This document shows, piece after piece, positions 1 to 64,000 of a stretch of 64,000 nucleotides of DNA (positions are counted from its first letter, which is position 1; each line of letters opens with the position of its first letter). The stretch is from contig ONAD01000003.1 of the NCBI GenBank assembly GCA_900315735.1, positions 1 to 64,000 of the forward strand, written 5' to 3'. The notes below the pieces were generated by a model. It saw nothing but the letters and a program-made list of their open reading frames with translations. It was not told where the DNA came from and searched no databases. A program made the position numbers and the translations under genes. The stretch comes from an uncultured Lachnospiraceae bacterium. Its GTDB lineage: Bacteria; Bacillota; Clostridia; Lachnospirales; Lachnospiraceae.

Positions 1-89
1 GCAATGGAAAATATAAGCTGCCTTGCAGTAAGTCCCATCGCAACCGATTCCTGATAGCGGTCAATATCCTTGTTTACTTCGATTACCAT
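1..89 (-). CDS. PrgI-family conjugative transfer protein, N-terminal part (runs off left edge)
   Basis: The minus strand has an ATG at 89-87 preceded by a consensus AGGAGG at 98-103. The readable 29 residues begin MVIEVNKDIDRYQES and continue into GLTARQLIFSI. The 'YQES...GL..RQ..FS' pattern followed by the start of a hydrophobic stretch is how PrgI-family proteins of Firmicutes integrative conjugative elements begin. These are small inner-membrane components of a type IV secretion machine, usually encoded just before the VirB4 ATPase. The rest of the gene lies outside the window, so family membership rests on the N-terminus only. It implies that the DNA to the left is, or was, an integrative element. 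Confidence 0.6.
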   Translation of the reverse strand, partial: MVIEVNKDIDRYQESVAMGLTARQLIFSI

Positions 90-101
90 TGTCCCTGCCT
101 C

Positions 102-200
102 CTATCTTGATAAATCCTTTGTTTCCGGCTTTCTTGTCATTCCAATATTCGCCTCATACTTATCCATTCCATCCGGACACAGTTGTCCAGCTACCGATAT
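102..200 (-). pseudogene. C-terminal tail of an unidentified conjugative-element gene
   Basis: An open minus-strand frame of 32 codons, without a start codon of its own, ends in TAG at 104-102, just before the prgI-like gene, and its stop overlaps that gene's ribosome binding site. It reads ...QLCPDGMDKYEANIGMT and ends KPETKDLSR. The tight junction to the next gene is what one expects of the last codons of an upstream operon gene. The body of the gene is missing and is replaced by the integrase stub. I do not recognise the family. Confidence 0.35.
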
Positions 201-313
201 CTACTATCAGCGTTTTCTTTGCCATTGTATCGATAACGATATCTTCCGGATTCTTCCTGGATTTCTCCATTCAAAAGAACCCTTCCTTTGTTGTCACGTC
301 TTTTTGTGCTCAT
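191..313 (-). pseudogene. Truncated Tn916-type tyrosine integrase (N-terminal arm-binding domain only)
   Basis: An ORF of 40 codons starts at ATG 313-311 behind GGAGGT (319-324) and stops at 193-191. It begins MSTKRRDNKGRVLLNGE and continues SGRYRYRY, which matches the start of integrases of the Tn916 family (MSxKRRDNxGR...GESQ..GRYxYxY), the small domain that binds the element's arm sites. The core-binding and catalytic domains (Arg-His-Arg-Tyr) are absent. After about residue 29 the family pattern is lost and a stop follows, so this is a deletion remnant. A TATAAT-like -10 on the minus strand at 358-353 could be its promoter; its possible -35 at 384-379 is spaced 20 bp, which is poor. Confidence 0.55.
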
Positions 314-509
314 TTTCTACCTCCACTTCAAGGCGTGACATGGCATGTAAACATTATAACACGTCAGGCCTCTTCTTTCCTCAACTTTTACAAAATTTCT
401 CAAGTACTTGATATGTATGATTCGTCCTCTATTAAATACTTGAAGCCTTAAAAAGCTGATTGCAAATTTTCTTGTATCTTTTTGTAAGTTCTCATCTACT
501 CCTTACACA

Positions 510-529
510 GTATCAGGTAAATAACTCGC
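510..529 (+). repeat. IS66 left inverted repeat
   Basis: GTATCAGGTAAATAACTCGC; matches the reverse complement of 3229-3248 at 19 of 20 positions. Confidence 0.75.
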
Positions 530-557
530 ATCTTGAGTAAACACCTCTCGGTTGAGA

Positions 558-659
558 TAATTGAAAAAGCTGAAAAAGTTCACAACTTTTTACACTTTTT
601 AAACCGAGTAATTGAAAAAGCTGAAAAAGTTCACAACTTTTTACACTTTTTAAACCGAG
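558..659 (+). repeat. Perfect tandem duplication of a 51-bp unit
   Basis: Two identical 51-bp copies (558-608 and 609-659) lie inside the IS66 left end, directly before the tnpA ribosome binding site. The unit contains the near-palindromic core GAAAAAGTTCACAACTTTTT. Identity between the copies suggests a recent duplication. Fifty-one bases is 17 codons, so a reading frame through it stays open, but no start or family supports a protein here. Confidence 0.9.
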
Positions 660-672
660 GAGGATATTCCAT

Positions 673-1044
673 ATGGATACACGTTTGGCAAAACGAAATT
701 ACAGCATTCAGCAATGGAAAGCCATCATTCAAGACCGAAACAATACGAACCTGACAGTGGATGAATATTGCAAACAGAATGGTCTCAGCCGTAATTCTTA
801 TTTTTACTGGCTTCGAATCATCCGTGAGGAAGCACTGGAACAATCAGCTGAATCTGGTTTTGTCGAGTTGAGCCTGCCGTCAGAAACGGACTCCGGGTCT
901 CATCAGATTACAGCTGTTCCAATCGCAAAACCAGAACCATCACAGTTGACTTTATCGGTGTGCGGAATCACAATACAGGTCACAGAAGATACTTCGCCGG
1001 CACTGCTTGCCAGAACGATTGGGGTGATAAAGAATGCTCAATGA
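673..1044 (+). CDS. tnpA: IS66 family accessory protein TnpA
   Basis: A 123-residue protein starting at ATG 673 with AGGAGG at 658-663. The first half, with ...[23 protein letters not shown], is the helix-turn-helix DNA-binding region typical of IS66 OrfA proteins, which are needed together with TnpB and TnpC for efficient transposition. The end overlaps tnpB by 11 bases, as usual, implying coupled translation. The length is normal for the family and the frame is undamaged. Confidence 0.85.
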
Positions 1045-1393
1045 CGCAACTGGTTTCTCCCATATATATCTGTGCACCGGATATACCGATCTCAGGAATG
1101 GGATTGATGGACTTATTGCCATCGTAAACGGAACTTTCGGACTGGATCCGACAGAGGAAGGAAGCATCTTTCTTTTCTGTGGCCGAAAAACCGACCGCAT
1201 CAAGGCCCTGCTTTTTGAAGGAGACGGATGGCTTCTGTGTTACAAAAGGTTAACCGGTGATGGGCATTTTCAATGGCCGAGAAGCGAACAGGAAGCGAAA
1301 CAATTATCTCCACAGCAGTTCCGCTGGCTCATGGAAGGTCTTTCCATTGAACAGAAAAAATCGATTTCACCATTAAAACCAGACCTTTACTAG
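1034..1393 (+). CDS. tnpB: IS66 family accessory protein TnpB
   Basis: A 119-residue protein of the IS66 Orf2 (TnpB) family. Recognisable family segments are [16 protein letters not shown] near residue 12, [20 protein letters not shown] near residue 50, and [14 protein letters not shown] near residue 82. TnpB has no known enzymatic fold of its own but is required with TnpA and TnpC for transposition of IS66 elements. Its ATG lies inside the end of tnpA. Length and motifs are normal and the frame is intact. Confidence 0.9.
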
Positions 1394-1497
1394 AGGCTGT
1401 TTTCATACGCACCTTGACAGTTAAATACGTTATCAAGAATTTCAAAAAATCCAGTAAATATGCTGCTTTCAGCGACTTATTGTGGTATACTTATGGT

Positions 1498-3183
1498 ATG
1501 AAAAATCAGTTATTAACAGAAGAAAAACTGAATACTCTTCCAAAGGAAACCATTATCATGCTGCTCCTTCAGCAGGGTGAAAATTTCAGGCTTCTTTCCG
1601 AACAGTCCGCTGTTATCCAGAAGCAGAATGAGCAGCTTATGAAGCAGATAGAAGATCTGAAGGAGCAGGTCGCCATTCTGACCCAGCAGCGCTTCGGACG
1701 AAGTTCTGAAAAGAACCTGCCCATTCAGGGACAGCTCTCTTTTGATCTGGATCATCCGAATGTTTTCAATGAAGCAGAAATCCTGACAGAGAATGGGTTT
1801 GCAGAGGAACCTTTACTGGAAGATACTGTTCCGGTGAGGAAACCGCGCCCAAAGGGAAAACGTGCAGTGGATCTTTCCGGAATCAAAACCACGGTAGAAT
1901 CACACTATCTGGAAGAAAATACCCTGATGGAACGATTCCCCAATGGATGGCATCAGTTGGAAGATGAAGTCTACAAGGAATTAAAACGAATTCCTGCCAG
2001 CTATGAGGTTGTGGAGCATCATATCGGTGTATATGCCGGAAATGGAGATAACAGTAAAATCATCCGTGGAGAAGCACCTAAGCGCCTGCTGAATCACAGC
2101 ATTCTGACACCATCTCTGGCAGCTTCTGTGTTTACTGCCAAGTATGTCAATGCAGTCCCATTAAACCGTATCTCAGAAGGTTATGGTTATGATGGTATCC
2201 ATATTTCCCGTCAGGTCATGGCCGGATGGATGATAAAGCTCTATCAGTATTATCTGGAGCCGGTGCATCGGATGATGAAGTCAGAACTGTTCCGGTCTGG
2301 TATCATCCACTGCGATGAATCTCCCTTCAAGATGACTGGAGAAAAGGAGGAGGGAGACCCAAAATCCAAGGATTATATGTGGGTATACCATTCTCCCGGA
2401 AAAGGAGACTGCCACCCGGTTTACCTGTATGAATACGATAACGGCTCCAGAGCAGGATATGTTATCGGAGACTATCTGAAAGGATACACCGGGATCCTTG
2501 TCACAGATGGCTATCAGAGCTATCACACCCTGCAGAAAGACAGGGCTTATGAAATCAAAGTGGCCGGCTGTTGGGCTCACGCCCGGAGAAAGTATGCGGA
2601 TATCCTCAAGGCTGCGGGCAATAAAAGCTCTATGACAGCCGGGCAGAAGGTCGCTGACGAAGCAGTCAAGCGGATTGCAGCGATTTATCATACAGACAAC
2701 ATGTATAAAGGAACATCACCAAAGGAGATTTTGGATAACAGACAGCAGTCGGTAAAGCCTCTGGTAGATGCTTATTTTGCGTGGGTTAAAGAAACGTTAG
2801 CCAATCCGGGCTTGGATCAGAGTTCAGCTATAAAGGCAGCCCTCAACTATTCCCTTAATCAGGAACAGTATTTGAGAACCTTTCTAACAGAACCGGAGGT
2901 TCCGTTGGACAATAACGATGCCGAGCGAAGTATCAAGAAATTCTGCGTGGGCAAACACAGCTGGCACATCATAGAATCTAAAAACGGTGCAAAAGCAAGT
3001 GCAATGATGTATTCCATTGCAGAAACGGCAAAAGCAAACGGACTAAATCCGTTTGAATATTTCCAGTATCTGATGGATCAGCTTAAGGAATACCCAAGAA
3101 ACAATGTTCCTGAAGATAAACTGGAAGAACTAATGCCTTGGTCAGAAACACTTCCCGATTGCTGTAAACAGCTGAAGAGATAA
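1498..3183 (+). CDS. tnpC: IS66 family transposase TnpC
   Basis: A 561-residue DDE transposase. Order: N-terminal coiled coil (about residues 30-65, QSAVIQKQNEQLMKQIEDLK), a short region with FGRSSEK, then the IS66 catalytic core with the first Asp in IIHCDESPF near residue 267 and the second in ILVTDGYQSYH. The catalytic Glu and C-terminal signature are in PLDNNDAERSIKKF followed by a short C-terminal domain. I chose ATG 1498 (MKNQLLTEE) because the only in-frame upstream start is a TTG at 1414 with no family similarity. There is no clear ribosome binding site; an extended -10 (TGG-TATACT, 1483-1491) ends six bases before the ATG. Confidence 0.9.
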   Translation: MKNQLLTEEKLNTLPKETIIMLLLQQGENFRLLSEQSAVIQKQNEQLMKQIEDLKEQVAILTQQRFGRSSEKNLPIQGQLSFDLDHPNVFNEAEILTENGFAEEPLLEDTVPVRKPRPKGKRAVDLSGIKTTVESHYLEENTLMERFPNGWHQLEDEVYKELKRIPASYEVVEHHIGVYAGNGDNSKIIRGEAPKRLLNHSILTPSLAASVFTAKYVNAVPLNRISEGYGYDGIHISRQVMAGWMIKLYQYYLEPVHRMMKSELFRSGIIHCDESPFKMTGEKEEGDPKSKDYMWVYHSPGKGDCHPVYLYEYDNGSRAGYVIGDYLKGYTGILVTDGYQSYHTLQKDRAYEIKVAGCWAHARRKYADILKAAGNKSSMTAGQKVADEAVKRIAAIYHTDNMYKGTSPKEILDNRQQSVKPLVDAYFAWVKETLANPGLDQSSAIKAALNYSLNQEQYLRTFLTEPEVPLDNNDAERSIKKFCVGKHSWHIIESKNGAKASAMMYSIAETAKANGLNPFEYFQYLMDQLKEYPRNNVPEDKLEELMPWSETLPDCCKQLKR

Positions 3184-3190
3184 TCAAGAT

Positions 3191-3220
3191 TCGCCACCTC
3201 TATCAGGTGGCGATACTTTT
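3191..3220 (+). terminator. Terminator after tnpC
   Basis: A perfect 9-bp stem (TCGCCACCT 3191-3199 with AGGTGGCGA 3205-3213), 5-base loop, then TACTTTTT. It lies inside the IS, between the tnpC stop and the right inverted repeat. Confidence 0.8.
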
Positions 3221-3228
3221 TCGGGCAG

Positions 3229-3248
3229 GCGAGTTATTTGCCTGATAC
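3229..3248 (-). repeat. IS66 right inverted repeat
   Basis: GCGAGTTATTTGCCTGATAC; inverted copy of the left repeat with one mismatch. Confidence 0.75.
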
Positions 3249-3295
3249 GAACAAAGAGGAGAAAGTAAAGGAAATTGTGAGTTTCTATTAACTCC

Positions 3296-3324
3296 TTGCA
3301 CTTCCCCTTCATCTACGGTATAAT
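3296..3324 (+). promoter_or_regulatory. Sigma-A-type promoter for the lipoprotein gene
   Basis: TTGCAC (3296-3301), 17-bp spacer, TATAAT (3319-3324). It begins 47 bp outside the IS66 right repeat, so the downstream gene keeps its own promoter. Confidence 0.75.
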
Positions 3325-3404
3325 CGTAAAGTCCGTGTGTGACCAATCGCATGCGGGGATAAGAACGAATATATTGTTTTATGGATAGAATGAAGGAGCA
3401 GGAA

Positions 3405-4280
3405 ATGAAGAAGAAAATATGGGCGGCAGCTTTGATTTGCATTGTCGTATTAGGAATGCTGGACGGATGCGGACCAAAGGAGAAAGATGCAGACAAGGAA
3501 GCAGCAGGAAATACAGAAACAGAAGCAGTGGAAGGAATACATGCCACAGAGACGGAGACAGAGGCACAGGGAAATCTTAAGGAAGATACCTGGTATGTTT
3601 TATCCGGTATGTATCAGCACAAAATGGAAACCGAAGAGAATACCGCTGTGATAAAAAATGTCAATGTATACAATATGGCAGGAACCATGGATGGTGAGAC
3701 CTTTGTGCAGGCATCTGATTTTACCAATCATTTAAATCAGGCAGAGTATGAGATAAGCTGGAATCGTACTGAGGCAGACGAAGAAGGAAATACAGTTTAT
3801 ACGGTTACTTTATCTGCAAAGATTCCGTGGAATGGCATACAGACGGATGCAGAAGCTTATATCGAATATGAAGACATCAGCCTCGTGGATGCAACTACCG
3901 GAATGGTGCTGCCGCAGCATGTAGCTGCAACAGACAGTTCCATGGCTATGATGGCAGAAGTGGCTTGTGCCGGCACAACATATCAGGTGGCAGCCACAGA
4001 AGATACAGAGACAACATTTGGTGACTGGACGGTAGAGGATGGCAGTGAGTATCCGATGGTGACTTACTACGAAATAAAAGAGACTTATAAAGTAACAGCA
4101 CCGGCAGAATATAAGGGACTGCTGTTCGTATTACAGACACAGCGTACCGCAGAAGAATATGAAAATGGAATTGTAAAGGGTCTTGGAACAGATGAAGCAC
4201 ATACATTTGATGGCACAATCAATGATGGAAGTGTGGCAATTGAGTTAGACCGGGATTATGAGTATATCAATGCAGAATAG
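3405..4280 (+). CDS. Predicted lipoprotein of unknown function
   Basis: A 291-residue protein starting at ATG 3405, behind AAGGAG at 3393-3398. Residues 1-17 form a signal peptide (KKK then a hydrophobic run) ending in the lipobox-like LDGC; the lipidated Cys would anchor it to the outer face of the membrane. A linker rich in Glu, Thr and Ala (about residues 20-60) precedes a compositionally ordinary, beta-looking domain with no family I recognise. It has the promoter at 3296-3324 and a hairpin terminator after it, so it is probably transcribed alone or with partial read-through into the next gene. Substrate and role are unknown. Confidence 0.7.
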   Translation: MKKKIWAAALICIVVLGMLDGCGPKEKDADKEAAGNTETEAVEGIHATETETEAQGNLKEDTWYVLSGMYQHKMETEENTAVIKNVNVYNMAGTMDGETFVQASDFTNHLNQAEYEISWNRTEADEEGNTVYTVTLSAKIPWNGIQTDAEAYIEYEDISLVDATTGMVLPQHVAATDSSMAMMAEVACAGTTYQVAATEDTETTFGDWTVEDGSEYPMVTYYEIKETYKVTAPAEYKGLLFVLQTQRTAEEYENGIVKGLGTDEAHTFDGTINDGSVAIELDRDYEYINAE

Positions 4281-4321
4281 AAACTGAGCAAAGTGGGCAA
4301 AGCTTACTTTGTATCAGCATG

Positions 4322-4353
4322 AAACAGAATCGTCGAAAGGTGGTTCTGTTTTT
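4322..4353 (+). terminator. Likely terminator after the lipoprotein gene
   Basis: AAACAGAA (4322-4329) pairs with TTCTGTTT (4344-4351) across a 14-base loop, running into TTTTT. The stem is AT-rich, so it may be leaky. Confidence 0.5.
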
Positions 4354-4374
4354 CCACGTTTAAAGGAGCATACA

Positions 4375-4917
4375 ATGGATTATAGCAGATTAGAAAAAGG
4401 AATTATGGATTTCATACAGGAAGAGCAGGTAAAACTTGGATACCGGAAAGAAAAAATCCGGTTATATTATCCTTTGAGTTCATTAAAGCATTTACTGGGA
4501 GAAGAAGTGAGCGGAAAATCAACGGAAGAATTGGAAAAAGAATTTTATGAAGCAGCAGGAATACGGCTTGGCAGAGTAGAAATCAGCAGAAACAAGGACC
4601 GCTTTTGCTTTGTAGTGCCGGAAGAAGGTGCAGAATATGTGCATGAAAAAAGAAGTGGAAATTCTTTTATTAAAAAGCTGGTGGCTCTGCTGCAGATACA
4701 TCCTTGCACCATAGAGGACATCCATAAGCTGTTCTTAGGAACCGGCGAGAAGATACATTTTGAGAAAATTGAGACAGAGGATTTTGACTATCTCATTTAT
4801 TTTGAAAGCGGAGAGGATTCCTATTATTATTGCTTTAAGGACGAAGGCTGCCATATCATCTATCATCGTTTTATGCCGGAGGATTACCGGGATTTGTTTT
4901 CTGACAACATAGAGTAA
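4375..4917 (+). CDS. DUF3877 family protein
   Basis: A 180-residue protein starting at ATG 4375, chosen over upstream in-frame codons because AAAGGAG lies 7 bases before it and the family begins here (MDYSRLEKGIMDFIQEEQ). The sequence through LYYPLSSLKHLLGE matches what I recall of DUF3877, a family of about 180 residues seen mainly in Lachnospiraceae. No catalytic motif, signal peptide or membrane segment is visible, so it is presumably cytoplasmic. Function is unknown; the family assignment is from memory. Confidence 0.6.
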   Translation: MDYSRLEKGIMDFIQEEQVKLGYRKEKIRLYYPLSSLKHLLGEEVSGKSTEELEKEFYEAAGIRLGRVEISRNKDRFCFVVPEEGAEYVHEKRSGNSFIKKLVALLQIHPCTIEDIHKLFLGTGEKIHFEKIETEDFDYLIYFESGEDSYYYCFKDEGCHIIYHRFMPEDYRDLFSDNIE

Positions 4918-5031
4918 GCGAGGAAGAAAAGATGCAAAAGAAAATAAACAGAGTAATTGCTGTATACAATCATTTTTGGGGAAAATATCGTTACGAATCC
5001 TAAGCTTGTCCTAGCCATTCGAAGGGAAAAA

Positions 5032-5040
5032 TGGTAAAAT
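5032..5040 (+). promoter_or_regulatory. Possible extended -10 element before rnhA
   Basis: TGG-TAAAAT at 5032-5040, about 70 bp before the RNase H start, without a good -35. Nothing else was recognised between 4918 and 5108. Confidence 0.3.
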
Positions 5041-5108
5041 AGAACTAATGATGTAAGTTAAGAAAAGAAGAAAATTCACAGAAATAAAAGATAGTAAGAG
5101 GAAGAAGA

Positions 5109-5702
5109 ATGGCAGCAAAGTTTTATGCAGTCCGAAAAGGAAAGAAACCGGGTATTTATATGAGTTGGGATATATGTAAGCAGCAGACCGATGGTTTTCC
5201 GGGAGCAGAGTTTAAAAGCTTTCCAACAAGGGAAGCGGCAGAAGAATATATCGGTCAGAAGCAGCAGACAGTAGAAAAAGAGCCGGAAAATTATGCCTTT
5301 GTGGATGGTTCCTATAATATTGCAACTAAGGTATATGGATATGGCGGCTTTCTGATGGCAGATGGGAAAAAAGAAGTACTGCAGGGTTCAGGCTCGGAAG
5401 AAGAAATGGCTTCCATGCGTAATGTGGCAGGAGAAGTATTAGGAAGTATGGCTGCCATTGAGAAGGCGGTGGAGCTTGGACTGGCAGAGCTTACGATATA
5501 TTATGACTATATGGGCATTGAAATGTGGGCAACAGGAGCATGGAAACGGAATAAGAAAGGAACCATTGCTTATTATGACTATATTCAGAGCATAAAGGAT
5601 AAAATTACGCTTCATTTTGTAAAAGTAAAAGGGCACTCAGGGGTAGAAGGAAATGAAGAAGCAGATCGGCTGGCAAAAGAGGCAGTCGGAATTGAAATAT
5701 AG
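5109..5702 (+). CDS. rnhA: Ribonuclease H with N-terminal hybrid-binding domain
   Basis: A 197-residue protein with two parts. Residues 1-50 (KFYAVRKGKKPGIYMSWDIC...FKSFPTREAAEEYI) are the small viroplasmin-like domain that grips RNA/DNA hybrids in eukaryotic-type RNase H1. Residues 60-197 are the RNase H fold: Asp66 (VDGSYN), Glu109 (NVAGEVLG), Asp133 (IYYDYMGIE) and His176/Asp186 (KGHSGVEGNEEAD) are the expected metal-binding and catalytic residues. It should cut the RNA strand of RNA/DNA hybrids in the cytoplasm. GAGGAAGA precedes the ATG. This two-domain layout is common in Clostridia. Confidence 0.88.
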   Translation: MAAKFYAVRKGKKPGIYMSWDICKQQTDGFPGAEFKSFPTREAAEEYIGQKQQTVEKEPENYAFVDGSYNIATKVYGYGGFLMADGKKEVLQGSGSEEEMASMRNVAGEVLGSMAAIEKAVELGLAELTIYYDYMGIEMWATGAWKRNKKGTIAYYDYIQSIKDKITLHFVKVKGHSGVEGNEEADRLAKEAVGIEI

Positions 5703-5745
5703 TATCTGCAGATGAGTGGATACGGGGATAAAAAGGAGGAAAGAA

Positions 5746-6756
5746 ATGGTTTCATTAAAGGACGTGGCGAAGCGTTGCGGTGTCTCAACGGCAACAGTAA
5801 GTAAAGCGTTGAATGGACATAGTGATATAGGGGAGAAGACCAGGATACGGATTAAAGAAGCAGCACAGGAGATGGGATATTTTCCGAATGCGGCAGCAAG
5901 GGCATTAAAGACGAACCGTTCTTATAACTTAGGAGTACTTTTTAAAGAGGAGGCCGGAAGAGGGCTTACCCATGAATATTTCTCTGGCATCTTAAATGGA
6001 TTTAAAGAAAAGGCGGAAGAATTAGGCTATGATATCACTTTTATTAATAATGAGCATGTGAATCATAAGATGTCATATCTTGAACACTGCAAATACCGGA
6101 ATTTTGATGGAGTTGGAATTGTGTGTGCCAGGTTTGAAAAACCGGAGGTACAGGAACTTTTGCAGAGTGATATTCCGATTGTTACTGTGGATTATGTATA
6201 TCACAACTGCACGGTTGTTTCTTCTAATAATGTAAAAGGGATGAATGAACTGGTACGTTATATTTATTCCAAGGGACACCGGAAAATTGCATACATTTAT
6301 GGGGAAAAACATTCGGCTGTTACCAGAGACCGTCTGACCAGCTTTTTCCAGACAATGGAGAGCTTTAATCTGAATGTTCCGGATGACTATTTAAAGGAAG
6401 GAGAATATTTAGATACCAGGCTTGTGGCAAAGGCAACCAGGGAACTTTTAAATCTGCCTGACCCGCCGACCTGTATTCTCTACCCGGATGATACGGCATT
6501 AATTGGTGGACTTAATGTAATTGATGAAATGGGGCTAAAAGTACCGGATGATATTTCTATTGCAGGTTTTGATGGAACGAAAGTATCTCAGATGATGAGC
6601 CCAAAGATTACAACCATACGGCAGAATACCAGAAAGATTGGAGAAGAGGCCGTAAAACGTCTGGTACAGAAAATCGAGCAGCCTAAGACAACGCTGGTGG
6701 AGCGTGTGATTATCAATGGAGAACTTTTGACAGGAGAATCAGTAGGAGGAATCTGA
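5746..6756 (+). CDS. LacI-family transcriptional regulator
   Basis: A 336-residue repressor starting at ATG 5746 behind AAAAGGAGG. Residues 1-25 (MVSLKDVAKRCGVSTATVSK) are the LacI helix-turn-helix, followed by the hinge helix region (FPNAAARALKTNRS, about 45-60) and a periplasmic-binding-protein-like sensor domain to the end, with the family signature ISIAGFDGT near residue 280. No sugar-uptake or catabolic gene lies nearby, so effector and targets cannot be inferred. It ends one base before addB's start region, so addB may be co-transcribed from its promoter. Confidence 0.85.
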   Translation: MVSLKDVAKRCGVSTATVSKALNGHSDIGEKTRIRIKEAAQEMGYFPNAAARALKTNRSYNLGVLFKEEAGRGLTHEYFSGILNGFKEKAEELGYDITFINNEHVNHKMSYLEHCKYRNFDGVGIVCARFEKPEVQELLQSDIPIVTVDYVYHNCTVVSSNNVKGMNELVRYIYSKGHRKIAYIYGEKHSAVTRDRLTSFFQTMESFNLNVPDDYLKEGEYLDTRLVAKATRELLNLPDPPTCILYPDDTALIGGLNVIDEMGLKVPDDISIAGFDGTKVSQMMSPKITTIRQNTRKIGEEAVKRLVQKIEQPKTTLVERVIINGELLTGESVGGI

Positions 6757-6757
6757 T

Positions 6758-9700
6758 ATGGCACTGCAATTTGTGCTGGGCAGTGCTGGAAGCGGAAAGT
6801 CAGGCTATGTATTCCGCAAAACAGTCAAAGAAGCTCAGAAGAATTTAAAGAAAAATTATTATGTAGTAGTACCGGAACAGTTCACGATGCAGACGCAGCG
6901 TGAACTTGTTCGGTTACAGGAAAAAAACAGTATTATGAATATAGATGTGGTCAGCTTCCAGCGACTGGCATATCGTATTTTCGATGAATTAGGAAAGACG
7001 AATATGGCAGTCTTAGAAGAGACCGGGAAAAACCTTGTATTGCGTAAGGTTGCCGAAGAGCGGATGGATGATTTATGCGTCATGCAGGGAAATATGAAAA
7101 AGATGGGATATATCAGCGAAGTGAAGTCCCTGATATCAGAGCTGACACAGTATAATATAGATCCGGATACTTTGGAAACATTTATTGAAGAACAGAATAT
7201 GTCACCGGCATTTTCCTATAAACTGCAGGATATCCTGACTATGTACCGGGGCTTTCGAAGTGCAATTTCCGGGATGTATATTACTGCTGAAGAAGTTTTA
7301 GAAGCCTTCTGTGATATGGCAGAGGAATCAAAGCTTTTACAGGATGCCGTGCTGGTTTTCGATGGATTTACCGGATTTACACCGATTCAGAATAACGTGC
7401 TGTACCGCCTGATGGGAATTGTATCAGATATATATGTGACAGTAACTATAGACCCGGCAGAGGATATTTATTCCTATCATGATATGCAGGAGCTGTTTGC
7501 CATGAGTAAGAAGACTGTAGCCAGCCTTATGAAAATGGCGGAAGAGAAGCATTTTGAAGTAACAGAGCCGGTGGTATTAAAGAATCCCAAAGCTGACCGG
7601 TTCCGGGAGGCACCGGTACTACGGTTCTTAGAGCAGAATCTGTTCCGTACCAGACATCATAGCTACGAAAAGAAAAATGAGAAAGAAATCAAAGAAGGCA
7701 TAGAGATTTTATCCCTGCCAAATCCAAGAAGAGAACTACAGTATGCAGCAGAAGAGATTGCAAGGCTGGTGCATACCGGAGCATACCGTTACCGGGATTT
7801 TGCCATTATTTCCGGTGCCATAGAAGAGTATGGAAGCTATGTGCCGCAGATTATGGAGGAGTTTGGCATTCCGTTTTTCTTAGATACAACGAAAAATATT
7901 TTACTGCATCCATTTTTGGAATTTGTCCGGTCTCTTTTGCAGGTAATCGAGGACAATTTTTCAGAGGAAGCAATGTTCCGTTATCTGCGCTGCGGATTAT
8001 CACAAATCAGTGAGGATGAGATTGACCTGCTGGAAAATTATGTGCTGGCAGCAGGCATCCGTGGAAAGAAAAAATGGGAGGCAAGATTTATTTATACGAC
8101 CCATGAGGTTGCAGAAGAGGATTTGGAAGCATTAAATGAACTTCGGATTCGTGTAATGGAGCCATTTTCAGAACTGACGGCTGTCTTTCGGAAAAAGGGC
8201 GCTACTGTACGGGAATGCACTACAGCACTTTATCAGTTTATTGTATCCTTACAGATAGAGCAGCAGTTAAAATACCGGGAGAATCAGTATAAAGAAGCGA
8301 CGGACTTAGCCAAGGCAAAAGAATATGCACAGATTTATCGCATTGTAATGGATATTTTGGATAAGATGGCAACGCTTCTGGGCGATGAAGTCATGGATGT
8401 ATCTGAATATGCCAAAGTCTTAGAGGCTGGCTTTGAAGCAGCCAGAGTAGGCGTGATTCCGGGCGGCTATGACTGTGTGATGATTGGTGATATAGAAAGA
8501 ACCCGTCTTGACGATATAAAAGTATTATTTATCGTGGGAGTCAATGATGGCATTGTGCCAAAATCGGATAACCGTGGAGGAATCATTTCCCAGCTGGAAA
8601 GAGAAGAACTCGCAAAAAATCATATGGAACTGGCTCCTACAGCAAGAGAACGTGTCTTTATCCAGCGTTTTTATCTTTATCTTGCGGTGACAAAGCCATC
8701 CCAAAAGCTTTATCTTACCTATGCAAGAGTAGGCAGTGATGGAAGTGCGAAGCGTCCGTCCTATTTTATTCATATGATAGAGGGATTGTTCCCAGGCTTA
8801 AAGGCAGAACTGATAACCGGAGAGCAGATTGATGAGACATTAGTAACACCGGAGAGTAGCATGGCATTTTTATTAGAGGGACTGTATCAGGAAGATGCAG
8901 AGTGGAATGAAGAGAAGGAAGCACTCTGGCAGGCACTGCTGCACTGGTATGAAAAGGAACCGGCATATCAGGAGCAGGTGAAAGCTATTCTTGAGGCAGC
9001 GGAGCTTAAATATCATGCAGAGCCTATCAGCCGGGCTGTGGCAAAGGCTCTTTACGGAAATGAGTTAAAGAACAGTGTTACCCGGTTAGAGCAGTATGCT
9101 GCCTGTGCCTGTGCCCATTTCCTGACCTATGGCCTGCGTTTACAGGAAAGGGAACTCTTTGAATTCCGTATGGCAGATATGGGAAATATCTATCATCAGG
9201 CACTGGAAAATTATAGCCGGTATCTGAAAGAATCTGCTTACAGCTGGTTTGATATTACAGAAGAAGCACAAAAGCAGCTTATGGAGCGTGCAATGGAAGA
9301 AGCCATTGCAGCCAGTGGAAATGCAGCCATGGCGGACACGGCAGCCAACCGCTATCAGGTTGCTAAGATGAAAAAGATTTTTGAGCGGACTATCTGGGCA
9401 CTGACCAGCCAGATTCGACAGGGTAAATTTGAACCGGCACAGTTTGAGGTTGGATTTTCCTATACGGATAATTTAAACGCAGTGAACTTTAAACTCAGCG
9501 AAGAAGAGCATATGCGGCTGCAGGGAAGAATTGACCGTATTGATACTTATGAAGACAAAGATAAGTTATATGTAAAGATTATTGATTACAAGTCCGGTAA
9601 TACCGGCTTTGAACTGTTGTCGCTTTATCATGGATTAAAGCTTCAGCTTGTGGTCTATATGAATGCAGCCATGGAATTGTTTGCAAAACGAAATCCGGCA

Positions 9701-10186
9701 AAAGAGGTAGTGCCGGCAGGTATGTTCTATTATCATATTGATGACCCAATGGTGGAAGGAACCGGTAGTGAATCGGAAGAAGAGATTCGAAGAAAAATAT
9801 TGGAGAATTTACGTCTGGATGGAGTGGTAAATACAGAGGATGATATTTTCCGTGCTATGGATGTGGAACTTTCCGGTAAATCCAATGTACTTCCGATTTC
9901 CGTAAATAAAGACGGAACAGTGCGGAAAAGTGATAAGGCTGTGGATAAAGAAGAATTTAAGCTGATTGCAGATTATACCAACTACCGGATTGCAGAAGCC
10001 GGAAATGCCATTTTAAAGGGAAATACAGAAGTAAATCCATATCTTTTAAAGAACCGGAGCAGCTGTGATTATTGTCCATATGCTGCGGTCTGCGGATTTG
10101 ATAAGAAGATTCCGGGATATGAAGTAAGACGGTTAGAAGAATTATCTTCCGAGGAAATCTATGAACGCATGAAGGAGGTTTTTTAA
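6758..10186 (+). CDS. addB: ATP-dependent helicase/nuclease subunit B (AddB)
   Basis: A 1,142-residue protein of normal AddB length. AddAB, the gram-positive counterpart of RecBCD, resects double-strand breaks before RecA loading. Walker A is LGSAGSGKS at residues 7-15. The C-terminal RecB-type nuclease has GRIDRIDTYED and IIDYKSG around 925-950. Cys783 or Cys785 plus Cys1103, Cys1106 and Cys1112 (CDYCPYAAVC) are positioned as the four ligands of the AddB iron-sulfur cluster. The start follows a single base after the LacI-type gene; its ribosome binding site (AGGAGG) lies inside that gene's last codons. addA follows after three bases. Confidence 0.95.
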   Translation: MALQFVLGSAGSGKSGYVFRKTVKEAQKNLKKNYYVVVPEQFTMQTQRELVRLQEKNSIMNIDVVSFQRLAYRIFDELGKTNMAVLEETGKNLVLRKVAEERMDDLCVMQGNMKKMGYISEVKSLISELTQYNIDPDTLETFIEEQNMSPAFSYKLQDILTMYRGFRSAISGMYITAEEVLEAFCDMAEESKLLQDAVLVFDGFTGFTPIQNNVLYRLMGIVSDIYVTVTIDPAEDIYSYHDMQELFAMSKKTVASLMKMAEEKHFEVTEPVVLKNPKADRFREAPVLRFLEQNLFRTRHHSYEKKNEKEIKEGIEILSLPNPRRELQYAAEEIARLVHTGAYRYRDFAIISGAIEEYGSYVPQIMEEFGIPFFLDTTKNILLHPFLEFVRSLLQVIEDNFSEEAMFRYLRCGLSQISEDEIDLLENYVLAAGIRGKKKWEARFIYTTHEVAEEDLEALNELRIRVMEPFSELTAVFRKKGATVRECTTALYQFIVSLQIEQQLKYRENQYKEATDLAKAKEYAQIYRIVMDILDKMATLLGDEVMDVSEYAKVLEAGFEAARVGVIPGGYDCVMIGDIERTRLDDIKVLFIVGVNDGIVPKSDNRGGIISQLEREELAKNHMELAPTARERVFIQRFYLYLAVTKPSQKLYLTYARVGSDGSAKRPSYFIHMIEGLFPGLKAELITGEQIDETLVTPESSMAFLLEGLYQEDAEWNEEKEALWQALLHWYEKEPAYQEQVKAILEAAELKYHAEPISRAVAKALYGNELKNSVTRLEQYAACACAHFLTYGLRLQERELFEFRMADMGNIYHQALENYSRYLKESAYSWFDITEEAQKQLMERAMEEAIAASGNAAMADTAANRYQVAKMKKIFERTIWALTSQIRQGKFEPAQFEVGFSYTDNLNAVNFKLSEEEHMRLQGRIDRIDTYEDKDKLYVKIIDYKSGNTGFELLSLYHGLKLQLVVYMNAAMELFAKRNPAKEVVPAGMFYYHIDDPMVEGTGSESEEEIRRKILENLRLDGVVNTEDDIFRAMDVELSGKSNVLPISVNKDGTVRKSDKAVDKEEFKLIADYTNYRIAEAGNAILKGNTEVNPYLLKNRSSCDYCPYAAVCGFDKKIPGYEVRRLEELSSEEIYERMKEVF

Positions 10187-10189
10187 GAG

Positions 10190-13100
10190 ATGGGAATGAC
10201 ATGGACGAAAGAACAGCAGCAGGTCATCGATTTAAGAAACCGTAATATCTTAGTGTCGGCGGCAGCAGGCTCCGGAAAGACAGCCGTACTGGTAGAGCGA
10301 ATCAAAGAACTGGTATTGGATAAGGAGCATCCGGTAGATATTGACCATCTTCTGGTGGTGACTTTTACCAATGCGGCAGCAGCCCAGATGAAGGAGCGTG
10401 TGGCAAAAGCATTGGAAAAGGCATTGCAGGAGAATCCTTCGGATGTAAGATTACAGCAGCAGGCAGCACTGGTGCAGAATGCACAGATTACTACCATTGA
10501 CAGTTTCTGTCTCTATGTGCTTCGAAATCATTTTCATGAAATCGGATTGGAACCAAATTTCCGGATTGGAGATGAAGGCGAGTTAAAGCTTCTTCGGGAA
10601 GATGTGATGACCAGACTGTTTGAGCAGTGTTATGAAGAAAAACATCCGGGCTTTCTGCATCTCATTTCCTGTTATGGAACCAGTAGAAGTGATGCACCGG
10701 TGCGGGATATGATTTTTAAACTCTATTCCTATGCACAGAGTTATCCATGGCCGAAGCAGTGGCTTCGGGAAGCATTAAGCTGTTATGAGATAAAAACAGA
10801 ACAGGAATTAGAGCAGGCATCCTTTATCGAAATGACGGTAGAATATGGCAGGCAGATGGTAAAGGGCTTTTTAGAGCAGGCAGAGCACTATCTTGAACTC
10901 TGCCATGACATCGATGGTCCCTATATGTATGAGGAAGCCTGTGAGAAGGATGCAGAACGGATGGAAGAACTGCTTTCCTGCGACACCTATCAGGATTTTT
11001 ATGAGAAATTAAGGAACTGCAAGTTTGCTACTTTAGGCAGAGCGAAAGAATATTTTGGAAGTCCGGAAAAACAGGAACAGGTGAAAGCAGAACGAAAGAA
11101 ACTGAAGGATGGTATTGGCAAGCTTCAGAGCGACTGCTTTGCACTTACATTTGAAGAAATTTTAGAACAGCTTGCCCTGGTACGGTCTTCGGCAGAAGCG
11201 TTAGCAGAAGTGACTGAGCGTTTTATCGATGCTTTTGCAGCAAGAAAGCAGGATAAGAATCTGGTGGATTTCTCAGACCTTGAGCATTTTGCATTAGAGA
11301 TATTGGTGGAGGAAGAAACCGGAGAGCCTACGGAGACTGCAAAGGAATTTCAGAATGCCTATGAAGAAATTATGATAGATGAGTATCAGGACAGTAACTA
11401 TGTGCAGGAGACGATTCTTCGGGCAATTTCAAGAGAGACAGTAGGACAGAATAATCTCTTTATGGTAGGAGATGTAAAACAGAGCATTTACCGTTTCCGT
11501 CTGGCAAGACCGGAGCTTTTCATGGAAAAGTTTGACACTTATGAGACAAAAGATGCACCATGCCAGCGGATTGATCTGCATAAGAACTTCCGAAGCAGAG
11601 ATACGGTGCTTACTTTTACCAATGATATTTTCTATCAGATTATGAAACGGAATCTTGGAGGCGTGGATTACACCGATGAGGCGGCATTGTATTGTGGCGC
11701 AGATTATCCGGCGGGCGAGAAGGCGGATGCCTTTGACAGTGAGATTCTTCTGACAACTACACAGGAATTGGAAGAAGAAACAAAGAAGCAGGAAGCAAAA
11801 CAACAGGAATTAAAACAGCAGGAAACGAAACGGCAGCAAGTAAAACAACAGATTTCAAAACAGGAACTGGAAGCAAAATTAATTGCAGACCGGATTCGAA
11901 AAATGGTAGGCAAAGAAGAAGTGGTAGATGAAGAGACCGGAGAGTTCCGAAAAGTACGTTATGGAGACATTGTAATTTTATTGCGCAGCTTAAGTGAATG
12001 GGCAGACCTTTTTGCAGAGGTGTTAAATACCAATGGAATTCCGGCACATACCATTTCAAGAACCGGATATTTTTCAACCCTAGAAATCCGGACGGTATTA
12101 AATTATCTTAGGATATTAGATAACCCGAGGCAGGATATTCCGCTGGCAGCAGTATTAAAGTCTCCGATGGCAGGTCTTTCGGATGAACAGCTCGCAAGAC
12201 TTCGGTTACTGGCAGCGGATAAGCCGTATCACCAGTGCGTAAAACTGTTTCTGGAGAGTGAAGAAAAGCCAATAGAAAAAGAAACAACAGCGGATGAAGA
12301 CATGCGGACAAAATTAAAACGTTTTTCTGAAACTTATGAAAAGCTTCGCAAGCAGACCATGGATATACCAATGCATGAGCTGCTGCAAAAAGTATTAAAG
12401 GAGACCGGATATGCCATATATGCATCGGCATTGCCGGCGGGCAGGCAGAGACTTGCAAATCTTCATATGCTGTCGGAAAAAGCCATTGCCTATGAGAAAA
12501 CCAGTTATCGAGGACTCTATCATTTTATACGATATATTGATGAGCTGCAGAAGTATGATGTAGATTTTGGAGAAGCAGAGCTTGTGGGTGAAAATGAAGA
12601 TGCCGTAAATATTATGAGTATCCACAAGAGTAAGGGACTGGAATTTCCGGTCTGCTTTGTCAGTGGAATGGGCAAGTCCTTTAATAAGCAGGACAGCCGC
12701 AGCAAGATGATTCTGCATCCGAACCTTGGAGTCGGACTTGATATTATTGAGGAAGACCGGCGGATAAAAGTACCTGCATTTTTTAAGAAAGTAATTGCAA
12801 GACAGACAGAATTAGAAAGTCTTGGCGAAGAGCTGCGTGTTTTATATGTAGCATTTACAAGAGCCAAAGAGAAATTGATTATAACCGGCTGTATCAAGGA
12901 CGAAGAAACACTGCAGCAGATAGAATCAACTTATTGCGGAAGGAAAAGTAAAGAACTTAATTTTAAGGAGCGGGCAGAAGCAAAGACTTTCTTAGAGTGG
13001 ATTCTTCCGGCAGCAGCCGCCAGTGGCAGCTGGGATAAGGTTTCCTATGTGACGCCATGGAGCATGTTAGAGGACGAGGCGGCGCAGCAGATAACAGAGC

Positions 13101-13867
13101 ATGTGTCCTTGAGGCAGCGTGTGCAGCAGGCGGAGGAAGTTTCGGATAATCTGTATGAAAAGATAAAGGAACAGTTATCCTATCAGTATCCGCATCAGGA
13201 AGCCATTCATCTGGTGACAAAATATTCTGTATCGGAATTAAAACACCGGGCAATGAGGGAACTTGCAGCAAAGGAAGAAGAGGATGTTACACCGAAATTC
13301 TTAGAAGAAGTATCTACCCCATATGTCCCGGCATTTATGGAAGGAAAAGCAGAAGTAAATCAGGGAGCACTGCGTGGAACAGCCATGCATCGTCTCATGG
13401 AATGCTATGATTTTACGAAAATGCCGGATTGTTCCGATGAATTTGCAGAGAATATAAAAAAGCAGTTGACAGGACTGGTACAAATGGGTAAAGTATCTGA
13501 GGATATGCAAAAATTAATCCGTATACCATCCGTGGAATTATTCTTAAAATCGCAGCTTGCCCCCCGTATGAAAGCAGCTGCAATGCGGGATGATTTGTTC
13601 CGCGAGAAGCCGTTTGTCATGGGAAATCATGAGATGGAAGAAGAGATGGTTTTAATCCAGGGAATCATAGATGTTTTCTGGGTGGAAGAAGATGGAATCG
13701 TACTGCTTGATTATAAGACAGACCGGGTAGATAGTGCCACAAGGCTGCGGGATATGTATAAGGAACAGTTAGACCTATACGCAGAAGCGTTAGAGCGGAT
13801 ATTCCCGCTTCCGGTGAAGGAGAAGTACCTTTATTCCTTCCGGCTGAATCAGGCAATTGAAGTATAA
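10190..13867 (+). CDS. addA: ATP-dependent helicase/nuclease subunit A (AddA)
   Basis: A 1,225-residue UvrD-type helicase and nuclease, partner of AddB. Walker A is AAAGSGKT with Lys30; the Walker B/DEYQDSN motif is near residue 396, followed by VGDVKQSIYRFR. The motif VAFTRAKEKL is near residue 890. The C-terminal RecB-like nuclease shows GIIDVFWVEEDG...LLDYKTD around 1155-1180. Between about residues 523 and 563 there is a Gln/Lys/Glu-rich stretch (KQQELKQQETKRQQVKQQ) that looks like an inserted charged helix. AAGGAGG lies 11 bases before the ATG; a second Met two codons later is an alternative start. Confidence 0.95.
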   Translation: MGMTWTKEQQQVIDLRNRNILVSAAAGSGKTAVLVERIKELVLDKEHPVDIDHLLVVTFTNAAAAQMKERVAKALEKALQENPSDVRLQQQAALVQNAQITTIDSFCLYVLRNHFHEIGLEPNFRIGDEGELKLLREDVMTRLFEQCYEEKHPGFLHLISCYGTSRSDAPVRDMIFKLYSYAQSYPWPKQWLREALSCYEIKTEQELEQASFIEMTVEYGRQMVKGFLEQAEHYLELCHDIDGPYMYEEACEKDAERMEELLSCDTYQDFYEKLRNCKFATLGRAKEYFGSPEKQEQVKAERKKLKDGIGKLQSDCFALTFEEILEQLALVRSSAEALAEVTERFIDAFAARKQDKNLVDFSDLEHFALEILVEEETGEPTETAKEFQNAYEEIMIDEYQDSNYVQETILRAISRETVGQNNLFMVGDVKQSIYRFRLARPELFMEKFDTYETKDAPCQRIDLHKNFRSRDTVLTFTNDIFYQIMKRNLGGVDYTDEAALYCGADYPAGEKADAFDSEILLTTTQELEEETKKQEAKQQELKQQETKRQQVKQQISKQELEAKLIADRIRKMVGKEEVVDEETGEFRKVRYGDIVILLRSLSEWADLFAEVLNTNGIPAHTISRTGYFSTLEIRTVLNYLRILDNPRQDIPLAAVLKSPMAGLSDEQLARLRLLAADKPYHQCVKLFLESEEKPIEKETTADEDMRTKLKRFSETYEKLRKQTMDIPMHELLQKVLKETGYAIYASALPAGRQRLANLHMLSEKAIAYEKTSYRGLYHFIRYIDELQKYDVDFGEAELVGENEDAVNIMSIHKSKGLEFPVCFVSGMGKSFNKQDSRSKMILHPNLGVGLDIIEEDRRIKVPAFFKKVIARQTELESLGEELRVLYVAFTRAKEKLIITGCIKDEETLQQIESTYCGRKSKELNFKERAEAKTFLEWILPAAAASGSWDKVSYVTPWSMLEDEAAQQITEHVSLRQRVQQAEEVSDNLYEKIKEQLSYQYPHQEAIHLVTKYSVSELKHRAMRELAAKEEEDVTPKFLEEVSTPYVPAFMEGKAEVNQGALRGTAMHRLMECYDFTKMPDCSDEFAENIKKQLTGLVQMGKVSEDMQKLIRIPSVELFLKSQLAPRMKAAAMRDDLFREKPFVMGNHEMEEEMVLIQGIIDVFWVEEDGIVLLDYKTDRVDSATRLRDMYKEQLDLYAEALERIFPLPVKEKYLYSFRLNQAIEV

Positions 13868-13873
13868 GGTGTC

Positions 13874-14380
13874 ATAAGTGATGGGAGGGAAAAGTGTTAA
13901 TAGGAAAAGTTTTTGCGTATGAAGAGCATTTGTTTTATTTTCTTTGAAATACCAGCAGTTCTTAGGCGTATGTTTTCCTTGATGATAAACTGTCTTTCCG
14001 TTGCTTGGACTGACACGTCGCACTGTCCGTTGTCTGCGGATACTACACATGCCTGTAAGGGGCACTAAGAATTTCGGCTGATATATGAACTTCGTCTGGC
14101 AACCGGCACAAATTCACATCCGTGTTCATCTGTGCCTCGCTGGTACATCCTTGTACCAGCGTTGCCTGGTTGCAGACGAAATTCTAAGTGCCCCTAACAA
14201 GCCTATTCATGTATCCGCAGGCAGCGAACCGTGCAATGTGTCTGTCAAACATTGGAAAGACAGTATTTATAGAAAAAAGGAAAACATATGCCTTAGAACT
14301 TCTGCATTTCAAAGGTTAAAGCAAATGCCTTTAGACGTAAAAACTTTCCCGGTAAACTTTTCATCCATTCAATCACTTAT
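13874..14380. repeat. ~507-bp imperfect fold-back (long inverted repeat) between addA and maf
   Basis: Nearly the whole addA-maf gap folds back on itself. Matching blocks from outside in: 13874-13882 with 14372-14380 (9/9); 13906-13914 with 14339-14347 (9/9); 13957-13980 with 14277-14300 (two mismatches); 13989-13999 with 14254-14264 (11/11); 14034-14043 with 14211-14220 (10/10); 14058-14076 with 14177-14195 (one mismatch). The centre carries a separate perfect 10-bp hairpin, 14138-14147 with 14152-14161. It reads in the transcription direction of both neighbours and would form one giant RNA hairpin. It could be a MITE-like element or a structured RNA; no protein is supported. Confidence 0.85.
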
Positions 14381-14408
14381 AACATACCGGAACGTAAGGA
14401 GAAAAAAC

Positions 14409-15014
14409 GTGAAAATAATTTTAGCATCAGCTTCCCCACGAAGAAAAGAACTCTTAGAGCAGCTTGGACTTACCTTTCTGGTATTTCCGGCACAGGGAGA
14501 AGAAAAGCAGGTGGGAGATACGCCTTCTGAGATTGTCATGAATCTGGCAAAGCAGAAAGCGGGAGAGATTTATGAGAAGATGATAGAAGCCAAAGTAGGA
14601 GAGCAGGACAGCCTGGTAATCGGTGCAGATACCGTTGTGGTAAAGGATGGCAAAGTGCTGGGCAAACCGAAGAACCGGGAGGATGCATTTGCAATGCTAA
14701 AGGGACTTTCCGGCAGTACCCATGAAGTCTATACCGGAGTGTCACTCTGGATGCGGGAAAATGGGAAAAAGGTACAGTACAGCTTTTTTGAATGTACGAA
14801 AGTTACCATGTATCCGGTTACAGATGAGGAACTGAACCGCTATATAGACACCGGGGAACCGATGGATAAAGCAGGTGCATACGGAATACAGGGAAAAGCG
14901 GCAGCATTTATCGAAAAAATCGATGGTGATTACAATAATGTAGTAGGTCTTCCGATTGCCCGGATTTATCAGGAGTTAAAACAATTAGGTATTGATGTGT
15001 ATAAATTTTCTTAA
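14409..15014 (+). CDS. maf: Maf family nucleoside triphosphate pyrophosphatase
   Basis: A 201-residue Maf/YhdE protein, which hydrolyses non-canonical or excess pyrimidine nucleotides (dTTP/UTP and modified forms). Signatures: ILASASPRRKELLEQLGL at residues 3-20, IGADTVV near 76, GKPKNREDAFAMLKGLSG near 90, and GEPMDKAGAYGIQG with DGDYNNVVGLP near the end. The start is GTG 14409, with AAGGAG at 14396-14401, because the family begins exactly there. The in-frame extension back to 14085 runs through the fold-back and is not coding. It is likely transcribed with addBA or from a promoter hidden in the fold-back. Confidence 0.93.
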   Translation: MKIILASASPRRKELLEQLGLTFLVFPAQGEEKQVGDTPSEIVMNLAKQKAGEIYEKMIEAKVGEQDSLVIGADTVVVKDGKVLGKPKNREDAFAMLKGLSGSTHEVYTGVSLWMRENGKKVQYSFFECTKVTMYPVTDEELNRYIDTGEPMDKAGAYGIQGKAAAFIEKIDGDYNNVVGLPIARIYQELKQLGIDVYKFS

Positions 15015-15031
15015 GACAGGAGGAGAGATAA

Positions 15032-15292
15032 ATGGAATACGATGAGGTATGTCTGAATTACTTTTTAGAGCATCAGTCACAGTTATTTGATGAAAATGTG
15101 GCAGAAAGCTTAGAGGAGGCAGAGGCATTTTTAGAGGACTGCATGGCAGTTATCTGTGACAGCATCAAAGAAGTAAAACAGTTCTTAGATGAAAGCGGTG
15201 CGGATGTATCCGGAATGAGTAATCAGGAAATTGAAGAAGCAGAAGAAGTATTTTCACTGCCGGATGGTAGATATCTGGTGGTAGAAGCGTAA
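15032..15292 (+). CDS. Small acidic conserved protein of unknown function
   Basis: An 86-residue protein starting at ATG 15032 with AGGAGGAG before it, 17 bases after maf. It is strongly acidic (runs such as ESLEEAEAFLEDC and NQEIEEAEEVF) and seems mostly helical, with a short beta-like end (DGRYLVVEA). No motif, signal or membrane segment is visible. Its good ribosome binding site and tight placement between maf and the flavoprotein support a real gene. I do not recognise the family. Confidence 0.7.
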   Translation: MEYDEVCLNYFLEHQSQLFDENVAESLEEAEAFLEDCMAVICDSIKEVKQFLDESGADVSGMSNQEIEEAEEVFSLPDGRYLVVEA

Positions 15293-15310
15293 ACGAAAGG
15301 GGTATAAAAT

Positions 15311-16714
15311 ATGAGCAATAACTATGATGTAATTATTATCGGTGCAGGTCCGTCCGGAATTTTCTGTGCCTATGAATTAAAGGAAAAGAGACCGGATTTA
15401 AAGGTTCTCATGATTGAAAAAGGAAGAAGCATTGAGAAACGTCAGTGCCCGAAGCGTAAGACAAAAGTCTGTGTAGGATGTCAGCCATGTTCGATTACAA
15501 CGGGATTTGCCGGAGCAGGTGCATTCTCTGATGGTAAATTATCATTATCACCGGATGTAGGTGGCAATCTGCCGGAAATCTTAGGATATGAAGAAGCATT
15601 ATCCTTAATAAAAGAATCCGATGACATTTATCTGAAATTCGGTGCAGACACAAATGTTTATGGTGTGGATAAAGAAAAAGAAATCCGCGAGATTCGTAGA
15701 AAAGCAATCAATGCCAACTTAAAATTAATCGAGTGTCCGATTCGTCACCTTGGAACAGAAGAAGGATATAAGATTTATGCACGTCTGCAGAAGCACTTAT
15801 TAGACCTTGGCGTGGAGATTTTGTTTAATACCATGGTAGCAAATATTCTGGTAGAGGATAATGCCGTAACCGGTGTTGTAACAGAAAAGGGAGATACATA
15901 TTATGCGAAAGAAATCATTTCCGCAGTAGGACGTGAAGGCGCAGACTGGTTCTCACATATCTGTAAGGAAAAAGAGATTGAGACCAAGGTAGGTACGGTT
16001 GATATCGGTGTCCGTGTCGAAGTGCGTGATGAGGTTATGGATTTCTTAAATACCAACCTTTATGAAGCCAAACTGGTTTATCATACACCAACTTTTGATG
16101 ATAAAGTGCGTACTTTCTGTACCAATCCATCCGGTGAAGTGGCAACGGAATATTATGATGACGGACTTGCAGTTGTAAATGGACATGCATATAAGTCCAA
16201 GGATATGAAAACCAATAATACCAACTTTGCATTGCTGGTATCCAAGAACTTTACCAAGCCATTTAAGACTCCGATTGAGTATGGTAAACAGATTGCACAG
16301 CTTTCCAACATGCTTTGTGATGGCAAAATTTTGGTACAGACATTTGGTGACTTTAAGCGAGGCAGAAGAACCACAGAAGAGCGTCTGGCAAGAAACAATC
16401 TGATTCCGACCTTAAAGGATGCAGTACCGGGAGATTTATCACTGGTATTCCCACATCGTATTATGGTAGATATTGAAGAAATGTTAGAAGCACTGGATAA
16501 AGTTACACCTGGTATTGCCAGTGATGAAACATTGCTTTATGGTGTAGAAGTAAAATTCTATTCCAATAAAGTTGTTGTCAACAAAGATTTCGAAACCAGT
16601 ATTAAAGGTCTGCGTGCCATTGGTGATGGTGCAAGCGTAACCAGAGGATTACAGCAGGCATCTGCGAACGGAATCAGCGTGGCAAGAAGTATATTAAAGA
16701 GTCTTGAAGCATAG
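15311..16714 (+). CDS. FAD-dependent dehydrogenase, COG2509-like
   Basis: A 467-residue flavoprotein. Residues 5-35 (YDVIIIGAGPSGIFCAYEL) are the Rossmann GxGxxG dinucleotide-binding fold for FAD. A cysteine-rich stretch follows (KRKTKVCVGCQPC, about 50-60) and then GFAGAGAFSDGKLS. The C-terminal AIGDGASVTRGLQQASANG closes the FAD site. This matches the uncharacterised FAD-dependent dehydrogenases of COG2509, whose substrate is unknown. The protein is cytoplasmic by appearance. AAAGGGG lies before the ATG and the upstream small gene is 18 bases away, so they are probably co-transcribed. Confidence 0.85.
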   Translation: MSNNYDVIIIGAGPSGIFCAYELKEKRPDLKVLMIEKGRSIEKRQCPKRKTKVCVGCQPCSITTGFAGAGAFSDGKLSLSPDVGGNLPEILGYEEALSLIKESDDIYLKFGADTNVYGVDKEKEIREIRRKAINANLKLIECPIRHLGTEEGYKIYARLQKHLLDLGVEILFNTMVANILVEDNAVTGVVTEKGDTYYAKEIISAVGREGADWFSHICKEKEIETKVGTVDIGVRVEVRDEVMDFLNTNLYEAKLVYHTPTFDDKVRTFCTNPSGEVATEYYDDGLAVVNGHAYKSKDMKTNNTNFALLVSKNFTKPFKTPIEYGKQIAQLSNMLCDGKILVQTFGDFKRGRRTTEERLARNNLIPTLKDAVPGDLSLVFPHRIMVDIEEMLEALDKVTPGIASDETLLYGVEVKFYSNKVVVNKDFETSIKGLRAIGDGASVTRGLQQASANGISVARSILKSLEA

Positions 16715-16762
16715 TAACATACCAAAGAGCTATTTTTTCGGATAAGAAAAGGAAGAAAATGC

Positions 16763-17752
16763 ATGGGACGAAAGAGTAAAATTGCCGCAGTGGTCTTAAG
16801 CATTTCTGTATTACTTGGAGGATGCAGTCTTGGAAAAACAGACATTGTATTTACAACAGGCTTATCCTCCAATGAAGTTTTTAAGATAGAGCATGAAAAG
16901 GTATCTTTGGCAGAAGCCAAGGTATATCTTTGTAACTACCAGAATCTCTATGGAAATGTTTATGGAATCGATTTGTGGGAGCAGCAGTATCAGACAGATG
17001 ATCTAGAGCAGTATGTGAAAGATGTGACACTGTCAGAGATGACCCGGGTAATCTGTATGGATCAGCTGGCGGAACAGAAAGAAATTACCTTAAATAAGGA
17101 TGAAAAGACCAATCTGAAGCTGGCTGCAAAAGAATATTATGAATCATTGAGTGAAGAGGAAAAGAACTATATGGATGTCAGTGAGGCAACCATAGAGAAG
17201 CTCTACGAGAACTACGCACTGGCAAGCAAGGTGTATACTTCTTTAACAACCGGTGTCAATGAAGAAGTCAGTGATGATGAAGCAAGAGTCATGGAAGCAC
17301 AGCAGATTTATGTAAAGGATCAGAGCCGTGCAGGAGAGGTGGCATCCAGACTGGCAAATGGTGAGGATTTCCGGACGGTAGCAGCAGATTATAATGAGGC
17401 TGCCCAGATTGACATTACCTTTGGAAGAGATGAAATGCCAAAGGAAGTAGAGGATATTGCATTTAACTTAAATGATGATGAGATATCAGGAAGCATTGCA
17501 ACAGATGACGGCTATTATTTTATCAAGTGCATCAATAAATTCAATCAGGAGCTGACAGATGCAAACAAGGCTAAGATTGTTAAGAAGCGTGAGAAAGAAG
17601 CCTTTAATGACGAATATGACGCTTTTGTGGCAGGATTATCCTCAAGCCTCAACGAAAAAGTCTGGGATGAGCTGGAACTTAAGACAGATGGAACCATAAC
17701 CACCAACAGCTTTTTTGAAGTGCTGGATAAATATTACCAGTTGGAAGAGTAG
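16763..17752 (+). CDS. SurA/PrsA-like peptidyl-prolyl isomerase lipoprotein
   Basis: A 329-residue exported protein. The signal peptide (residues 1-20, AAVVLSISVLLGGC) ends in a clear lipobox with Cys21. The central part is helical, like the SurA N-domain. Residues about 180-275 (AQQIYVKDQSRAGEVASRLANGEDF...AFNLNDDEISG.IATDDGYYFIKC) follow the parvulin pattern. It would act outside the membrane as a foldase for secreted proteins. The active-site pattern is weak, so it may be a chaperone rather than an isomerase. A strong terminator follows. Confidence 0.75.
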   Translation: MGRKSKIAAVVLSISVLLGGCSLGKTDIVFTTGLSSNEVFKIEHEKVSLAEAKVYLCNYQNLYGNVYGIDLWEQQYQTDDLEQYVKDVTLSEMTRVICMDQLAEQKEITLNKDEKTNLKLAAKEYYESLSEEEKNYMDVSEATIEKLYENYALASKVYTSLTTGVNEEVSDDEARVMEAQQIYVKDQSRAGEVASRLANGEDFRTVAADYNEAAQIDITFGRDEMPKEVEDIAFNLNDDEISGSIATDDGYYFIKCINKFNQELTDANKAKIVKKREKEAFNDEYDAFVAGLSSSLNEKVWDELELKTDGTITTNSFFEVLDKYYQLEE

Positions 17753-17760
17753 AACTTTAA

Positions 17761-17794
17761 AAGGGAATCTGATACAATCAGATTCCCTTTTTGG
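17761..17794. terminator. Bidirectional terminator between the foldase gene and htpG
   Basis: A perfect 13-bp stem (17761-17773 with 17777-17789), loop ACA, flanked by T-runs on the plus side and A-rich sequence that gives U-residues on the minus side. It serves the two convergent genes. Confidence 0.88.
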
Positions 17795-17808
17795 TCTTTT
17801 TTGAAATT

Positions 17809-19905
17809 TTATTTTGCCAGCAGCATCATGATGTCGTTGCTTCGCTGGATGAATTTTGTCATAGCATCTACGGATAAAGGCTGGTTGCTTAAAACAGCTA
17901 AATCGTAAAGCTGCTGACAGAACATCGGCACATGCTCGGAGTCTTTGTGATTTAAGATGTACTGAACCAGAGGATGACTGGTATTTAAGGTCAGTGTCTG
18001 GTCTGCCGCAAACATGGAAGTATCCATACCACCCATGCCGTTCATGGCATACATTTTCATCATATCCTGCATACGTCTGCCTTCCTCGGAGAGAGTAATA
18101 ACAGAAGCAATATCGGCATTTTTCAGTTTGGCAGCTTTAATCGTAAGCTTATCATTCTTTAAGGTATCTTTGAATACTTTGGACAGGGTTTCTTCTGCCT
18201 CTTTGGCATCCTCAGCATTTTCCTCTTTCAAAGAATCGGTAAGGTCTGCGTCGATTCGCATGAACTTGAATTTCTCATTACGCTGCTCTAACTGGCTGAT
18301 GAAGGAGGTATCGATATTGTGATTTAAGATAACGGCATCCATGCCCTGTTCCTTGAACATCTTGATATACTGTCCCTGCTGAACCGGATCGGTAACATAA
18401 TAAATCGGTTTTCTTTCATCCTTTTCTTCGTCAGAAGCAGTATCAGTGGTCTTATCAGTATCAGAAGCATTGTCAGAAGCGGTATCTTCTGCCTTTGTAT
18501 CTTCGGTATTTTCCTCTGCTTTTTCGTCTTCTTTCAAAAGTTCCGGAAGAGTGAGATATTTATCATCTAAGTTCTTAAAGAGGATGTAATCATTCATTTT
18601 GTCACAGAACTTGGTATCTTTTAAGCAGCCGAATTTGATAAACGGGCTGATGTCATCCCAGTATTTTTCGTAGCTTTCTTTTTCAGTCTTGCACATACCG
18701 ATTAATTTATCTGCAACTTTCTTGCTGATATAATCGGAAATCTTCTTTACGAAGCCATCGTTCTGCAGTGCACTACGGGAAACGTTAAGCGGAAGGTCAG
18801 GACAGTCAATTACACCCTTTAAGAGCATTAAGAATTCCGGAATGACTTCCTTAATGTTGTCTGCGATAAATACCTGGTTATTATATAATTTAATGGTTCC
18901 TTCGATGGAATCGTATTCCGTATTAATCTTCGGGAAGTACAGAATACCTTTTAAGTTAAACGGATAGTCCATATTCAGATGAATCCAGAATAAAGGCTCT
19001 TTATAATCCATAAATACTTTACGGTAGAAAGCTTTGTATTCTTCATCGGTACATTCGCTCGGAGTCTTGGTCCACAGTGGGTTCGTATCATTCAATGGAA
19101 CCGGACGTTTTAAAATCTTAAGTTTCTCAGTTCTTGGAGATACTTCTACGACTTCTTTTTCACCATTCTCGTTTTCTTTTTCTTCTGTCTTGGCTTCTTC
19201 AACGATTGTTTCAATGACGGTATCGGTATCTAATTTGTCTTCCGGTTTGATGGTCTCGTACTGTGGCTCAGCATTTGCCTTGGTCAGATAGATTGGCACC
19301 GGCATGAAAGAGCAGTACTTCTCAATGACTTCTCTTGCACGATATTCGTTGGCAAATTCCAAAGCATCCTCATTTAAGAAAAGAGTAATCTTGGTTCCGA
19401 CTTCGGTACGGTCACTGTCCTTCATATCGAATTCTGTGCCGCCATCGCATTCCCAGTGAACGGCAGTAGCGCCATCTTTATAAGAGAGGGTATCGATGTG
19501 AACCTCATCTGCAACCATGAAAGCGGAATAGAAGCCCAGTCCGAAATGACCGATAATCTGGTCTTCATTGGCTTTATCTTTGTATTTCTCCAGGAAATCG
19601 GTAGCTCCGGAGAATGCAATCTGGTTGATATATTCTTCCACTTCATCAGCGGTCATTCCAAGCCCGTTATCGATGAAGGTAAGGGTTTTATCGTCCGGGT
19701 TGACAATAACGTGAATTTCAGGCTTATAATCGGCTGGAAGGGTATATTCGCCCATCATTTCCAGCTTCTTTAATTTGGTAATGGCATCACAGCCATTGGA
19801 AATCAGTTCACGATAGAAAATGTCATGATCGGAATACATCCATTTCTTTATAATCGGAAAAATGTTATCGCTGCTAATTGATAAATTTCCATGTTTATTA
19901 CTCAT
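17809..19905 (-). CDS. htpG: Chaperone protein HtpG (Hsp90)
   Basis: A 698-residue Hsp90, longer than the roughly 620-650 residues usual for bacteria. The N-terminal ATPase has REL.SNGCDAITKL near residue 33, FIDNGLGMT near 76 and IGHFGLGFYSAFMVAD near 118. The middle and C-terminal domains follow. The extra length is in two charged stretches: about residues 230-260 (EEAKTEEKENENGEKE), where eukaryotic Hsp90 has its charged linker, and about 458-497, an Asp/Thr/Ser-rich segment with TASDNASDTDK. AAAAGGAG lies before the ATG. An HrcA operator lies upstream. It refolds stress-damaged proteins in the cytoplasm. Confidence 0.95.
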   Translation of the reverse strand: MSNKHGNLSISSDNIFPIIKKWMYSDHDIFYRELISNGCDAITKLKKLEMMGEYTLPADYKPEIHVIVNPDDKTLTFIDNGLGMTADEVEEYINQIAFSGATDFLEKYKDKANEDQIIGHFGLGFYSAFMVADEVHIDTLSYKDGATAVHWECDGGTEFDMKDSDRTEVGTKITLFLNEDALEFANEYRAREVIEKYCSFMPVPIYLTKANAEPQYETIKPEDKLDTDTVIETIVEEAKTEEKENENGEKEVVEVSPRTEKLKILKRPVPLNDTNPLWTKTPSECTDEEYKAFYRKVFMDYKEPLFWIHLNMDYPFNLKGILYFPKINTEYDSIEGTIKLYNNQVFIADNIKEVIPEFLMLLKGVIDCPDLPLNVSRSALQNDGFVKKISDYISKKVADKLIGMCKTEKESYEKYWDDISPFIKFGCLKDTKFCDKMNDYILFKNLDDKYLTLPELLKEDEKAEENTEDTKAEDTASDNASDTDKTTDTASDEEKDERKPIYYVTDPVQQGQYIKMFKEQGMDAVILNHNIDTSFISQLEQRNEKFKFMRIDADLTDSLKEENAEDAKEAEETLSKVFKDTLKNDKLTIKAAKLKNADIASVITLSEEGRRMQDMMKMYAMNGMGGMDTSMFAADQTLTLNTSHPLVQYILNHKDSEHVPMFCQQLYDLAVLSNQPLSVDAMTKFIQRSNDIMMLLAK

Positions 19906-19947
19906 TTAAAACACTCCTTTTCTTTCTCTTGCAACTTCTTACTTTAT

Positions 19948-19968
19948 TTTGTAGTGTCAGACTACAAA
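19948..19968. promoter_or_regulatory. 21-bp palindrome just downstream of the htpG promoter
   Basis: TTTGTAGT (19948-19955), spacer GTCAG, ACTACAAA (19961-19968): a perfect 8-5-8 inverted repeat. On the minus strand it lies roughly +7 to +27 relative to the predicted start of transcription, where a repressor or a short 5'-leader hairpin would act. It does not match CIRCE or the CtsR direct repeat. Confidence 0.6.
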
Positions 19969-19981
19969 TCCTAATAGAAAT

Positions 19982-20008
19982 ATTATACTTTGCAAATTTA
20001 AAAGTCAA
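19982..20008 (-). promoter_or_regulatory. htpG promoter
   Basis: On the minus strand: TTGACT (20008-20003), 15-bp spacer, TATAAT (19987-19982). The spacer is 2 bp short of ideal. Confidence 0.65.
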
Positions 20009-20015
20009 TAGAAAA

Positions 20016-20042
20016 TTAGCACTCTTTAGAAAAGAGTGCTAA
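20016..20042. promoter_or_regulatory. CIRCE element (HrcA operator) upstream of htpG
   Basis: TTAGCACTC, 9-base spacer, GAGTGCTAA: a perfect consensus CIRCE. It lies 7 bp upstream of the htpG -35 box rather than over or after the start site. The same arms occur at 54278-54304 before hrcA. Confidence 0.93.
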
Positions 20043-20045
20043 CAA

Positions 20046-20084
20046 AAATCCGCAACCCCAGTATTTATAAGGAGTTGCGGATTT
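20046..20084 (-). terminator. Terminator of the glycosyltransferase operon
   Basis: AAATCCGCAAC (20046-20056) pairs with GTTGCGGATTT (20074-20084), 11 bp, followed on the minus strand by TTTTTG. It ends the activase-glycosyltransferase transcript just before the htpG control region. Confidence 0.8.
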
Positions 20085-20120
20085 CTTAAAAGTTTATAAA
20101 CTTTCTTTTTTATAATTTTT

Positions 20121-21077
20121 TCATTCAGATTTAACAGCTTTATCTGCCTTTAGATTGCTTTCCTGACAGATATAAATCGGTCGTCTTTTGACTTCCATAT
20201 AAGTGCGGGAAAGGTAGGAACCTAAGATTCCGATGCACAGAAGCTGGATACCGCCGATAAAGATAACGATACAAGCCATGGACGGCCAGCCGAAAGCGGA
20301 ACCACCGAATAAAAGCTGCCTTACAATGATGAAGATAATCGCAAGGAAGGAAATGATACACATAAACATTCCGGTAAAGGATGCGAGCTTCAACGGAGCC
20401 GTAGAGAAGGATATCATTCCGTCTAAGGAGTAGCGGACCAGCTGGAAGAAAGACCATTTGGTTTCTCCGGCAATCCGTTCCGTATTTTCGAATTCAATCC
20501 ATTTGGTACGGAAACCGACCCAGCCGAATAACCCCTTGGAAAAGCGGTTGTATTCATTTAATTCCAACAGTGCATCGACAAAAGGACGGTTCATCAACCG
20601 GAAATCTCTGGCACCATCTACGATATCCGTATCCGACATTTTGCGGATAAGCTTATAGAACATCCGGGCAAAGAAAGAGCGGATAGGCGGCTCTCCTTTG
20701 CGGTTTACCCGGCGTGTGGCAACCGAATCATAGCCTTCTTCCCGGATGGCATGAAGCATCGAAGGAAGCAGGGAAGGCGGATCCTGTAAATCTGCATCCA
20801 TAATGGCAGTATAATCACTGGTTGAATTTTTCAGACCGGCATAAATAGCCGCTTCTTTTCCAAAATTACGGGAAAAGGAAATATAATATACACTGTTGTC
20901 GGAAGAAGCAAGTTTTTTTAGGATGGCAAGGGTATTGTCCTTAGAGCCATCATTGACAAACAGCAGCTTAAGAGAAATCTCTGTAAGCTGTTGTCTGATT
21001 TTTGAAATCTCTTCGTAAAAATACGGAAGAGCTTCTTCCTCGTTATAGCAGGGTACGATAATCGTCATTGTTTGCAT
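20121..21077 (-). CDS. Membrane-anchored family 2 glycosyltransferase (GtrB/DPM1-like)
   Basis: A 318-residue protein. Residues 4-12 (MTIIVPCYNEEE) open a GT-A fold; the DXD-type motif is in IMDADLQDPP near residue 85. After about residue 220 two membrane segments follow (MFMCIISFLAIIFIIV and ACIVIFIGGIQLLCIGILG), then a basic cytoplasmic end with YMEVKRRPIYI. Such enzymes move a sugar from a nucleotide donor to polyprenyl phosphate at the membrane. I prefer ATG 21077 with AAGGA upstream; a TTG at 21098 would add seven residues and overlap the preceding gene. Donor and final product are unknown. Confidence 0.88.
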   Translation of the reverse strand: MQTMTIIVPCYNEEEALPYFYEEISKIRQQLTEISLKLLFVNDGSKDNTLAILKKLASSDNSVYYISFSRNFGKEAAIYAGLKNSTSDYTAIMDADLQDPPSLLPSMLHAIREEGYDSVATRRVNRKGEPPIRSFFARMFYKLIRKMSDTDIVDGARDFRLMNRPFVDALLELNEYNRFSKGLFGWVGFRTKWIEFENTERIAGETKWSFFQLVRYSLDGMISFSTAPLKLASFTGMFMCIISFLAIIFIIVRQLLFGGSAFGWPSMACIVIFIGGIQLLCIGILGSYLSRTYMEVKRRPIYICQESNLKADKAVKSE

Positions 21078-21084
21078 AAAAGAA

Positions 21085-24000
21085 TCAATCCTTTGCAAGG
21101 TTCTTGTTGGCAGTAGAGAGCATCAGTTTGATACGGTTCAACTGGTTTACTTCACTGGCACCCGGGTCATAGTCGATAGCCACAATGTTAGAAAGCGGAT
21201 ACTGATGACGCAGTTTCTTGATAACACCTTTACCAACTACATGGTTTGGCAGACAGGCAAATGGCTGTGTACATACAATATTATTGGTTCCGGTATGAAT
21301 CAGCTCTAACATTTCACCGGTTAAGAACCATCCTTCACCGGTCTGGTTACCCTGGGATACAATCTCAGAAGCATATTTTGCCAGTGTTTCAATATGGGCA
21401 GGCGGATCAAAGTGTTCACTCTTTTCAAATTCGTCACGGGCAGCGGAACGGAGCCATTCGAAGAATTTGATACCAAGGTTTGAGACTCTTGCGGATTTCC
21501 TGCTCATGCCAAGGTGTTCTGCTTTAAAGTTCTGGTTATAGAAGCAGTAGAGCAGGAAGTCGGTAAGATCAGGAACAACAGCCTCAGCACCTTCAGATTC
21601 CAGTAAGTCTACCAGATAATTATTTGCGGCTGGAAGGAATTTAACCAGAATCTCACCAACAACACCAACCTTAGGTTTCTTGATGTCCTTCATCGGAAGA
21701 CGGTCGAAGTCACGGATGATTTCACGGCACATCTTCTTGTATTTCCGGTGGGAGACAAAGCCCTTCTTGGAAATAAATGCAATGACACGTTCCTTCCATT
21801 TCTCATGAAGTGCATTGGCAGAACCAGGTACTTCCTCATAAGGTCTGGTGCGGTAGAGGCAGCGCATGAAAATATCGCCAAACTCTAAGGCATAAAGACC
21901 ATGCTGGATAAGCTGTGGTGTAAATTTAAAGCCAGGGTTCTTCTCTAAGCCGCTTAAGTTAATGGAAATAACCGGAACATCTTTATAGCCGGCTTTTTCT
22001 AAGGCACGGCGGATGAAACCGATATAGTTGCTGGCACGACATCCACCACCGGTCTGGGAGATTAAAATTGCAGTCTTTGTCATATCATATTTTCCGGACA
22101 TAACAGCACTCATAATCTGACCGACAACCATAAGGGAAGGGTAGCAGGCATCATTATTTACATATTTTAATCCTACATCTACAGAGTCACGGTTATCATT
22201 GTCAAGTACTACCAGATGATATCCGGCAGCCTGGAAAGCAGGCTCTAAGAGTTCAAAATGAATCGGTGACATCTGAGGACAGAGAATCGTGTAACTGTCA
22301 CGCATTTCTTCGGTAAATACTACACGGTTAAAGTTAGCAGGAACGATGGTACGTTTTTCCTGACGTTTTTCTTTGACACGGATAGCGGCAAGAAGGGAAC
22401 GGATACGGATTCTTGCGGCACCTAAGTTATTTACTTCATCAATTTTCAGGCAGGTATAAATCTTGCCGGATTTACTTAAAATGTCATTGACACAGTCTGT
22501 TGTAACGGCATCCAGTCCACAACCGAAGGAATTTAACTGGATTAAATCAAGGTTATCCTGTGTCTTTACGAAGTTTGCTGCAGCATACAGTCTGGAGTGG
22601 TACATCCACTGGTCCATAACGATAAGCGGACGCTCTACTTCATGAAGATGCGCTACAGAATCTTCAGTAAGTACAGCAAGACCATAGGAATTAATCAGCT
22701 CCGGAATACCGTGGTTGATTTCCGGGTCCACATGATATGGACGTCCGGCAAGGACAATACCGCGTTTTCCGGTCTCTTTTAAGTATGCTAAAGTCTCTTC
22801 GCCTTTGCGTTTGATATCCTCTCTGGCATTGGCAAGCTCCTGCCATGCAGTTTTCGCAGCAGCTTTGATTTCTTCTGCCGGAATGGAGAACTCTTCGGTA
22901 AAGGTATGTACTAACTGCTCGGTCAGAACGTCAAGGTTCGTAAATGCCATAAACGGATTTAAGAAACGTACCTGACCGGAAGTGATTTCATCGACATTAT
23001 TCTTGATATTTTCAGCATAGGATGTAACAATCGGGCAGTTGTAGTGATTGTTAGAATCCGGGAATTCATTTCTCTCATAAGGAATACATGGGTAGAAAAT
23101 GAAATCTACCTGATGCTGAATCAGCCAGGAAACATGACCGTGGGCAAGCTTGGCAGGATAACATTCGGACTCACTTGGAATGGAATCAATACCCAGCTCA
23201 TAAATCTTTCTGGTTGACTGTGGAGAGAGTACTACTTCGAATTTTAAAGCTGCAAAGAAGGTTGCCCAGAATGGGTAATTCTCATACATATTTAATACTC
23301 TTGGAAGTCCTACGGTTCCACGGGTGGCTTCTTCTTTCTTCAGTGGAGGATAAGCAAAAAGCCGTTCATTCTTATATTCAAAAAGGTTCGGAATATTTTC
23401 TTTATTCTTTTCTTTGCCAAGTCCACGCTCACAACGGTTACCGGTAATGTAGGAACGATTGCCGGAGAAACGGTTGATGGTCAAAAGACAGTGGTTGGTA
23501 CATCCCTGACAGCGGGTCAGTTTGGTATCAAAGGTCAGTGCATTGATTTCATCAATGGAAAGCATGGAAGTCTGGTAACCCTCTTCGTGACGCTCCCTTG
23601 CAATTAAGGCAGCACCGAAAGCACCCATAATTCCTGCAATATCAGGTCTTACCGCTTCGCAGCCGGAAATCTTTTCAAAGCTTCGGAGTACCGCATCATT
23701 GTAGAAGGTTCCACCTTGAACTACGATATGCTCACCTAAATCCTTTGCATCGGAAAGCTTGATAACCTTGAAAAGTGCATTTTTGATAACGGAATAAGCA
23801 AGACCGGCAGAAATATCAGCAACGCTTGCACCTTCCTTCTGTGCCTGTTTTACCTTGGAGTTCATGAATACGGTACAACGGGTTCCAAGGTCAATCGGAT
23901 TTTCCGCAAATAAAGCTTCTTTGGCAAAATCCTGCACACTGTAATTTAAAGATTTCGCAAAAGTCTCGATAAAGGAACCGCATCCGGAAGAGCAGGCTTC

Positions 24001-25332
24001 ATTTAACTGAACGCTGTCAACGGTCTGGTTCTTAATCTTGATACATTTCATATCCTGACCACCGATGTCTAAGATACAGTCTACATCCGGGTCAAAGAAT
24101 GCTGCGGCATAGTAATGGGCAACGGTTTCTACTTCACCGTCATCCAGCATAAGGGCAGCTTTTAATAAAGCCTCTCCATAACCGGTAGAGCAGGAATGTA
24201 CAATATGTGCATCTGCCGGTAACAGGGAATAGATTTCCTTGATGGATTTGATGGCAGTAGCCAGAGGGCTTCCGTTGTTGCTGCTATAGAAAGAGTAGAG
24301 AAGAGAACCGTCTTCTCCTGCCAGTGCAATCTTGGTTGTAGTGGAACCGGCATCGATACCCAGATAGCAGTTTCCTTTGTAAGTAGAAAGGTCTGCGGTC
24401 TTTACATTGTGTCCGTTATGGCGGGCAGTAAAGGCATCGTAGTCTGCCTGGGTTGCAAAAAGCGGCTCCATACGGGCTACTTCAAATTCCATCTTAATAT
24501 CAGAAGACAATTTGTCTAAAATATCGGATAAATCGTAAGTAACATCTTCTTTATAATTTAATGCGGACCCAATGGCTGCAAACAGATGGGAATTCTCCGG
24601 TGCAATGATGTGCTCATCGTCTAATTTTAAGGTACGGATAAAAGCTTCCTTTAATTCGGAAAGAAAGTGCAGCGGTCCACCTAAGAATGCAACGTGTCCA
24701 CGGATTGGTTTTCCACAGGCAAGACCACTGATGGTCTGGTTTACAACTGCCTGGAAAATAGAAGCAGATAAGTCTTCTCTGGTTGCTCCTTCGTTAATCA
24801 GTGGCTGGATATCGGTTTTTGCAAATACACCGCATCGGGCAGCAATCGGATAAATGGCATCATAATTTTTGGCATACTCATTCAGACCGGATGCATCTGT
24901 CTGAATCAAGGAAGCCATCTGGTCGATAAAGGAGCCGGTACCACCGGCACAGATACCATTCATACGCTGTTCCACATTACCGCCTTCGAAATAAATAATC
25001 TTGGCATCCTCACCACCAAGCTCAATGGCAACGTCGGTCTGTGGCGCATAGTCCTGTAAAGCAGTAGATACGGAAATAACCTCCTGCACAAATGGAATGC
25101 CAAGATGTTTGGCAAGGGTAAGTCCACCGGAACCGGTAATCATTGGTGCCAGCTTTAAATTTCCAAGCTTATCAAATGCCTTTTTTAATAAATCCGTTAA
25201 GGTTTCACGGATATTGGCAAAATGTCTTTCGTAGTCTGCAAAAAGCAGCTCATTATTTTCACCGAGAACAGCGATTTTAACGGTTGTGGAACCGATATCT
25301 ATTCCCAGTTTGTTAAGATTTTTGTTTTCCAT
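21085..25332 (-). CDS. Acyl-CoA dehydratase activase-related protein with two tandem ATPase domains
   Basis: A 1,415-residue protein. Residues 9-300 and about 325-590 are two BadF/BadG-type ATPases: [16 protein letters not shown] and [16 protein letters not shown] are the phosphate-1 loops, and [11 protein letters not shown] and [10 protein letters not shown] carry the Cys that bind a [4Fe-4S] cluster in 2-hydroxyacyl-CoA dehydratase activators. A Cys cluster (CQGCTNHC, about 603-610) follows, then a DUF2229-like and a dehydratase-subunit-like region with [20 protein letters not shown] 25332 has AGGGTGA before it; a GTG at 25341 is an alternative. Long fusions like this are widespread in Clostridia, but the substrate is not established. 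Confidence 0.85.
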
Positions 25333-25401
25333 AATAATCACCCTGTATTAGTCTGTTACTTCATATTAATAATGTGTTTCATAAATTCCAAAACAAAGTC
25401 C

Positions 25402-25430
25402 ATTATACGACAGTATTTTTCAAAAAACAA
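25402..25430 (-). promoter_or_regulatory. Promoter for the activase gene
   Basis: On the minus strand: TTGTTT (25430-25425), 17-bp spacer, TATAAT (25407-25402). The -10 is perfect and the -35 weak. Confidence 0.6.
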
Positions 25431-25506
25431 TTCCTAATAGAAGAATTTATGGATTGTTTAGAAATATGTGGGAATCTGAAATTTTTATGAAGAAATCCCA
25501 GTGTCG

Positions 25507-25536
25507 TTGACAAATCTTTGGAGATACTTCTATAAT
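25507..25536 (+). promoter_or_regulatory. Promoter for the rhomboid-like gene
   Basis: TTGACA (25507-25512), 18-bp spacer, TATAAT (25531-25536), both boxes perfect. Confidence 0.85.
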
Positions 25537-25582
25537 AATAGACAGATTGCAATAAACTAATTTATGAAATATGAGGTGTAAT

Positions 25583-26443
25583 ATGAATTTTTTGAATAAA
25601 ATGGAGCGTAAAATTGGGAAATATGCCATCCCGAATCTGATGATTTATCTGATTGCAGCATATTGTATCGGATTTGTGATTAATGCAGTACAGCCGTCTT
25701 TTTTGCTGATGCTGACCTTAAGTCCGTACCATATTCTGCATGGACAGGTATGGAGACTGATTACCTGGATTCTGATGCCCACAGACACCAGAGTATTTTC
25801 ACTGCTGATTATGGCACTTCTTTATTATCAGCTGGGTTCAGCACTGGAACGAAGCTGGGGCACCTTCCGCTTTAATGTTTATATTTTTGGCGGAATGTTA
25901 TTTACTGTAATCGGAGCATTCATTTTATATGGAATATATGCAGCAACCGGAAACGGAAGCTTAGAAACAATTTCACTGATTTCAAGCCTTACTTTCTCTA
26001 CGAATTATATCAATCTGACCATATTCCTTGCCTTTGCGGTCATGTATCCGGAAATGCAGATTTTACTGTTCTTTATCATTCCGGTAAAAATGAAGTGGAT
26101 GGCAGTGGTATATGCGGTACTGATTGCAATTAATCTGATTTTAACCAGCTGGGGCGGCAGAATTGCTATCATTATGTCCATCTTAAACTTCCTGATTTTC
26201 TTCCTGTCTACCAGAAATTACAGAAGGGTATCACCGAAGGAAATTCACCGGAAAAGAGCATTTAAGGCTCAGATGCGGGAGCCAAGAAGAGGCAGCATGG
26301 TGACAAAGCATAAATGTGCAGTCTGCGGAAGAACCGAACTGGATGATCCAAATCTGGAATTCCGTTTCTGCTCAAAATGCGATGGCAATTATGAATACTG
26401 CCAGGATCATCTGTTTACCCATCAGCATATCAAGCACAGCTAG
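25583..26443 (+). CDS. Rhomboid-like membrane protein with zinc-binding tail, catalytic residues apparently missing
   Basis: A 286-residue protein starting at ATG 25583 (GAGGTG before it). About six membrane segments fill residues 17-215. HGQVWRLITWILMP and LGSALERSWGTFRFNVYIFGG match the rhomboid L1 loop and TM2/TM3 region. Where active rhomboids have GxSG this one reads FSTNYINL, and where they have the catalytic His before GG it reads TSWGGR, so protease activity is unlikely. The cytoplasmic tail (about 240-286) has CAVCG, CSKC, YCQDH and HQHIKH, a probable zinc ribbon. It could be a pseudoprotease or Derlin-like binder. Confidence 0.7.
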   Translation: MNFLNKMERKIGKYAIPNLMIYLIAAYCIGFVINAVQPSFLLMLTLSPYHILHGQVWRLITWILMPTDTRVFSLLIMALLYYQLGSALERSWGTFRFNVYIFGGMLFTVIGAFILYGIYAATGNGSLETISLISSLTFSTNYINLTIFLAFAVMYPEMQILLFFIIPVKMKWMAVVYAVLIAINLILTSWGGRIAIIMSILNFLIFFLSTRNYRRVSPKEIHRKRAFKAQMREPRRGSMVTKHKCAVCGRTELDDPNLEFRFCSKCDGNYEYCQDHLFTHQHIKHS

Positions 26444-26530
26444 GAAAAAAGTACAGCCGAGTAATGGAAATGCAGTGGAACAAAGAAAGCGTGACCGGGC
26501 AACATTTTGACGGAACTCCAAAAATCGTTA

Positions 26531-26559
26531 TTGATTTAGCGGGCGTTTGACTTTATAAT
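26531..26559 (+). promoter_or_regulatory. Promoter for glnS
   Basis: TTGATT (26531-26536), 17-bp spacer, TATAAT (26554-26559), about 40 bp before the start codon. No T-box leader fits in that space. Confidence 0.7.
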
Positions 26560-26599
26560 AGATATATTAGCGAAGAAACGAACCCAGGAGGAAGACAAA

Positions 26600-28270
26600 A
26601 TGGAAAACGAAGCTGTCTCCAAGAATTTTATTGAGCAGATTATCGACAAAGATTTAGCAGAAGGACATTGCAAAACGGTGCATACCAGATTTCCACCGGA
26701 ACCAAATGGCTATTTGCATATCGGACATGCCAAATCTATTCTTTTAAATTATGGACTTGCACAGGAATATAACGGTTTATTTAATATGCGTTTTGACGAT
26801 ACCAATCCGACCAAAGAGCGAAGCGAATTCGTAGAGTCAATCAAAGAGGATATTAAATGGCTGGGTGCTGATTGGGGTGACAGACTGTTTTTTGCATCCA
26901 ATTATTTTGACCAGATGTATGAAGCAGCTGTAAAACTGATTAAGAAGGGCAAAGCGTATGTTTCTGACTTAAGTGCAGAAGAGATGCGTGAGTACCGCGG
27001 AACCTTAAAGGAGCCGGGAAAAGAAGACCCATCAGCCGGAAGAAGTGTAGAAGAGAACTTAGAACTGTTTGAAGCAATGAAAGATGGCAAGTATGCAGAC
27101 GGTGAGAAAGTATTGCGTGCCAGAATTGACATGGCTTCTCCAAATATGAATATGCGTGACCCGGTTATTTATCGTGTAGCACATATGACACATCAGAATA
27201 CCGGAGATAAATGGTGCATTTATCCGATGTATGATTTCGCTCATCCAATCGAGGATGCAATCGAAGGAATTACACATTCTATCTGTACACTGGAATTCGA
27301 AGACCACAGACCTTTATATGACTGGGTTGTCCGTGAGTTGGAGTATGAGAATCCACCAAAGCAGATTGAGTTTGCAAAATTATATCTTACCAATGTGGTA
27401 ACCGGTAAGCGTTATATTAAGAAACTGGTAGAAGAACACATTGTAGATGGATGGGATGACCCGCGTCTGGTATCCATTGCCGCTTTGAGAAGAAGAGGCT
27501 TTACACCGGAGTCTATTAAGATGTTCGTAGAGCTGTGCGGCGTTTCCAAGGCAAACAGTTCGGTAGATTATGCAATGTTAGAATATTGTATCCGTGAGGA
27601 TTTGAAATTAAAACGTTCCCGCGTGATGGCAGTATTAGATCCGATTAGGGTTATCATTGATAATTATCCGGAAGACCAGATTGAATACTTTGATGTAGTC
27701 AATAATATGGAAAATGAAGCACTTGGCAGCCGTAAAGTTCCGTTTGCAAGAGAGCTTTATATTGACAGAGAAGACTTTATGGAAGAGCCACCGAGAAAAT
27801 ATTTCCGTATGTTCCCGGGCAATGAAGTACGTCTGATGCATGCATATTTTGTGAAATGTAACAGCTTTGTAAAGGACGAAAACGGAAAAGTGACAGAGAT
27901 TCACTGTACCTATGACCCGGAATCCAGAGGCGGAAACAGCCCGGATGGAAGAAAGGTAAAGGGAACCATTCACTGGGTAGCAGCACCAACTGCAGTGAAA
28001 GCAGAAGTAAGATTATATGAGAATATTGTGGATGAAGAGTTAGGCGTATATAACGAAGACGGAAGCTTAAACTTAAATCCGAATTCTCTTAACGTATTAA
28101 AAGAGTGCTATGTAGAACCAAGCCTTGCAGATGCGAAAGGATATGACAGTTTCCAGTTCGTAAGACAGGGATACTTCTGCGTAGATGCGAAAGATTCAAA
28201 AGAAGATGCGCTGGTATTTAACCGCATCGTTTCACTAAAGAGTTCTTATAAACTGCCGGCTCAGCAGTAG
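26600..28270 (+). CDS. glnS: Glutaminyl-tRNA synthetase
   Basis: A 556-residue class I aminoacyl-tRNA synthetase that charges tRNA-Gln. The HIGH motif is in [15 protein letters not shown] (residues 31-45). The family blocks [29 protein letters not shown] and [20 protein letters not shown] follow in order, and the C-terminal anticodon-binding beta-barrels are present. Where Escherichia coli GlnRS has its KMSKS equivalent (VMSKR) this protein reads VTGKR, a notable change. AGGAGGAAG lies before the ATG. Bacterial GlnRS and GluRS share the core, but the GlnRS-type C-terminus and length support the call. Confidence 0.9.
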
Positions 28271-28285
28271 AGCGGAGGAATAGAC

Positions 28286-29137
28286 ATGAATTTATTTGCT
28301 GGATTGGAAAAATTCGGAATAAAGGCAACAGACAGTACAGATCTTTATGCCGATGAGAAAGCATCAGAAACGAAAACAAAAGAAAAAGTAGAAACAGCCG
28401 TAGTGCAGCCAAAGGAAGAGGATTTCCTTTTAGATAAGACCGTGCGCTGCCCGGTATGTGATAAAGAATTTAAGACAAAAATGGTAAAAGCCGGTAAAGT
28501 TAAGCGATTAGAGCCGGATGCAGATTTAAGACCAAGACAGCAGTATGTGGATTCTCTGAAATATGATGTGGCATCCTGCCCGAATTGCGGATACACTTCA
28601 CTGAATCGTTATTTTGAGCATATTACCATGGGTCAGATTAAATTAATCAAAGACCAGATTTGCCTGAATTTCCATGCACAGGCACCATCTACCGATGCAA
28701 CATGGGATTATGATAAGGCGATTGAAATGCATAAGTTATCTCTGTTTAATGCAATGGTAAAGAAAGCAAGAACCAGTGAAAAGGCATATAACTGTCTGAT
28801 TCTTGCATGGCTGCTTCGTACCAAGGCAGAAGAGTTAGAGACTGCCGGTAAAAAGGAAGAGGCAGCAGCCTGCAGACAGGAGGAGGAATCCTTCTACAAA
28901 GAAGCTTATGATGGTATGATGAAGGCAGTAAGTACTGAAATGTTCCCAATCTGTGGAATGGACCAGAGTACCATGGATTATCTTCTTGCAAATATGGCAT
29001 TCCATTATAAGCAGTATGATATAACATCAAAATGCTTAAGCCGTGTTTTGAGTTCTGCCAGTGCAAACCGCAAGATTAAGGATAAATCCTTAGAATTAAA
29101 AGAAGTTATTTTAAAAGAGCTTAAGAAAAATCGATAG
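28286..29137 (+). CDS. DUF2225 family protein
   Basis: A 283-residue cytoplasmic protein. Residues 54-100 hold a zinc-ribbon-like pair, CPVCDKEF and CPNCGYTS, typical of DUF2225. The remainder is helical and tetratricopeptide-like (AYNCLILAWLLRTKAEELETAG, MDYLLANMAFHYKQYDITSKC). The function of the family is not established. Its start is 15 bases after glnS with GGAGGAA before it, so the two are probably co-transcribed; the next gene begins 12 bases after its end. Confidence 0.8.
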   Translation: MNLFAGLEKFGIKATDSTDLYADEKASETKTKEKVETAVVQPKEEDFLLDKTVRCPVCDKEFKTKMVKAGKVKRLEPDADLRPRQQYVDSLKYDVASCPNCGYTSLNRYFEHITMGQIKLIKDQICLNFHAQAPSTDATWDYDKAIEMHKLSLFNAMVKKARTSEKAYNCLILAWLLRTKAEELETAGKKEEAAACRQEEESFYKEAYDGMMKAVSTEMFPICGMDQSTMDYLLANMAFHYKQYDITSKCLSRVLSSASANRKIKDKSLELKEVILKELKKNR

Positions 29138-29149
29138 GTGGATAGCGGG

Positions 29150-30559
29150 ATGAAGGAATTATGGATTGATTTACAACCGGATTCTCCACGCGCACTTTAT
29201 GAGCAGATTTACGAATATATTCGTAAGGATATAGCAGACGGTAAGATTTCCCCCGGGGAAAAATTACCGTCTACTCGTTTTATGGCAAAAAATCTGCAAA
29301 TCAGCAGGAGTACCGTGGAACTGGCATATGAGCAGCTTACGGCAGAGGGTTATATTGAACCGAAACCCTGTGCCGGATATTTTGTCTGTGATATCAGTAT
29401 GCTGTATCAGCTGAGCCGTGGACAGGAAAAGTCAGAAGAAGGAAGACTCATGGAGCGGCAGAAGAAGCAGTATGAAATCAGCTTTTCGCCTTATGAGATT
29501 GACCGGAAACATTTTCCCTATGGAATATGGTATCGGATGCACAAGAGCGTTGTGCCGGAGGACAATCCGGATTTACTGCTTTCCGGAAATCCAAAAGGAG
29601 AATTAAATCTTCGAGCGGCAATCAGCCGCTATCTCTATCAGGCGAGAGGGGTAGTCTGTGATGAAAAACAGATTCTTCTTGGAGCAGGTAATGAGTACCT
29701 TTTGCTGCTGTTAGCCCAGATTATGGGAAGAGATAAGAAAGTAGCAATGGAGAATTATACTTATTTGCAGGCATATTATACGTTCTGTAATATGGGATAC
29801 CGGGTGCTGGCAGATGAAATTGATGAAGATGGAATCTGCATGGAGGCTATTCGGAAAGAAAATCCGGACATGGTTTATGTCATGCCATCCCATCAGTTCC
29901 CGCTGGGAAATGTAATGCCGTTACGAAGACGATTAGAGCTGCTGCAGTGGGCGTCCGAAGGAGAAGGTCGGTATATCATAGAGGATGACCACGACAGTGA
30001 GTTCCGTTATAAAGGAAAGCCGATTCCTGCTTTATGGGGAAATGATACCGGGGAGCATGTGATTTACATTGGAACTTTTTCGAAGAGTATTGCACCTTCT
30101 CTTCGAATCAGCTTTATGGTACTGCCACATTCTCTGATGGAGCGGTATCACAGCACCTGTGGTTTCTATGCCTGCACGGTGCCGCGGAACAGCCAGGAAG
30201 TATTGTGCCATTTTATGGAAGAAGGGCATTTTGAACGGCACCTCAATCGGATGCGTAATAACTATAAGAATAAACATGATACTTTTATGCGGCTTCTGAA
30301 GAGGGAAAACTGGATTCAACGCATCTATGGTGATAATGCAGGACTGCATGTATTGGTGGAACTGGATACGAAGTGGAAGGAAGAAGAAGTGGTGGAACAG
30401 GCGAGAGAGAGGCATATTGAAATTCATGGACTGGGTGAATATGTGATTCAAAAGCCAAAGGAAAAGAAAGTTCCGACACTGGTATTAGGATATGGCAATC
30501 TGACAGAAGAAGAAATGGAGCAGGGTCTTGCTGTATTAAGAGGGATTCTGGATAAGTAA
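29150..30559 (+). CDS. MocR/PdxR-type regulator (GntR DNA-binding plus aminotransferase-like domain)
   Basis: A 469-residue fusion. Residues 1-75 are a GntR winged helix (LYEQIYEYIRKDIADGKISPGEKLPSTR). Residues from about 120 are a fold-type I aminotransferase, with the PLP-binding Lys in IGTFSKSIAPSLR near residue 314. MocR proteins use PLP and an amino compound as effectors, for example in vitamin B6 or GABA metabolism; no such target genes are nearby. I chose ATG 29150 with AGGTGG 8 bases upstream; a GTG at 29138 is also in frame. Confidence 0.87.
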   Translation: MKELWIDLQPDSPRALYEQIYEYIRKDIADGKISPGEKLPSTRFMAKNLQISRSTVELAYEQLTAEGYIEPKPCAGYFVCDISMLYQLSRGQEKSEEGRLMERQKKQYEISFSPYEIDRKHFPYGIWYRMHKSVVPEDNPDLLLSGNPKGELNLRAAISRYLYQARGVVCDEKQILLGAGNEYLLLLLAQIMGRDKKVAMENYTYLQAYYTFCNMGYRVLADEIDEDGICMEAIRKENPDMVYVMPSHQFPLGNVMPLRRRLELLQWASEGEGRYIIEDDHDSEFRYKGKPIPALWGNDTGEHVIYIGTFSKSIAPSLRISFMVLPHSLMERYHSTCGFYACTVPRNSQEVLCHFMEEGHFERHLNRMRNNYKNKHDTFMRLLKRENWIQRIYGDNAGLHVLVELDTKWKEEEVVEQARERHIEIHGLGEYVIQKPKEKKVPTLVLGYGNLTEEEMEQGLAVLRGILDK

Positions 30560-30594
30560 CTACGAGAAACACGCTTTGCGAGTTTCTCGTAGTT
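30558..30594. terminator. Hairpin between the MocR gene and argG (convergent)
   Basis: AACTACGAGAAAC (30558-30570) pairs with GTTTCTCGTAGTT (30582-30594), a perfect 13-bp stem overlapping the stop codon of the MocR gene. The following T-run is poor (TATGTT), so termination strength is uncertain. Confidence 0.6.
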
Positions 30595-30608
30595 TATGTT
30601 AGAAAATA

Positions 30609-31835
30609 CTATTTCTGGTTATTTTTCTCTAATTCCTGCATTTTCATAGCACGAACTTTTAATGGAAGACCAAACAGTGTGATGAATCCATCTGCATCAT
30701 GGTGATCATAAAGGTCTCCGGTTGTAAAGCTTGCCAGTGACTCGCTGTAGAGAGAGTATGGAGAAGTTGTTCCGGCTTTGATGATGTTTCCTTTGTAGAG
30801 TTTGAATTTTACTTCACCGGTTACATATTCCTGTGTAGACTCAACGAATGCCTGAACTGCTTCACGTAAAGGTGTGAACCATTTTCCTTCGTAAACGATC
30901 TGAGCCATACGGTTGCCCATATCTTTCTTTACGTCCATAGTAGCACGGTCTAATACGAGTTCCTCTAACTGACGATGTGCTTCCATCAGGATAGTTCCGC
31001 CAGGAGTCTCATATACACCACGGGATTTCATACCAACAACACGGTTCTCTACGATATCGATGATACCGATTCCATGTTTGCCGCCTAAACGGTTTAATTC
31101 ACGGATGATATCGGAAACTTTCATTTTCTTTCCGTTGACAGCAGTAGGAACACCTTTTTCAAAGGTCATGGTTACATATTCACCCTCATCCGGAGCTTTT
31201 TCAGGAGATACACCAAGTACTAAAAGGTGGTCATAGTTTGGCTCATTTGCAGGATCCTCTAACTCAAGACCTTCGTGGCTGATGTGCCATAAGTTACGGT
31301 CACGGCTGTAGCTCTGGTCAGTAGAGAATGGAAGATGAATGCCATGTGCTTTACAGTATTCAATTTCGGATTCACGGGAATCCATTTTCCATTTGTCATC
31401 ACGCCAAGGAGCGATGATTTTGATATCGGGAGCAAGCGCTTTGATAGAAAGCTCGAAACGAATCTGGTCGTTTCCTTTACCGGTTGCACCATGGCAGATA
31501 GCAACGGCATTTTCTTTTCTTGCAATTTCAACTAATTTCTTGGCAATACCAGGACGAGCCATAGAAGTTCCCAAGAGATATTTGTTCTCGTATACGGCAT
31601 CAGCCTGAACACAAGGAACAATGTAGTCATCACAGAATTCATCTGTAATATCTTCAATATATAATTTGGTTGCGCCGGATAATTTTGCTCTTTCATCAAG
31701 ACCGTCCAGCTCTTCACCCTGTCCGCAGTCAACGCAGCAGCAGATTACTTCATAATCATAATTTTCTTTTAACCAAGGGATGATAGCGGTTGTATCAAGT
31801 CCACCGGAGTACGCTAAAACAACTTTTTCTTTCAT
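30609..31835 (-). CDS. argG: Argininosuccinate synthase
   Basis: A 408-residue enzyme that joins citrulline and aspartate using ATP in the seventh step of arginine synthesis. The ATP-pyrophosphatase P-loop is [10 protein letters not shown] (residues 7-16); [15 protein letters not shown] near residue 115 and [14 protein letters not shown] near 175 are family signatures. Length is normal. It is transcribed away from argC, from a promoter in the shared control region containing ArgR-like boxes. argH is not in this window. Confidence 0.97.
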
Positions 31836-31877
31836 AATAATAGGTATCCTTTCTTCAGATGTTTTTTAACTAGGACT

Positions 31878-31906
31878 AATATACAACAAAAAAATTAAAT
31901 ACGCAA
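31878..31906 (-). promoter_or_regulatory. argG promoter
   Basis: On the minus strand: TTGCGT (31906-31901), 17-bp spacer, TATATT (31883-31878). Confidence 0.65.
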
Positions 31907-31913
31907 GCGAAAA

Positions 31914-31975
31914 AATATACATAATATACTCATAAAAATGCATAATTATATACAAAGGGTACATATTTATGTATA
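31914..31975. promoter_or_regulatory. ArgR-like operator cluster upstream of argG
   Basis: Three AT-rich near-palindromes resemble ARG boxes: around 31914-31929 (TATACATAATATACTC), 31939-31954 (TGCATAATTATATACA) and 31960-31975 (TACATATTTATGTATA). They lie just upstream of the argG -35. The repeated form is T-purine/pyrimidine-CAT-A/T core-ATG-TA. ArgR itself is not encoded here, so the assignment is by position and motif shape. Confidence 0.5.
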
Positions 31976-32054
31976 AAAAACGGATAATATATTAATAAAG
32001 AAGTCTCATAGAATAATAAATTAACTGAAAAAGCGTGAAAACAGAAAATAATAC

Positions 32055-32083
32055 TTGCATAATGCATAAAACGAATGTATAAT
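32055..32083 (+). promoter_or_regulatory. argC promoter
   Basis: TTGCAT (32055-32060), 17-bp spacer, TATAAT (32078-32083). Confidence 0.8.
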
Positions 32084-32090
32084 TATGCAC
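32055..32090. promoter_or_regulatory. ArgR-like operator pair covering the argC promoter
   Basis: TTGCATAATGCATAAA (32055-32070) covers the -35 and ATGTATAATTATGCAC (32075-32090) covers the -10. The two are 20 bp apart centre to centre, about two helical turns, as paired ARG boxes often are. Binding there would block RNA polymerase. Confidence 0.6.
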
Positions 32091-32149
32091 TGTAAATGGC
32101 ATATAAATTTCATGTATGCCATAATCTTAAGAAGAAAGAAGATGTAAAA

Positions 32150-33205
32150 ATGATTAAAGCAGGAATTATCGGAGCAACCGGATACGCAGGAGGAGAGCTG
32201 GTAAGAATTCTTATGGGACATCCTTCCGTAGAGATTAAGTGGTATGGTTCCAGAAGTTATATAGATAAGAAGTATGCAGACGTTTACCGTAATATGTTTG
32301 AAATAGTAGAGGATACCTGTCTCGATGATAATATCGAAGAGCTGGCAAAGCAGGTGGATGTTATTTTTACAGCAACACCGCAGGGCTTCCTTGGTTCTGT
32401 ATTAAATGAGAAGATTTTATCCGAGACAAAGGTAATTGACTTAAGTGCAGATTACCGTATCAAAGATGTAGCTACTTATGAAAAGTGGTACAAAATCGAG
32501 CATAAGAGTCCGCAGTTTATCGAAGAAGCTGTTTACGGACTTTGCGAGATTAATCGTGAAAAGGTGAAAAATGCAAGACTGGTAGCCAATCCGGGATGCT
32601 ATACCACCTGTTCCATTTTAACGGCTTATCCGCTGGTAAAAGAGGGACTGATTGATGCCAATACATTAATTGTAGATGCAAAGAGCGGAACTTCCGGTGC
32701 AGGACGTGGCGCTAAGGTCAACAACCTGTTCTGTGAAGTAAATGAAAATATGAAGGCATATGGTGTGGCAACCCACAGACATACACCGGAAATCGAAGAA
32801 CAGTTAGGTTATGCAGCCGGAAAAGAGATTACCATCAGCTTTACACCACATCTTGTTCCGATGAACCGTGGTATCTTAGCAACAGAGTATGCATCACTGG
32901 TAAAGAAAGCAGACGGAAGCTATCCGACCAAAGAAGAGATTCGTGCAGCTTATGAGAAATATTATAAGAACGAGAAATTCGTCAGAGTATTAGAGGATGG
33001 TGTGTGTCCGGAAACCAAATGGGTAGAAGGAAGCAACTACGTAGATGTAAACTTTGTAGTAGATGAGCGTACCGGAAGAGTGATTATGATGGGTGCGCTG
33101 GATAATCTGGTAAAAGGAGCTGCCGGTCAGGCGGTTCAGAATATGAATTTATTATTTGGGTTAAAGGAATCAGAAGGTCTCGAACTGGTACCGATGTTCC
33201 CGTAA
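32150..33205 (+). CDS. argC: N-acetyl-gamma-glutamyl-phosphate reductase
   Basis: A 351-residue enzyme reducing N-acetylglutamyl phosphate with NADPH in arginine synthesis. IGATGYAGGELVR (residues 7-19) is the nucleotide-binding loop, and NPGCYTT near residue 149 holds the active-site Cys. HRHTPEIEEQL carries the conserved His. I chose ATG 32150 (MIKAGIIGATG) because the family starts there; the upstream ATG at 32096 would be only about a dozen bases after the -10. The ribosome binding site is weak (AGAAAGAAG). It is the first gene of the arg operon. Confidence 0.95.
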   Translation: MIKAGIIGATGYAGGELVRILMGHPSVEIKWYGSRSYIDKKYADVYRNMFEIVEDTCLDDNIEELAKQVDVIFTATPQGFLGSVLNEKILSETKVIDLSADYRIKDVATYEKWYKIEHKSPQFIEEAVYGLCEINREKVKNARLVANPGCYTTCSILTAYPLVKEGLIDANTLIVDAKSGTSGAGRGAKVNNLFCEVNENMKAYGVATHRHTPEIEEQLGYAAGKEITISFTPHLVPMNRGILATEYASLVKKADGSYPTKEEIRAAYEKYYKNEKFVRVLEDGVCPETKWVEGSNYVDVNFVVDERTGRVIMMGALDNLVKGAAGQAVQNMNLLFGLKESEGLELVPMFP

Positions 33206-33217
33206 GCAGGAGAGAAT

Positions 33218-33679
33218 ATGGCAGAAGCTACATATATATTAAGAACAATGAAAGAAGACGATTTTAACGAAGTCCATGCACTCTGGATGAGCATTCATGG
33301 ATTTGGCATCCGGAGCATTGATGATTCGGAAGAAAATGTGAAGCGTTTCATCCGAAGAAATCCGGACACCAGTATCGTAGCCTGTATGGATGGGAAAATC
33401 GTAGGAGCCATTCTTTGCGGACAGGATGGAAGAAGAGGATGCTTTTATCATGTATGCGTCCATGAGGATTACCGGAAACATGGCATTGGAAAAGCAATGG
33501 CAATGATGGCAATGGAAGCATTGAAAAAAGAAGGTATCAATAAAGTGAATCTTGTGGCATTTACCAGCAATGAACTGGGCAATGGATTCTGGAAGAATAT
33601 GGGCTGGACATTCCGAAAGGATATGAATTATTATGAATTTGATTTGAATCCGGAAAATGTAACTGTATTTAATCCATAA
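33218..33679 (+). CDS. GNAT-family N-acetyltransferase inside the arg operon
   Basis: A 153-residue GNAT acetyltransferase, 12 bases after argC and 63 bases before argJ. The acetyl-CoA pyrophosphate loop is VHEDYRKHGIGKAMA (about residues 85-99), preceded by the beta-strand FYHVCV. The C-terminal strand follows in NKVNLVAFTSNELGNGFWKNMGWTFR. Its place between argC and argJ suggests a link to N-acetylglutamate production. It could be a stand-alone short N-acetylglutamate synthase, but GNAT proteins vary greatly in substrate and sequence alone cannot prove this. AGGAGAGA precedes the ATG. Confidence 0.85.
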   Translation: MAEATYILRTMKEDDFNEVHALWMSIHGFGIRSIDDSEENVKRFIRRNPDTSIVACMDGKIVGAILCGQDGRRGCFYHVCVHEDYRKHGIGKAMAMMAMEALKKEGINKVNLVAFTSNELGNGFWKNMGWTFRKDMNYYEFDLNPENVTVFNP

Positions 33680-33742
33680 ATAGATGAAACAGACAGACAT
33701 TTTTAGATAAGAGGCAGAGGAAAGCAGGACAGGAGGCATATT

Positions 33743-34966
33743 ATGAAAAAGGTAGAAGGCGGTGTTACCGCAGCAGAAGGTTTTCAGGCTGCATCCACAG
33801 CAGCAGGTATTAAGTATAAAGACAGAACAGATATGGCAATGATTTATTCCACAGAGCCATGTGCAGTTGCTGGAACATTTACCACGAATGTCGTAAAGGC
33901 AGCTCCGGTAAAATGGGATAAGGACATTGTAAAAAACAGTGCATTTGCACAGGCAGTAGTAGTAAATGCCGGAATCGCCAATGCATGTACCGGAACAGAA
34001 GGCTTAGGATATTGTAAAGATACCGCAAAGAAGACTTCTGAGTTACTGGATATCCCGGAGGATGCAGTTCTTGTGGCATCAACAGGAGTCATTGGAAAAC
34101 AGCTTCCGATTGACCGTATCTGCGCCGGCGTGGAACAGATGAGCAAAAAATTAAGTGGTGATTTAACTAGCGGGCATAATGCGGCACTTGCTATTATGAC
34201 AACAGATACCCATGAGAAAGAGGCGGCAGTGGAGGTTGAGCTTTCCGGTAAGAAGGTTACCATCGGCGGAATGTGTAAAGGTTCCGGCATGATTCATCCA
34301 AATATGTGTACCATGTTAAGCTTTATTACAACAGATGCAGCAATTTCAAAAGAAATGTTACAGGAAGCACTGAGCAGTACCGTAACAGATACCTATAATA
34401 TGATTTCCGTAGATGGAGATACATCCACCAACGATACCTGTCTGGTACTGGCAAATGGTCTGGCGGGCAATGAGAAAATCACAGAGAAGAATGAAGATTA
34501 CGAAACATTCTGCGAAGCACTTTATTATGTCAATGAAGCACTGGCTAAGATGATGGCAGGAGATGGCGAAGGTGCAACTGCTTTATTTGAAGTAAAAGTA
34601 GTGCATGCGGCATCCAAAGAAGATGCGGTTATTTTAAGTAAATCCGTAGTAACATCAAGCCTTACCAAGGCTGCAATCTTTGGACATGATGCTAACTGGG
34701 GACGAATCCTCTGTGCGTTGGGTTATTCTGGCGTGGAATTTGATCCGGAGCAGGTTGACCTTTACTTTGAAAGTGCAGCCGGCAAGCTGATGATTATCAA
34801 AGATGGTGTTGCCGTAGATTATTCCGAGGAAGAGGCAACTAAGATTTTATCAGAAAAAGAAGTAACAGCTATTGCGGATATGAAGATGGGCGAAGCCTGT
34901 GCAACAGCATGGGGCTGTGATTTGACCTATGATTATATTAAAATAAATGCAGATTATCGTTCTTAA
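33743..34966 (+). CDS. argJ: Ornithine acetyltransferase / N-acetylglutamate synthase
   Basis: A 407-residue ArgJ. The enzyme moves acetyl from N-acetylornithine to glutamate, recycling the acetyl group; some ArgJ proteins also use acetyl-CoA. The self-cleavage site is in [10 protein letters not shown] near residue 155, where the Thr becomes the N-terminal nucleophile of the beta chain. [19 protein letters not shown] is a further family block. AGGAGG lies before the ATG. Length is normal and the frame intact. Confidence 0.95.
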
Positions 34967-35016
34967 AAAGATTCATCAAAAAAGACTTTTTAAGAAAAGG
35001 AAAGAGGATTGGACAG

Positions 35017-35916
35017 ATGGAAGAAAACAGTATGCAGGAAATATTGAAAAAAGCTGAGGTATTAATAGAGGCATTGCCATATATCCAGCGTTTTAACCGG
35101 AAAATTATCGTAGTAAAATACGGCGGAAGCGCAATGGTAGATGAAGAGTTAAAACAGAGCGTTATTCAGGATGTAACTCTTTTGAAACTGGTTGGTTTCA
35201 AACCGATTATCGTTCATGGCGGTGGTAAGGAAATCAGCAAATGGGTAGCAAAGGCCGGAATGGAGCCGGAATTTATCAATGGACTTCGTAAAACCGATGC
35301 ACCTACCATGGAAATTGCCGAGATGGTTCTTGGAAAAGTGAATAAATCACTGGTTCAGATGGTAGAAAAGCTTGGCGTAAACGCAGTAGGTATCAGCGGC
35401 AAAGACGGCGGCCTGCTGAAGGTAAAGAAGAAATTATCCAATGGACAGGATATCGGATATGTTGGTGAAGTCAAGGAAGTAAATCCGAAGATTTTATACG
35501 ACCTTCTGGAAAAAGATTTTCTGCCGATTATCTGCCCGGTAGGTCTTGATGATAATTATGATACTTATAATATCAATGCGGATGATGCAGCTTGTGCAAT
35601 TGCCCGTGCCGTACAGGCAGAAAAGCTTGCATTCCTTACAGATATTGAAGGTGTATACAAAGATCCAAATGATAAATCTACATTGATTTCCGAACTTAAG
35701 ATTTCAGATGCCCATAAGTTGATTGAGGACGGTTATATTGGCGGCGGAATGCTTCCAAAATTAAATAACTGCATCGATGCCATTGAAAATGGAGTATCAA
35801 GAGTACATATCTTAGATGGCAGAATTGCACATTGTCTGTTACTGGAAATCTTTACGAACCGTGGAATCGGAACTGCAATTTTAGGAGATACGGAGGAAAA
35901 GTTTTATCATGAATAA
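35017..35916 (+). CDS. argB: N-acetylglutamate kinase
   Basis: A 299-residue amino-acid kinase that phosphorylates N-acetylglutamate. VVKYGGSAM (residues 32-40) and [10 protein letters not shown] near 67 form the phosphate and substrate loops; the glutamate-binding [10 protein letters not shown] is near residue 187 and GGGMLPKL near 244. The length and N-terminal helix ([19 protein letters not shown]) match the arginine-inhibited hexameric form, so end-product feedback is likely. It overlaps argD by eight bases, implying coupled translation. Confidence 0.96.
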
Positions 35917-37102
35917 ACAGGAATATATGGATTGCGAAGATAAGGCATTATTACATACTTATAATCGTTTCCCGCTGGTATTAGACCATGGTGAGGGCGT
36001 ATATCTTTATGATACCGATGGAAAGAAGTATCTTGATTTTGCGGCAGGTATTGCAGTAGAAGCATTGGGATACAGCAATGAAGCTTATAAGCAGGCATTG
36101 AAAGACCAGATTGATAAAATTACACATACATCAAATCTTTATTACAATGTTCCAATTATGGAAGCTGCAGAGAAATTTTTAAAAATTTCCAAAATGGACA
36201 GAGTTTTCTTCACCAACAGCGGTGCAGAAGCCATTGAGGGAGCAATCAAGGCTGCAAAAAAATATGCCTATACCAGAGATGGTCATGCAGATCATGAGAT
36301 TATTGCCATGAACCATTCTTTCCATGGAAGAACCTTAGGCGCATTATCCGTAACCGGAAATGCTCATTACAGAGAACCGTTTGAGCCTCTTTGCGGTGGA
36401 GTAAAGTTTGCAGACTTTAATGATATCGAAAGTGTAAAAGCACAGGTAACAGAAAAAACTTGTGCGATTATCTTTGAAACAGTACAGGGTGAAGGCGGAA
36501 TTTATCCGGCAGAGGAATCCTTTATGAAAGAGATTTATGCTCTCTGTAAAGAAAAAGACATTCTTCTTATCTTAGATGAAATCCAGTGCGGAATGGGAAG
36601 AACCGGAGAAATGTTTGCATGGCAGCATTATGGAATCAAACCGGATATTCTGACCAGTGCCAAAGCATTGGGCTGTGGAGTGCCGGTAGGAGCTTTTGCC
36701 ATGACAGAGCATGTGGCAGAGAAATCCTTAGCACCGGGTGACCACGGAACCACATATGGCGGAAATCCATTTGTTGGAGCCGCAGTCAGCAAGGTGATTG
36801 ATTTATTCGAAGAATTAAAGATTACAGACCATGTAAAAGAAATTGCAGCTTATCTGGAAAGTGAACTGGATAAACTGGTAGAGGAATATGACTTTATCAC
36901 AGCACGTCGTGGTATGGGACTGATGCAGGGACTGGTAAGTACGAAGCCTGTCGGAACCATTGCAGCAGAAGCGTTAAAAGAAGGTTTAATTATTATAACA
37001 GCAGGCGCAGATGTAATCCGTATGGTGCCACCGCTTGTAATTGAAAAAGAGCATGTGGATGAAATGATAACGAAACTGAAAAAAGTACTGGATCGTATAT
37101 AG
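35909..37102 (+). CDS. argD: Acetylornithine aminotransferase
   Basis: A 397-residue PLP enzyme converting N-acetylglutamate semialdehyde to N-acetylornithine. Family signatures: [17 protein letters not shown] near residue 99, the aspartate motif [13 protein letters not shown] near 221, and the PLP Lys in [12 protein letters not shown] near 250. Start ATG 35909 lies inside the end of argB with GGAGGAAAAG before it. The arg operon as seen is argC-GNAT-argJ-argB-argD. Confidence 0.95.
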
Positions 37103-37111
37103 GCAGGGGAT

Positions 37112-38272
37112 ATGAAAAAGAAAACAAAAGAAATCATAGAAACAACAACGCTGGCAGTGGGAGTTATCCTGCTGTCAGCGACTGCATTTTATAGCAGCAG
37201 CAAAGAAACTGGAAAAACAGAGTTAAAAACAGAGTTAAAAACAGACGGAAAAGAGCAGACAGCATCTGGTCGGGAAACAAAAGAAGCATATGAAGCAGCG
37301 CAAAAAGAGCTTTCTTTCTGGTATGGTGATGCGGACTGTAAGGACTATTTTGAACAGTGTGCACTGGATTACTATGCAAAAACCGGTACAGCAGTGGATG
37401 TCCGTTATGTAGATGAGACATCTTATCTTGAGCAGATTTATGATGCGACCATGGCGGAAGAAGATTATCCGGATTTGTACCTTACCTGGAATGATGCAAA
37501 AGATAAGGCATATTTATATGGCGTTGCAACAGAGGATGAATATCCAGTATTTTTTGATACGCTGGTAATGGTATATCAGAAGGAAAATTTCCCGGAAGCA
37601 CCGGAGAGCATTTCAGAAATTTTAGACTATGGACAGAATAACCTTTTAGGAGAAGGCGTGGGAAATCTGCTGGAATGGAATGTGGCAGATGGATTTTATG
37701 ATTATCCGTTTGTAGGCGGTGAAGTGGAATGGAACGAGACAGACTATGCACTTTCCACTACATATGGAGGAAAATATAATGATGAATTAACTTTCTATAA
37801 AAACCTTTCGGAGACTGTTGGTATCGATACGGATGAAATCAGCAGAGAGCAGGTAGTGGAGAATTTTAATCAGGGAGCATCTTTGTGTGCAATCATTGAT
37901 TCTGATGATTTAAATAAGATTACAGCAGAAAATTATGGCGTTTGCGTGCTTCCAATGTTAGACGATACCACACCGATGCAGGGGATTGCCAGAACGGGGA
38001 TTCTTTTGGTAAATGAATTTTCAGAGAAAAAAGATATGGCGGCTGATTTTGCTGCTTTTATAGAAAAAGAAGAAGTGGATGTTCTGCATGCAATGACCGG
38101 TCATATTTCTACAGATGAAGGTGCCAACCGGGATGAAGCAGAACAGGCAGCTTTTATACAGTACCAGAACAGCCGGCTGGTACCGGATGCAGCAAATGCA
38201 GGAGAGTTCTGGTCAGAATTTACAAGACAGATGAAGATGCTGTGGAATGGCGGCAGCCTGCCACAGGAATAA
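37112..38272 (+). CDS. Extracellular solute-binding-like protein, membrane-tethered
   Basis: A 386-residue protein, 9 bases after argD. Residues 8-28 (IIETTTLAVGVILLSATAFY) form a single membrane anchor with no lipobox Cys. A short repeat (ELKTELKT, from a duplicated 12-bp unit at 37218-37241) leads to a domain like family 1 sugar-type solute-binding proteins: LSFWYGDADCKDYFEQCA, YPDLYLTWNDAKDKAYLYG, and the late TGILLVNEFSEKKDMAADFAAFI. No permease or ATPase gene is near, so an uptake role is uncertain; it could be a sensor or a lone binding protein. Confidence 0.65.
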   Translation: MKKKTKEIIETTTLAVGVILLSATAFYSSSKETGKTELKTELKTDGKEQTASGRETKEAYEAAQKELSFWYGDADCKDYFEQCALDYYAKTGTAVDVRYVDETSYLEQIYDATMAEEDYPDLYLTWNDAKDKAYLYGVATEDEYPVFFDTLVMVYQKENFPEAPESISEILDYGQNNLLGEGVGNLLEWNVADGFYDYPFVGGEVEWNETDYALSTTYGGKYNDELTFYKNLSETVGIDTDEISREQVVENFNQGASLCAIIDSDDLNKITAENYGVCVLPMLDDTTPMQGIARTGILLVNEFSEKKDMAADFAAFIEKEEVDVLHAMTGHISTDEGANRDEAEQAAFIQYQNSRLVPDAANAGEFWSEFTRQMKMLWNGGSLPQE

Positions 38273-38286
38273 TTTGAAAATACTAC

Positions 38287-38315
38287 TTGTATAAAAGAAA
38301 AATTTTCGTTAAAAT
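38287..38315 (+). promoter_or_regulatory. Promoter for the comEA-like gene
   Basis: TTGTAT (38287-38292), 17-bp spacer, TAAAAT (38310-38315). Confidence 0.6.
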
Positions 38316-38342
38316 AGAAAGCAGTAAGCATTAGGGGACTTT

Positions 38343-38366
38343 CTTACATAACAGAATTTATGTAAG
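38343..38366 (+). promoter_or_regulatory. Hairpin touching the comEA ribosome binding site
   Basis: CTTACATAA (38343-38351) pairs with TTATGTAAG (38358-38366), loop of 6. The 3' arm runs into the AGGGAG ribosome binding site (38365-38370). It could lower translation or be a protein-binding palindrome. Confidence 0.5.
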
Positions 38367-38378
38367 GGAGTGATACGG

Positions 38379-38954
38379 ATGAAAAAAGTCGGGTTATTAG
38401 TTCTGGCTTTATATTTTGGAATTGTATATACGGCATGTGGAAAAGAAGATACCGTATATTTTGAGCCGGATACGCAAAAGGAGAGCGAAGAGGTTACAGA
38501 AGCTGCCTTATGCCCGCCGGCTTCTTGTTATGTATATGTCTGCGGTGAGGTAGTGCACCCGGGGGTATATGAAGTGGCAGAAGGAGCCAGGGTCTGCGAT
38601 GTATTAGAACTGGCAGGAGGCTTAAAGGATGCTGCAGCAAAAGAGGCACTCAATCAGGCAGAACCGGTTGTTGACGGACAGATGATAAAGGTGCCGGATG
38701 AAGAGACTTACCTTTTGCAGCAGACAGAGCGTGCAGATCTAACGGTAGAGCCGGAGGATGGCAGAATCAATCTGAATACAGCATCAAAGGAACAGCTTAT
38801 GACGCTTTCCGGGATTGGAGAATCAAAAGCTGAGACAATTATTTCTTACCGGGAAAAGAATGGCACATTTCAGACCATCGAAGATTTGATGAATATTCCC
38901 GGAATTAAAAATGGTGTTTTTGAAAAAATAAAAGATAATATTAGGGTTAACTGA
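38379..38954 (+). CDS. comEA: ComEA-like helix-hairpin-helix DNA-binding protein
   Basis: A 191-residue exported protein. The signal segment ends in YTAC, a slightly atypical lipobox. A SLBB domain (SCYVYVCGEVVHPGVYEVAEGAR, about residues 48-110) is followed by two helix-hairpin-helix motifs at the C-terminus (INLNTASKEQLMTLSGIGESKAETI...DLMNIPGIKNGVF). ComEA binds incoming DNA at the cell surface and passes it to ComEC, which is encoded 3 kb downstream. ATG 38379 was chosen over a GTG three codons earlier because AGGGAG ends 8 bases before it. Confidence 0.88.
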   Translation: MKKVGLLVLALYFGIVYTACGKEDTVYFEPDTQKESEEVTEAALCPPASCYVYVCGEVVHPGVYEVAEGARVCDVLELAGGLKDAAAKEALNQAEPVVDGQMIKVPDEETYLLQQTERADLTVEPEDGRINLNTASKEQLMTLSGIGESKAETIISYREKNGTFQTIEDLMNIPGIKNGVFEKIKDNIRVN

Positions 38955-38962
38955 GGTGTAAA

Positions 38963-39652
38963 ATGGCAAAAAAAGTTCTGGTTGTGGACGACGAAAAATT
39001 AATAGTGAAAGGAATCCGTTTTTCATTGGAACAGGATGGAATGGAAGTAACCTGTGCATATGATGGTGAAGAGGCATTACGTCTGGCACAGGAAAATAAA
39101 TTTGATATGATTTTACTGGATATCATGCTTCCGAAAATGGATGGATTTGAAGTGTGTCAGGCAATCCGGGAATTTTCTAATATGCCAATCGTCATGCTGA
39201 CGGCAAAGGGCGATGATATGGATAAAATCTTAGGACTGGAATATGGCGCAGATGATTATATCACCAAACCGTTTAACATTCTTGAGGTAAAAGCAAGAAT
39301 CAAAGCAATTATGCGAAGAACTGCTGCCAGTGAGCCGAAGGAAGAAAATTCAAAAGTAATCGAGAGCGGCGATTTGAAATTAGACTGTGAGAGCCGCAGA
39401 CTGTTTGTACAGGGAAGAGAGATTAATCTGACAGCCAAGGAATTTGATTTGTTAGAGCTTCTTGTTATGAATCCGAATAAGGTATACAGCCGTGAAAATC
39501 TTCTGAATCTGGTATGGGGTTATGAATATCCGGGTGATGTCAGAACGGTAGATGTTCATGTGCGTAGACTGCGTGAGAAGATTGAACCGAATCCAAGTGA
39601 GCCAAAATATGTGCACACCAAATGGGGCGTAGGCTATTTCTATCAGAAATAA
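38963..39652 (+). CDS. OmpR/PhoB-family response regulator
   Basis: A 229-residue two-component regulator. The receiver domain (residues 1-120) has the acidic pair in VVDDEK, phosphorylated Asp53 (LLDIMLPKMDG), conserved Thr in MLTAKGDD and Lys in YITKPF. The C-terminal winged helix ends ...RTVDVHVRRLREKIEPNP and GYFYQK. GAGGTG precedes the ATG, 8 bases after comEA. Its kinase is the next gene. The regulated genes are not known; the GerMN lipoprotein and comEC immediately downstream are candidates by position. Confidence 0.93.
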   Translation: MAKKVLVVDDEKLIVKGIRFSLEQDGMEVTCAYDGEEALRLAQENKFDMILLDIMLPKMDGFEVCQAIREFSNMPIVMLTAKGDDMDKILGLEYGADDYITKPFNILEVKARIKAIMRRTAASEPKEENSKVIESGDLKLDCESRRLFVQGREINLTAKEFDLLELLVMNPNKVYSRENLLNLVWGYEYPGDVRTVDVHVRRLREKIEPNPSEPKYVHTKWGVGYFYQK

Positions 39653-39684
39653 AACTATGTAGCAGAGGATGAAGGTACAGACTT

Positions 39685-41133
39685 ATGAATAGAAAAAAAG
39701 GTATTCGTAATTTTTTGAAAAGCATGAAATTCCGGCTGATTTGTCTTTTTATGCTGATTGGGATTTTGACAGGAGTTTTAATCCGGGTTGGAATTTTAAC
39801 TTCTTATGAGAGACATGCGGTTTCCAACCGGAGTGTGGATGTAATCGGTCAGGCAAAGATTCTTGCAAATCAGATGGTTTCTACGGATTATATCAATGGA
39901 GCGGAGTCCGAAAGTATCACTTCACAGTTACAGCAGATGTCACGTATTTATGATGGAAGAATTCTTCTGATAGATTCCTCTTTTCATATTATAAAGGATA
40001 CGTATGATTTAGATACCAATAAGACGATTATTTCCGAGGAAGTAATAAAATCTTTTCAGGGAAATGATTCTACAAATTATGATGCGGATAATCATTATGT
40101 GGAAATGACCATCCCACTGACTACGGATAATGTAGAGACCGGAGAAAAGAATATTATCGGAGTGCTCCTTATCAGTGTTTCGACAGACAGTATTCTTGCC
40201 AACCTGGAGCATATGAGAAATACAGCACTTGTTTTGCAGATAGTTGGTGCAGTACTGCTTTTTGCTGTCAGCGTATTTTTTGCTATCCGTCTGACAGATC
40301 CGTTGAAGAATATGGCATCTTCAATTGCTGAGATTCAGAACGGATACGGAACCAGTGATGGGGAACTGATGATTAAGGATTATTCTGAGACCGTTCAGAT
40401 TTCCGAGAAATTCAATAAGCTCTATAGCAGAATGAAGATGTTAGATGATTCCAGACAGGAATTTGTATCGAATGTGTCTCATGAGCTGAAGACACCGCTT
40501 ACTTCCATGAAGGTACTGGCGGATTCCTTGAACGGACAGGAAGATGTTCCGGTAGAATTATATCGTGAATTTATGCTGGATATTGGAAATGAAATTGAGC
40601 GTGAAAATAAGATTATCAATGATTTGCTTTCACTGGTTAAGATGGACAAGTCTGCATCTGATTTGAATATCACTTCTGTAAATATCAATGAGATGCTGGA
40701 TTTGATTTTAAAGAGATTAAAACCGATTGCGGAGAAGCAGCATGTAGATTTAGTGCTGGAAAGCTTCCGCCCTGTTACCGCGGAAATTGACGAGGTGAAA
40801 CTGACGCTTGCCATCACCAATCTGGTGGAAAATGCAATCAAATATAATAAGGAAGATGGTTGGGTACATGTATCCTTAAATGCGGATTATCAGTATTTCT
40901 ATCTTAAGGTAGAAGATTCCGGTATCGGCATTCCGGAGGATTCCTTAGAGCATATTTATGAAAGATTCTATCGTGTAGACAAGTCTCATTCCAGAGAAAT
41001 CGGTGGAACCGGACTTGGTCTTGCCATTACAAGAAATGCAATATTAATGCACCGTGGTGCAATCAAGGTGTTTAGTACAGAAGGAGAGGGAACACTCTTT
41101 ACCGTACGGATTCCGTTGAATTATATTGCCTAG
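39685..41133 (+). CDS. Sensor histidine kinase
   Basis: A 482-residue membrane kinase paired with the preceding regulator. Membrane segments lie at about 15-35 and 187-207, with an extracellular sensing region between them. A HAMP domain follows (about 208-260). His266 (SHELKTPLTSMKV) is the phosphoacceptor; the N-box is NLVENAIKYN near 383 and the G-boxes are VEDSGIGIP and GGTGLGLAI. The layout is the WalK/PhoR type without a PAS domain. It ends inside the upstream region of the GerMN gene, which starts 10 bases later. Confidence 0.92.
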   Translation: MNRKKGIRNFLKSMKFRLICLFMLIGILTGVLIRVGILTSYERHAVSNRSVDVIGQAKILANQMVSTDYINGAESESITSQLQQMSRIYDGRILLIDSSFHIIKDTYDLDTNKTIISEEVIKSFQGNDSTNYDADNHYVEMTIPLTTDNVETGEKNIIGVLLISVSTDSILANLEHMRNTALVLQIVGAVLLFAVSVFFAIRLTDPLKNMASSIAEIQNGYGTSDGELMIKDYSETVQISEKFNKLYSRMKMLDDSRQEFVSNVSHELKTPLTSMKVLADSLNGQEDVPVELYREFMLDIGNEIERENKIINDLLSLVKMDKSASDLNITSVNINEMLDLILKRLKPIAEKQHVDLVLESFRPVTAEIDEVKLTLAITNLVENAIKYNKEDGWVHVSLNADYQYFYLKVEDSGIGIPEDSLEHIYERFYRVDKSHSREIGGTGLGLAITRNAILMHRGAIKVFSTEGEGTLFTVRIPLNYIA

Positions 41134-41143
41134 GAGGTCTGGC

Positions 41144-42091
41144 ATGAAGAAAATTGCAGGATGGCTGAGTCTTATCCTTCTGATGTCACTGTTCGCAGGG
41201 TGTGGCAGACAGCAGGCGGATGATTCGGCATATCATATTTATTATCTGAATAAAGAGAAAACGAAAGTAGTAGAGCAGCCGTATGACCTGAAGGAAGGAA
41301 AAACGGATGATATGATTGCGGAGCTTTTGGATGCATTGTGTACCAATACGGACAGTGTGGAGTACCAGAAACCGGTTCCGGGTGATGTTACGATTACAGA
41401 CTGGACACTGGAAAGCAATCAGTTGTTTCTCTATTTTAATGAAAATTATTCCAAAATGCAGTCTACGGATGAGGTTTTGTGCCGTGCAGCAGTGGTAAAG
41501 ACACTGGTACAGCTTCGGGATGTAAAATATGTCTCTTTTTATGTGGGAGATGCACCATTGACAGACAGCCGGGAAAATGTAATCGGACTGATGACAGAAG
41601 AAAGCTTTGTTGAGAATCCGGGAGAACAGATTAATTCCATCCAGACAACAACATTGCATTTATATTATGCAAATGCAGATGGAAGCGGTCTGGTAAAATG
41701 TGAAAAGGAAGTACAGTACAGCAGTAACATTTCCATGGAAAAACTGATTATGGAGAATCTCTTAAAGGGACCGGATGATAAGAATTTGAAAGCACCACTT
41801 CCGGAAGGAACAAAGTTAGTAAATGTGACTACCACCAATGGAACCTGCTATGTTACATTAGATGAAGCGTTCCTGAACCAGAATTATGAAATACAGGAGC
41901 CGATAGTCATTTATTCTATCGTGGATTCTTTGTCAGAGATTTCCACCATCAGCAAGGTACAGATTTCCGTAAATGGAAAGACCAGCGGCGTATACCGGGA
42001 CAGCTTTGCTTTAGACCAGTTATATGAGAGAAATCTTGATTATGTAGTAAGTGAAGATACAGAAGAGGTAGTATCAACTGAAACACCTTAG
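41144..42091 (+). CDS. GerMN-domain lipoprotein
   Basis: A 315-residue lipoprotein starting at ATG 41144 behind TAGGAGG. The signal peptide ends in the lipobox FAGC. Two GerMN repeats follow, roughly residues 30-150 and 165-285; each has the pattern of a Tyr-rich strand (YHIYYLNKEKTKVV; TLHLYYANADGSG), then a GP-or-T-containing helix (MEKLIMENLLKGPDD) and a strand such as VTTTNGTCYVTLDE. GerMN occurs in GerM, needed for spore septum and germination, and in LpqB, which partners the MtrAB two-component system. Its place behind a kinase gene fits an LpqB-like partner role. Confidence 0.85.
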   Translation: MKKIAGWLSLILLMSLFAGCGRQQADDSAYHIYYLNKEKTKVVEQPYDLKEGKTDDMIAELLDALCTNTDSVEYQKPVPGDVTITDWTLESNQLFLYFNENYSKMQSTDEVLCRAAVVKTLVQLRDVKYVSFYVGDAPLTDSRENVIGLMTEESFVENPGEQINSIQTTTLHLYYANADGSGLVKCEKEVQYSSNISMEKLIMENLLKGPDDKNLKAPLPEGTKLVNVTTTNGTCYVTLDEAFLNQNYEIQEPIVIYSIVDSLSEISTISKVQISVNGKTSGVYRDSFALDQLYERNLDYVVSEDTEEVVSTETP

Positions 42092-42161
42092 CTTTCATAA
42101 AAAAGAACGGAAATAGAACAGTAAGGAAAAATAGCAAGGGAAAATAGTAAGGAGTGGTTCT

Positions 42162-44576
42162 ATTATAATAATAAAACGCCCCTTATGTTATGGAACGGTA
42201 CTGTTTCTGTGCGGTATCGTAGTCTGTTTGTCTGTTCCTGCGGCAGCCAGAATATGTATGGGCCTCTTTATAGCAGGATGTCAGGGATATCTTTTGGCAT
42301 CCTGGAAGACAAAGAGGCAAAGTGCATACCGTCTGGCTGCTGTGCTTGGAATGCTGGGCTTTTTGCTGGGGATGACAAGAATGCTCTATGCACAGCAGCA
42401 GAGCCTCGCAGTACAAAATATGCTGCAGGAGCAGGAAGTATTATCCGGGCAGGAACAGCAAACAGTTATACAGGGGAAAATAACAAAGAAAGAACGAAAA
42501 AATAATCAGACAAGATTATATCTGAATCATGTATTCTTGCGGATTGGAGAAAACACTTATAAAACCAATCCGGTCCTGGTTCAATTCAAAGAAGAACCGT
42601 CTTTCCAGTCGTGTCGTATTGGAACAACCATTGTATTAGAAGGAAATATCCGACAGCTCAATCATGCTTCCAATGATGGAAATTATGACGAATATCAGTA
42701 TTATCACAGCCAGAATATAGACTATCATTTTATTGCGGAGAAGATTTGTGGTGTATCCGGCAGGGAAAATATTGTAAAAGAGAACCTTTTTCTATTAAAA
42801 GAAAAGTTAAAAGAAGATTATATAAAATATTTATCTGAAAGAAATGCTGGGATTCTTGGCACAATGCTGTTGGGAGATAAAGAACTTTTGGAGCGGGATG
42901 TGACAACTACGTTTCAACAGGCAGGTGCCAGCCATATTCTTGTAATCAGTGGCATGCATATTTCCTGTATCGGCTTGTTCTTATATGAAATGCTTCGAAA
43001 GAGAGGAAGCTTTCTTCTGGCAGGTCTTATAGCTGTGGGAACATTATTTCTTTATGTGGAAATGACAGGAGTGGGAACATCAGCACTTCGTGCATGGATT
43101 ATGTTTGCGTTGCTGATGGCGGCAAAGATACTGGGACGAAGCTATGACAGCCGGACTGCGCTTGTGATAGCATTGCTTTTATTGCTTTGGGATAACCCAT
43201 GGCTCATCGGCTATGCCGGACTTCAGTTTTCGGTGGCAGCAATTCTTGGAGTAGTATTGGTGGCAGAATGTATAGAAGCGGTGCTGCCGGCAGGGGGGAG
43301 CAGGAAGAATATACAAAAGTACTGGCAGAAGGTGAGAAAAAGTTTTGCGATTTCAATGGCGGTACAGCTTATGACGTTTCCACTGGTGGCATACTATTAT
43401 TATGAAATTCCTATTTATGCAGTGCTGTTAAATCTGCTAATTATACCGTTGTTAAGTGTAGTTTTAATTAATGGAATAGCTGCAACAGTGCTTATGGGTG
43501 TCGGAATATGGATAGCGAAACCTGCAATTGTTCTGCTGGAAGGACTGTTAAATGTGATTTATATCGGAGTCAGATGGAGCAGTCAGCTCCCGGGTGCAAT
43601 GAAGATTGTCGGACAGTGGTCAGTTCAGAAAATAGCAGCTTATTATCTGCTTTTTGCATGCTTCTGCCTGATAATAAAAAGAAGTAAGAGCTTCGGGAAA
43701 GACGAACATATAACAACAGACATCCATCCGTGTATCAGAAAATGGGCAGGGGTACTGACAGGCATTGTTCTGCTACTTGTGTTTTTACATCCTGCAAGAA
43801 GCAGCCTCTTTCTGGCAATGCTGGATGTGGGACAGGGTGATGGCATTTATCTAAGGCTTGGAAAAGATACGACACTATTTGTGGATGGTGGAAGCACCGA
43901 TGTATCAAAGGTGGGACAGTATCGGATTTTGCCATTTTTAAAAAGCAATGGAATCACAAAGATTGATTACTGGTTTGTAAGCCATTATGACGAAGATCAT
44001 GTGAACGGCTTGCTAGAAATTCTTGAAACAGAGTATCCCATCAAAAATATTATATTGCCGGGAAAGCAGCCGGAAGTAAAGAATTATCAGAGCATATGTG
44101 CACTGGCAGAGCGAAGAAGCATTCCCATCCATTATATGAAGGCAGGGGATTGCATAAGAAGTGGCGAAGATACCATAAGCTGCCTTCTTCCGGACGGAGG
44201 GTATCAGGCAGAGGATGAGAATGGAAAATCCATGATATTGTTCTATCAGACGAAATATATTTCCGGGATATTTACCGGAGATGCCGGAGAAGCAGAGGAA
44301 AAGTGGCTCTTAGAAAAGCTGCGGCTGCAGAAAGTAGATTTCCTTAAAGTAGGACATCATGGCTCAAAGTATTCTTCATCAGAAAATTTTTTAAAGACAC
44401 TTTCACCGGAGCTGGCACTGATTTCCTGTGGGGAAAACAATCGCTATGGGCATCCTCATCAGGAAACCATAAATCGATTAAAGGAAGCATCGGCAGAAAT
44501 TTATGATACCATGAAAGGCGGTCAGATTTCACTGGAAGAGGAGAAGGGAAGAATCACGGTTCAGAGCTTTCGCTAA
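42162..44576 (+). CDS. comEC: ComEC/Rec2 DNA-uptake channel protein, probable ATT start
   Basis: An 804-residue protein if read from ATT 42162. The competence domain has many membrane segments (about 230-490) with GASHILVISGMHISCIGLF near residue 270. The C-terminal metallo-beta-lactamase-like domain has VGQGDGIYL, SHYDEDHVNG and VGHHGSKYSS. It makes the channel for single-stranded DNA entry. The first standard start in frame, TTG 42228, would remove the family's KRPL opening and first membrane helix, which read upstream as KRPLCYGTVLFLCGIVV. AAGGAG at 42149-42154 lies 7 bases before ATT 42162; ATA codons at 42165 and 42168 are alternatives. Confidence 0.88.
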   Translation: MIIIKRPLCYGTVLFLCGIVVCLSVPAAARICMGLFIAGCQGYLLASWKTKRQSAYRLAAVLGMLGFLLGMTRMLYAQQQSLAVQNMLQEQEVLSGQEQQTVIQGKITKKERKNNQTRLYLNHVFLRIGENTYKTNPVLVQFKEEPSFQSCRIGTTIVLEGNIRQLNHASNDGNYDEYQYYHSQNIDYHFIAEKICGVSGRENIVKENLFLLKEKLKEDYIKYLSERNAGILGTMLLGDKELLERDVTTTFQQAGASHILVISGMHISCIGLFLYEMLRKRGSFLLAGLIAVGTLFLYVEMTGVGTSALRAWIMFALLMAAKILGRSYDSRTALVIALLLLLWDNPWLIGYAGLQFSVAAILGVVLVAECIEAVLPAGGSRKNIQKYWQKVRKSFAISMAVQLMTFPLVAYYYYEIPIYAVLLNLLIIPLLSVVLINGIAATVLMGVGIWIAKPAIVLLEGLLNVIYIGVRWSSQLPGAMKIVGQWSVQKIAAYYLLFACFCLIIKRSKSFGKDEHITTDIHPCIRKWAGVLTGIVLLLVFLHPARSSLFLAMLDVGQGDGIYLRLGKDTTLFVDGGSTDVSKVGQYRILPFLKSNGITKIDYWFVSHYDEDHVNGLLEILETEYPIKNIILPGKQPEVKNYQSICALAERRSIPIHYMKAGDCIRSGEDTISCLLPDGGYQAEDENGKSMILFYQTKYISGIFTGDAGEAEEKWLLEKLRLQKVDFLKVGHHGSKYSSSENFLKTLSPELALISCGENNRYGHPHQETINRLKEASAEIYDTMKGGQISLEEEKGRITVQSFR

Positions 44577-44583
44577 GTAGTCT

Positions 44584-44612
44584 TTGATAAAGGGAAAAAA
44601 GTATAGTATAAT
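44584..44612 (+). promoter_or_regulatory. holA promoter giving a leaderless transcript
   Basis: TTGATA (44584-44589), 17-bp spacer, TATAAT (44607-44612). Only 7 bases separate the -10 from the holA ATG. Confidence 0.75.
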
Positions 44613-44619
44613 ATTCAGT

Positions 44620-45597
44620 ATGAAAACAATAGATAATGACATTAAAACGGGACAATTAAAAAACGTATATCTTTTATATGGAACGGAAGACTATCTGAAG
44701 CGGCAGTATCGTGATAAGTTAAAGCATGCACTGGTCGAACCGGATGATACTATGAATTTTTCAGCATATGAGGGAAAGGATATTAATCCAAAGGAACTGA
44801 TTGATTTATCGGAAACGTTGCCTTTCTTTAAGGAAAAACGTATGATTCTGGTGGAAAACAGTGGATTCTTTAAAAACAGCTGCGATGATCTGGCAGAATA
44901 TATGAGTCAGGTGCCGGAAACCACCTGCTTTGTCTTTGTGGAAGAGGAAGTAGACAAGCGTTCCAAATTATTTAAAGCTGCATCCAAGGCAGGAAGTGCT
45001 GTGGAATTTGAAACGCCGAAGGAAGATATGCTGGTTCGCTGGATATTGGGAAGAATCCAAAGAGAAGGAAAGAAAATCACCCAGTCGGTAATGCAGCTTT
45101 TCCTTTCTAAGACCGGTTCCGATATGGAAAACATTGATAAGGAATTGGAAAAACTGCTCTGTTATACATTGGATAAGACAGAGATTACAGCGGCAGATGT
45201 AGAAGCAATCTGTATCGGCCAGACGGAAAATAAAATCTTTGAAATGATTGATGCCATCTCTGCGAAGAACCAGAAGAGAGCATTGGACTTATATTATGAT
45301 TTACTGGCATTAAAGGAAGCACCGATGCGAATCTTATTCCTGATTGCAAGGCAGTTTCAGAATCTGCTGTTGATAAAGAGCATGTCAGCAAAGGGATATC
45401 CGGCAGTCAGCATTGCAAAGACTGCAGGAATGCCAAGCTTTGCAGTGCAGAAGAACCTTCGGCAGGCAGGAGCCTTTAAGATTGACCAGTTAAAGGAAGC
45501 CATTGAAGACTGCGGACAGGCAGAAGAAGATGTCAAGACGGGAAGAATGGCAGACCAGCTGGCGGTAGAACTTCTGATTGTAAAGTACAGTGGATGA
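44620..45597 (+). CDS. holA: DNA polymerase III, delta subunit
   Basis: A 325-residue clamp-loader subunit that opens the sliding clamp. The family pattern is visible: VYLLYGTEDYLKRQYRDKL at residues 10-28, the clamp-binding hydrophobic segment ETLPFFKEKRMILVENSGFF near 60-80, and the C-terminal collar (RILFLIARQFQNLLLIKSM). I chose ATG 44620 because the family starts near there and upstream codons lie inside the promoter. There is no ribosome binding site; the start sits at the predicted transcription start, so translation is probably leaderless. comEC-holA-rpsT is a familiar order in Firmicutes. Confidence 0.92.
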   Translation: MKTIDNDIKTGQLKNVYLLYGTEDYLKRQYRDKLKHALVEPDDTMNFSAYEGKDINPKELIDLSETLPFFKEKRMILVENSGFFKNSCDDLAEYMSQVPETTCFVFVEEEVDKRSKLFKAASKAGSAVEFETPKEDMLVRWILGRIQREGKKITQSVMQLFLSKTGSDMENIDKELEKLLCYTLDKTEITAADVEAICIGQTENKIFEMIDAISAKNQKRALDLYYDLLALKEAPMRILFLIARQFQNLLLIKSMSAKGYPAVSIAKTAGMPSFAVQKNLRQAGAFKIDQLKEAIEDCGQAEEDVKTGRMADQLAVELLIVKYSG

Positions 45598-45617
45598 GGG
45601 TAGGTTTTAAGGCATAA

Positions 45618-45657
45618 AAAAAGAACGTTTCGAATGACGGTACGAAACGTTCTTTTT
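45618..45657. terminator. Bidirectional terminator between holA and rpsT
   Basis: A perfect 15-bp stem, AAAAAGAACGTTTCG (45618-45632) with CGAAACGTTCTTTTT (45643-45657), giving U-runs on both strands. Confidence 0.93.
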
Positions 45658-45691
45658 AAATAATCTTTTATAATCTATGCTCTTCCGGCAA

Positions 45692-45955
45692 TTATGCCAT
45701 TTTGTTCACAGCTTTGTTTAAGCGTGAAATCTTTCTGGAAGAAGTGTTCTTGTGATAAACACCCTTAGTAGCAGCTTTGTTGATTTCAGATGTTGCAGCA
45801 ACTAATGCAGCAGCAGCAGCCTCTTTATCGTTTGCAGCGATTGCAGCGTCTACTTTCTTAATAGATGTTTTAACTTTTGATCTAATAGCCTTGTTTCTAT
45901 CAGCTTTGGTCTGATTTACAAGAATTCTTTTCTTAGCAGATTTAATGTTAGCCAA
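45692..45955 (-). CDS. rpsT: Ribosomal protein S20
   Basis: An 87-residue basic protein of the small ribosomal subunit that binds 16S rRNA. The start is TTG 45955, reading as MANIKSAKKRILVNQTK, which is the standard S20 beginning; GGAGGTG lies before it. The end SSRKISRLNKAVNKMA is also typical. A TTG start is common for this gene and may aid autoregulation. It runs against holA and shares its terminator. Confidence 0.96.
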   Translation of the reverse strand: MANIKSAKKRILVNQTKADRNKAIRSKVKTSIKKVDAAIAANDKEAAAAALVAATSEINKAATKGVYHKNTSSRKISRLNKAVNKMA

Positions 45956-46043
45956 CCTGTACACCTCCAATATGATTGTTTTATTGTTTTTGGTTGTTTC
46001 ATTAAAGCCGGACACGGACGTTCTAATGTAAACATACTATGAT

Positions 46044-46072
46044 AGTTTATCCCACATATTTGCATCTGTCAA
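46044..46072 (-). promoter_or_regulatory. rpsT promoter
   Basis: On the minus strand: TTGACA (46072-46067), 17-bp spacer, TAAACT (46049-46044). Confidence 0.75.
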
Positions 46073-46134
46073 TACATATTTGGAGAAAAAATGTAAAAAA
46101 TAGTAATAAAAAATCATTTACAGGAAGTGAAGCT

Positions 46135-47082
46135 ATGTTTCAGGTAAGAACAGACCTCGCATTAGAGACGAGAGAAAAATTTGATGAAGATCATATTGAA
46201 GTAAAAGGAGTACGGGTGGATGAAGAGAGAATTTCACCGGAAATCATGATTACAAGAGTATTTATTGACACAGAAAACGGAGCAAAGGCAATGAAAAAGC
46301 CAAAGGGAACTTATATCACCATTGAAGCTTCGGACATGATGGAAGAGGATGAGGATTATCACAGAGAAGTGTCGGAGCAGCTGGCAAAAGTGATTGAAAC
46401 CATGCTGCCGGGGAAAAAAGAAGAACTTAAGATACTGGTAGTGGGGCTTGGTAACCGGGAAGTAACACCGGATGCATTAGGACCTTATGTAGTAGATAAT
46501 ATGATGATTACAAGACATATTATCAAGGAATATGGACAATATGCCTTTGGAAATAAGAGGGCGAGCCAGATAAGCGGAATCGTGCCGGGTGTAATGGCAC
46601 AGACCGGAATGGAATCAGGAGAAATTGTCCGGGGAGTCATAGAAGAGACGGAGCCGGATATTGTGATTGTGGTGGATGCACTGGCAGCCCGCAGTGTGAA
46701 GCGGCTGAACCGTACCATACAGATTACGGATACCGGAATCAACCCTGGCTCCGGTGTGGGCAATCACAGACATGCCATTAATAAAGAAAGCATGGGAATC
46801 CCGGTAATTGCAATAGGAATCCCTACCGTAGTAGATGCCGCTACGATTGTTTCAGATACCATGAGTGACTTAATCGGAGCCATGCGGGAGTCGGCACAGC
46901 TAAAAAGCGTGGGAAACGGTCTGGCAAGTCTGGATGAAATTGAAAAACACGAACTGGCAAGAGAACTGTTATCCCCGCATTTGAATGCAATGTTTGTAAC
47001 GCCAAAAGATATTGATGAAGCGGTAAAACGGCTGAGCTATACCATATCCGAGGGACTGAATCTGGCATTTTCGGCGTTCTAA
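46135..47082 (+). CDS. gpr: Germination protease GPR
   Basis: A 315-residue spore protease starting at ATG 46135 (CAGGAAGTG before it). GPR degrades small acid-soluble proteins at germination; it is made as a zymogen in the forespore. The opening FQVRTDLALETREKF contains the family cleavage region. VVGLGNREVTPDALGP near residue 102, GIVPGVMAQTGMES and NPGSGVGNHRHAINKESMGIPV are further signatures. It should be under forespore sigma-G control; I could not identify a convincing sigma-G promoter. spoIIP follows 60 bases later, the usual order. Confidence 0.95.
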   Translation: MFQVRTDLALETREKFDEDHIEVKGVRVDEERISPEIMITRVFIDTENGAKAMKKPKGTYITIEASDMMEEDEDYHREVSEQLAKVIETMLPGKKEELKILVVGLGNREVTPDALGPYVVDNMMITRHIIKEYGQYAFGNKRASQISGIVPGVMAQTGMESGEIVRGVIEETEPDIVIVVDALAARSVKRLNRTIQITDTGINPGSGVGNHRHAINKESMGIPVIAIGIPTVVDAATIVSDTMSDLIGAMRESAQLKSVGNGLASLDEIEKHELARELLSPHLNAMFVTPKDIDEAVKRLSYTISEGLNLAFSAF

Positions 47083-47142
47083 AGAAGAAAAAGCCGCATA
47101 GAATATAGTGTTTGCTATGGCAGAACAGGAGGTGCTGGCAGC

Positions 47143-48456
47143 ATGAGAGTCTATGGGCGAAGATATCAGGGCAAAACAGAATCAGTCAGAAAACGGAAAA
47201 AATGGTACAGGCAGTCAGTTCTTGCACTTTTTTTGCTATATGTATTTTTTCTGATGATGAAAGCAGGAACCGGAAAGGAAACGCTGGCAAAAAGATTTTT
47301 TTCCTATATGCAAAATGAGATATCCATGTCCATGACCAGACAATATATTCCATCAGTTACCTATATGGCAGAGGGCAGGCAGGAACAGACTTTAAGTGAG
47401 CTTCTGCTTGAGAAAGTGACAGACCAGATACCACTTATAGGCTATGCGGACACCATAAAGACTTATGATACAGCAATTGAGAGCACTCTTTCGGAAGAAG
47501 AGATTATTGCACTGGAAGGAAAAGACGAAGCGGCAGTGGAGGCACAGCAGATGGCAGAGGCAGCCAGCCGTGAAAATGAAAATTGTATTGTGGCAGAAAT
47601 GGAGCAGGAAAATGCACAGGCAGGAGCTGATGCAGTGACAGAAGCAGCGGAGCAGCCGGCAGTGGTGGATGATGCTGCAGTCAGTCCCCAGCCATTAGTA
47701 GAGATTCCGAGAGAAAAATTAAATGACTTTGATTATCTGATTCAGAATTTTTATCAGGTGGATAATACAACAACCATCAACAGCAGCCAGCTGAATGCGG
47801 AAGAATTATTAAATATGGATTTAACCATGAAAACACCGGCAGACCAGCCGCAGATTCTGATTTATCATACCCATTCCCAGGAAATGTTTGCGGATTCCGA
47901 CCCTAATGATGTAATGACAGGCGTTATGGGAACCGGGGAGTATCTTACCAGTCTTTTGCAGGAAAAATATGGATTTCAGGTCATACATCATATGGGACAG
48001 TATGATGTGGGAGACAGAGATCATGCCTATGCCAATGCGGAAGGCCCCATTGAGCAGCTTTTAGCGGAGAATCCAAGCATAGAAGTGATGATAGATTTAC
48101 ATCGTGACGCAGTGGATAAGCATATGGTACGGGAGGTAAATGGTGTACAGATGGCACCGATTATGTTCTTTAACGGATTGAGCCGGACTAAGGCATTGGG
48201 AGACATTTCTTATCTCAATAATCCGAACCTTACCGGAAATCTTGCTTTTTCCCTGCAAATGCAGATTGCTGCGGCAGAGTATTATCCGAATCTGACAAGA
48301 CCGATTTACTTAAAAGGTTACCGGTATAATATGCATTTTAAAGAAAAATATCTTTTGATCGAAATGGGCTCCTATACCAATACCCAGGAGGAGGCGCGTA
48401 ATGCCATGGTTCCATTGGCGGATCTTTTGAATAAGGTACTGCATGGAGAAAATTAG
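47143..48456 (+). CDS. spoIIP: Stage II sporulation protein P
   Basis: A 437-residue peptidoglycan amidase/endopeptidase of the engulfment complex (SpoIID-SpoIIM-SpoIIP). A membrane anchor lies at about residues 26-42 (VLALFLLYVFFLMMKAG). An Ala/Glu-rich linker (about 130-185) leads to the catalytic domain, with PQILIYHTHSQEMFAD near 245 and MIDLHRDAVDKH near 328. Further family blocks are NPNLTGNLAFSLQMQ and LLIEMGSYTNTQEEARN. AGGAGGTG precedes the ATG. Together with gpr it shows a sporulating organism. Confidence 0.95.
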   Translation: MRVYGRRYQGKTESVRKRKKWYRQSVLALFLLYVFFLMMKAGTGKETLAKRFFSYMQNEISMSMTRQYIPSVTYMAEGRQEQTLSELLLEKVTDQIPLIGYADTIKTYDTAIESTLSEEEIIALEGKDEAAVEAQQMAEAASRENENCIVAEMEQENAQAGADAVTEAAEQPAVVDDAAVSPQPLVEIPREKLNDFDYLIQNFYQVDNTTTINSSQLNAEELLNMDLTMKTPADQPQILIYHTHSQEMFADSDPNDVMTGVMGTGEYLTSLLQEKYGFQVIHHMGQYDVGDRDHAYANAEGPIEQLLAENPSIEVMIDLHRDAVDKHMVREVNGVQMAPIMFFNGLSRTKALGDISYLNNPNLTGNLAFSLQMQIAAAEYYPNLTRPIYLKGYRYNMHFKEKYLLIEMGSYTNTQEEARNAMVPLADLLNKVLHGEN

Positions 48457-48505
48457 AAAAATTTATTTCGTAATGAAAATGTAATAACTTTTTCTGAAAA
48501 ACACA

Positions 48506-48533
48506 TTGAAATCACTTTGATTTCTTATATAAT
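48506..48533 (+). promoter_or_regulatory. Promoter for the MBOAT gene
   Basis: TTGAAA (48506-48511), 16-bp spacer, TATAAT (48528-48533). Confidence 0.7.
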
Positions 48534-48574
48534 AAAAGGGATGTGTAAAATAAAACGAAAGATATGGGGTTATC

Positions 48575-49909
48575 ATGGAATTTTCAAGCTTAGAATTTTT
48601 ATTTCGGTTTTTGCCGATTTTTCTTATTATATATTATCTGGTACCGGTAAAATTTAAAAATCCGGTACTTTTCTTTGGCAGTCTGGTATTCTATGCCATG
48701 GGAAGCTGGAAGGATGCACTTCTTTTGCTGTTTTCCATGAGTCTTAACTATATTCTGGTATTACTGATGGATCATATGGGACGGAAGAGCAGCAGAAATA
48801 CCATGCTTGTGGTACTGCTTTGCTATAACATCGGACTGCTGTGTATATTTAAGTATACCAGACTGGCACTCCCGCTTGGAATCAGCTTTTATACCTTTAC
48901 CATGCTTTCTTATGTGCTGGATGTCTATAAGAAGAAAACAGCGGCTTTAAATGATTATCTGGAATATGGAACTTATATCCTGCTGTTTCCAAAATTGATA
49001 TCCGGACCGATTGCCCAGTTTGGCAATATGGCAGAACAGTTAAAGAAGCATCCAATCCGTCTGGAAAAAATAGAACATGGACTGAGCATGTTTATTCTTG
49101 GAATGGGATATAAAGTAATTATTGCAAATCATCTTGCAATTCTCTGGCGGGATATACAGGGAATCGGTTTTGACAGTATTTCAACACCGTTAGCATGGAT
49201 GGGAGCATTCGGTTATTCTGCGCAATTGTTCTTTGATTTCCAGGGATATTCCCTGATGGCAATCGGAATCGGAGAGATGTTAGGCTTTGATTTGCCGAAG
49301 AACTTTGACCATCCGTACCGTTCAAAGACAGTATCCGAGTTTTACCGCCGGTGGCATATTACACTGGGAAGATGGTTCCGTGATTATTTATACATTCCAC
49401 TGGGGGGCAACCGGAAAGGAAATGCGTGGACATTTTTCAATCTGCTGATTGTCTGGGTTATAACCGGAATGTGGCATGGTTCTACGATTAATTTCCCATT
49501 ATGGGGACTGGTTTTATTTGTATTTATCGCATTGGAACGCTTTGTAATCCGGGATTTCTTAGAAAAACATGGCTGGCTGGCACACCTTTATATCTGGTTT
49601 GTGATTCCGCTGACCTGGGTGATATTTGCCATTACAAAGTTGTCTGATTTGAAAGTATATTTTGCAAGACTGTTTCCGTTCTTTGGAACCGGAATCGCAG
49701 TCAATGCCGGAGATTATCTGAAATATGGCAGAACCTATGGCTTATTCTTCCTGTTAGCATTTGTGGTATCACTTCCTTTCATGGACAGAATATGGAAGAA
49801 ATGCTGGAAGAAGTGGTGGATGAAAGCAATTTTATTTGCTGTATTATGGATTTGTATTTATCAGATTGCAAATGGACTGAACAATCCGTTTATGTACTTT
49901 AGTTTTTAA
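48575..49909 (+). CDS. MBOAT-family O-acyltransferase
   Basis: A 444-residue multi-pass membrane protein of the AlgI/DltB class. SSLEFLFRFLPIFLIIYYLVP opens the protein as in AlgI. LPLGISFYTFTMLSYVLDVYK, the PLGGNRKG loop near residue 275, and the catalytic His in TGMWHGSTINF near residue 309 are family marks. It would pass acetyl or another acyl group across the membrane to an outside acceptor. The next gene, an exported SGNH-type hydrolase 12 bases away, is the likely partner that places the group on a surface polymer. The polymer is unknown. Confidence 0.92.
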   Translation: MEFSSLEFLFRFLPIFLIIYYLVPVKFKNPVLFFGSLVFYAMGSWKDALLLLFSMSLNYILVLLMDHMGRKSSRNTMLVVLLCYNIGLLCIFKYTRLALPLGISFYTFTMLSYVLDVYKKKTAALNDYLEYGTYILLFPKLISGPIAQFGNMAEQLKKHPIRLEKIEHGLSMFILGMGYKVIIANHLAILWRDIQGIGFDSISTPLAWMGAFGYSAQLFFDFQGYSLMAIGIGEMLGFDLPKNFDHPYRSKTVSEFYRRWHITLGRWFRDYLYIPLGGNRKGNAWTFFNLLIVWVITGMWHGSTINFPLWGLVLFVFIALERFVIRDFLEKHGWLAHLYIWFVIPLTWVIFAITKLSDLKVYFARLFPFFGTGIAVNAGDYLKYGRTYGLFFLLAFVVSLPFMDRIWKKCWKKWWMKAILFAVLWICIYQIANGLNNPFMYFSF

Positions 49910-49921
49910 TGGGAGGCTGCC

Positions 49922-50809
49922 ATGAAAAAATGGAAAAAATGTCCGCTTCTTATTGTTACGGCAATCAGTATGCTGCTGGTGAGCGGCGTTGCTTTAGCCG
50001 GAACAAGAGGCGCATATAAAGAGTATAATAAGGACTGGCCGAAGGTGCCGGCAGTGGCTGGTATGATGCAGGCATCCAAAGAAGGTATTCTGCCTTGGGA
50101 TAAGGTGGAACCGGAGGAAGATTTGGAAAGCGTATATGCTGACAAAGAGGAACCGGCAACGGAAGAGGCAACAGAAGCAGTTGCGGATACCGAAGCGGAA
50201 GAGGATAAGACATATGAATTTACCGATGTAACCCAGGATTATTTTGATGATGCGGTATTTATCGGAGATTCCAGAACCGTAGGATTAAGAGATTATGGCG
50301 GCTGGGATAATGCGACCTTTTATGCCAGCATCGGACTTACGGTATATGATATGTTTGATACGCCGATTGTAGAGGAAAACGGCACAAAGATTACCGTTGA
50401 GGAAGCATTGAGCGAGCACCAGTTTGGAAAAGTCTATCTGATGATTGGAATTAACGAAATGGGAACCGGTACGGTGGACAGCTTCATGAAAGCATATGAG
50501 GAAGCAGTCAATCATATCCGGGAGCTTCAGCCGGATGCACTGATTTTCTTGCAGGGCATCATGTATGTGAAGCAGGAGAAGTCAGAGACCGACCCGATTT
50601 TTAACAATCCGGCAATCAAAGAACGGAATGACAGAATTGCAATGCTTGCAAATAATCATGATATATTTTATATTGATGTAAATGAAGTTGTAACGGATGA
50701 AACAGGAAATCTGAATCCGGAATATACCTATGATGAGATTCACCTGCTGGGAAAATATTATTCCCTGTGGACGGATTTCCTTTTGAAACATGGAATAAAG
50801 AAGGAGTAA
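49922..50809 (+). CDS. Exported SGNH/GDSL-type hydrolase or acyltransferase
   Basis: A 295-residue protein with an N-terminal membrane/signal segment ([18 protein letters not shown]) and an acidic linker rich in Glu/Ala (about 60-100). The SGNH domain shows [15 protein letters not shown] (nucleophile Ser near residue 121), MIGINEMG with the block III Asn, and [10 protein letters not shown] with the Asp/His pair. It probably works outside the cell with the MBOAT protein before it, as in AlgI-AlgX and PatA-PatB type systems. AGGCTGCC and a short gap precede the ATG. Confidence 0.85.
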
Positions 50810-50813
50810 ATAT

Positions 50814-52625
50814 ATGTCAATTGACCAGAGTAAGATTCGTAACTTTTGTATCATTGCCCATATTGATCATGGCAAATCAACCCTTGCAGATAGAATTATC
50901 GAGATGACAGGACTTCTGACCAGCCGTGAAATGCAGGCACAGGTCTTAGATAATATGGATTTGGAGCGGGAACGTGGAATTACCATTAAGTCCCAGGCGG
51001 TCCGTATTGTATACCATGCAAAGGATGGCGAAGAATATATTTTCAATCTGATTGACACACCGGGACATGTGGACTTTACTTATGAGGTTTCAAGAAGTCT
51101 TGCTGCCTGTGATGGCGCAGTGTTGGTAGTAGATGCGGCGCAGGGTATCGAAGCACAGACCCTTGCCAATGTATATCTGGCATTGGACCATGATCTGGAA
51201 GTGATTCCGGTGATTAATAAAATTGATCTGCCAAGTGCAAGACCGGAAGAAGTAGTAGAAGAAATTGAAGATGTCATCGGAATCGAGGCACAGGATGCAC
51301 CGCGGATTTCCGCAAAAACCGGCTTGAATGTAGAAGAAGTATTAGAGCAGATTGTGCATAAGCTGCCGGCACCTAAAGGCGATGCCAAGGCTCCGCTTCA
51401 GGCGTTGATTTTTGACTCTGTTTATGATGCGTATAAAGGTGTTATTGTATTCTGCAGAATCCGGGAAGGTTCCGTAAAACCGGGGACAACCATCCGCATG
51501 ATGGCAACCGGAGCAGAAGCAGATGTTGTAGAAGTGGGATATTTTGGAGCCGGACAGTTCATTCCATGTGATGAGCTAGAAGCCGGAATGGTAGGTTATA
51601 TTACCGCCAGCCTTAAGAATGTGAAAGAAACCCGTGTGGGTGATACCATAACAGAAGCAAAGCGTCCATGCGCCGAGCCGCTGCCTGGATATAAGAAAGT
51701 CAATCCGATGGTATACTGTGGATTATATCCAGCAGATGGAGCTAAATATCCGGATCTTCGTGATGCTTTGGAAAAATTGCAGTTAAACGATGCAGCTTTA
51801 CAGTTTGAACCGGAGACTTCCATTGCATTAGGATTTGGTTTCCGTTGCGGATTCTTAGGACTGCTTCACTTAGAAGTCATTCAGGAACGCTTAGAGAGAG
51901 AATTTAATCTTGATTTAGTAACAACAGCACCAGGTGTTGTATACCGGGTACATAAGACCGATGGTACCATGATAGAACTGACCAACCCATCCAATCTTCC
52001 GGATCCATCCGAAATCGAATATATGGAAGAGCCGATGGTTGCAGCAGAAATTATGGTAACATCCGAATATGTAGGAGCCATTATGGACTTGTGCCAGGAA
52101 CGCCGTGGTGTCTATAAGAGCATGGAATATATTGAACAGACCCGTGCCGTGATTAAATATGACCTTCCGTTAAATGAAATTATCTATGATTTCTTTGATG
52201 CATTGAAATCCCGTTCTAAGGGATATGCATCCTTTGACTATGAGATGAAGGGGTATGAGCAGTCAGAACTTGTGAAGCTGGATATTCTTATTAATAAAGA
52301 AGAAGTGGATGCCCTTTCTTTCATTGTATTTAAAGATACCGCCTATGAGCGTGGAAGAAAGATGTGCGAGAAGTTAAAGGAAGAGATTCCGAGACACCTA
52401 TTCGAAATCCCAATTCAGGCAGCCGTTGGAAGCAAGGTAATTGCCCGTGAGACAGTAAAGGCAATGAGAAAAGACGTGCTGGCAAAATGTTACGGTGGTG
52501 ACATCAGCCGTAAGCGTAAACTGTTGGAGAAACAGAAGGAAGGTAAGAAACGTATGCGTCAGGTGGGAAATGTAGAGATTCCACAGGAGGCATTTATGAG
52601 TGTACTGAAGTTAGATGAGAAATAG
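50814..52625 (+). CDS. lepA: Elongation factor 4 (back-translocase LepA)
   Basis: A 603-residue translational GTPase. G1 is [13 protein letters not shown] (residues 15-27), G3 DTPGHVDF near 83, G4 NKIDLP near 137, and G5 SAKTGLNV near 167. The LepA-specific C-terminal domain ends with [24 protein letters not shown]. It acts on stalled or mispositioned ribosomes and affects initiation. AAGGAG lies before the ATG, which comes 4 bases after the previous gene. It runs on to hemW, a very common gene order in Firmicutes. Confidence 0.97.
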
Positions 52626-52635
52626 GAGAACACAG

Positions 52636-53823
52636 ATGGAGCTTTATGTGCATATTCCTTTTTGTGTAAGAAAATGTGAATACTGTGATTTCTTATCAGC
52701 ACCTGCGGACGAGCGGTTACAAAACCGCTACGTAGGTGCTCTTTTGCATGAAATCAGATATTATGGGCAGGCGATGGGACGTCCGGCTCTTTCTACTATA
52801 TATATAGGAGGAGGAACACCGTCTCTTTTGGCACCGGAATATATCGCACTTTTGTTAAAACAGATTCAGGTAAGCTTTGCGGTAGAAGCAGATGCAGAAA
52901 TTACCATAGAATGTAATCCCGGAACTTTAAATGAAGAAAAACTTCTTACCTATAAAGAAGTGGGAATTAACCGCCTCAGCATGGGATTGCAGTCTACCTT
53001 TGATGATGAATTAAAGATATTGGGAAGAATCCATACTTACCGGCAGTTCTTAGAGAATTATGAATGTGCCAGAAGATGTGGCTTTGAAAATATCAACATT
53101 GATTTGATGAGTGCCCTGCCTTATCAGAGCACGGAGAAATTTGTCACCAGCTTAAAGCGCGTTATTGCATTAAAACCGGAGCATATTTCAGCCTATTCCC
53201 TGATTATCGAAAAGGGAACGCCATTCTATGAAAAATATAAATTCGAAGCAGTACTCCGGGAAGCCGGAAAGCCGACAGAGCATCTGCCATCAGAAGAGAC
53301 GGAGTATGAAATTTATAAAAAGACCCAGGAGATTCTTGCAGAGGCAGGCTATGAGCATTATGAAGTATCCAATTATGCGAAGCCGGGGAAAGAAGCAAGA
53401 CATAATATCGGATACTGGAAGCGTGTGCCGTATCTTGGCGTAGGACTTGGCGCAGCTTCACTGATTGGAGAAGTACGCTACAGTAATATAAGAGAAATCG
53501 AAGCTTATATCAAAGCATGCGGAAACATCTTGGCGCAGGAAATAGATGGAGTACCGGCATTGAATCTCCATGAGAGTGCAGATGAAATCAGCCGCCATGC
53601 CCAGATGGAAGAATTCATGTTCTTAGGACTGCGTATGTTAAAAGGAGTCACCAGAGCAGAATTCAAAGAAACCTTTGGTGTGGAAATCGAAGCAGTATAT
53701 GGCGAAGTCTTAAACCGGCTTCAGGAAGAGGACTTAATCGAGAAAAAAGCCGGCGTTATAAAGCTCAGTGACCATGGCATGGACATCAGCAACTATGTAC
53801 TTGCACAGTTCCTGCTGGATTAA
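52636..53823 (+). CDS. hemW: Radical SAM heme chaperone HemW
   Basis: A 395-residue radical SAM protein starting at ATG 52636 with TAGGAG upstream. HIPFCVRKCEYCDF (residues 5-18) holds the Cys-x3-Cys-x2-Cys that binds the [4Fe-4S] cluster and SAM. IYIGGGTPSLL near residue 55 and GLQSTFDDELKILGRIH near 115 follow. The C-terminal HemN domain (EEFMFLGLRMLKGV) is present. HemW proteins deliver heme and are often mislabelled as coproporphyrinogen oxidase (HemN). The gene order lepA-hemW-hrcA is typical. Confidence 0.92.
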   Translation: MELYVHIPFCVRKCEYCDFLSAPADERLQNRYVGALLHEIRYYGQAMGRPALSTIYIGGGTPSLLAPEYIALLLKQIQVSFAVEADAEITIECNPGTLNEEKLLTYKEVGINRLSMGLQSTFDDELKILGRIHTYRQFLENYECARRCGFENINIDLMSALPYQSTEKFVTSLKRVIALKPEHISAYSLIIEKGTPFYEKYKFEAVLREAGKPTEHLPSEETEYEIYKKTQEILAEAGYEHYEVSNYAKPGKEARHNIGYWKRVPYLGVGLGAASLIGEVRYSNIREIEAYIKACGNILAQEIDGVPALNLHESADEISRHAQMEEFMFLGLRMLKGVTRAEFKETFGVEIEAVYGEVLNRLQEEDLIEKKAGVIKLSDHGMDISNYVLAQFLLD

Positions 53824-53931
53824 GAAGTGCGGTGCTGAAAAGCATTGAATCAGAACAGAACTAAATCAGAACTGAATCATGATGGCACTGAACCACAATA
53901 GCACTGAAATAGAAATCCATATTATAGTGGA

Positions 53932-54181
53932 ATACTTATACCATAAAAAATACGGACGATTCCATCTTACCGGTCCGATTACATACTTTCTTAGAGACAT
54001 CTGGATTTTCTTAGAAATCCCAGGCAATGGCTGCACAGGGAAGTGCAGACAAGGTGCAATGGAGCATGGATGCGACTTTGCACCGCTTGCCGGGAACAAC
54101 ACATCTACCCCGGAAAATCCTGCTGTCTCTTAGAAAGCATGTACGGACCGATAAGATAGAATCGTCTATTTTTATAAGTAT
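53932..54181. repeat. 250-bp imperfect fold-back between hemW and hrcA
   Basis: A second long inverted repeat. Matching blocks: 53932-53939 with 54174-54181 (8/8); 53955-53977 with 54144-54166 (21/23); 53981-53999 with 54124-54142 (17/19). The middle contains smaller hairpins, such as CTGCAC/GTGCAG near 54030 and GGTGCAA/TTTGCACC between about 54053 and 54085. It fills most of the hemW-hrcA gap, upstream of the hrcA promoter. The preceding stretch 53824-53931 has short imperfect repeats of CAGAACTGAATC type and nothing else recognised. No protein is supported. Confidence 0.8.
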
Positions 54182-54235
54182 ATTTCTTAACAATTGGAAA
54201 CAAATCTAAAGAAAAAATAAAATTATAAAATGCTG

Positions 54236-54264
54236 TTGACAAAAAAATCGAATGGTGCTATCTT
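54236..54264 (+). promoter_or_regulatory. Promoter of the hrcA-grpE-dnaK-dnaJ operon
   Basis: TTGACA (54236-54241), 17-bp spacer, TATCTT (54259-54264). Confidence 0.85.
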
Positions 54265-54277
54265 AAGTACATAGAAA

Positions 54278-54304
54278 TTAGCACTCCTTCAAGTTGAGTG
54301 CTAA
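54278..54304. promoter_or_regulatory. CIRCE element (HrcA operator) upstream of hrcA
   Basis: TTAGCACTC, 9-base spacer, GAGTGCTAA; perfect. It lies just after the predicted transcription start, the usual position, so HrcA represses its own operon. Confidence 0.97.
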
Positions 54305-54374
54305 CAACAAAGAAAAAGCAGTACAAAAAGCTTTTTCAAATACCTATAAAAGTTTCATTTTCAGGAGAAAGTGA

Positions 54375-55418
54375 ATGAACGAGAACGAATTAGATGAAAG
54401 AAAAACAAAAATCTTAAATGCAATCATTCGCAACTATCTGGAAACGGGTGAGCCGGTTGGTTCAAGAACCATTTCCAAGTATACGGATTTGAACTTAAGT
54501 TCCGCAACAATCCGGAATGAGATGTCGGACTTAGAAGAGATGGGATATATTTTACAGCCGCATACATCGGCAGGAAGAATTCCATCCGATAAGGGATATC
54601 GCTTCTATGTAGATAATCTGATTGCAGAGAAGGACAAAGAAGTATCCGATATGAAAGAGTTCGTAATTGAGCATACGGAGAAGATGGAACAGGTATTGCA
54701 GCAGGTGGCAAAGCTGTTGGCGAACAACACGAATTACACCACCATGATAACAGCACCGCAGTACCACCACAACAGCCTGAAATTCATTCAGTTATCCAAT
54801 GTGGATGATGAGCATATTCTGGCAGTTGTCGTATTGGAAGGCAATCTTGTAAAGAATAAGATGATTCCGATAGAAGAACCGATAGACAATGAGCATATGT
54901 TAAAACTTAACATGCTTTTGAATACACATTTAAATGGATTGTCATTAGATCAGATTAATCTGGGCACCATAGCAGTGTTGAAAGAAAAAGCCGGTATCCA
55001 TTCCAAAGTCATCAGCGATGTATTGGATGCAGTAGCAGAAGCAATCAGCGAAGACGAGGATTTGGAGATATATACCAGCGGCGCAACGAATATCTTTAAA
55101 TATCCGGAGTTATCGGATTCGCAGAAAGCCGGAGAGCTTTTAAATGCGTTAGAAGAGAAGAAACAGTTAGTAAGTCTGGTGACGGATAACCTCAACAATG
55201 AGGAAAACGGCATACAGGTTTATATAGGAGATGAATCTCCAATTCAGACCATGAAGGACTGCAGCGTGGTAACAGCCACCTACGAACTTGGCAAAGGCGT
55301 AAAAGGAACGATAGGAATTATCGGACCGAAGCGTATGGATTATGAAAATGTCATGGATAATCTGAAGAATTTGAAATCACAACTGGAAGGCATATTTGAT
55401 AAGCCGAAGAAAGAATAG
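54375..55418 (+). CDS. hrcA: Heat-inducible transcription repressor HrcA
   Basis: A 347-residue repressor of class I heat-shock genes. The N-terminal winged helix (residues 1-75) has IIRNYLETGEPVGSRTISK and SSATIRNEMSDLEEMGYI; the rest is the inserted dimerisation and GAF-like region. HrcA binds CIRCE sites and is kept active by GroEL. The window holds two such sites, here and before htpG. GGAGAAAG lies before the ATG. It is the first gene of the operon. Confidence 0.96.
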   Translation: MNENELDERKTKILNAIIRNYLETGEPVGSRTISKYTDLNLSSATIRNEMSDLEEMGYILQPHTSAGRIPSDKGYRFYVDNLIAEKDKEVSDMKEFVIEHTEKMEQVLQQVAKLLANNTNYTTMITAPQYHHNSLKFIQLSNVDDEHILAVVVLEGNLVKNKMIPIEEPIDNEHMLKLNMLLNTHLNGLSLDQINLGTIAVLKEKAGIHSKVISDVLDAVAEAISEDEDLEIYTSGATNIFKYPELSDSQKAGELLNALEEKKQLVSLVTDNLNNEENGIQVYIGDESPIQTMKDCSVVTATYELGKGVKGTIGIIGPKRMDYENVMDNLKNLKSQLEGIFDKPKKE

Positions 55419-55438
55419 CATAGAAAGGTGGTAAGGAA

Positions 55439-56092
55439 GTGGCAGAAGAAAAGAAAGAAGAAGTGCTTGAGGAAGTATTAGAAGACTTAGAAGCAGAGGA
55501 TGCGAAAAAGAAAGAAGAAGCACAGGATACCGCCTCAGAAGAAAAAGAAGTTGAGGCAGAAGAAAAAGCGGAAGATACCGATTCTGAATCGGAAGAAATA
55601 GAGAAAGAAGATGAAGAGAAAAAGAAAGGTATCTTTAAAAAGAAAGACAAGAAAGATAAGAAGGACGAACAGATTGAGGATTTAACAGACCGGCTGAAAC
55701 GTCAGATGGCAGAATTTGAAAATTTCCGTAAGAGAACGGAAAAAGAAAAGAGCCAGATGTATGACATGGGAGCCAGCGCAATCTTAGAGAAAATCCTTCC
55801 AGTCATCGACAATTTTGAAAGAGGGCTTGCAGCCGTACCGGAAGAGGACAAAAACAATGGCTTCGTAGAAGGTATGGATAAGATTTATAAGCAGATGATG
55901 ACAGTGCTGACAGAGGTTGGTGTAACACCGATTGAAGCAGCAGGTCAGGAGTTTGACCCGAATCTCCATAATGCAGTAATGCATGTGGAAGATGAAGAAC
56001 TCGGTGAGAATGTAGTAGCCGAGGAGTTCCAGAAAGGTTACAAGTACAAAGAAAATGTAATCAGACATAGCATGGTAAAAGTAGCGAATTAA
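55439..56092 (+). CDS. grpE: Nucleotide exchange factor GrpE
   Basis: A 217-residue protein with GTG start at 55439 behind AAGGTGGTAAGG. The first 65 residues are extremely acidic (Glu-rich), followed by a lysine block (KKKGIFKKKDKKDKKDE). The long coiled coil (about 80-125) contains LKRQMAEFENFRKRTEKEK, and the C-terminal beta domain has PNLHNAVMHVEDEE and GYKYKENVIRHSMVKV. It releases ADP from DnaK. The N-terminal acidic tail is longer than in many homologs. Confidence 0.95.
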   Translation: MAEEKKEEVLEEVLEDLEAEDAKKKEEAQDTASEEKEVEAEEKAEDTDSESEEIEKEDEEKKKGIFKKKDKKDKKDEQIEDLTDRLKRQMAEFENFRKRTEKEKSQMYDMGASAILEKILPVIDNFERGLAAVPEEDKNNGFVEGMDKIYKQMMTVLTEVGVTPIEAAGQEFDPNLHNAVMHVEDEELGENVVAEEFQKGYKYKENVIRHSMVKVAN

Positions 56093-56098
56093 GCATAG

Positions 56099-57991
<1,893 letters not shown>

Positions 57992-58015
57992 TTCTACAGA
58001 TAAAGAAACAGTAGA

Positions 58016-58044
58016 AAGGGTTGGCAGTTTTACTGTCAACCCTT
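58016..58044 (+). other. Intercistronic hairpin between dnaK and dnaJ
   Basis: AAGGGTTGGCAG (58016-58027) pairs with CTGTCAACCCTT (58033-58044) with a single G-U wobble and a 5-base loop. No U-run follows, so it looks like an RNA-stabilising or processing element rather than a full terminator. It may lower dnaJ output relative to dnaK. Confidence 0.65.
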
Positions 58045-58069
58045 ACAAACGGTAAAGAGGGAATAGATT

Positions 58070-59248
58070 ATGGCAGAACAGAAAAGAGACTATTACGAGG
58101 TCTTAGGCGTTGACAAAAGCGCAGATGACGCAGCAATAAAAAAAGCATATCGTGTCCTTGCCAAGAAATATCATCCGGATATGAACCCGGGGGATAAAGA
58201 AGCAGAAAAGAAATTCAAGGAAGCATCTGAAGCATATGCAGTACTGAGTGACCCGGAGAAGAGAAGACAGTATGACCAGTTTGGCCATGCGGCCTTTGAT
58301 GGCGGTGCCGGCGGAGCAGGCGGATTTGATTTCTCAGGTATGGATATGGGAGACATTTTCGGAAGCTTTGGAGATATTTTCGGAGATTTCTTTGGCGGCG
58401 GCGGAAGACGCAGCAGCAACAACGGACCGATGAAGGGAGCCAATGTACGTGCCAGTGTCAGAATTACATTTGAAGAGGCTGCATTTGGCTGTGAGAAAGA
58501 AATTGATTTAGTATTAAAGGATGAATGTAAGACCTGCCATGGTACAGGAGCAAAGCCGGGAACCAGTCCGGAGACCTGTAGCAAGTGTCAGGGAAAAGGA
58601 AAAGTGGTATATACCCAGCAGTCCTTATTTGGTATGGTACAGAATGTGCAGACTTGTCCGGAATGTAACGGAAGCGGTAAAATTGTTCGTGACAAATGTC
58701 CGGACTGTCGTGGAACCGGATACATTGTCAGCAAGAAGAAGATTAAGGTCAGCATTCCTGCCGGAATTGATAACGGCCAGAGTGTAAGAATCCGTGAGAA
58801 AGGTGAGCCGGGCGTAAATGGCGGACCAAGAGGAGACCTTCTGGTAGAAGTAGTAGTATCCCGTCATCCAATCCTTCAGAGACAGGGTATGGATGTATAT
58901 TCAACTGCACCAATCAGTTTTGCACAGGCAGCACTGGGCGGAGAAGTAAGAATTACAACCATCGACGGCGATGTGGTCTATGAAGTAAAACCTGGTACAC
59001 AGACCGACATCAGAATCCGTCTGAAAGGAAAAGGAATCCCATCCCTGCGTAACAAAGCAGTCCGTGGTGACCAGTATGTTACACTTGTAGTTCAGGTTCC
59101 GACCGGATTAAATGAAGCTGCAAAAGAGGCACTGCGCCAGTTTGATGCAGAGACCGGTAATTCTTTAAAGACACAGAACGGTGCGGCAGGCACGAAAAAG
59201 AAAAAAGGATTTATGGGCAAAATCAAAGAGTCCTTAGATGATTTATAA
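58070..59248 (+). CDS. dnaJ: Chaperone protein DnaJ
   Basis: A 392-residue type I Hsp40. The J-domain (residues 5-70) has the HPD triad in [17 protein letters not shown] Gly/Phe-rich region (about 75-115, [14 protein letters not shown]) follows. Four zinc-finger repeats lie at about 155-225: [24 protein letters not shown] and CPDCRGTG. The C-terminal substrate-binding domains close the protein. It delivers clients to DnaK and stimulates its ATPase. It is the last gene of the HrcA operon before a terminator. Confidence 0.97.
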
Positions 59249-59255
59249 AAATGAT

Positions 59256-59292
59256 AAAGCTGTTTCCTGAAAAATGGAGGCAGCTTTTTTTT
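59256..59292 (+). terminator. Terminator of the dnaK operon
   Basis: AAAGCTG (59256-59262) pairs with CAGCTTT (59281-59287), with additional CC/GG pairing inside, followed by a run of T. It begins 8 bases after the dnaJ stop. Confidence 0.78.
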
Positions 59293-59339
59293 GAGTACTG
59301 TGATAACTCGGGAAACCTGTAAAAGTGGGTTTCTCGTTG

Positions 59340-59368
59340 TTGCATTTTGTGACAACATATTGTATACT
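59340..59368 (+). promoter_or_regulatory. Promoter for the coiled-coil J-domain gene
   Basis: TTGCAT (59340-59345), 17-bp spacer, TATACT (59363-59368). A hairpin GGGAAACC/GGTTTCTC lies just upstream (about 59309-59336). Confidence 0.7.
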
Positions 59369-59441
59369 GTTCCTGATTCATAAGTTTTTTGTAACCATAT
59401 GTTGACTTAGGCACTCGTTTATGAGACAAGGAGAGAGATTT

Positions 59442-59966
59442 ATGAAGCAGCATAACAGCGCTGTGATTAAGAAGGATGCAGCACAGTTTGATAAGTGGTG
59501 TTTTCAGCAGACTGTGGAACTGGAACATACAAGAAGAGAACTGGAAAATTCCAAACGCGAGATGGAACGCCATCAGCGGGAGTTAGAACGCCAGAAGCGG
59601 AAATTCGAGATGGAGAAAAATCTTGAACAGGAGCGGATGAAGCGGGAACAGCATCTTTTTGATATGAAGTGGAAAATATTAGAAAGTGAGCTTCAAAAGC
59701 TTGCTGCCGAAAAAGAGAAAGTGGAGCGGCAGAGAGACTTCTACAGCAGAGTCCATGAATTTGAGCATGAGAACAGACCGAAGTCCTCGAACATTGTAAA
59801 AGGTGAGATGTTCTTTATGGGCGTAGGCAATGAAAAATCATTGCGGAAACGTTATAAAGACCTGATTAAGATTTATCATCCGGATAATCTCAACGGAGAC
59901 ACCGGTACGATTCAGGAAATCAACCGGGAGTATCAGATATTGATGCAGAAGATGGAAGTAAAATAG
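59442..59966 (+). CDS. Coiled-coil protein with C-terminal J-domain
   Basis: A 174-residue protein starting at ATG 59442 behind AAGGAGAG (an earlier in-frame ATG at 59421 is less favoured). Residues about 20-100 form a continuous, highly charged coiled coil (Arg/Glu/Lys heptads such as RRELENSKREMERHQRELE). Residues about 120-174 are a J-domain: EKSLRKRYKDLIKIYHPDNL holds the HPD triad, then INREYQIL. A J-domain at the C-terminus with no zinc finger suggests a specialised DnaK partner. It has its own promoter, outside CIRCE control. The targets are unknown. Confidence 0.8.
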   Translation: MKQHNSAVIKKDAAQFDKWCFQQTVELEHTRRELENSKREMERHQRELERQKRKFEMEKNLEQERMKREQHLFDMKWKILESELQKLAAEKEKVERQRDFYSRVHEFEHENRPKSSNIVKGEMFFMGVGNEKSLRKRYKDLIKIYHPDNLNGDTGTIQEINREYQILMQKMEVK

Positions 59967-60005
59967 CAGCAATAATAGCACAGTAATGACATAGCGATAA
60001 ACAGG

Positions 60006-60043
60006 AAAATCAACGGGCATAAAAATATGTTCCGTTGATTTTT
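60006..60043 (+). terminator. Terminator after the J-domain gene
   Basis: AAAATCAACGG (60006-60016) pairs with CCGTTGATTTT (60032-60042), followed by further T residues. Confidence 0.85.
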
Positions 60044-60134
60044 GCATTGCCGGATATTCGTAAGAAGCTGCCGGTGGAAGGCTCAGTTGGAGTACAGTTG
60101 ATTCCCTTACAGTTGCGAAAAATAAAAAGCTATG

Positions 60135-60163
60135 TTAAGATTAAAATGTTTGCTTTTTATAAT
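60135..60163 (+). promoter_or_regulatory. Promoter for prmA
   Basis: TTAAGA (60135-60140), 17-bp spacer, perfect TATAAT (60158-60163), about 30 bp before the prmA start. Confidence 0.55.
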
Positions 60164-60195
60164 AGAAGGTTAAGATAAGAACAGGAGCAGAAACT

Positions 60196-61146
60196 ATGAA
60201 ATGGGATAAATATACAATAGATACAACAACAGAAGCTGAGGATTTTATCAGCATGATGTTATCTGAAAATGGCATTGAAGGAATTGAAATCGAAGACAAT
60301 GTGCCATTGACCAAAGAAGAAACAGGAGAAATGTTTATTGATTTTCCACCGGAGCTTCCACCGGATGAAGGAAAGAGCAAAGTCAGCTTTTATTTAGAGG
60401 CAGGGGAAGACCATACTGAGACCTTAAAAGCAGTCCGTATTGGCTTGGAGCAGTTAAGAAGCATGGTAGAAATTGGAAGCGGAGATATTACCTCCAGCCA
60501 GACCGAGGATATCGACTGGATTAATAACTGGAAGCAGTTCTTTTCCTCTTTTTATATCGATGATATTTTAATCAAACCAACCTGGGAACCATTAAAGGAA
60601 GAAGATAAAAATAAATTCTTAATCGAGATTGACCCGGGTATTTCCTTTGGAACAGGAAAGCATGAGACAACACAGCTTTGCATCCGCCAGATTCGGAAAT
60701 ATTTAAAAGAAGGCGAACGTGTCCTGGATGTAGGATGCGGCAGCGGAATCTTATCCATTGCGGCATTAAAGCTTGGTGCAGGCAGTGTGGTTGGAACAGA
60801 TGTAGATGGAGATTGTATTACATCAACCCATGAAAATATGACAGTCAATCATCTTGCAGAAGATTTAGGCGAATTTTATGTGGGAAATCTGATTGATGAT
60901 AAGGCATTTCAGAATAAGATTGGCACAGGATATGATCTGGTAGTAGCGAATATCTTAGCAGATATTATTATTCCGATGGCACCGGCACTTTATCAGTGTG
61001 CGAAAGAGCAGGGCGTTCTTATTACTTCTGGAATTATTGATTTTAAAGAAAACGAAGTAAAAGAAGCTTTGAAACAGGCAGGTTTTGAAATCTTAGAAGT
61101 CAACCATCAGGGCGAATGGGTCAATGTAACCGCACGGAAAAATTAG
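60196..61146 (+). CDS. prmA: Ribosomal protein L11 methyltransferase
   Basis: A 316-residue SAM-dependent enzyme that methylates ribosomal protein L11. The N-terminal L11-binding domain is followed by the class I methyltransferase fold: FGTGKHETTQLCIRQI near residue 151, motif I VLDVGCGSGILSIAALKLGA near 175, and VVANILADIIIPMAP near 249, a Prm/N6-type motif. Length is normal. dnaJ-prmA-rsmE is the standard order in Firmicutes; here the J-domain gene lies between dnaJ and prmA. Confidence 0.95.
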   Translation: MKWDKYTIDTTTEAEDFISMMLSENGIEGIEIEDNVPLTKEETGEMFIDFPPELPPDEGKSKVSFYLEAGEDHTETLKAVRIGLEQLRSMVEIGSGDITSSQTEDIDWINNWKQFFSSFYIDDILIKPTWEPLKEEDKNKFLIEIDPGISFGTGKHETTQLCIRQIRKYLKEGERVLDVGCGSGILSIAALKLGAGSVVGTDVDGDCITSTHENMTVNHLAEDLGEFYVGNLIDDKAFQNKIGTGYDLVVANILADIIIPMAPALYQCAKEQGVLITSGIIDFKENEVKEALKQAGFEILEVNHQGEWVNVTARKN

Positions 61147-61157
61147 AGGTAAAATAG

Positions 61158-61913
61158 ATGCATCAGTTTTTTGTTGAAAAAAGCCAGGTGGGCAAAGAAT
61201 ATGTTACCATAACCGGAAGCGATGTAAATCATATCCGGAATGTACTGCGTATGAAAATCGGAGAGACGATTCGCGTCAGTGACCGGGAAGGTGGCAATTA
61301 TTTTTGTAAAATTGCAGAAACCGGAGAAAATTTCGTGCAGGCAGATATTGTATCTGTGGATGAAGAAGGAACCGAGCTTCCGTCTAAAATTTATCTTTTT
61401 CAGGCATTGCCAAAGGGAGATCGGATGGAGACAGTGATTGAAAAAGCAGTAGAGCTTGGTGTCTATGAAATCATTCCGGTGGCCATGAAATACTGTGTGG
61501 TAAAGCTGGATGGAAAAAAAGCCGCACAGCGGGTACAGAAATGGCAGGCACAGGCAGAGACTGCAGCAAAACAGTCAAAGCGCAGTATCATTCCAAAGAT
61601 TCACGAAGTGGTTTCTTTTCAGGAAGCCTTGAAGCTGGCAGATGACTGTGACATCCGCTTAGTGCCTTATGAAAATGAAAATGGCATGGAAGGAACCAGG
61701 GCAGTATTAGAGCAAATCGAACCGGGGAAGAGTATCAGTATCATGATAGGACCGGAAGGCGGATTTGCAGAGGAAGAGATTGCAAAGGCAAGAGAAACCA
61801 TGCAGTCCATTTCCTTAGGAAGAAGAATACTTCGGACAGATACAGCGGGCATCTGCATGATGTCTATGCTGATGCTGCAATTAGAGAGCCGTATAGAAAG
61901 AAAAATACAGTAA
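61158..61913 (+). CDS. rsmE: 16S rRNA m3U1498 methyltransferase
   Basis: A 251-residue SPOUT methyltransferase that modifies U1498 in the 16S rRNA decoding region. The N-terminal PUA-like part contains GSDVNHIRNVLRMKIGE (residues 20-36). The knotted C-terminal domain has IMIGPEGGFAEEEI near residue 198 and SLGRRILRTDTAGICMMSML near 222, which bind SAM. It starts 11 bases after prmA, so they are probably one transcript with the cysteine desulfurase gene that follows. Confidence 0.95.
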   Translation: MHQFFVEKSQVGKEYVTITGSDVNHIRNVLRMKIGETIRVSDREGGNYFCKIAETGENFVQADIVSVDEEGTELPSKIYLFQALPKGDRMETVIEKAVELGVYEIIPVAMKYCVVKLDGKKAAQRVQKWQAQAETAAKQSKRSIIPKIHEVVSFQEALKLADDCDIRLVPYENENGMEGTRAVLEQIEPGKSISIMIGPEGGFAEEEIAKARETMQSISLGRRILRTDTAGICMMSMLMLQLESRIERKIQ

Positions 61914-61929
61914 GAAAGTGTAGAAAAAT

Positions 61930-63096
61930 ATGGAAGCATATCTGGATAATTCTGCGACCACCCGCTGCAGTGACCGGGCGTGTCAGATGATGGTAGACCT
62001 TCTGACGAAGGATTATGGCAATCCATCTTCCCTTCATATGAAAGGAATTGAAGCAGAACGATTTGTTGAGACTGCAAAGAAGAAAATAGCAAAAACATTA
62101 AGAGTATCCGAAAAAGAAATCATATTTACATCCGGTGGAACAGAGTCAAATAACCTTGCGATTATCGGTGCTGCAATGGCAAACCGCAGAGCGGGAAATC
62201 ATATTATTACCACATCCATTGAACATGCATCCGTAGAGAATCCAATGGAATTCTTAAGGGAACAGGGCTTTGACATTACTTATCTTTCAGTAGATGAGAA
62301 TGGAATTATTTCAATGGAAGAGTTAGAAGAAGCAGTAACGGAACAGACTATTCTTGTTTCCATGATGCAGGTAAATAATGAAATTGGAGCCATCGAGCCG
62401 GTTGCAGAAGCCGCAGCGCTTATTAAGAAAAAAAATCCGAATACACTGATTCATGTAGATGCAATCCAGTCGTATGGAAAAATGTATATCTATCCAAAGA
62501 AGCTTGGCATAGACATGCTTTCCGTCAGCGGACATAAGATTCACGGACCGAAGGGAAGCGGATTTCTCTGGGTGAAAGAAAAGACCAAATTAAAGCCGTT
62601 GATATTAGGCGGTGGACAGCAGAAAGGAATGCGTTCCGGAACGGAAAATGTACCGGCAATTGCAGGTCTTGGAGAAGCAGCAGAAGAAATCTATGAGAAT
62701 CTCGATGAAAAGAGAGCGCATCTTTACGGATTAAAGCAGCGTTTTATTGGTGGAATCGAAAAACTGGAAGGAACCCATGTAAATGGAAAGACCGGAGAGG
62801 ATTCTGCACCGCATATTGTCAGCGTCAGCTTTGAAGGAATCCGGAGTGAAGTATTATTACATTCACTGGAAGATCGAGGTATCTATGTATCTTCCGGTTC
62901 TGCCTGTTCTTCGAATAATCATGCAGGCAAGCAGAAGGGAAGCAAGACCCTTAGAAACATTCATTTAAAAGAAAATCTTCTGGATTCCACACTGCGTTTT
63001 TCCTTCAGTGTGCATACAACGGAAGAGGAGATTGATTACGCGTTAGAAGTACTGGGAGAGCTGCTTCCGGTATTGAAGAAATATACAAGACATTAA
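61930..63096 (+). CDS. Cysteine desulfurase (NifS/IscS type)
   Basis: A 388-residue PLP enzyme that removes sulfur from cysteine as a persulfide for thiolation or iron-sulfur assembly. YLDNSATTRCSD opens the protein. The PLP Lys is in SVSGHKIHGPKGSGFLWVK near residue 203, and the active-site Cys is in VSSGSACSSNNHAGKQKG near residue 324. No scaffold gene (iscU) is adjacent; the next gene is thiI, so its main task is probably to supply sulfur to ThiI for 4-thiouridine in tRNA, like Bacillus NifZ. Confidence 0.92.
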   Translation: MEAYLDNSATTRCSDRACQMMVDLLTKDYGNPSSLHMKGIEAERFVETAKKKIAKTLRVSEKEIIFTSGGTESNNLAIIGAAMANRRAGNHIITTSIEHASVENPMEFLREQGFDITYLSVDENGIISMEELEEAVTEQTILVSMMQVNNEIGAIEPVAEAAALIKKKNPNTLIHVDAIQSYGKMYIYPKKLGIDMLSVSGHKIHGPKGSGFLWVKEKTKLKPLILGGGQQKGMRSGTENVPAIAGLGEAAEEIYENLDEKRAHLYGLKQRFIGGIEKLEGTHVNGKTGEDSAPHIVSVSFEGIRSEVLLHSLEDRGIYVSSGSACSSNNHAGKQKGSKTLRNIHLKENLLDSTLRFSFSVHTTEEEIDYALEVLGELLPVLKKYTRH

Positions 63097-63113
63097 AAGA
63101 GAAAGGAAATCAT

Positions 63114-64000
63114 ATGTATAAATCATTTCTGGTAAAATATGGAGAAATCGGAGTAAAGGGAAAGAACCGTTACATTTTTGAAAATATGTTAATGGAGCAG
63201 ATCCGCCATGCATTAAAGACTGCAGAGGGCGAGTTTGAAGTAACCAAAGAGCAGGGAAGAATTTATGTCAATGTAGTATCCGATGACTACGATTATGACG
63301 AGACAGTAGAGGCATTAAGCCGTGTGTTTGGTATCGTGGGATTCTGCCCGCTGCTTCAGGTAGAGGATGAAGGCTTCGACAAATTAGCAGAGACAGTAGT
63401 AGATTATCTGGGTAAAGAATATCCGGAAAAGAACTTTACATTTAAAGTAAATGCAAGAAGAGCAAGAAAGAATTATCCACTGGATTCCATGGAAATCAAT
63501 GCTGAAATGGGTGGAAAAATCTTAGATGCATTCCCGGAAAGCAAAGTAGACGTGCATAACCCGGAGGTTATGGTCTGCATCGAAATCAGAAGCCTTATCA
63601 ATATTTATTCCAAGGAAATTCCGGGACCGGGTGGAATGCCGGTAGGTTCTAACGGAAAAGCAATGTTATTATTATCCGGCGGAATCGACAGCCCGGTAGC
63701 AGGTTATATGATTGCAAAACGTGGAGTAGCACTGGACGCAACTTATTTCCATGCACCGCCATATACTTCAGAGCGTGCAAAACAGAAGGTAGTGGACTTG
63801 GCAAAACTGGTAGCAAGATACAGTGGACCAATCAACCTTCATGTAGTGAATTTTACCGACATCCAGCTTTACATTTATGAGAAATGTCCGCATGAGGAGC
63901 TTACCATTATCATGCGTCGTTATATGATGAAACTGGCAGAGCATTTCGCAAAAGAAAACCGCTGCTTAGGTCTGATTACAGGAGAGAGTATCGGACAGGT
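63114..64000 (+). CDS. thiI: tRNA 4-thiouridine synthase ThiI, 5' part (runs off right edge)
   Basis: The frame is open from ATG 63114 (AAAGGAAA before it) to the end of the window, about 295 codons. It begins MYKSFLVKYGEIGVKGKNR, the ThiI ferredoxin-like start, followed by a THUMP domain (about 60-165). LLLSGGIDSPVAGYM near residue 186 is the PP-loop that adenylates U8 of tRNA. The C-terminal part of the PP-loop domain, and any rhodanese domain, lie outside. It takes sulfur from the cysteine desulfurase encoded just before it. Confidence 0.95.
   Translation, partial: MYKSFLVKYGEIGVKGKNRYIFENMLMEQIRHALKTAEGEFEVTKEQGRIYVNVVSDDYDYDETVEALSRVFGIVGFCPLLQVEDEGFDKLAETVVDYLGKEYPEKNFTFKVNARRARKNYPLDSMEINAEMGGKILDAFPESKVDVHNPEVMVCIEIRSLINIYSKEIPGPGGMPVGSNGKAMLLLSGGIDSPVAGYMIAKRGVALDATYFHAPPYTSERAKQKVVDLAKLVARYSGPINLHVVNFTDIQLYIYEKCPHEELTIIMRRYMMKLAEHFAKENRCLGLITGESIGQ

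Follow-up and report, generated by a model that had tools for sequence, protein, structure and literature searches.

The closest described relative of the element analyzed here is the TwoAYGGAY RNA (Rfam RF01731; Weinberg et al., 2010), a family whose function has been unproven since 2010 and for which binding to CsrA is already predicted, as it was proposed in 2015 to be a CsrA-binding RNA of Clostridia (Gardner and Eldai, PMC4333381). The CsrA consensus obtained by SELEX is RUACARGGAUGU, in which ACA and GGA are invariant and which is mostly located in hairpin loops (PMC7652899). Furthermore, RNA antagonists of CsrA have not been found in FliW-using bacteria, and it has been stated that the two types of antagonist exclude each other (PMC7366521).

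The window, i.e., the whole stretch of 64,000 nucleotides that was analyzed, comes from an uncultured Lachnospiraceae bacterium whose nearest named relatives, judged by AddA, are Roseburia-like Lachnospiraceae. Between the end of addA (13867) and the GTG start codon of maf (14409, with a ribosome-binding site near 14397), the window contains a large fold-back (Table 1). The first-pass annotation had described a fold-back occupying this gap at 13874-14380, with a 100-base centre that has its own perfect hairpin; all of this is correct, the pairing being slightly longer (~13869 to ~14388) and the perfect hairpin being the one at 14139-14160. The predicted RNA folding energy of the region 13860-14420 is -253 kcal/mol on the plus strand and -244 kcal/mol on the minus strand, whereas dinucleotide shuffles give -135 ± 7 and -131 ± 7, respectively (z = -17.8 and -16.9), and the folding that had been suggested as a check thus gives a structure strongly more stable than shuffles on both strands (z about -17). 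A local alignment of the two arms gives 79% identity over 192 columns. The suggestion of an undescribed structured RNA stands in part: there is a structured RNA inside the fold-back, but it belongs to an already described family, with a whole-model score far over the curated cut-off (94.4 versus 43 bits), and lies on the strand opposite to addBA-maf. Its AYGGAY-type loops, AAGGAT in hairpin 1 and ACGGAT in hairpin 2, are both enclosed by the closing stem.

Table 1. Features of the addA-maf fold-back and a second TwoAYGGAY copy in the window.
Feature	Coordinates	Strand	Evidence
Whole fold-back element, addA-maf gap	13869..14388	.	Self-alignment and fold; gaps of relatives without the element
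TwoAYGGAY RNA core (Rfam RF01731), model 1-168, full length	14044..14209	-	cmscan 94.4 bits, gathering 43, E 3e-15
Hairpin 1, candidate CsrA-type site, loop ACAAGGATGT, GGA 14150-14148	14139..14160	-	Sequence, Rfam structure line, loop statistics (n = 59 copies)
Hairpin 2, second candidate CsrA-type site, loop ACACGGATGT, GGA 14121-14119	14106..14135	-	Sequence, Rfam alignment, loop statistics
Left arm (3' of the core on the TwoAYGGAY strand)	13869..14043	.	Pairs with 14210-14388, ~79% identity
Right arm (5' of the core on the TwoAYGGAY strand)	14210..14388	.	Pairs with left arm, ~79% identity
Second copy of TwoAYGGAY (window), short-armed class	53979..54144	+	83.9 bits; arms 47/37 bp beyond the core

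The fold-back is real and is not local to addA-maf. A search with the Rfam model identified 59 TwoAYGGAY copies, all over the cut-off, in the host genome (2.8 Mb in 50 contigs), and a DNA search of the same assembly matched the fold-back to ~40 further places. Genomes of the same genus contain 0, 3, 1, 3, 0, 19, and 14 copies, and more distant relatives 0 to 20 each. Given that in 7 of 7 same-genus relatives addA and maf are adjacent, separated by 10-49 bp and without the element, the addA-maf copy is an insertion. The element is also missing between these genes in Roseburia hominis An869 (22 bp gap), L114 (17 bp), and L126 (28 bp), and in L098 the gap is 330 bp and maf is more distant. The location inside the gap of an apparent single operon could point to a local RNA or a regulator of addBA/maf, and a local transcription-translation regulator had indeed been proposed, but the absence of the element from all same-genus relatives that retain the adjacency, together with the 58 copies elsewhere, makes such a role extremely improbable.

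Oppositely oriented TwoAYGGAY copies recur as pairs, within ~0.6 kb, in several genomes (G015:C47:139778-140356, G015:C33:53805-54433, and G104:C1:72285-72913 and 113114-113694).

Long arms, which extend past the core by ~170-210 bp or more, are present in ~24 of the 59 copies, and the rest have shorter arms. Ends like GGYGATTGCGAAAAG are common to many copies, on both sides and at similar distances, although they are not recognizable in all. Core-less palindromes related to the arms were identified as well (G007:C81:3043-3249, G006:C60:10592-10639, G007:C137:5507-5540, and probably G000:C7:11541-11670), the first of which occupies the site of a complete element in G006, upstream of a gene taken for metG. 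Together with the dispersal of the copies and the presence of one IS200-type Y1 transposase gene in the host genome and in G006, these features are compatible with a simple miniature mobile element that lacks an RNA function and whose core hairpins are recognized as DNA by a transposase (e.g., a single-strand Y1 enzyme). The MITE-like character that had been suggested is indeed apparent from the 59 copies, the inverted ends shared by many of them, and the empty sites in relatives. However, copies elsewhere combined with target duplications had been named as the mark of a transposon-like element, and only the former were found, with the addA-maf neighbors kept in relatives: no direct target repeats were seen outside the recognizable ends in copies with clear ends, and the few copy-specific bases that match just outside the ends do so in inverted, not direct, orientation. 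Moreover, no element sequence adjoins the Y1 transposase genes at the loci in three genomes, no RAYT transposase flanked by repeats or other partner gene was found at these loci, and none of the six solitary end matches belongs to paired ends around a transposase.

Two other candidate features of the family were rejected: an apparent arm replacement in the orthologous pair G006:C49/G007:C63 is an artefact of a contig end, and placement of elements inside terminator loops, hinted at by a few G006/G007 copies, fails for the addA-maf site. A short perfect palindrome, ACTGTATAGGAATTCCTATACAGT (L151 3008-3023, after a T-box-like terminator near valS), is also found at ~25 other places in G006/G007 and seems to be another dispersed palindromic repeat.

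The pairing in the core and in the arms differs in kind. The arms of each copy were aligned as DNA, with no credit for G-T, and the transitional mismatches were counted on the TwoAYGGAY strand; because the copies are related, the events counted are not independent. In the core of the host genome copies, G-U pairs outnumber A-C clashes 132 to 18 (106 versus 15 in the stem and 26 versus 3 in the hairpins), which means that pairing at the RNA level is selected for here, on the TwoAYGGAY strand. The same tendency is observed in the relatives (28 versus 11 in the core; 126 versus 117, i.e., unbiased, in the arms) and, in a weaker form, when the counts are made per column (16 G-U-rich versus 5 A-C-rich columns in the core, 9 versus 14 in the arms). 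Double-sided Watson-Crick changes are present in 20 of the 29 core stem pairs among the copies of the host genome. The restriction of the G-U bias to one strand of the core is difficult to account for by a mobile element recognized solely as DNA.

By contrast, the arms of the host genome copies show 325 G-U versus 414 A-C. An A-C clash on one strand is a G-U pair on the opposite strand and, given the lack of a G-U excess, the arms do not appear to be selected as RNA of the TwoAYGGAY strand. The first-pass annotation had noted by eye a G-U excess in the arms of the addA-maf copy (~8 to 4 on the plus strand) as a hint that RNA pairing is kept there; upon realignment, this copy gives 12 to 8, which is not significant, and the proposal is rejected for the arms of all copies, the bias residing instead in the core, on the minus strand. 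Nevertheless, the similarity of an arm to its partner within a copy exceeds that to the equivalent arm of other copies (0.84 versus 0.68, for instance, at 100-140 bases out, against a background of ~0.64 with the gapped comparison method), and in the absence of a G-U bias this suggests that the arms are kept alike within each copy at the DNA level. An exception is found in long copies at a distance of 40-70 bases (0.79 for the own partner versus 0.83 for other copies).

Among 11 orthologous pairs of copies in G006 and G007 (a twelfth, affected by a contig end, was left out), divergence is 1.5% in the core, compared to 2.6% in the next 60 bases of the arms and 5.7% in the flanks beyond, which are largely genes (core versus flank, p = 4e-18). 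The low divergence of the core is consistent with selection, short of proof, because inverted repeats have been reported to diverge less than the sequence around them as a result of mutational effects, even without a function (PMC8604942). Two of the 12 orthologous copies are inverted relative to both flanks. Replication template switching has been reported to homogenize the arms of inverted repeats and to flip the spacer that they enclose (PMC8604942; also PMC8794818), and given that both effects match the pattern described here, it is the most likely cause of the arm homogenization and spacer inversion. Recombination between the arms would produce the same pattern.

The link to CsrA follows from the loops of the core. 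The motif CANGGANG occurs 109 times in the loops of the 59 sense cores, 0 times on the antisense strand of the same cores, and 3 times in 42 kb of arms, the commonest loop 10-mers being ACAGGGATGT and ACATGGATGT. At least two GGA hairpins of the CANGGANG type that match the CsrA consensus are present, on one strand, in 50 of the 59 copies, and these loops are accordingly predicted CsrA consensus sites; in G006/G007, 18 of 32 cores have two such motifs by the strict pattern, and in others the loop is one base shorter. In the host genome, csrA adjoins fliW, with flaG, and the flagellin leader (L187 1540-1610, minus strand) contains two candidate CsrA-type sites of the same type as the core loops, namely GACATGGAACGTC and a hairpin CGCAAGGATGCG located directly upstream of the ribosome-binding site. 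The match of the core loops to both the CsrA consensus and the flagellin leader is another observation that a mobile element without an RNA function leaves unexplained.

In a survey of 200 Lachnospiraceae genomes from 199 genera, csrA was detected in 34 of the 35 genomes with TwoAYGGAY compared to 74 of the 165 others (p = 1.8e-9, statistics that ignore phylogeny), the sole exception being G186, which has a TwoAYGGAY copy but in which csrA was not detected. The association may be one with motility, as the distributions of csrA and flagellin in the 200 genomes are nearly equal (108 and 110, respectively) and all 35 TwoAYGGAY genomes encode flagellin, so that csrA and motility are inseparable here. 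In either case, the presence of the element tracks genomes with csrA and flagella. Considering this together with the strand-specific bias and the loop sequences, we regard the mobile element lacking an RNA function as a doubtful, although not negligible, alternative.

A second, divergent CsrA (an open frame of 93-132 aa) is encoded on the same strand a few hundred bases upstream of flagellin in at least eight genomes of Lachnospiraceae (G061:C54:9961-10763, G189:C36:6505-7369, G214:C55:1240-2034, G056:C137:2949-3747, G075:C9:22266-23015, G192:C3:17092-17909, G008:C90:16518-17309, and G161:C16:6276-7079). In G161, this is the only CsrA found. The arrangement looks like a dedicated CsrA-flagellin pair.

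The orientation of the copies bears on whether they act in cis. Based on simple ORF calls, 23 copies in the host genome are in sense and 12 antisense to co-directional neighbors, 21 are located between divergent genes, and 3 between convergent genes; the sense bias relative to co-directional neighbors is weak. The possibility that TwoAYGGAY is a cis-acting 5' UTR regulator, with CsrA or another protein deciding the translation of the downstream gene, is favored by the 44 of 59 copies that point in sense at a downstream gene, several of which end right before a ribosome-binding site. However, many copies in G006/G007 have convergent genes on their two sides, in-place inversion affects some of them, the addA-maf copy is missing in relatives and runs antisense, and the motif was scored 'n' for cis-regulation in the table of its discoverers (PMC2864571); hence we consider a cis-regulatory role quite improbable. 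At addA-maf, the RNA strand opposes the operon, so that read-through would yield the strand without the CsrA sites, and this copy, which has a promoter match at chance level and no terminator, is probably silent or weakly expressed rather than an active decoy. Other copies are in sense, e.g., the second one in the window, which is oriented like both of its neighbors (52615-53823 and 54375-55418, both on the plus strand).

Taken together, these observations suggest that RNA decoys for CsrA are being spread by a repeat. We propose, with a probability of about two in three, that this is a dispersed non-coding fold-back with a TwoAYGGAY loop that acts as a distributed CsrA decoy or as a transcript mark, the CsrA sponge being the most likely mechanism. 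Under this proposal, the TwoAYGGAY strand would be transcribed by read-through or from an outside promoter, the two GGA hairpins of the transcribed core would bind one CsrA dimer, and the set of copies would titrate CsrA as a sponge or tag the carrier transcripts for it. The arms would be kept palindromic by a process acting on DNA, of which template switching during replication is the most likely candidate, as it would also generate the inversions. In an extended version, which is speculative and in our opinion improbable, the element could be a spreading invertible decoy: each insertion would add a pair of CsrA sites, a flip of the core would switch the decoy on or off in a given transcript, and copy number and orientation would tune the CsrA-FliW-flagellin balance.

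Compared to CsrB, CsrC, RsmX, RsmY, and RsmZ, the element shares GGA-loop hairpins with the CsrA consensus, here as a pair apparently fit for a CsrA dimer, but in Gammaproteobacteria those RNAs are products of a single dedicated gene or a few such genes rather than of dozens of dispersed copies, and, unlike the bacteria in which CsrA-sequestering sRNAs operate, this host uses FliW. If the decoy interpretation is correct, RNA mimicry of CsrA reaches beyond Gammaproteobacteria and exists alongside FliW, and in gut Lachnospiraceae the dosage of a global regulator would be set by the copy number of a repeat. The element resembles REPINs, REP doublets, and bacterial MITEs in being short, dispersed, intergenic, palindromic, and non-coding, with tens of copies, but differs from them in the conserved RNA core under strand-specific selection and in that neither a RAYT or other partner gene nor target duplications were found. 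The contrast between the G-U-biased core and the unbiased arms also shows how selection on RNA can be told apart from a correction of the arms at the DNA level, a process that can imitate covariation. With the TwoAYGGAY RNA, the element shares the full-length core, both AYGGAY hairpins, and the closing stem; the Rfam model, however, spans only the 168-nt core, which is here surrounded by long outer arms, and neither a high-copy dispersed fold-back, nor inversion in place, nor core-less relatives were found for this family in the literature searched. Thus, as far as we could find, the dispersed fold-back architecture and the two-layer selection are new, and the known RNA family appears here in a new setting, a high-copy fold-back repeat that inverts in place and in which RNA-level selection is confined to the core.
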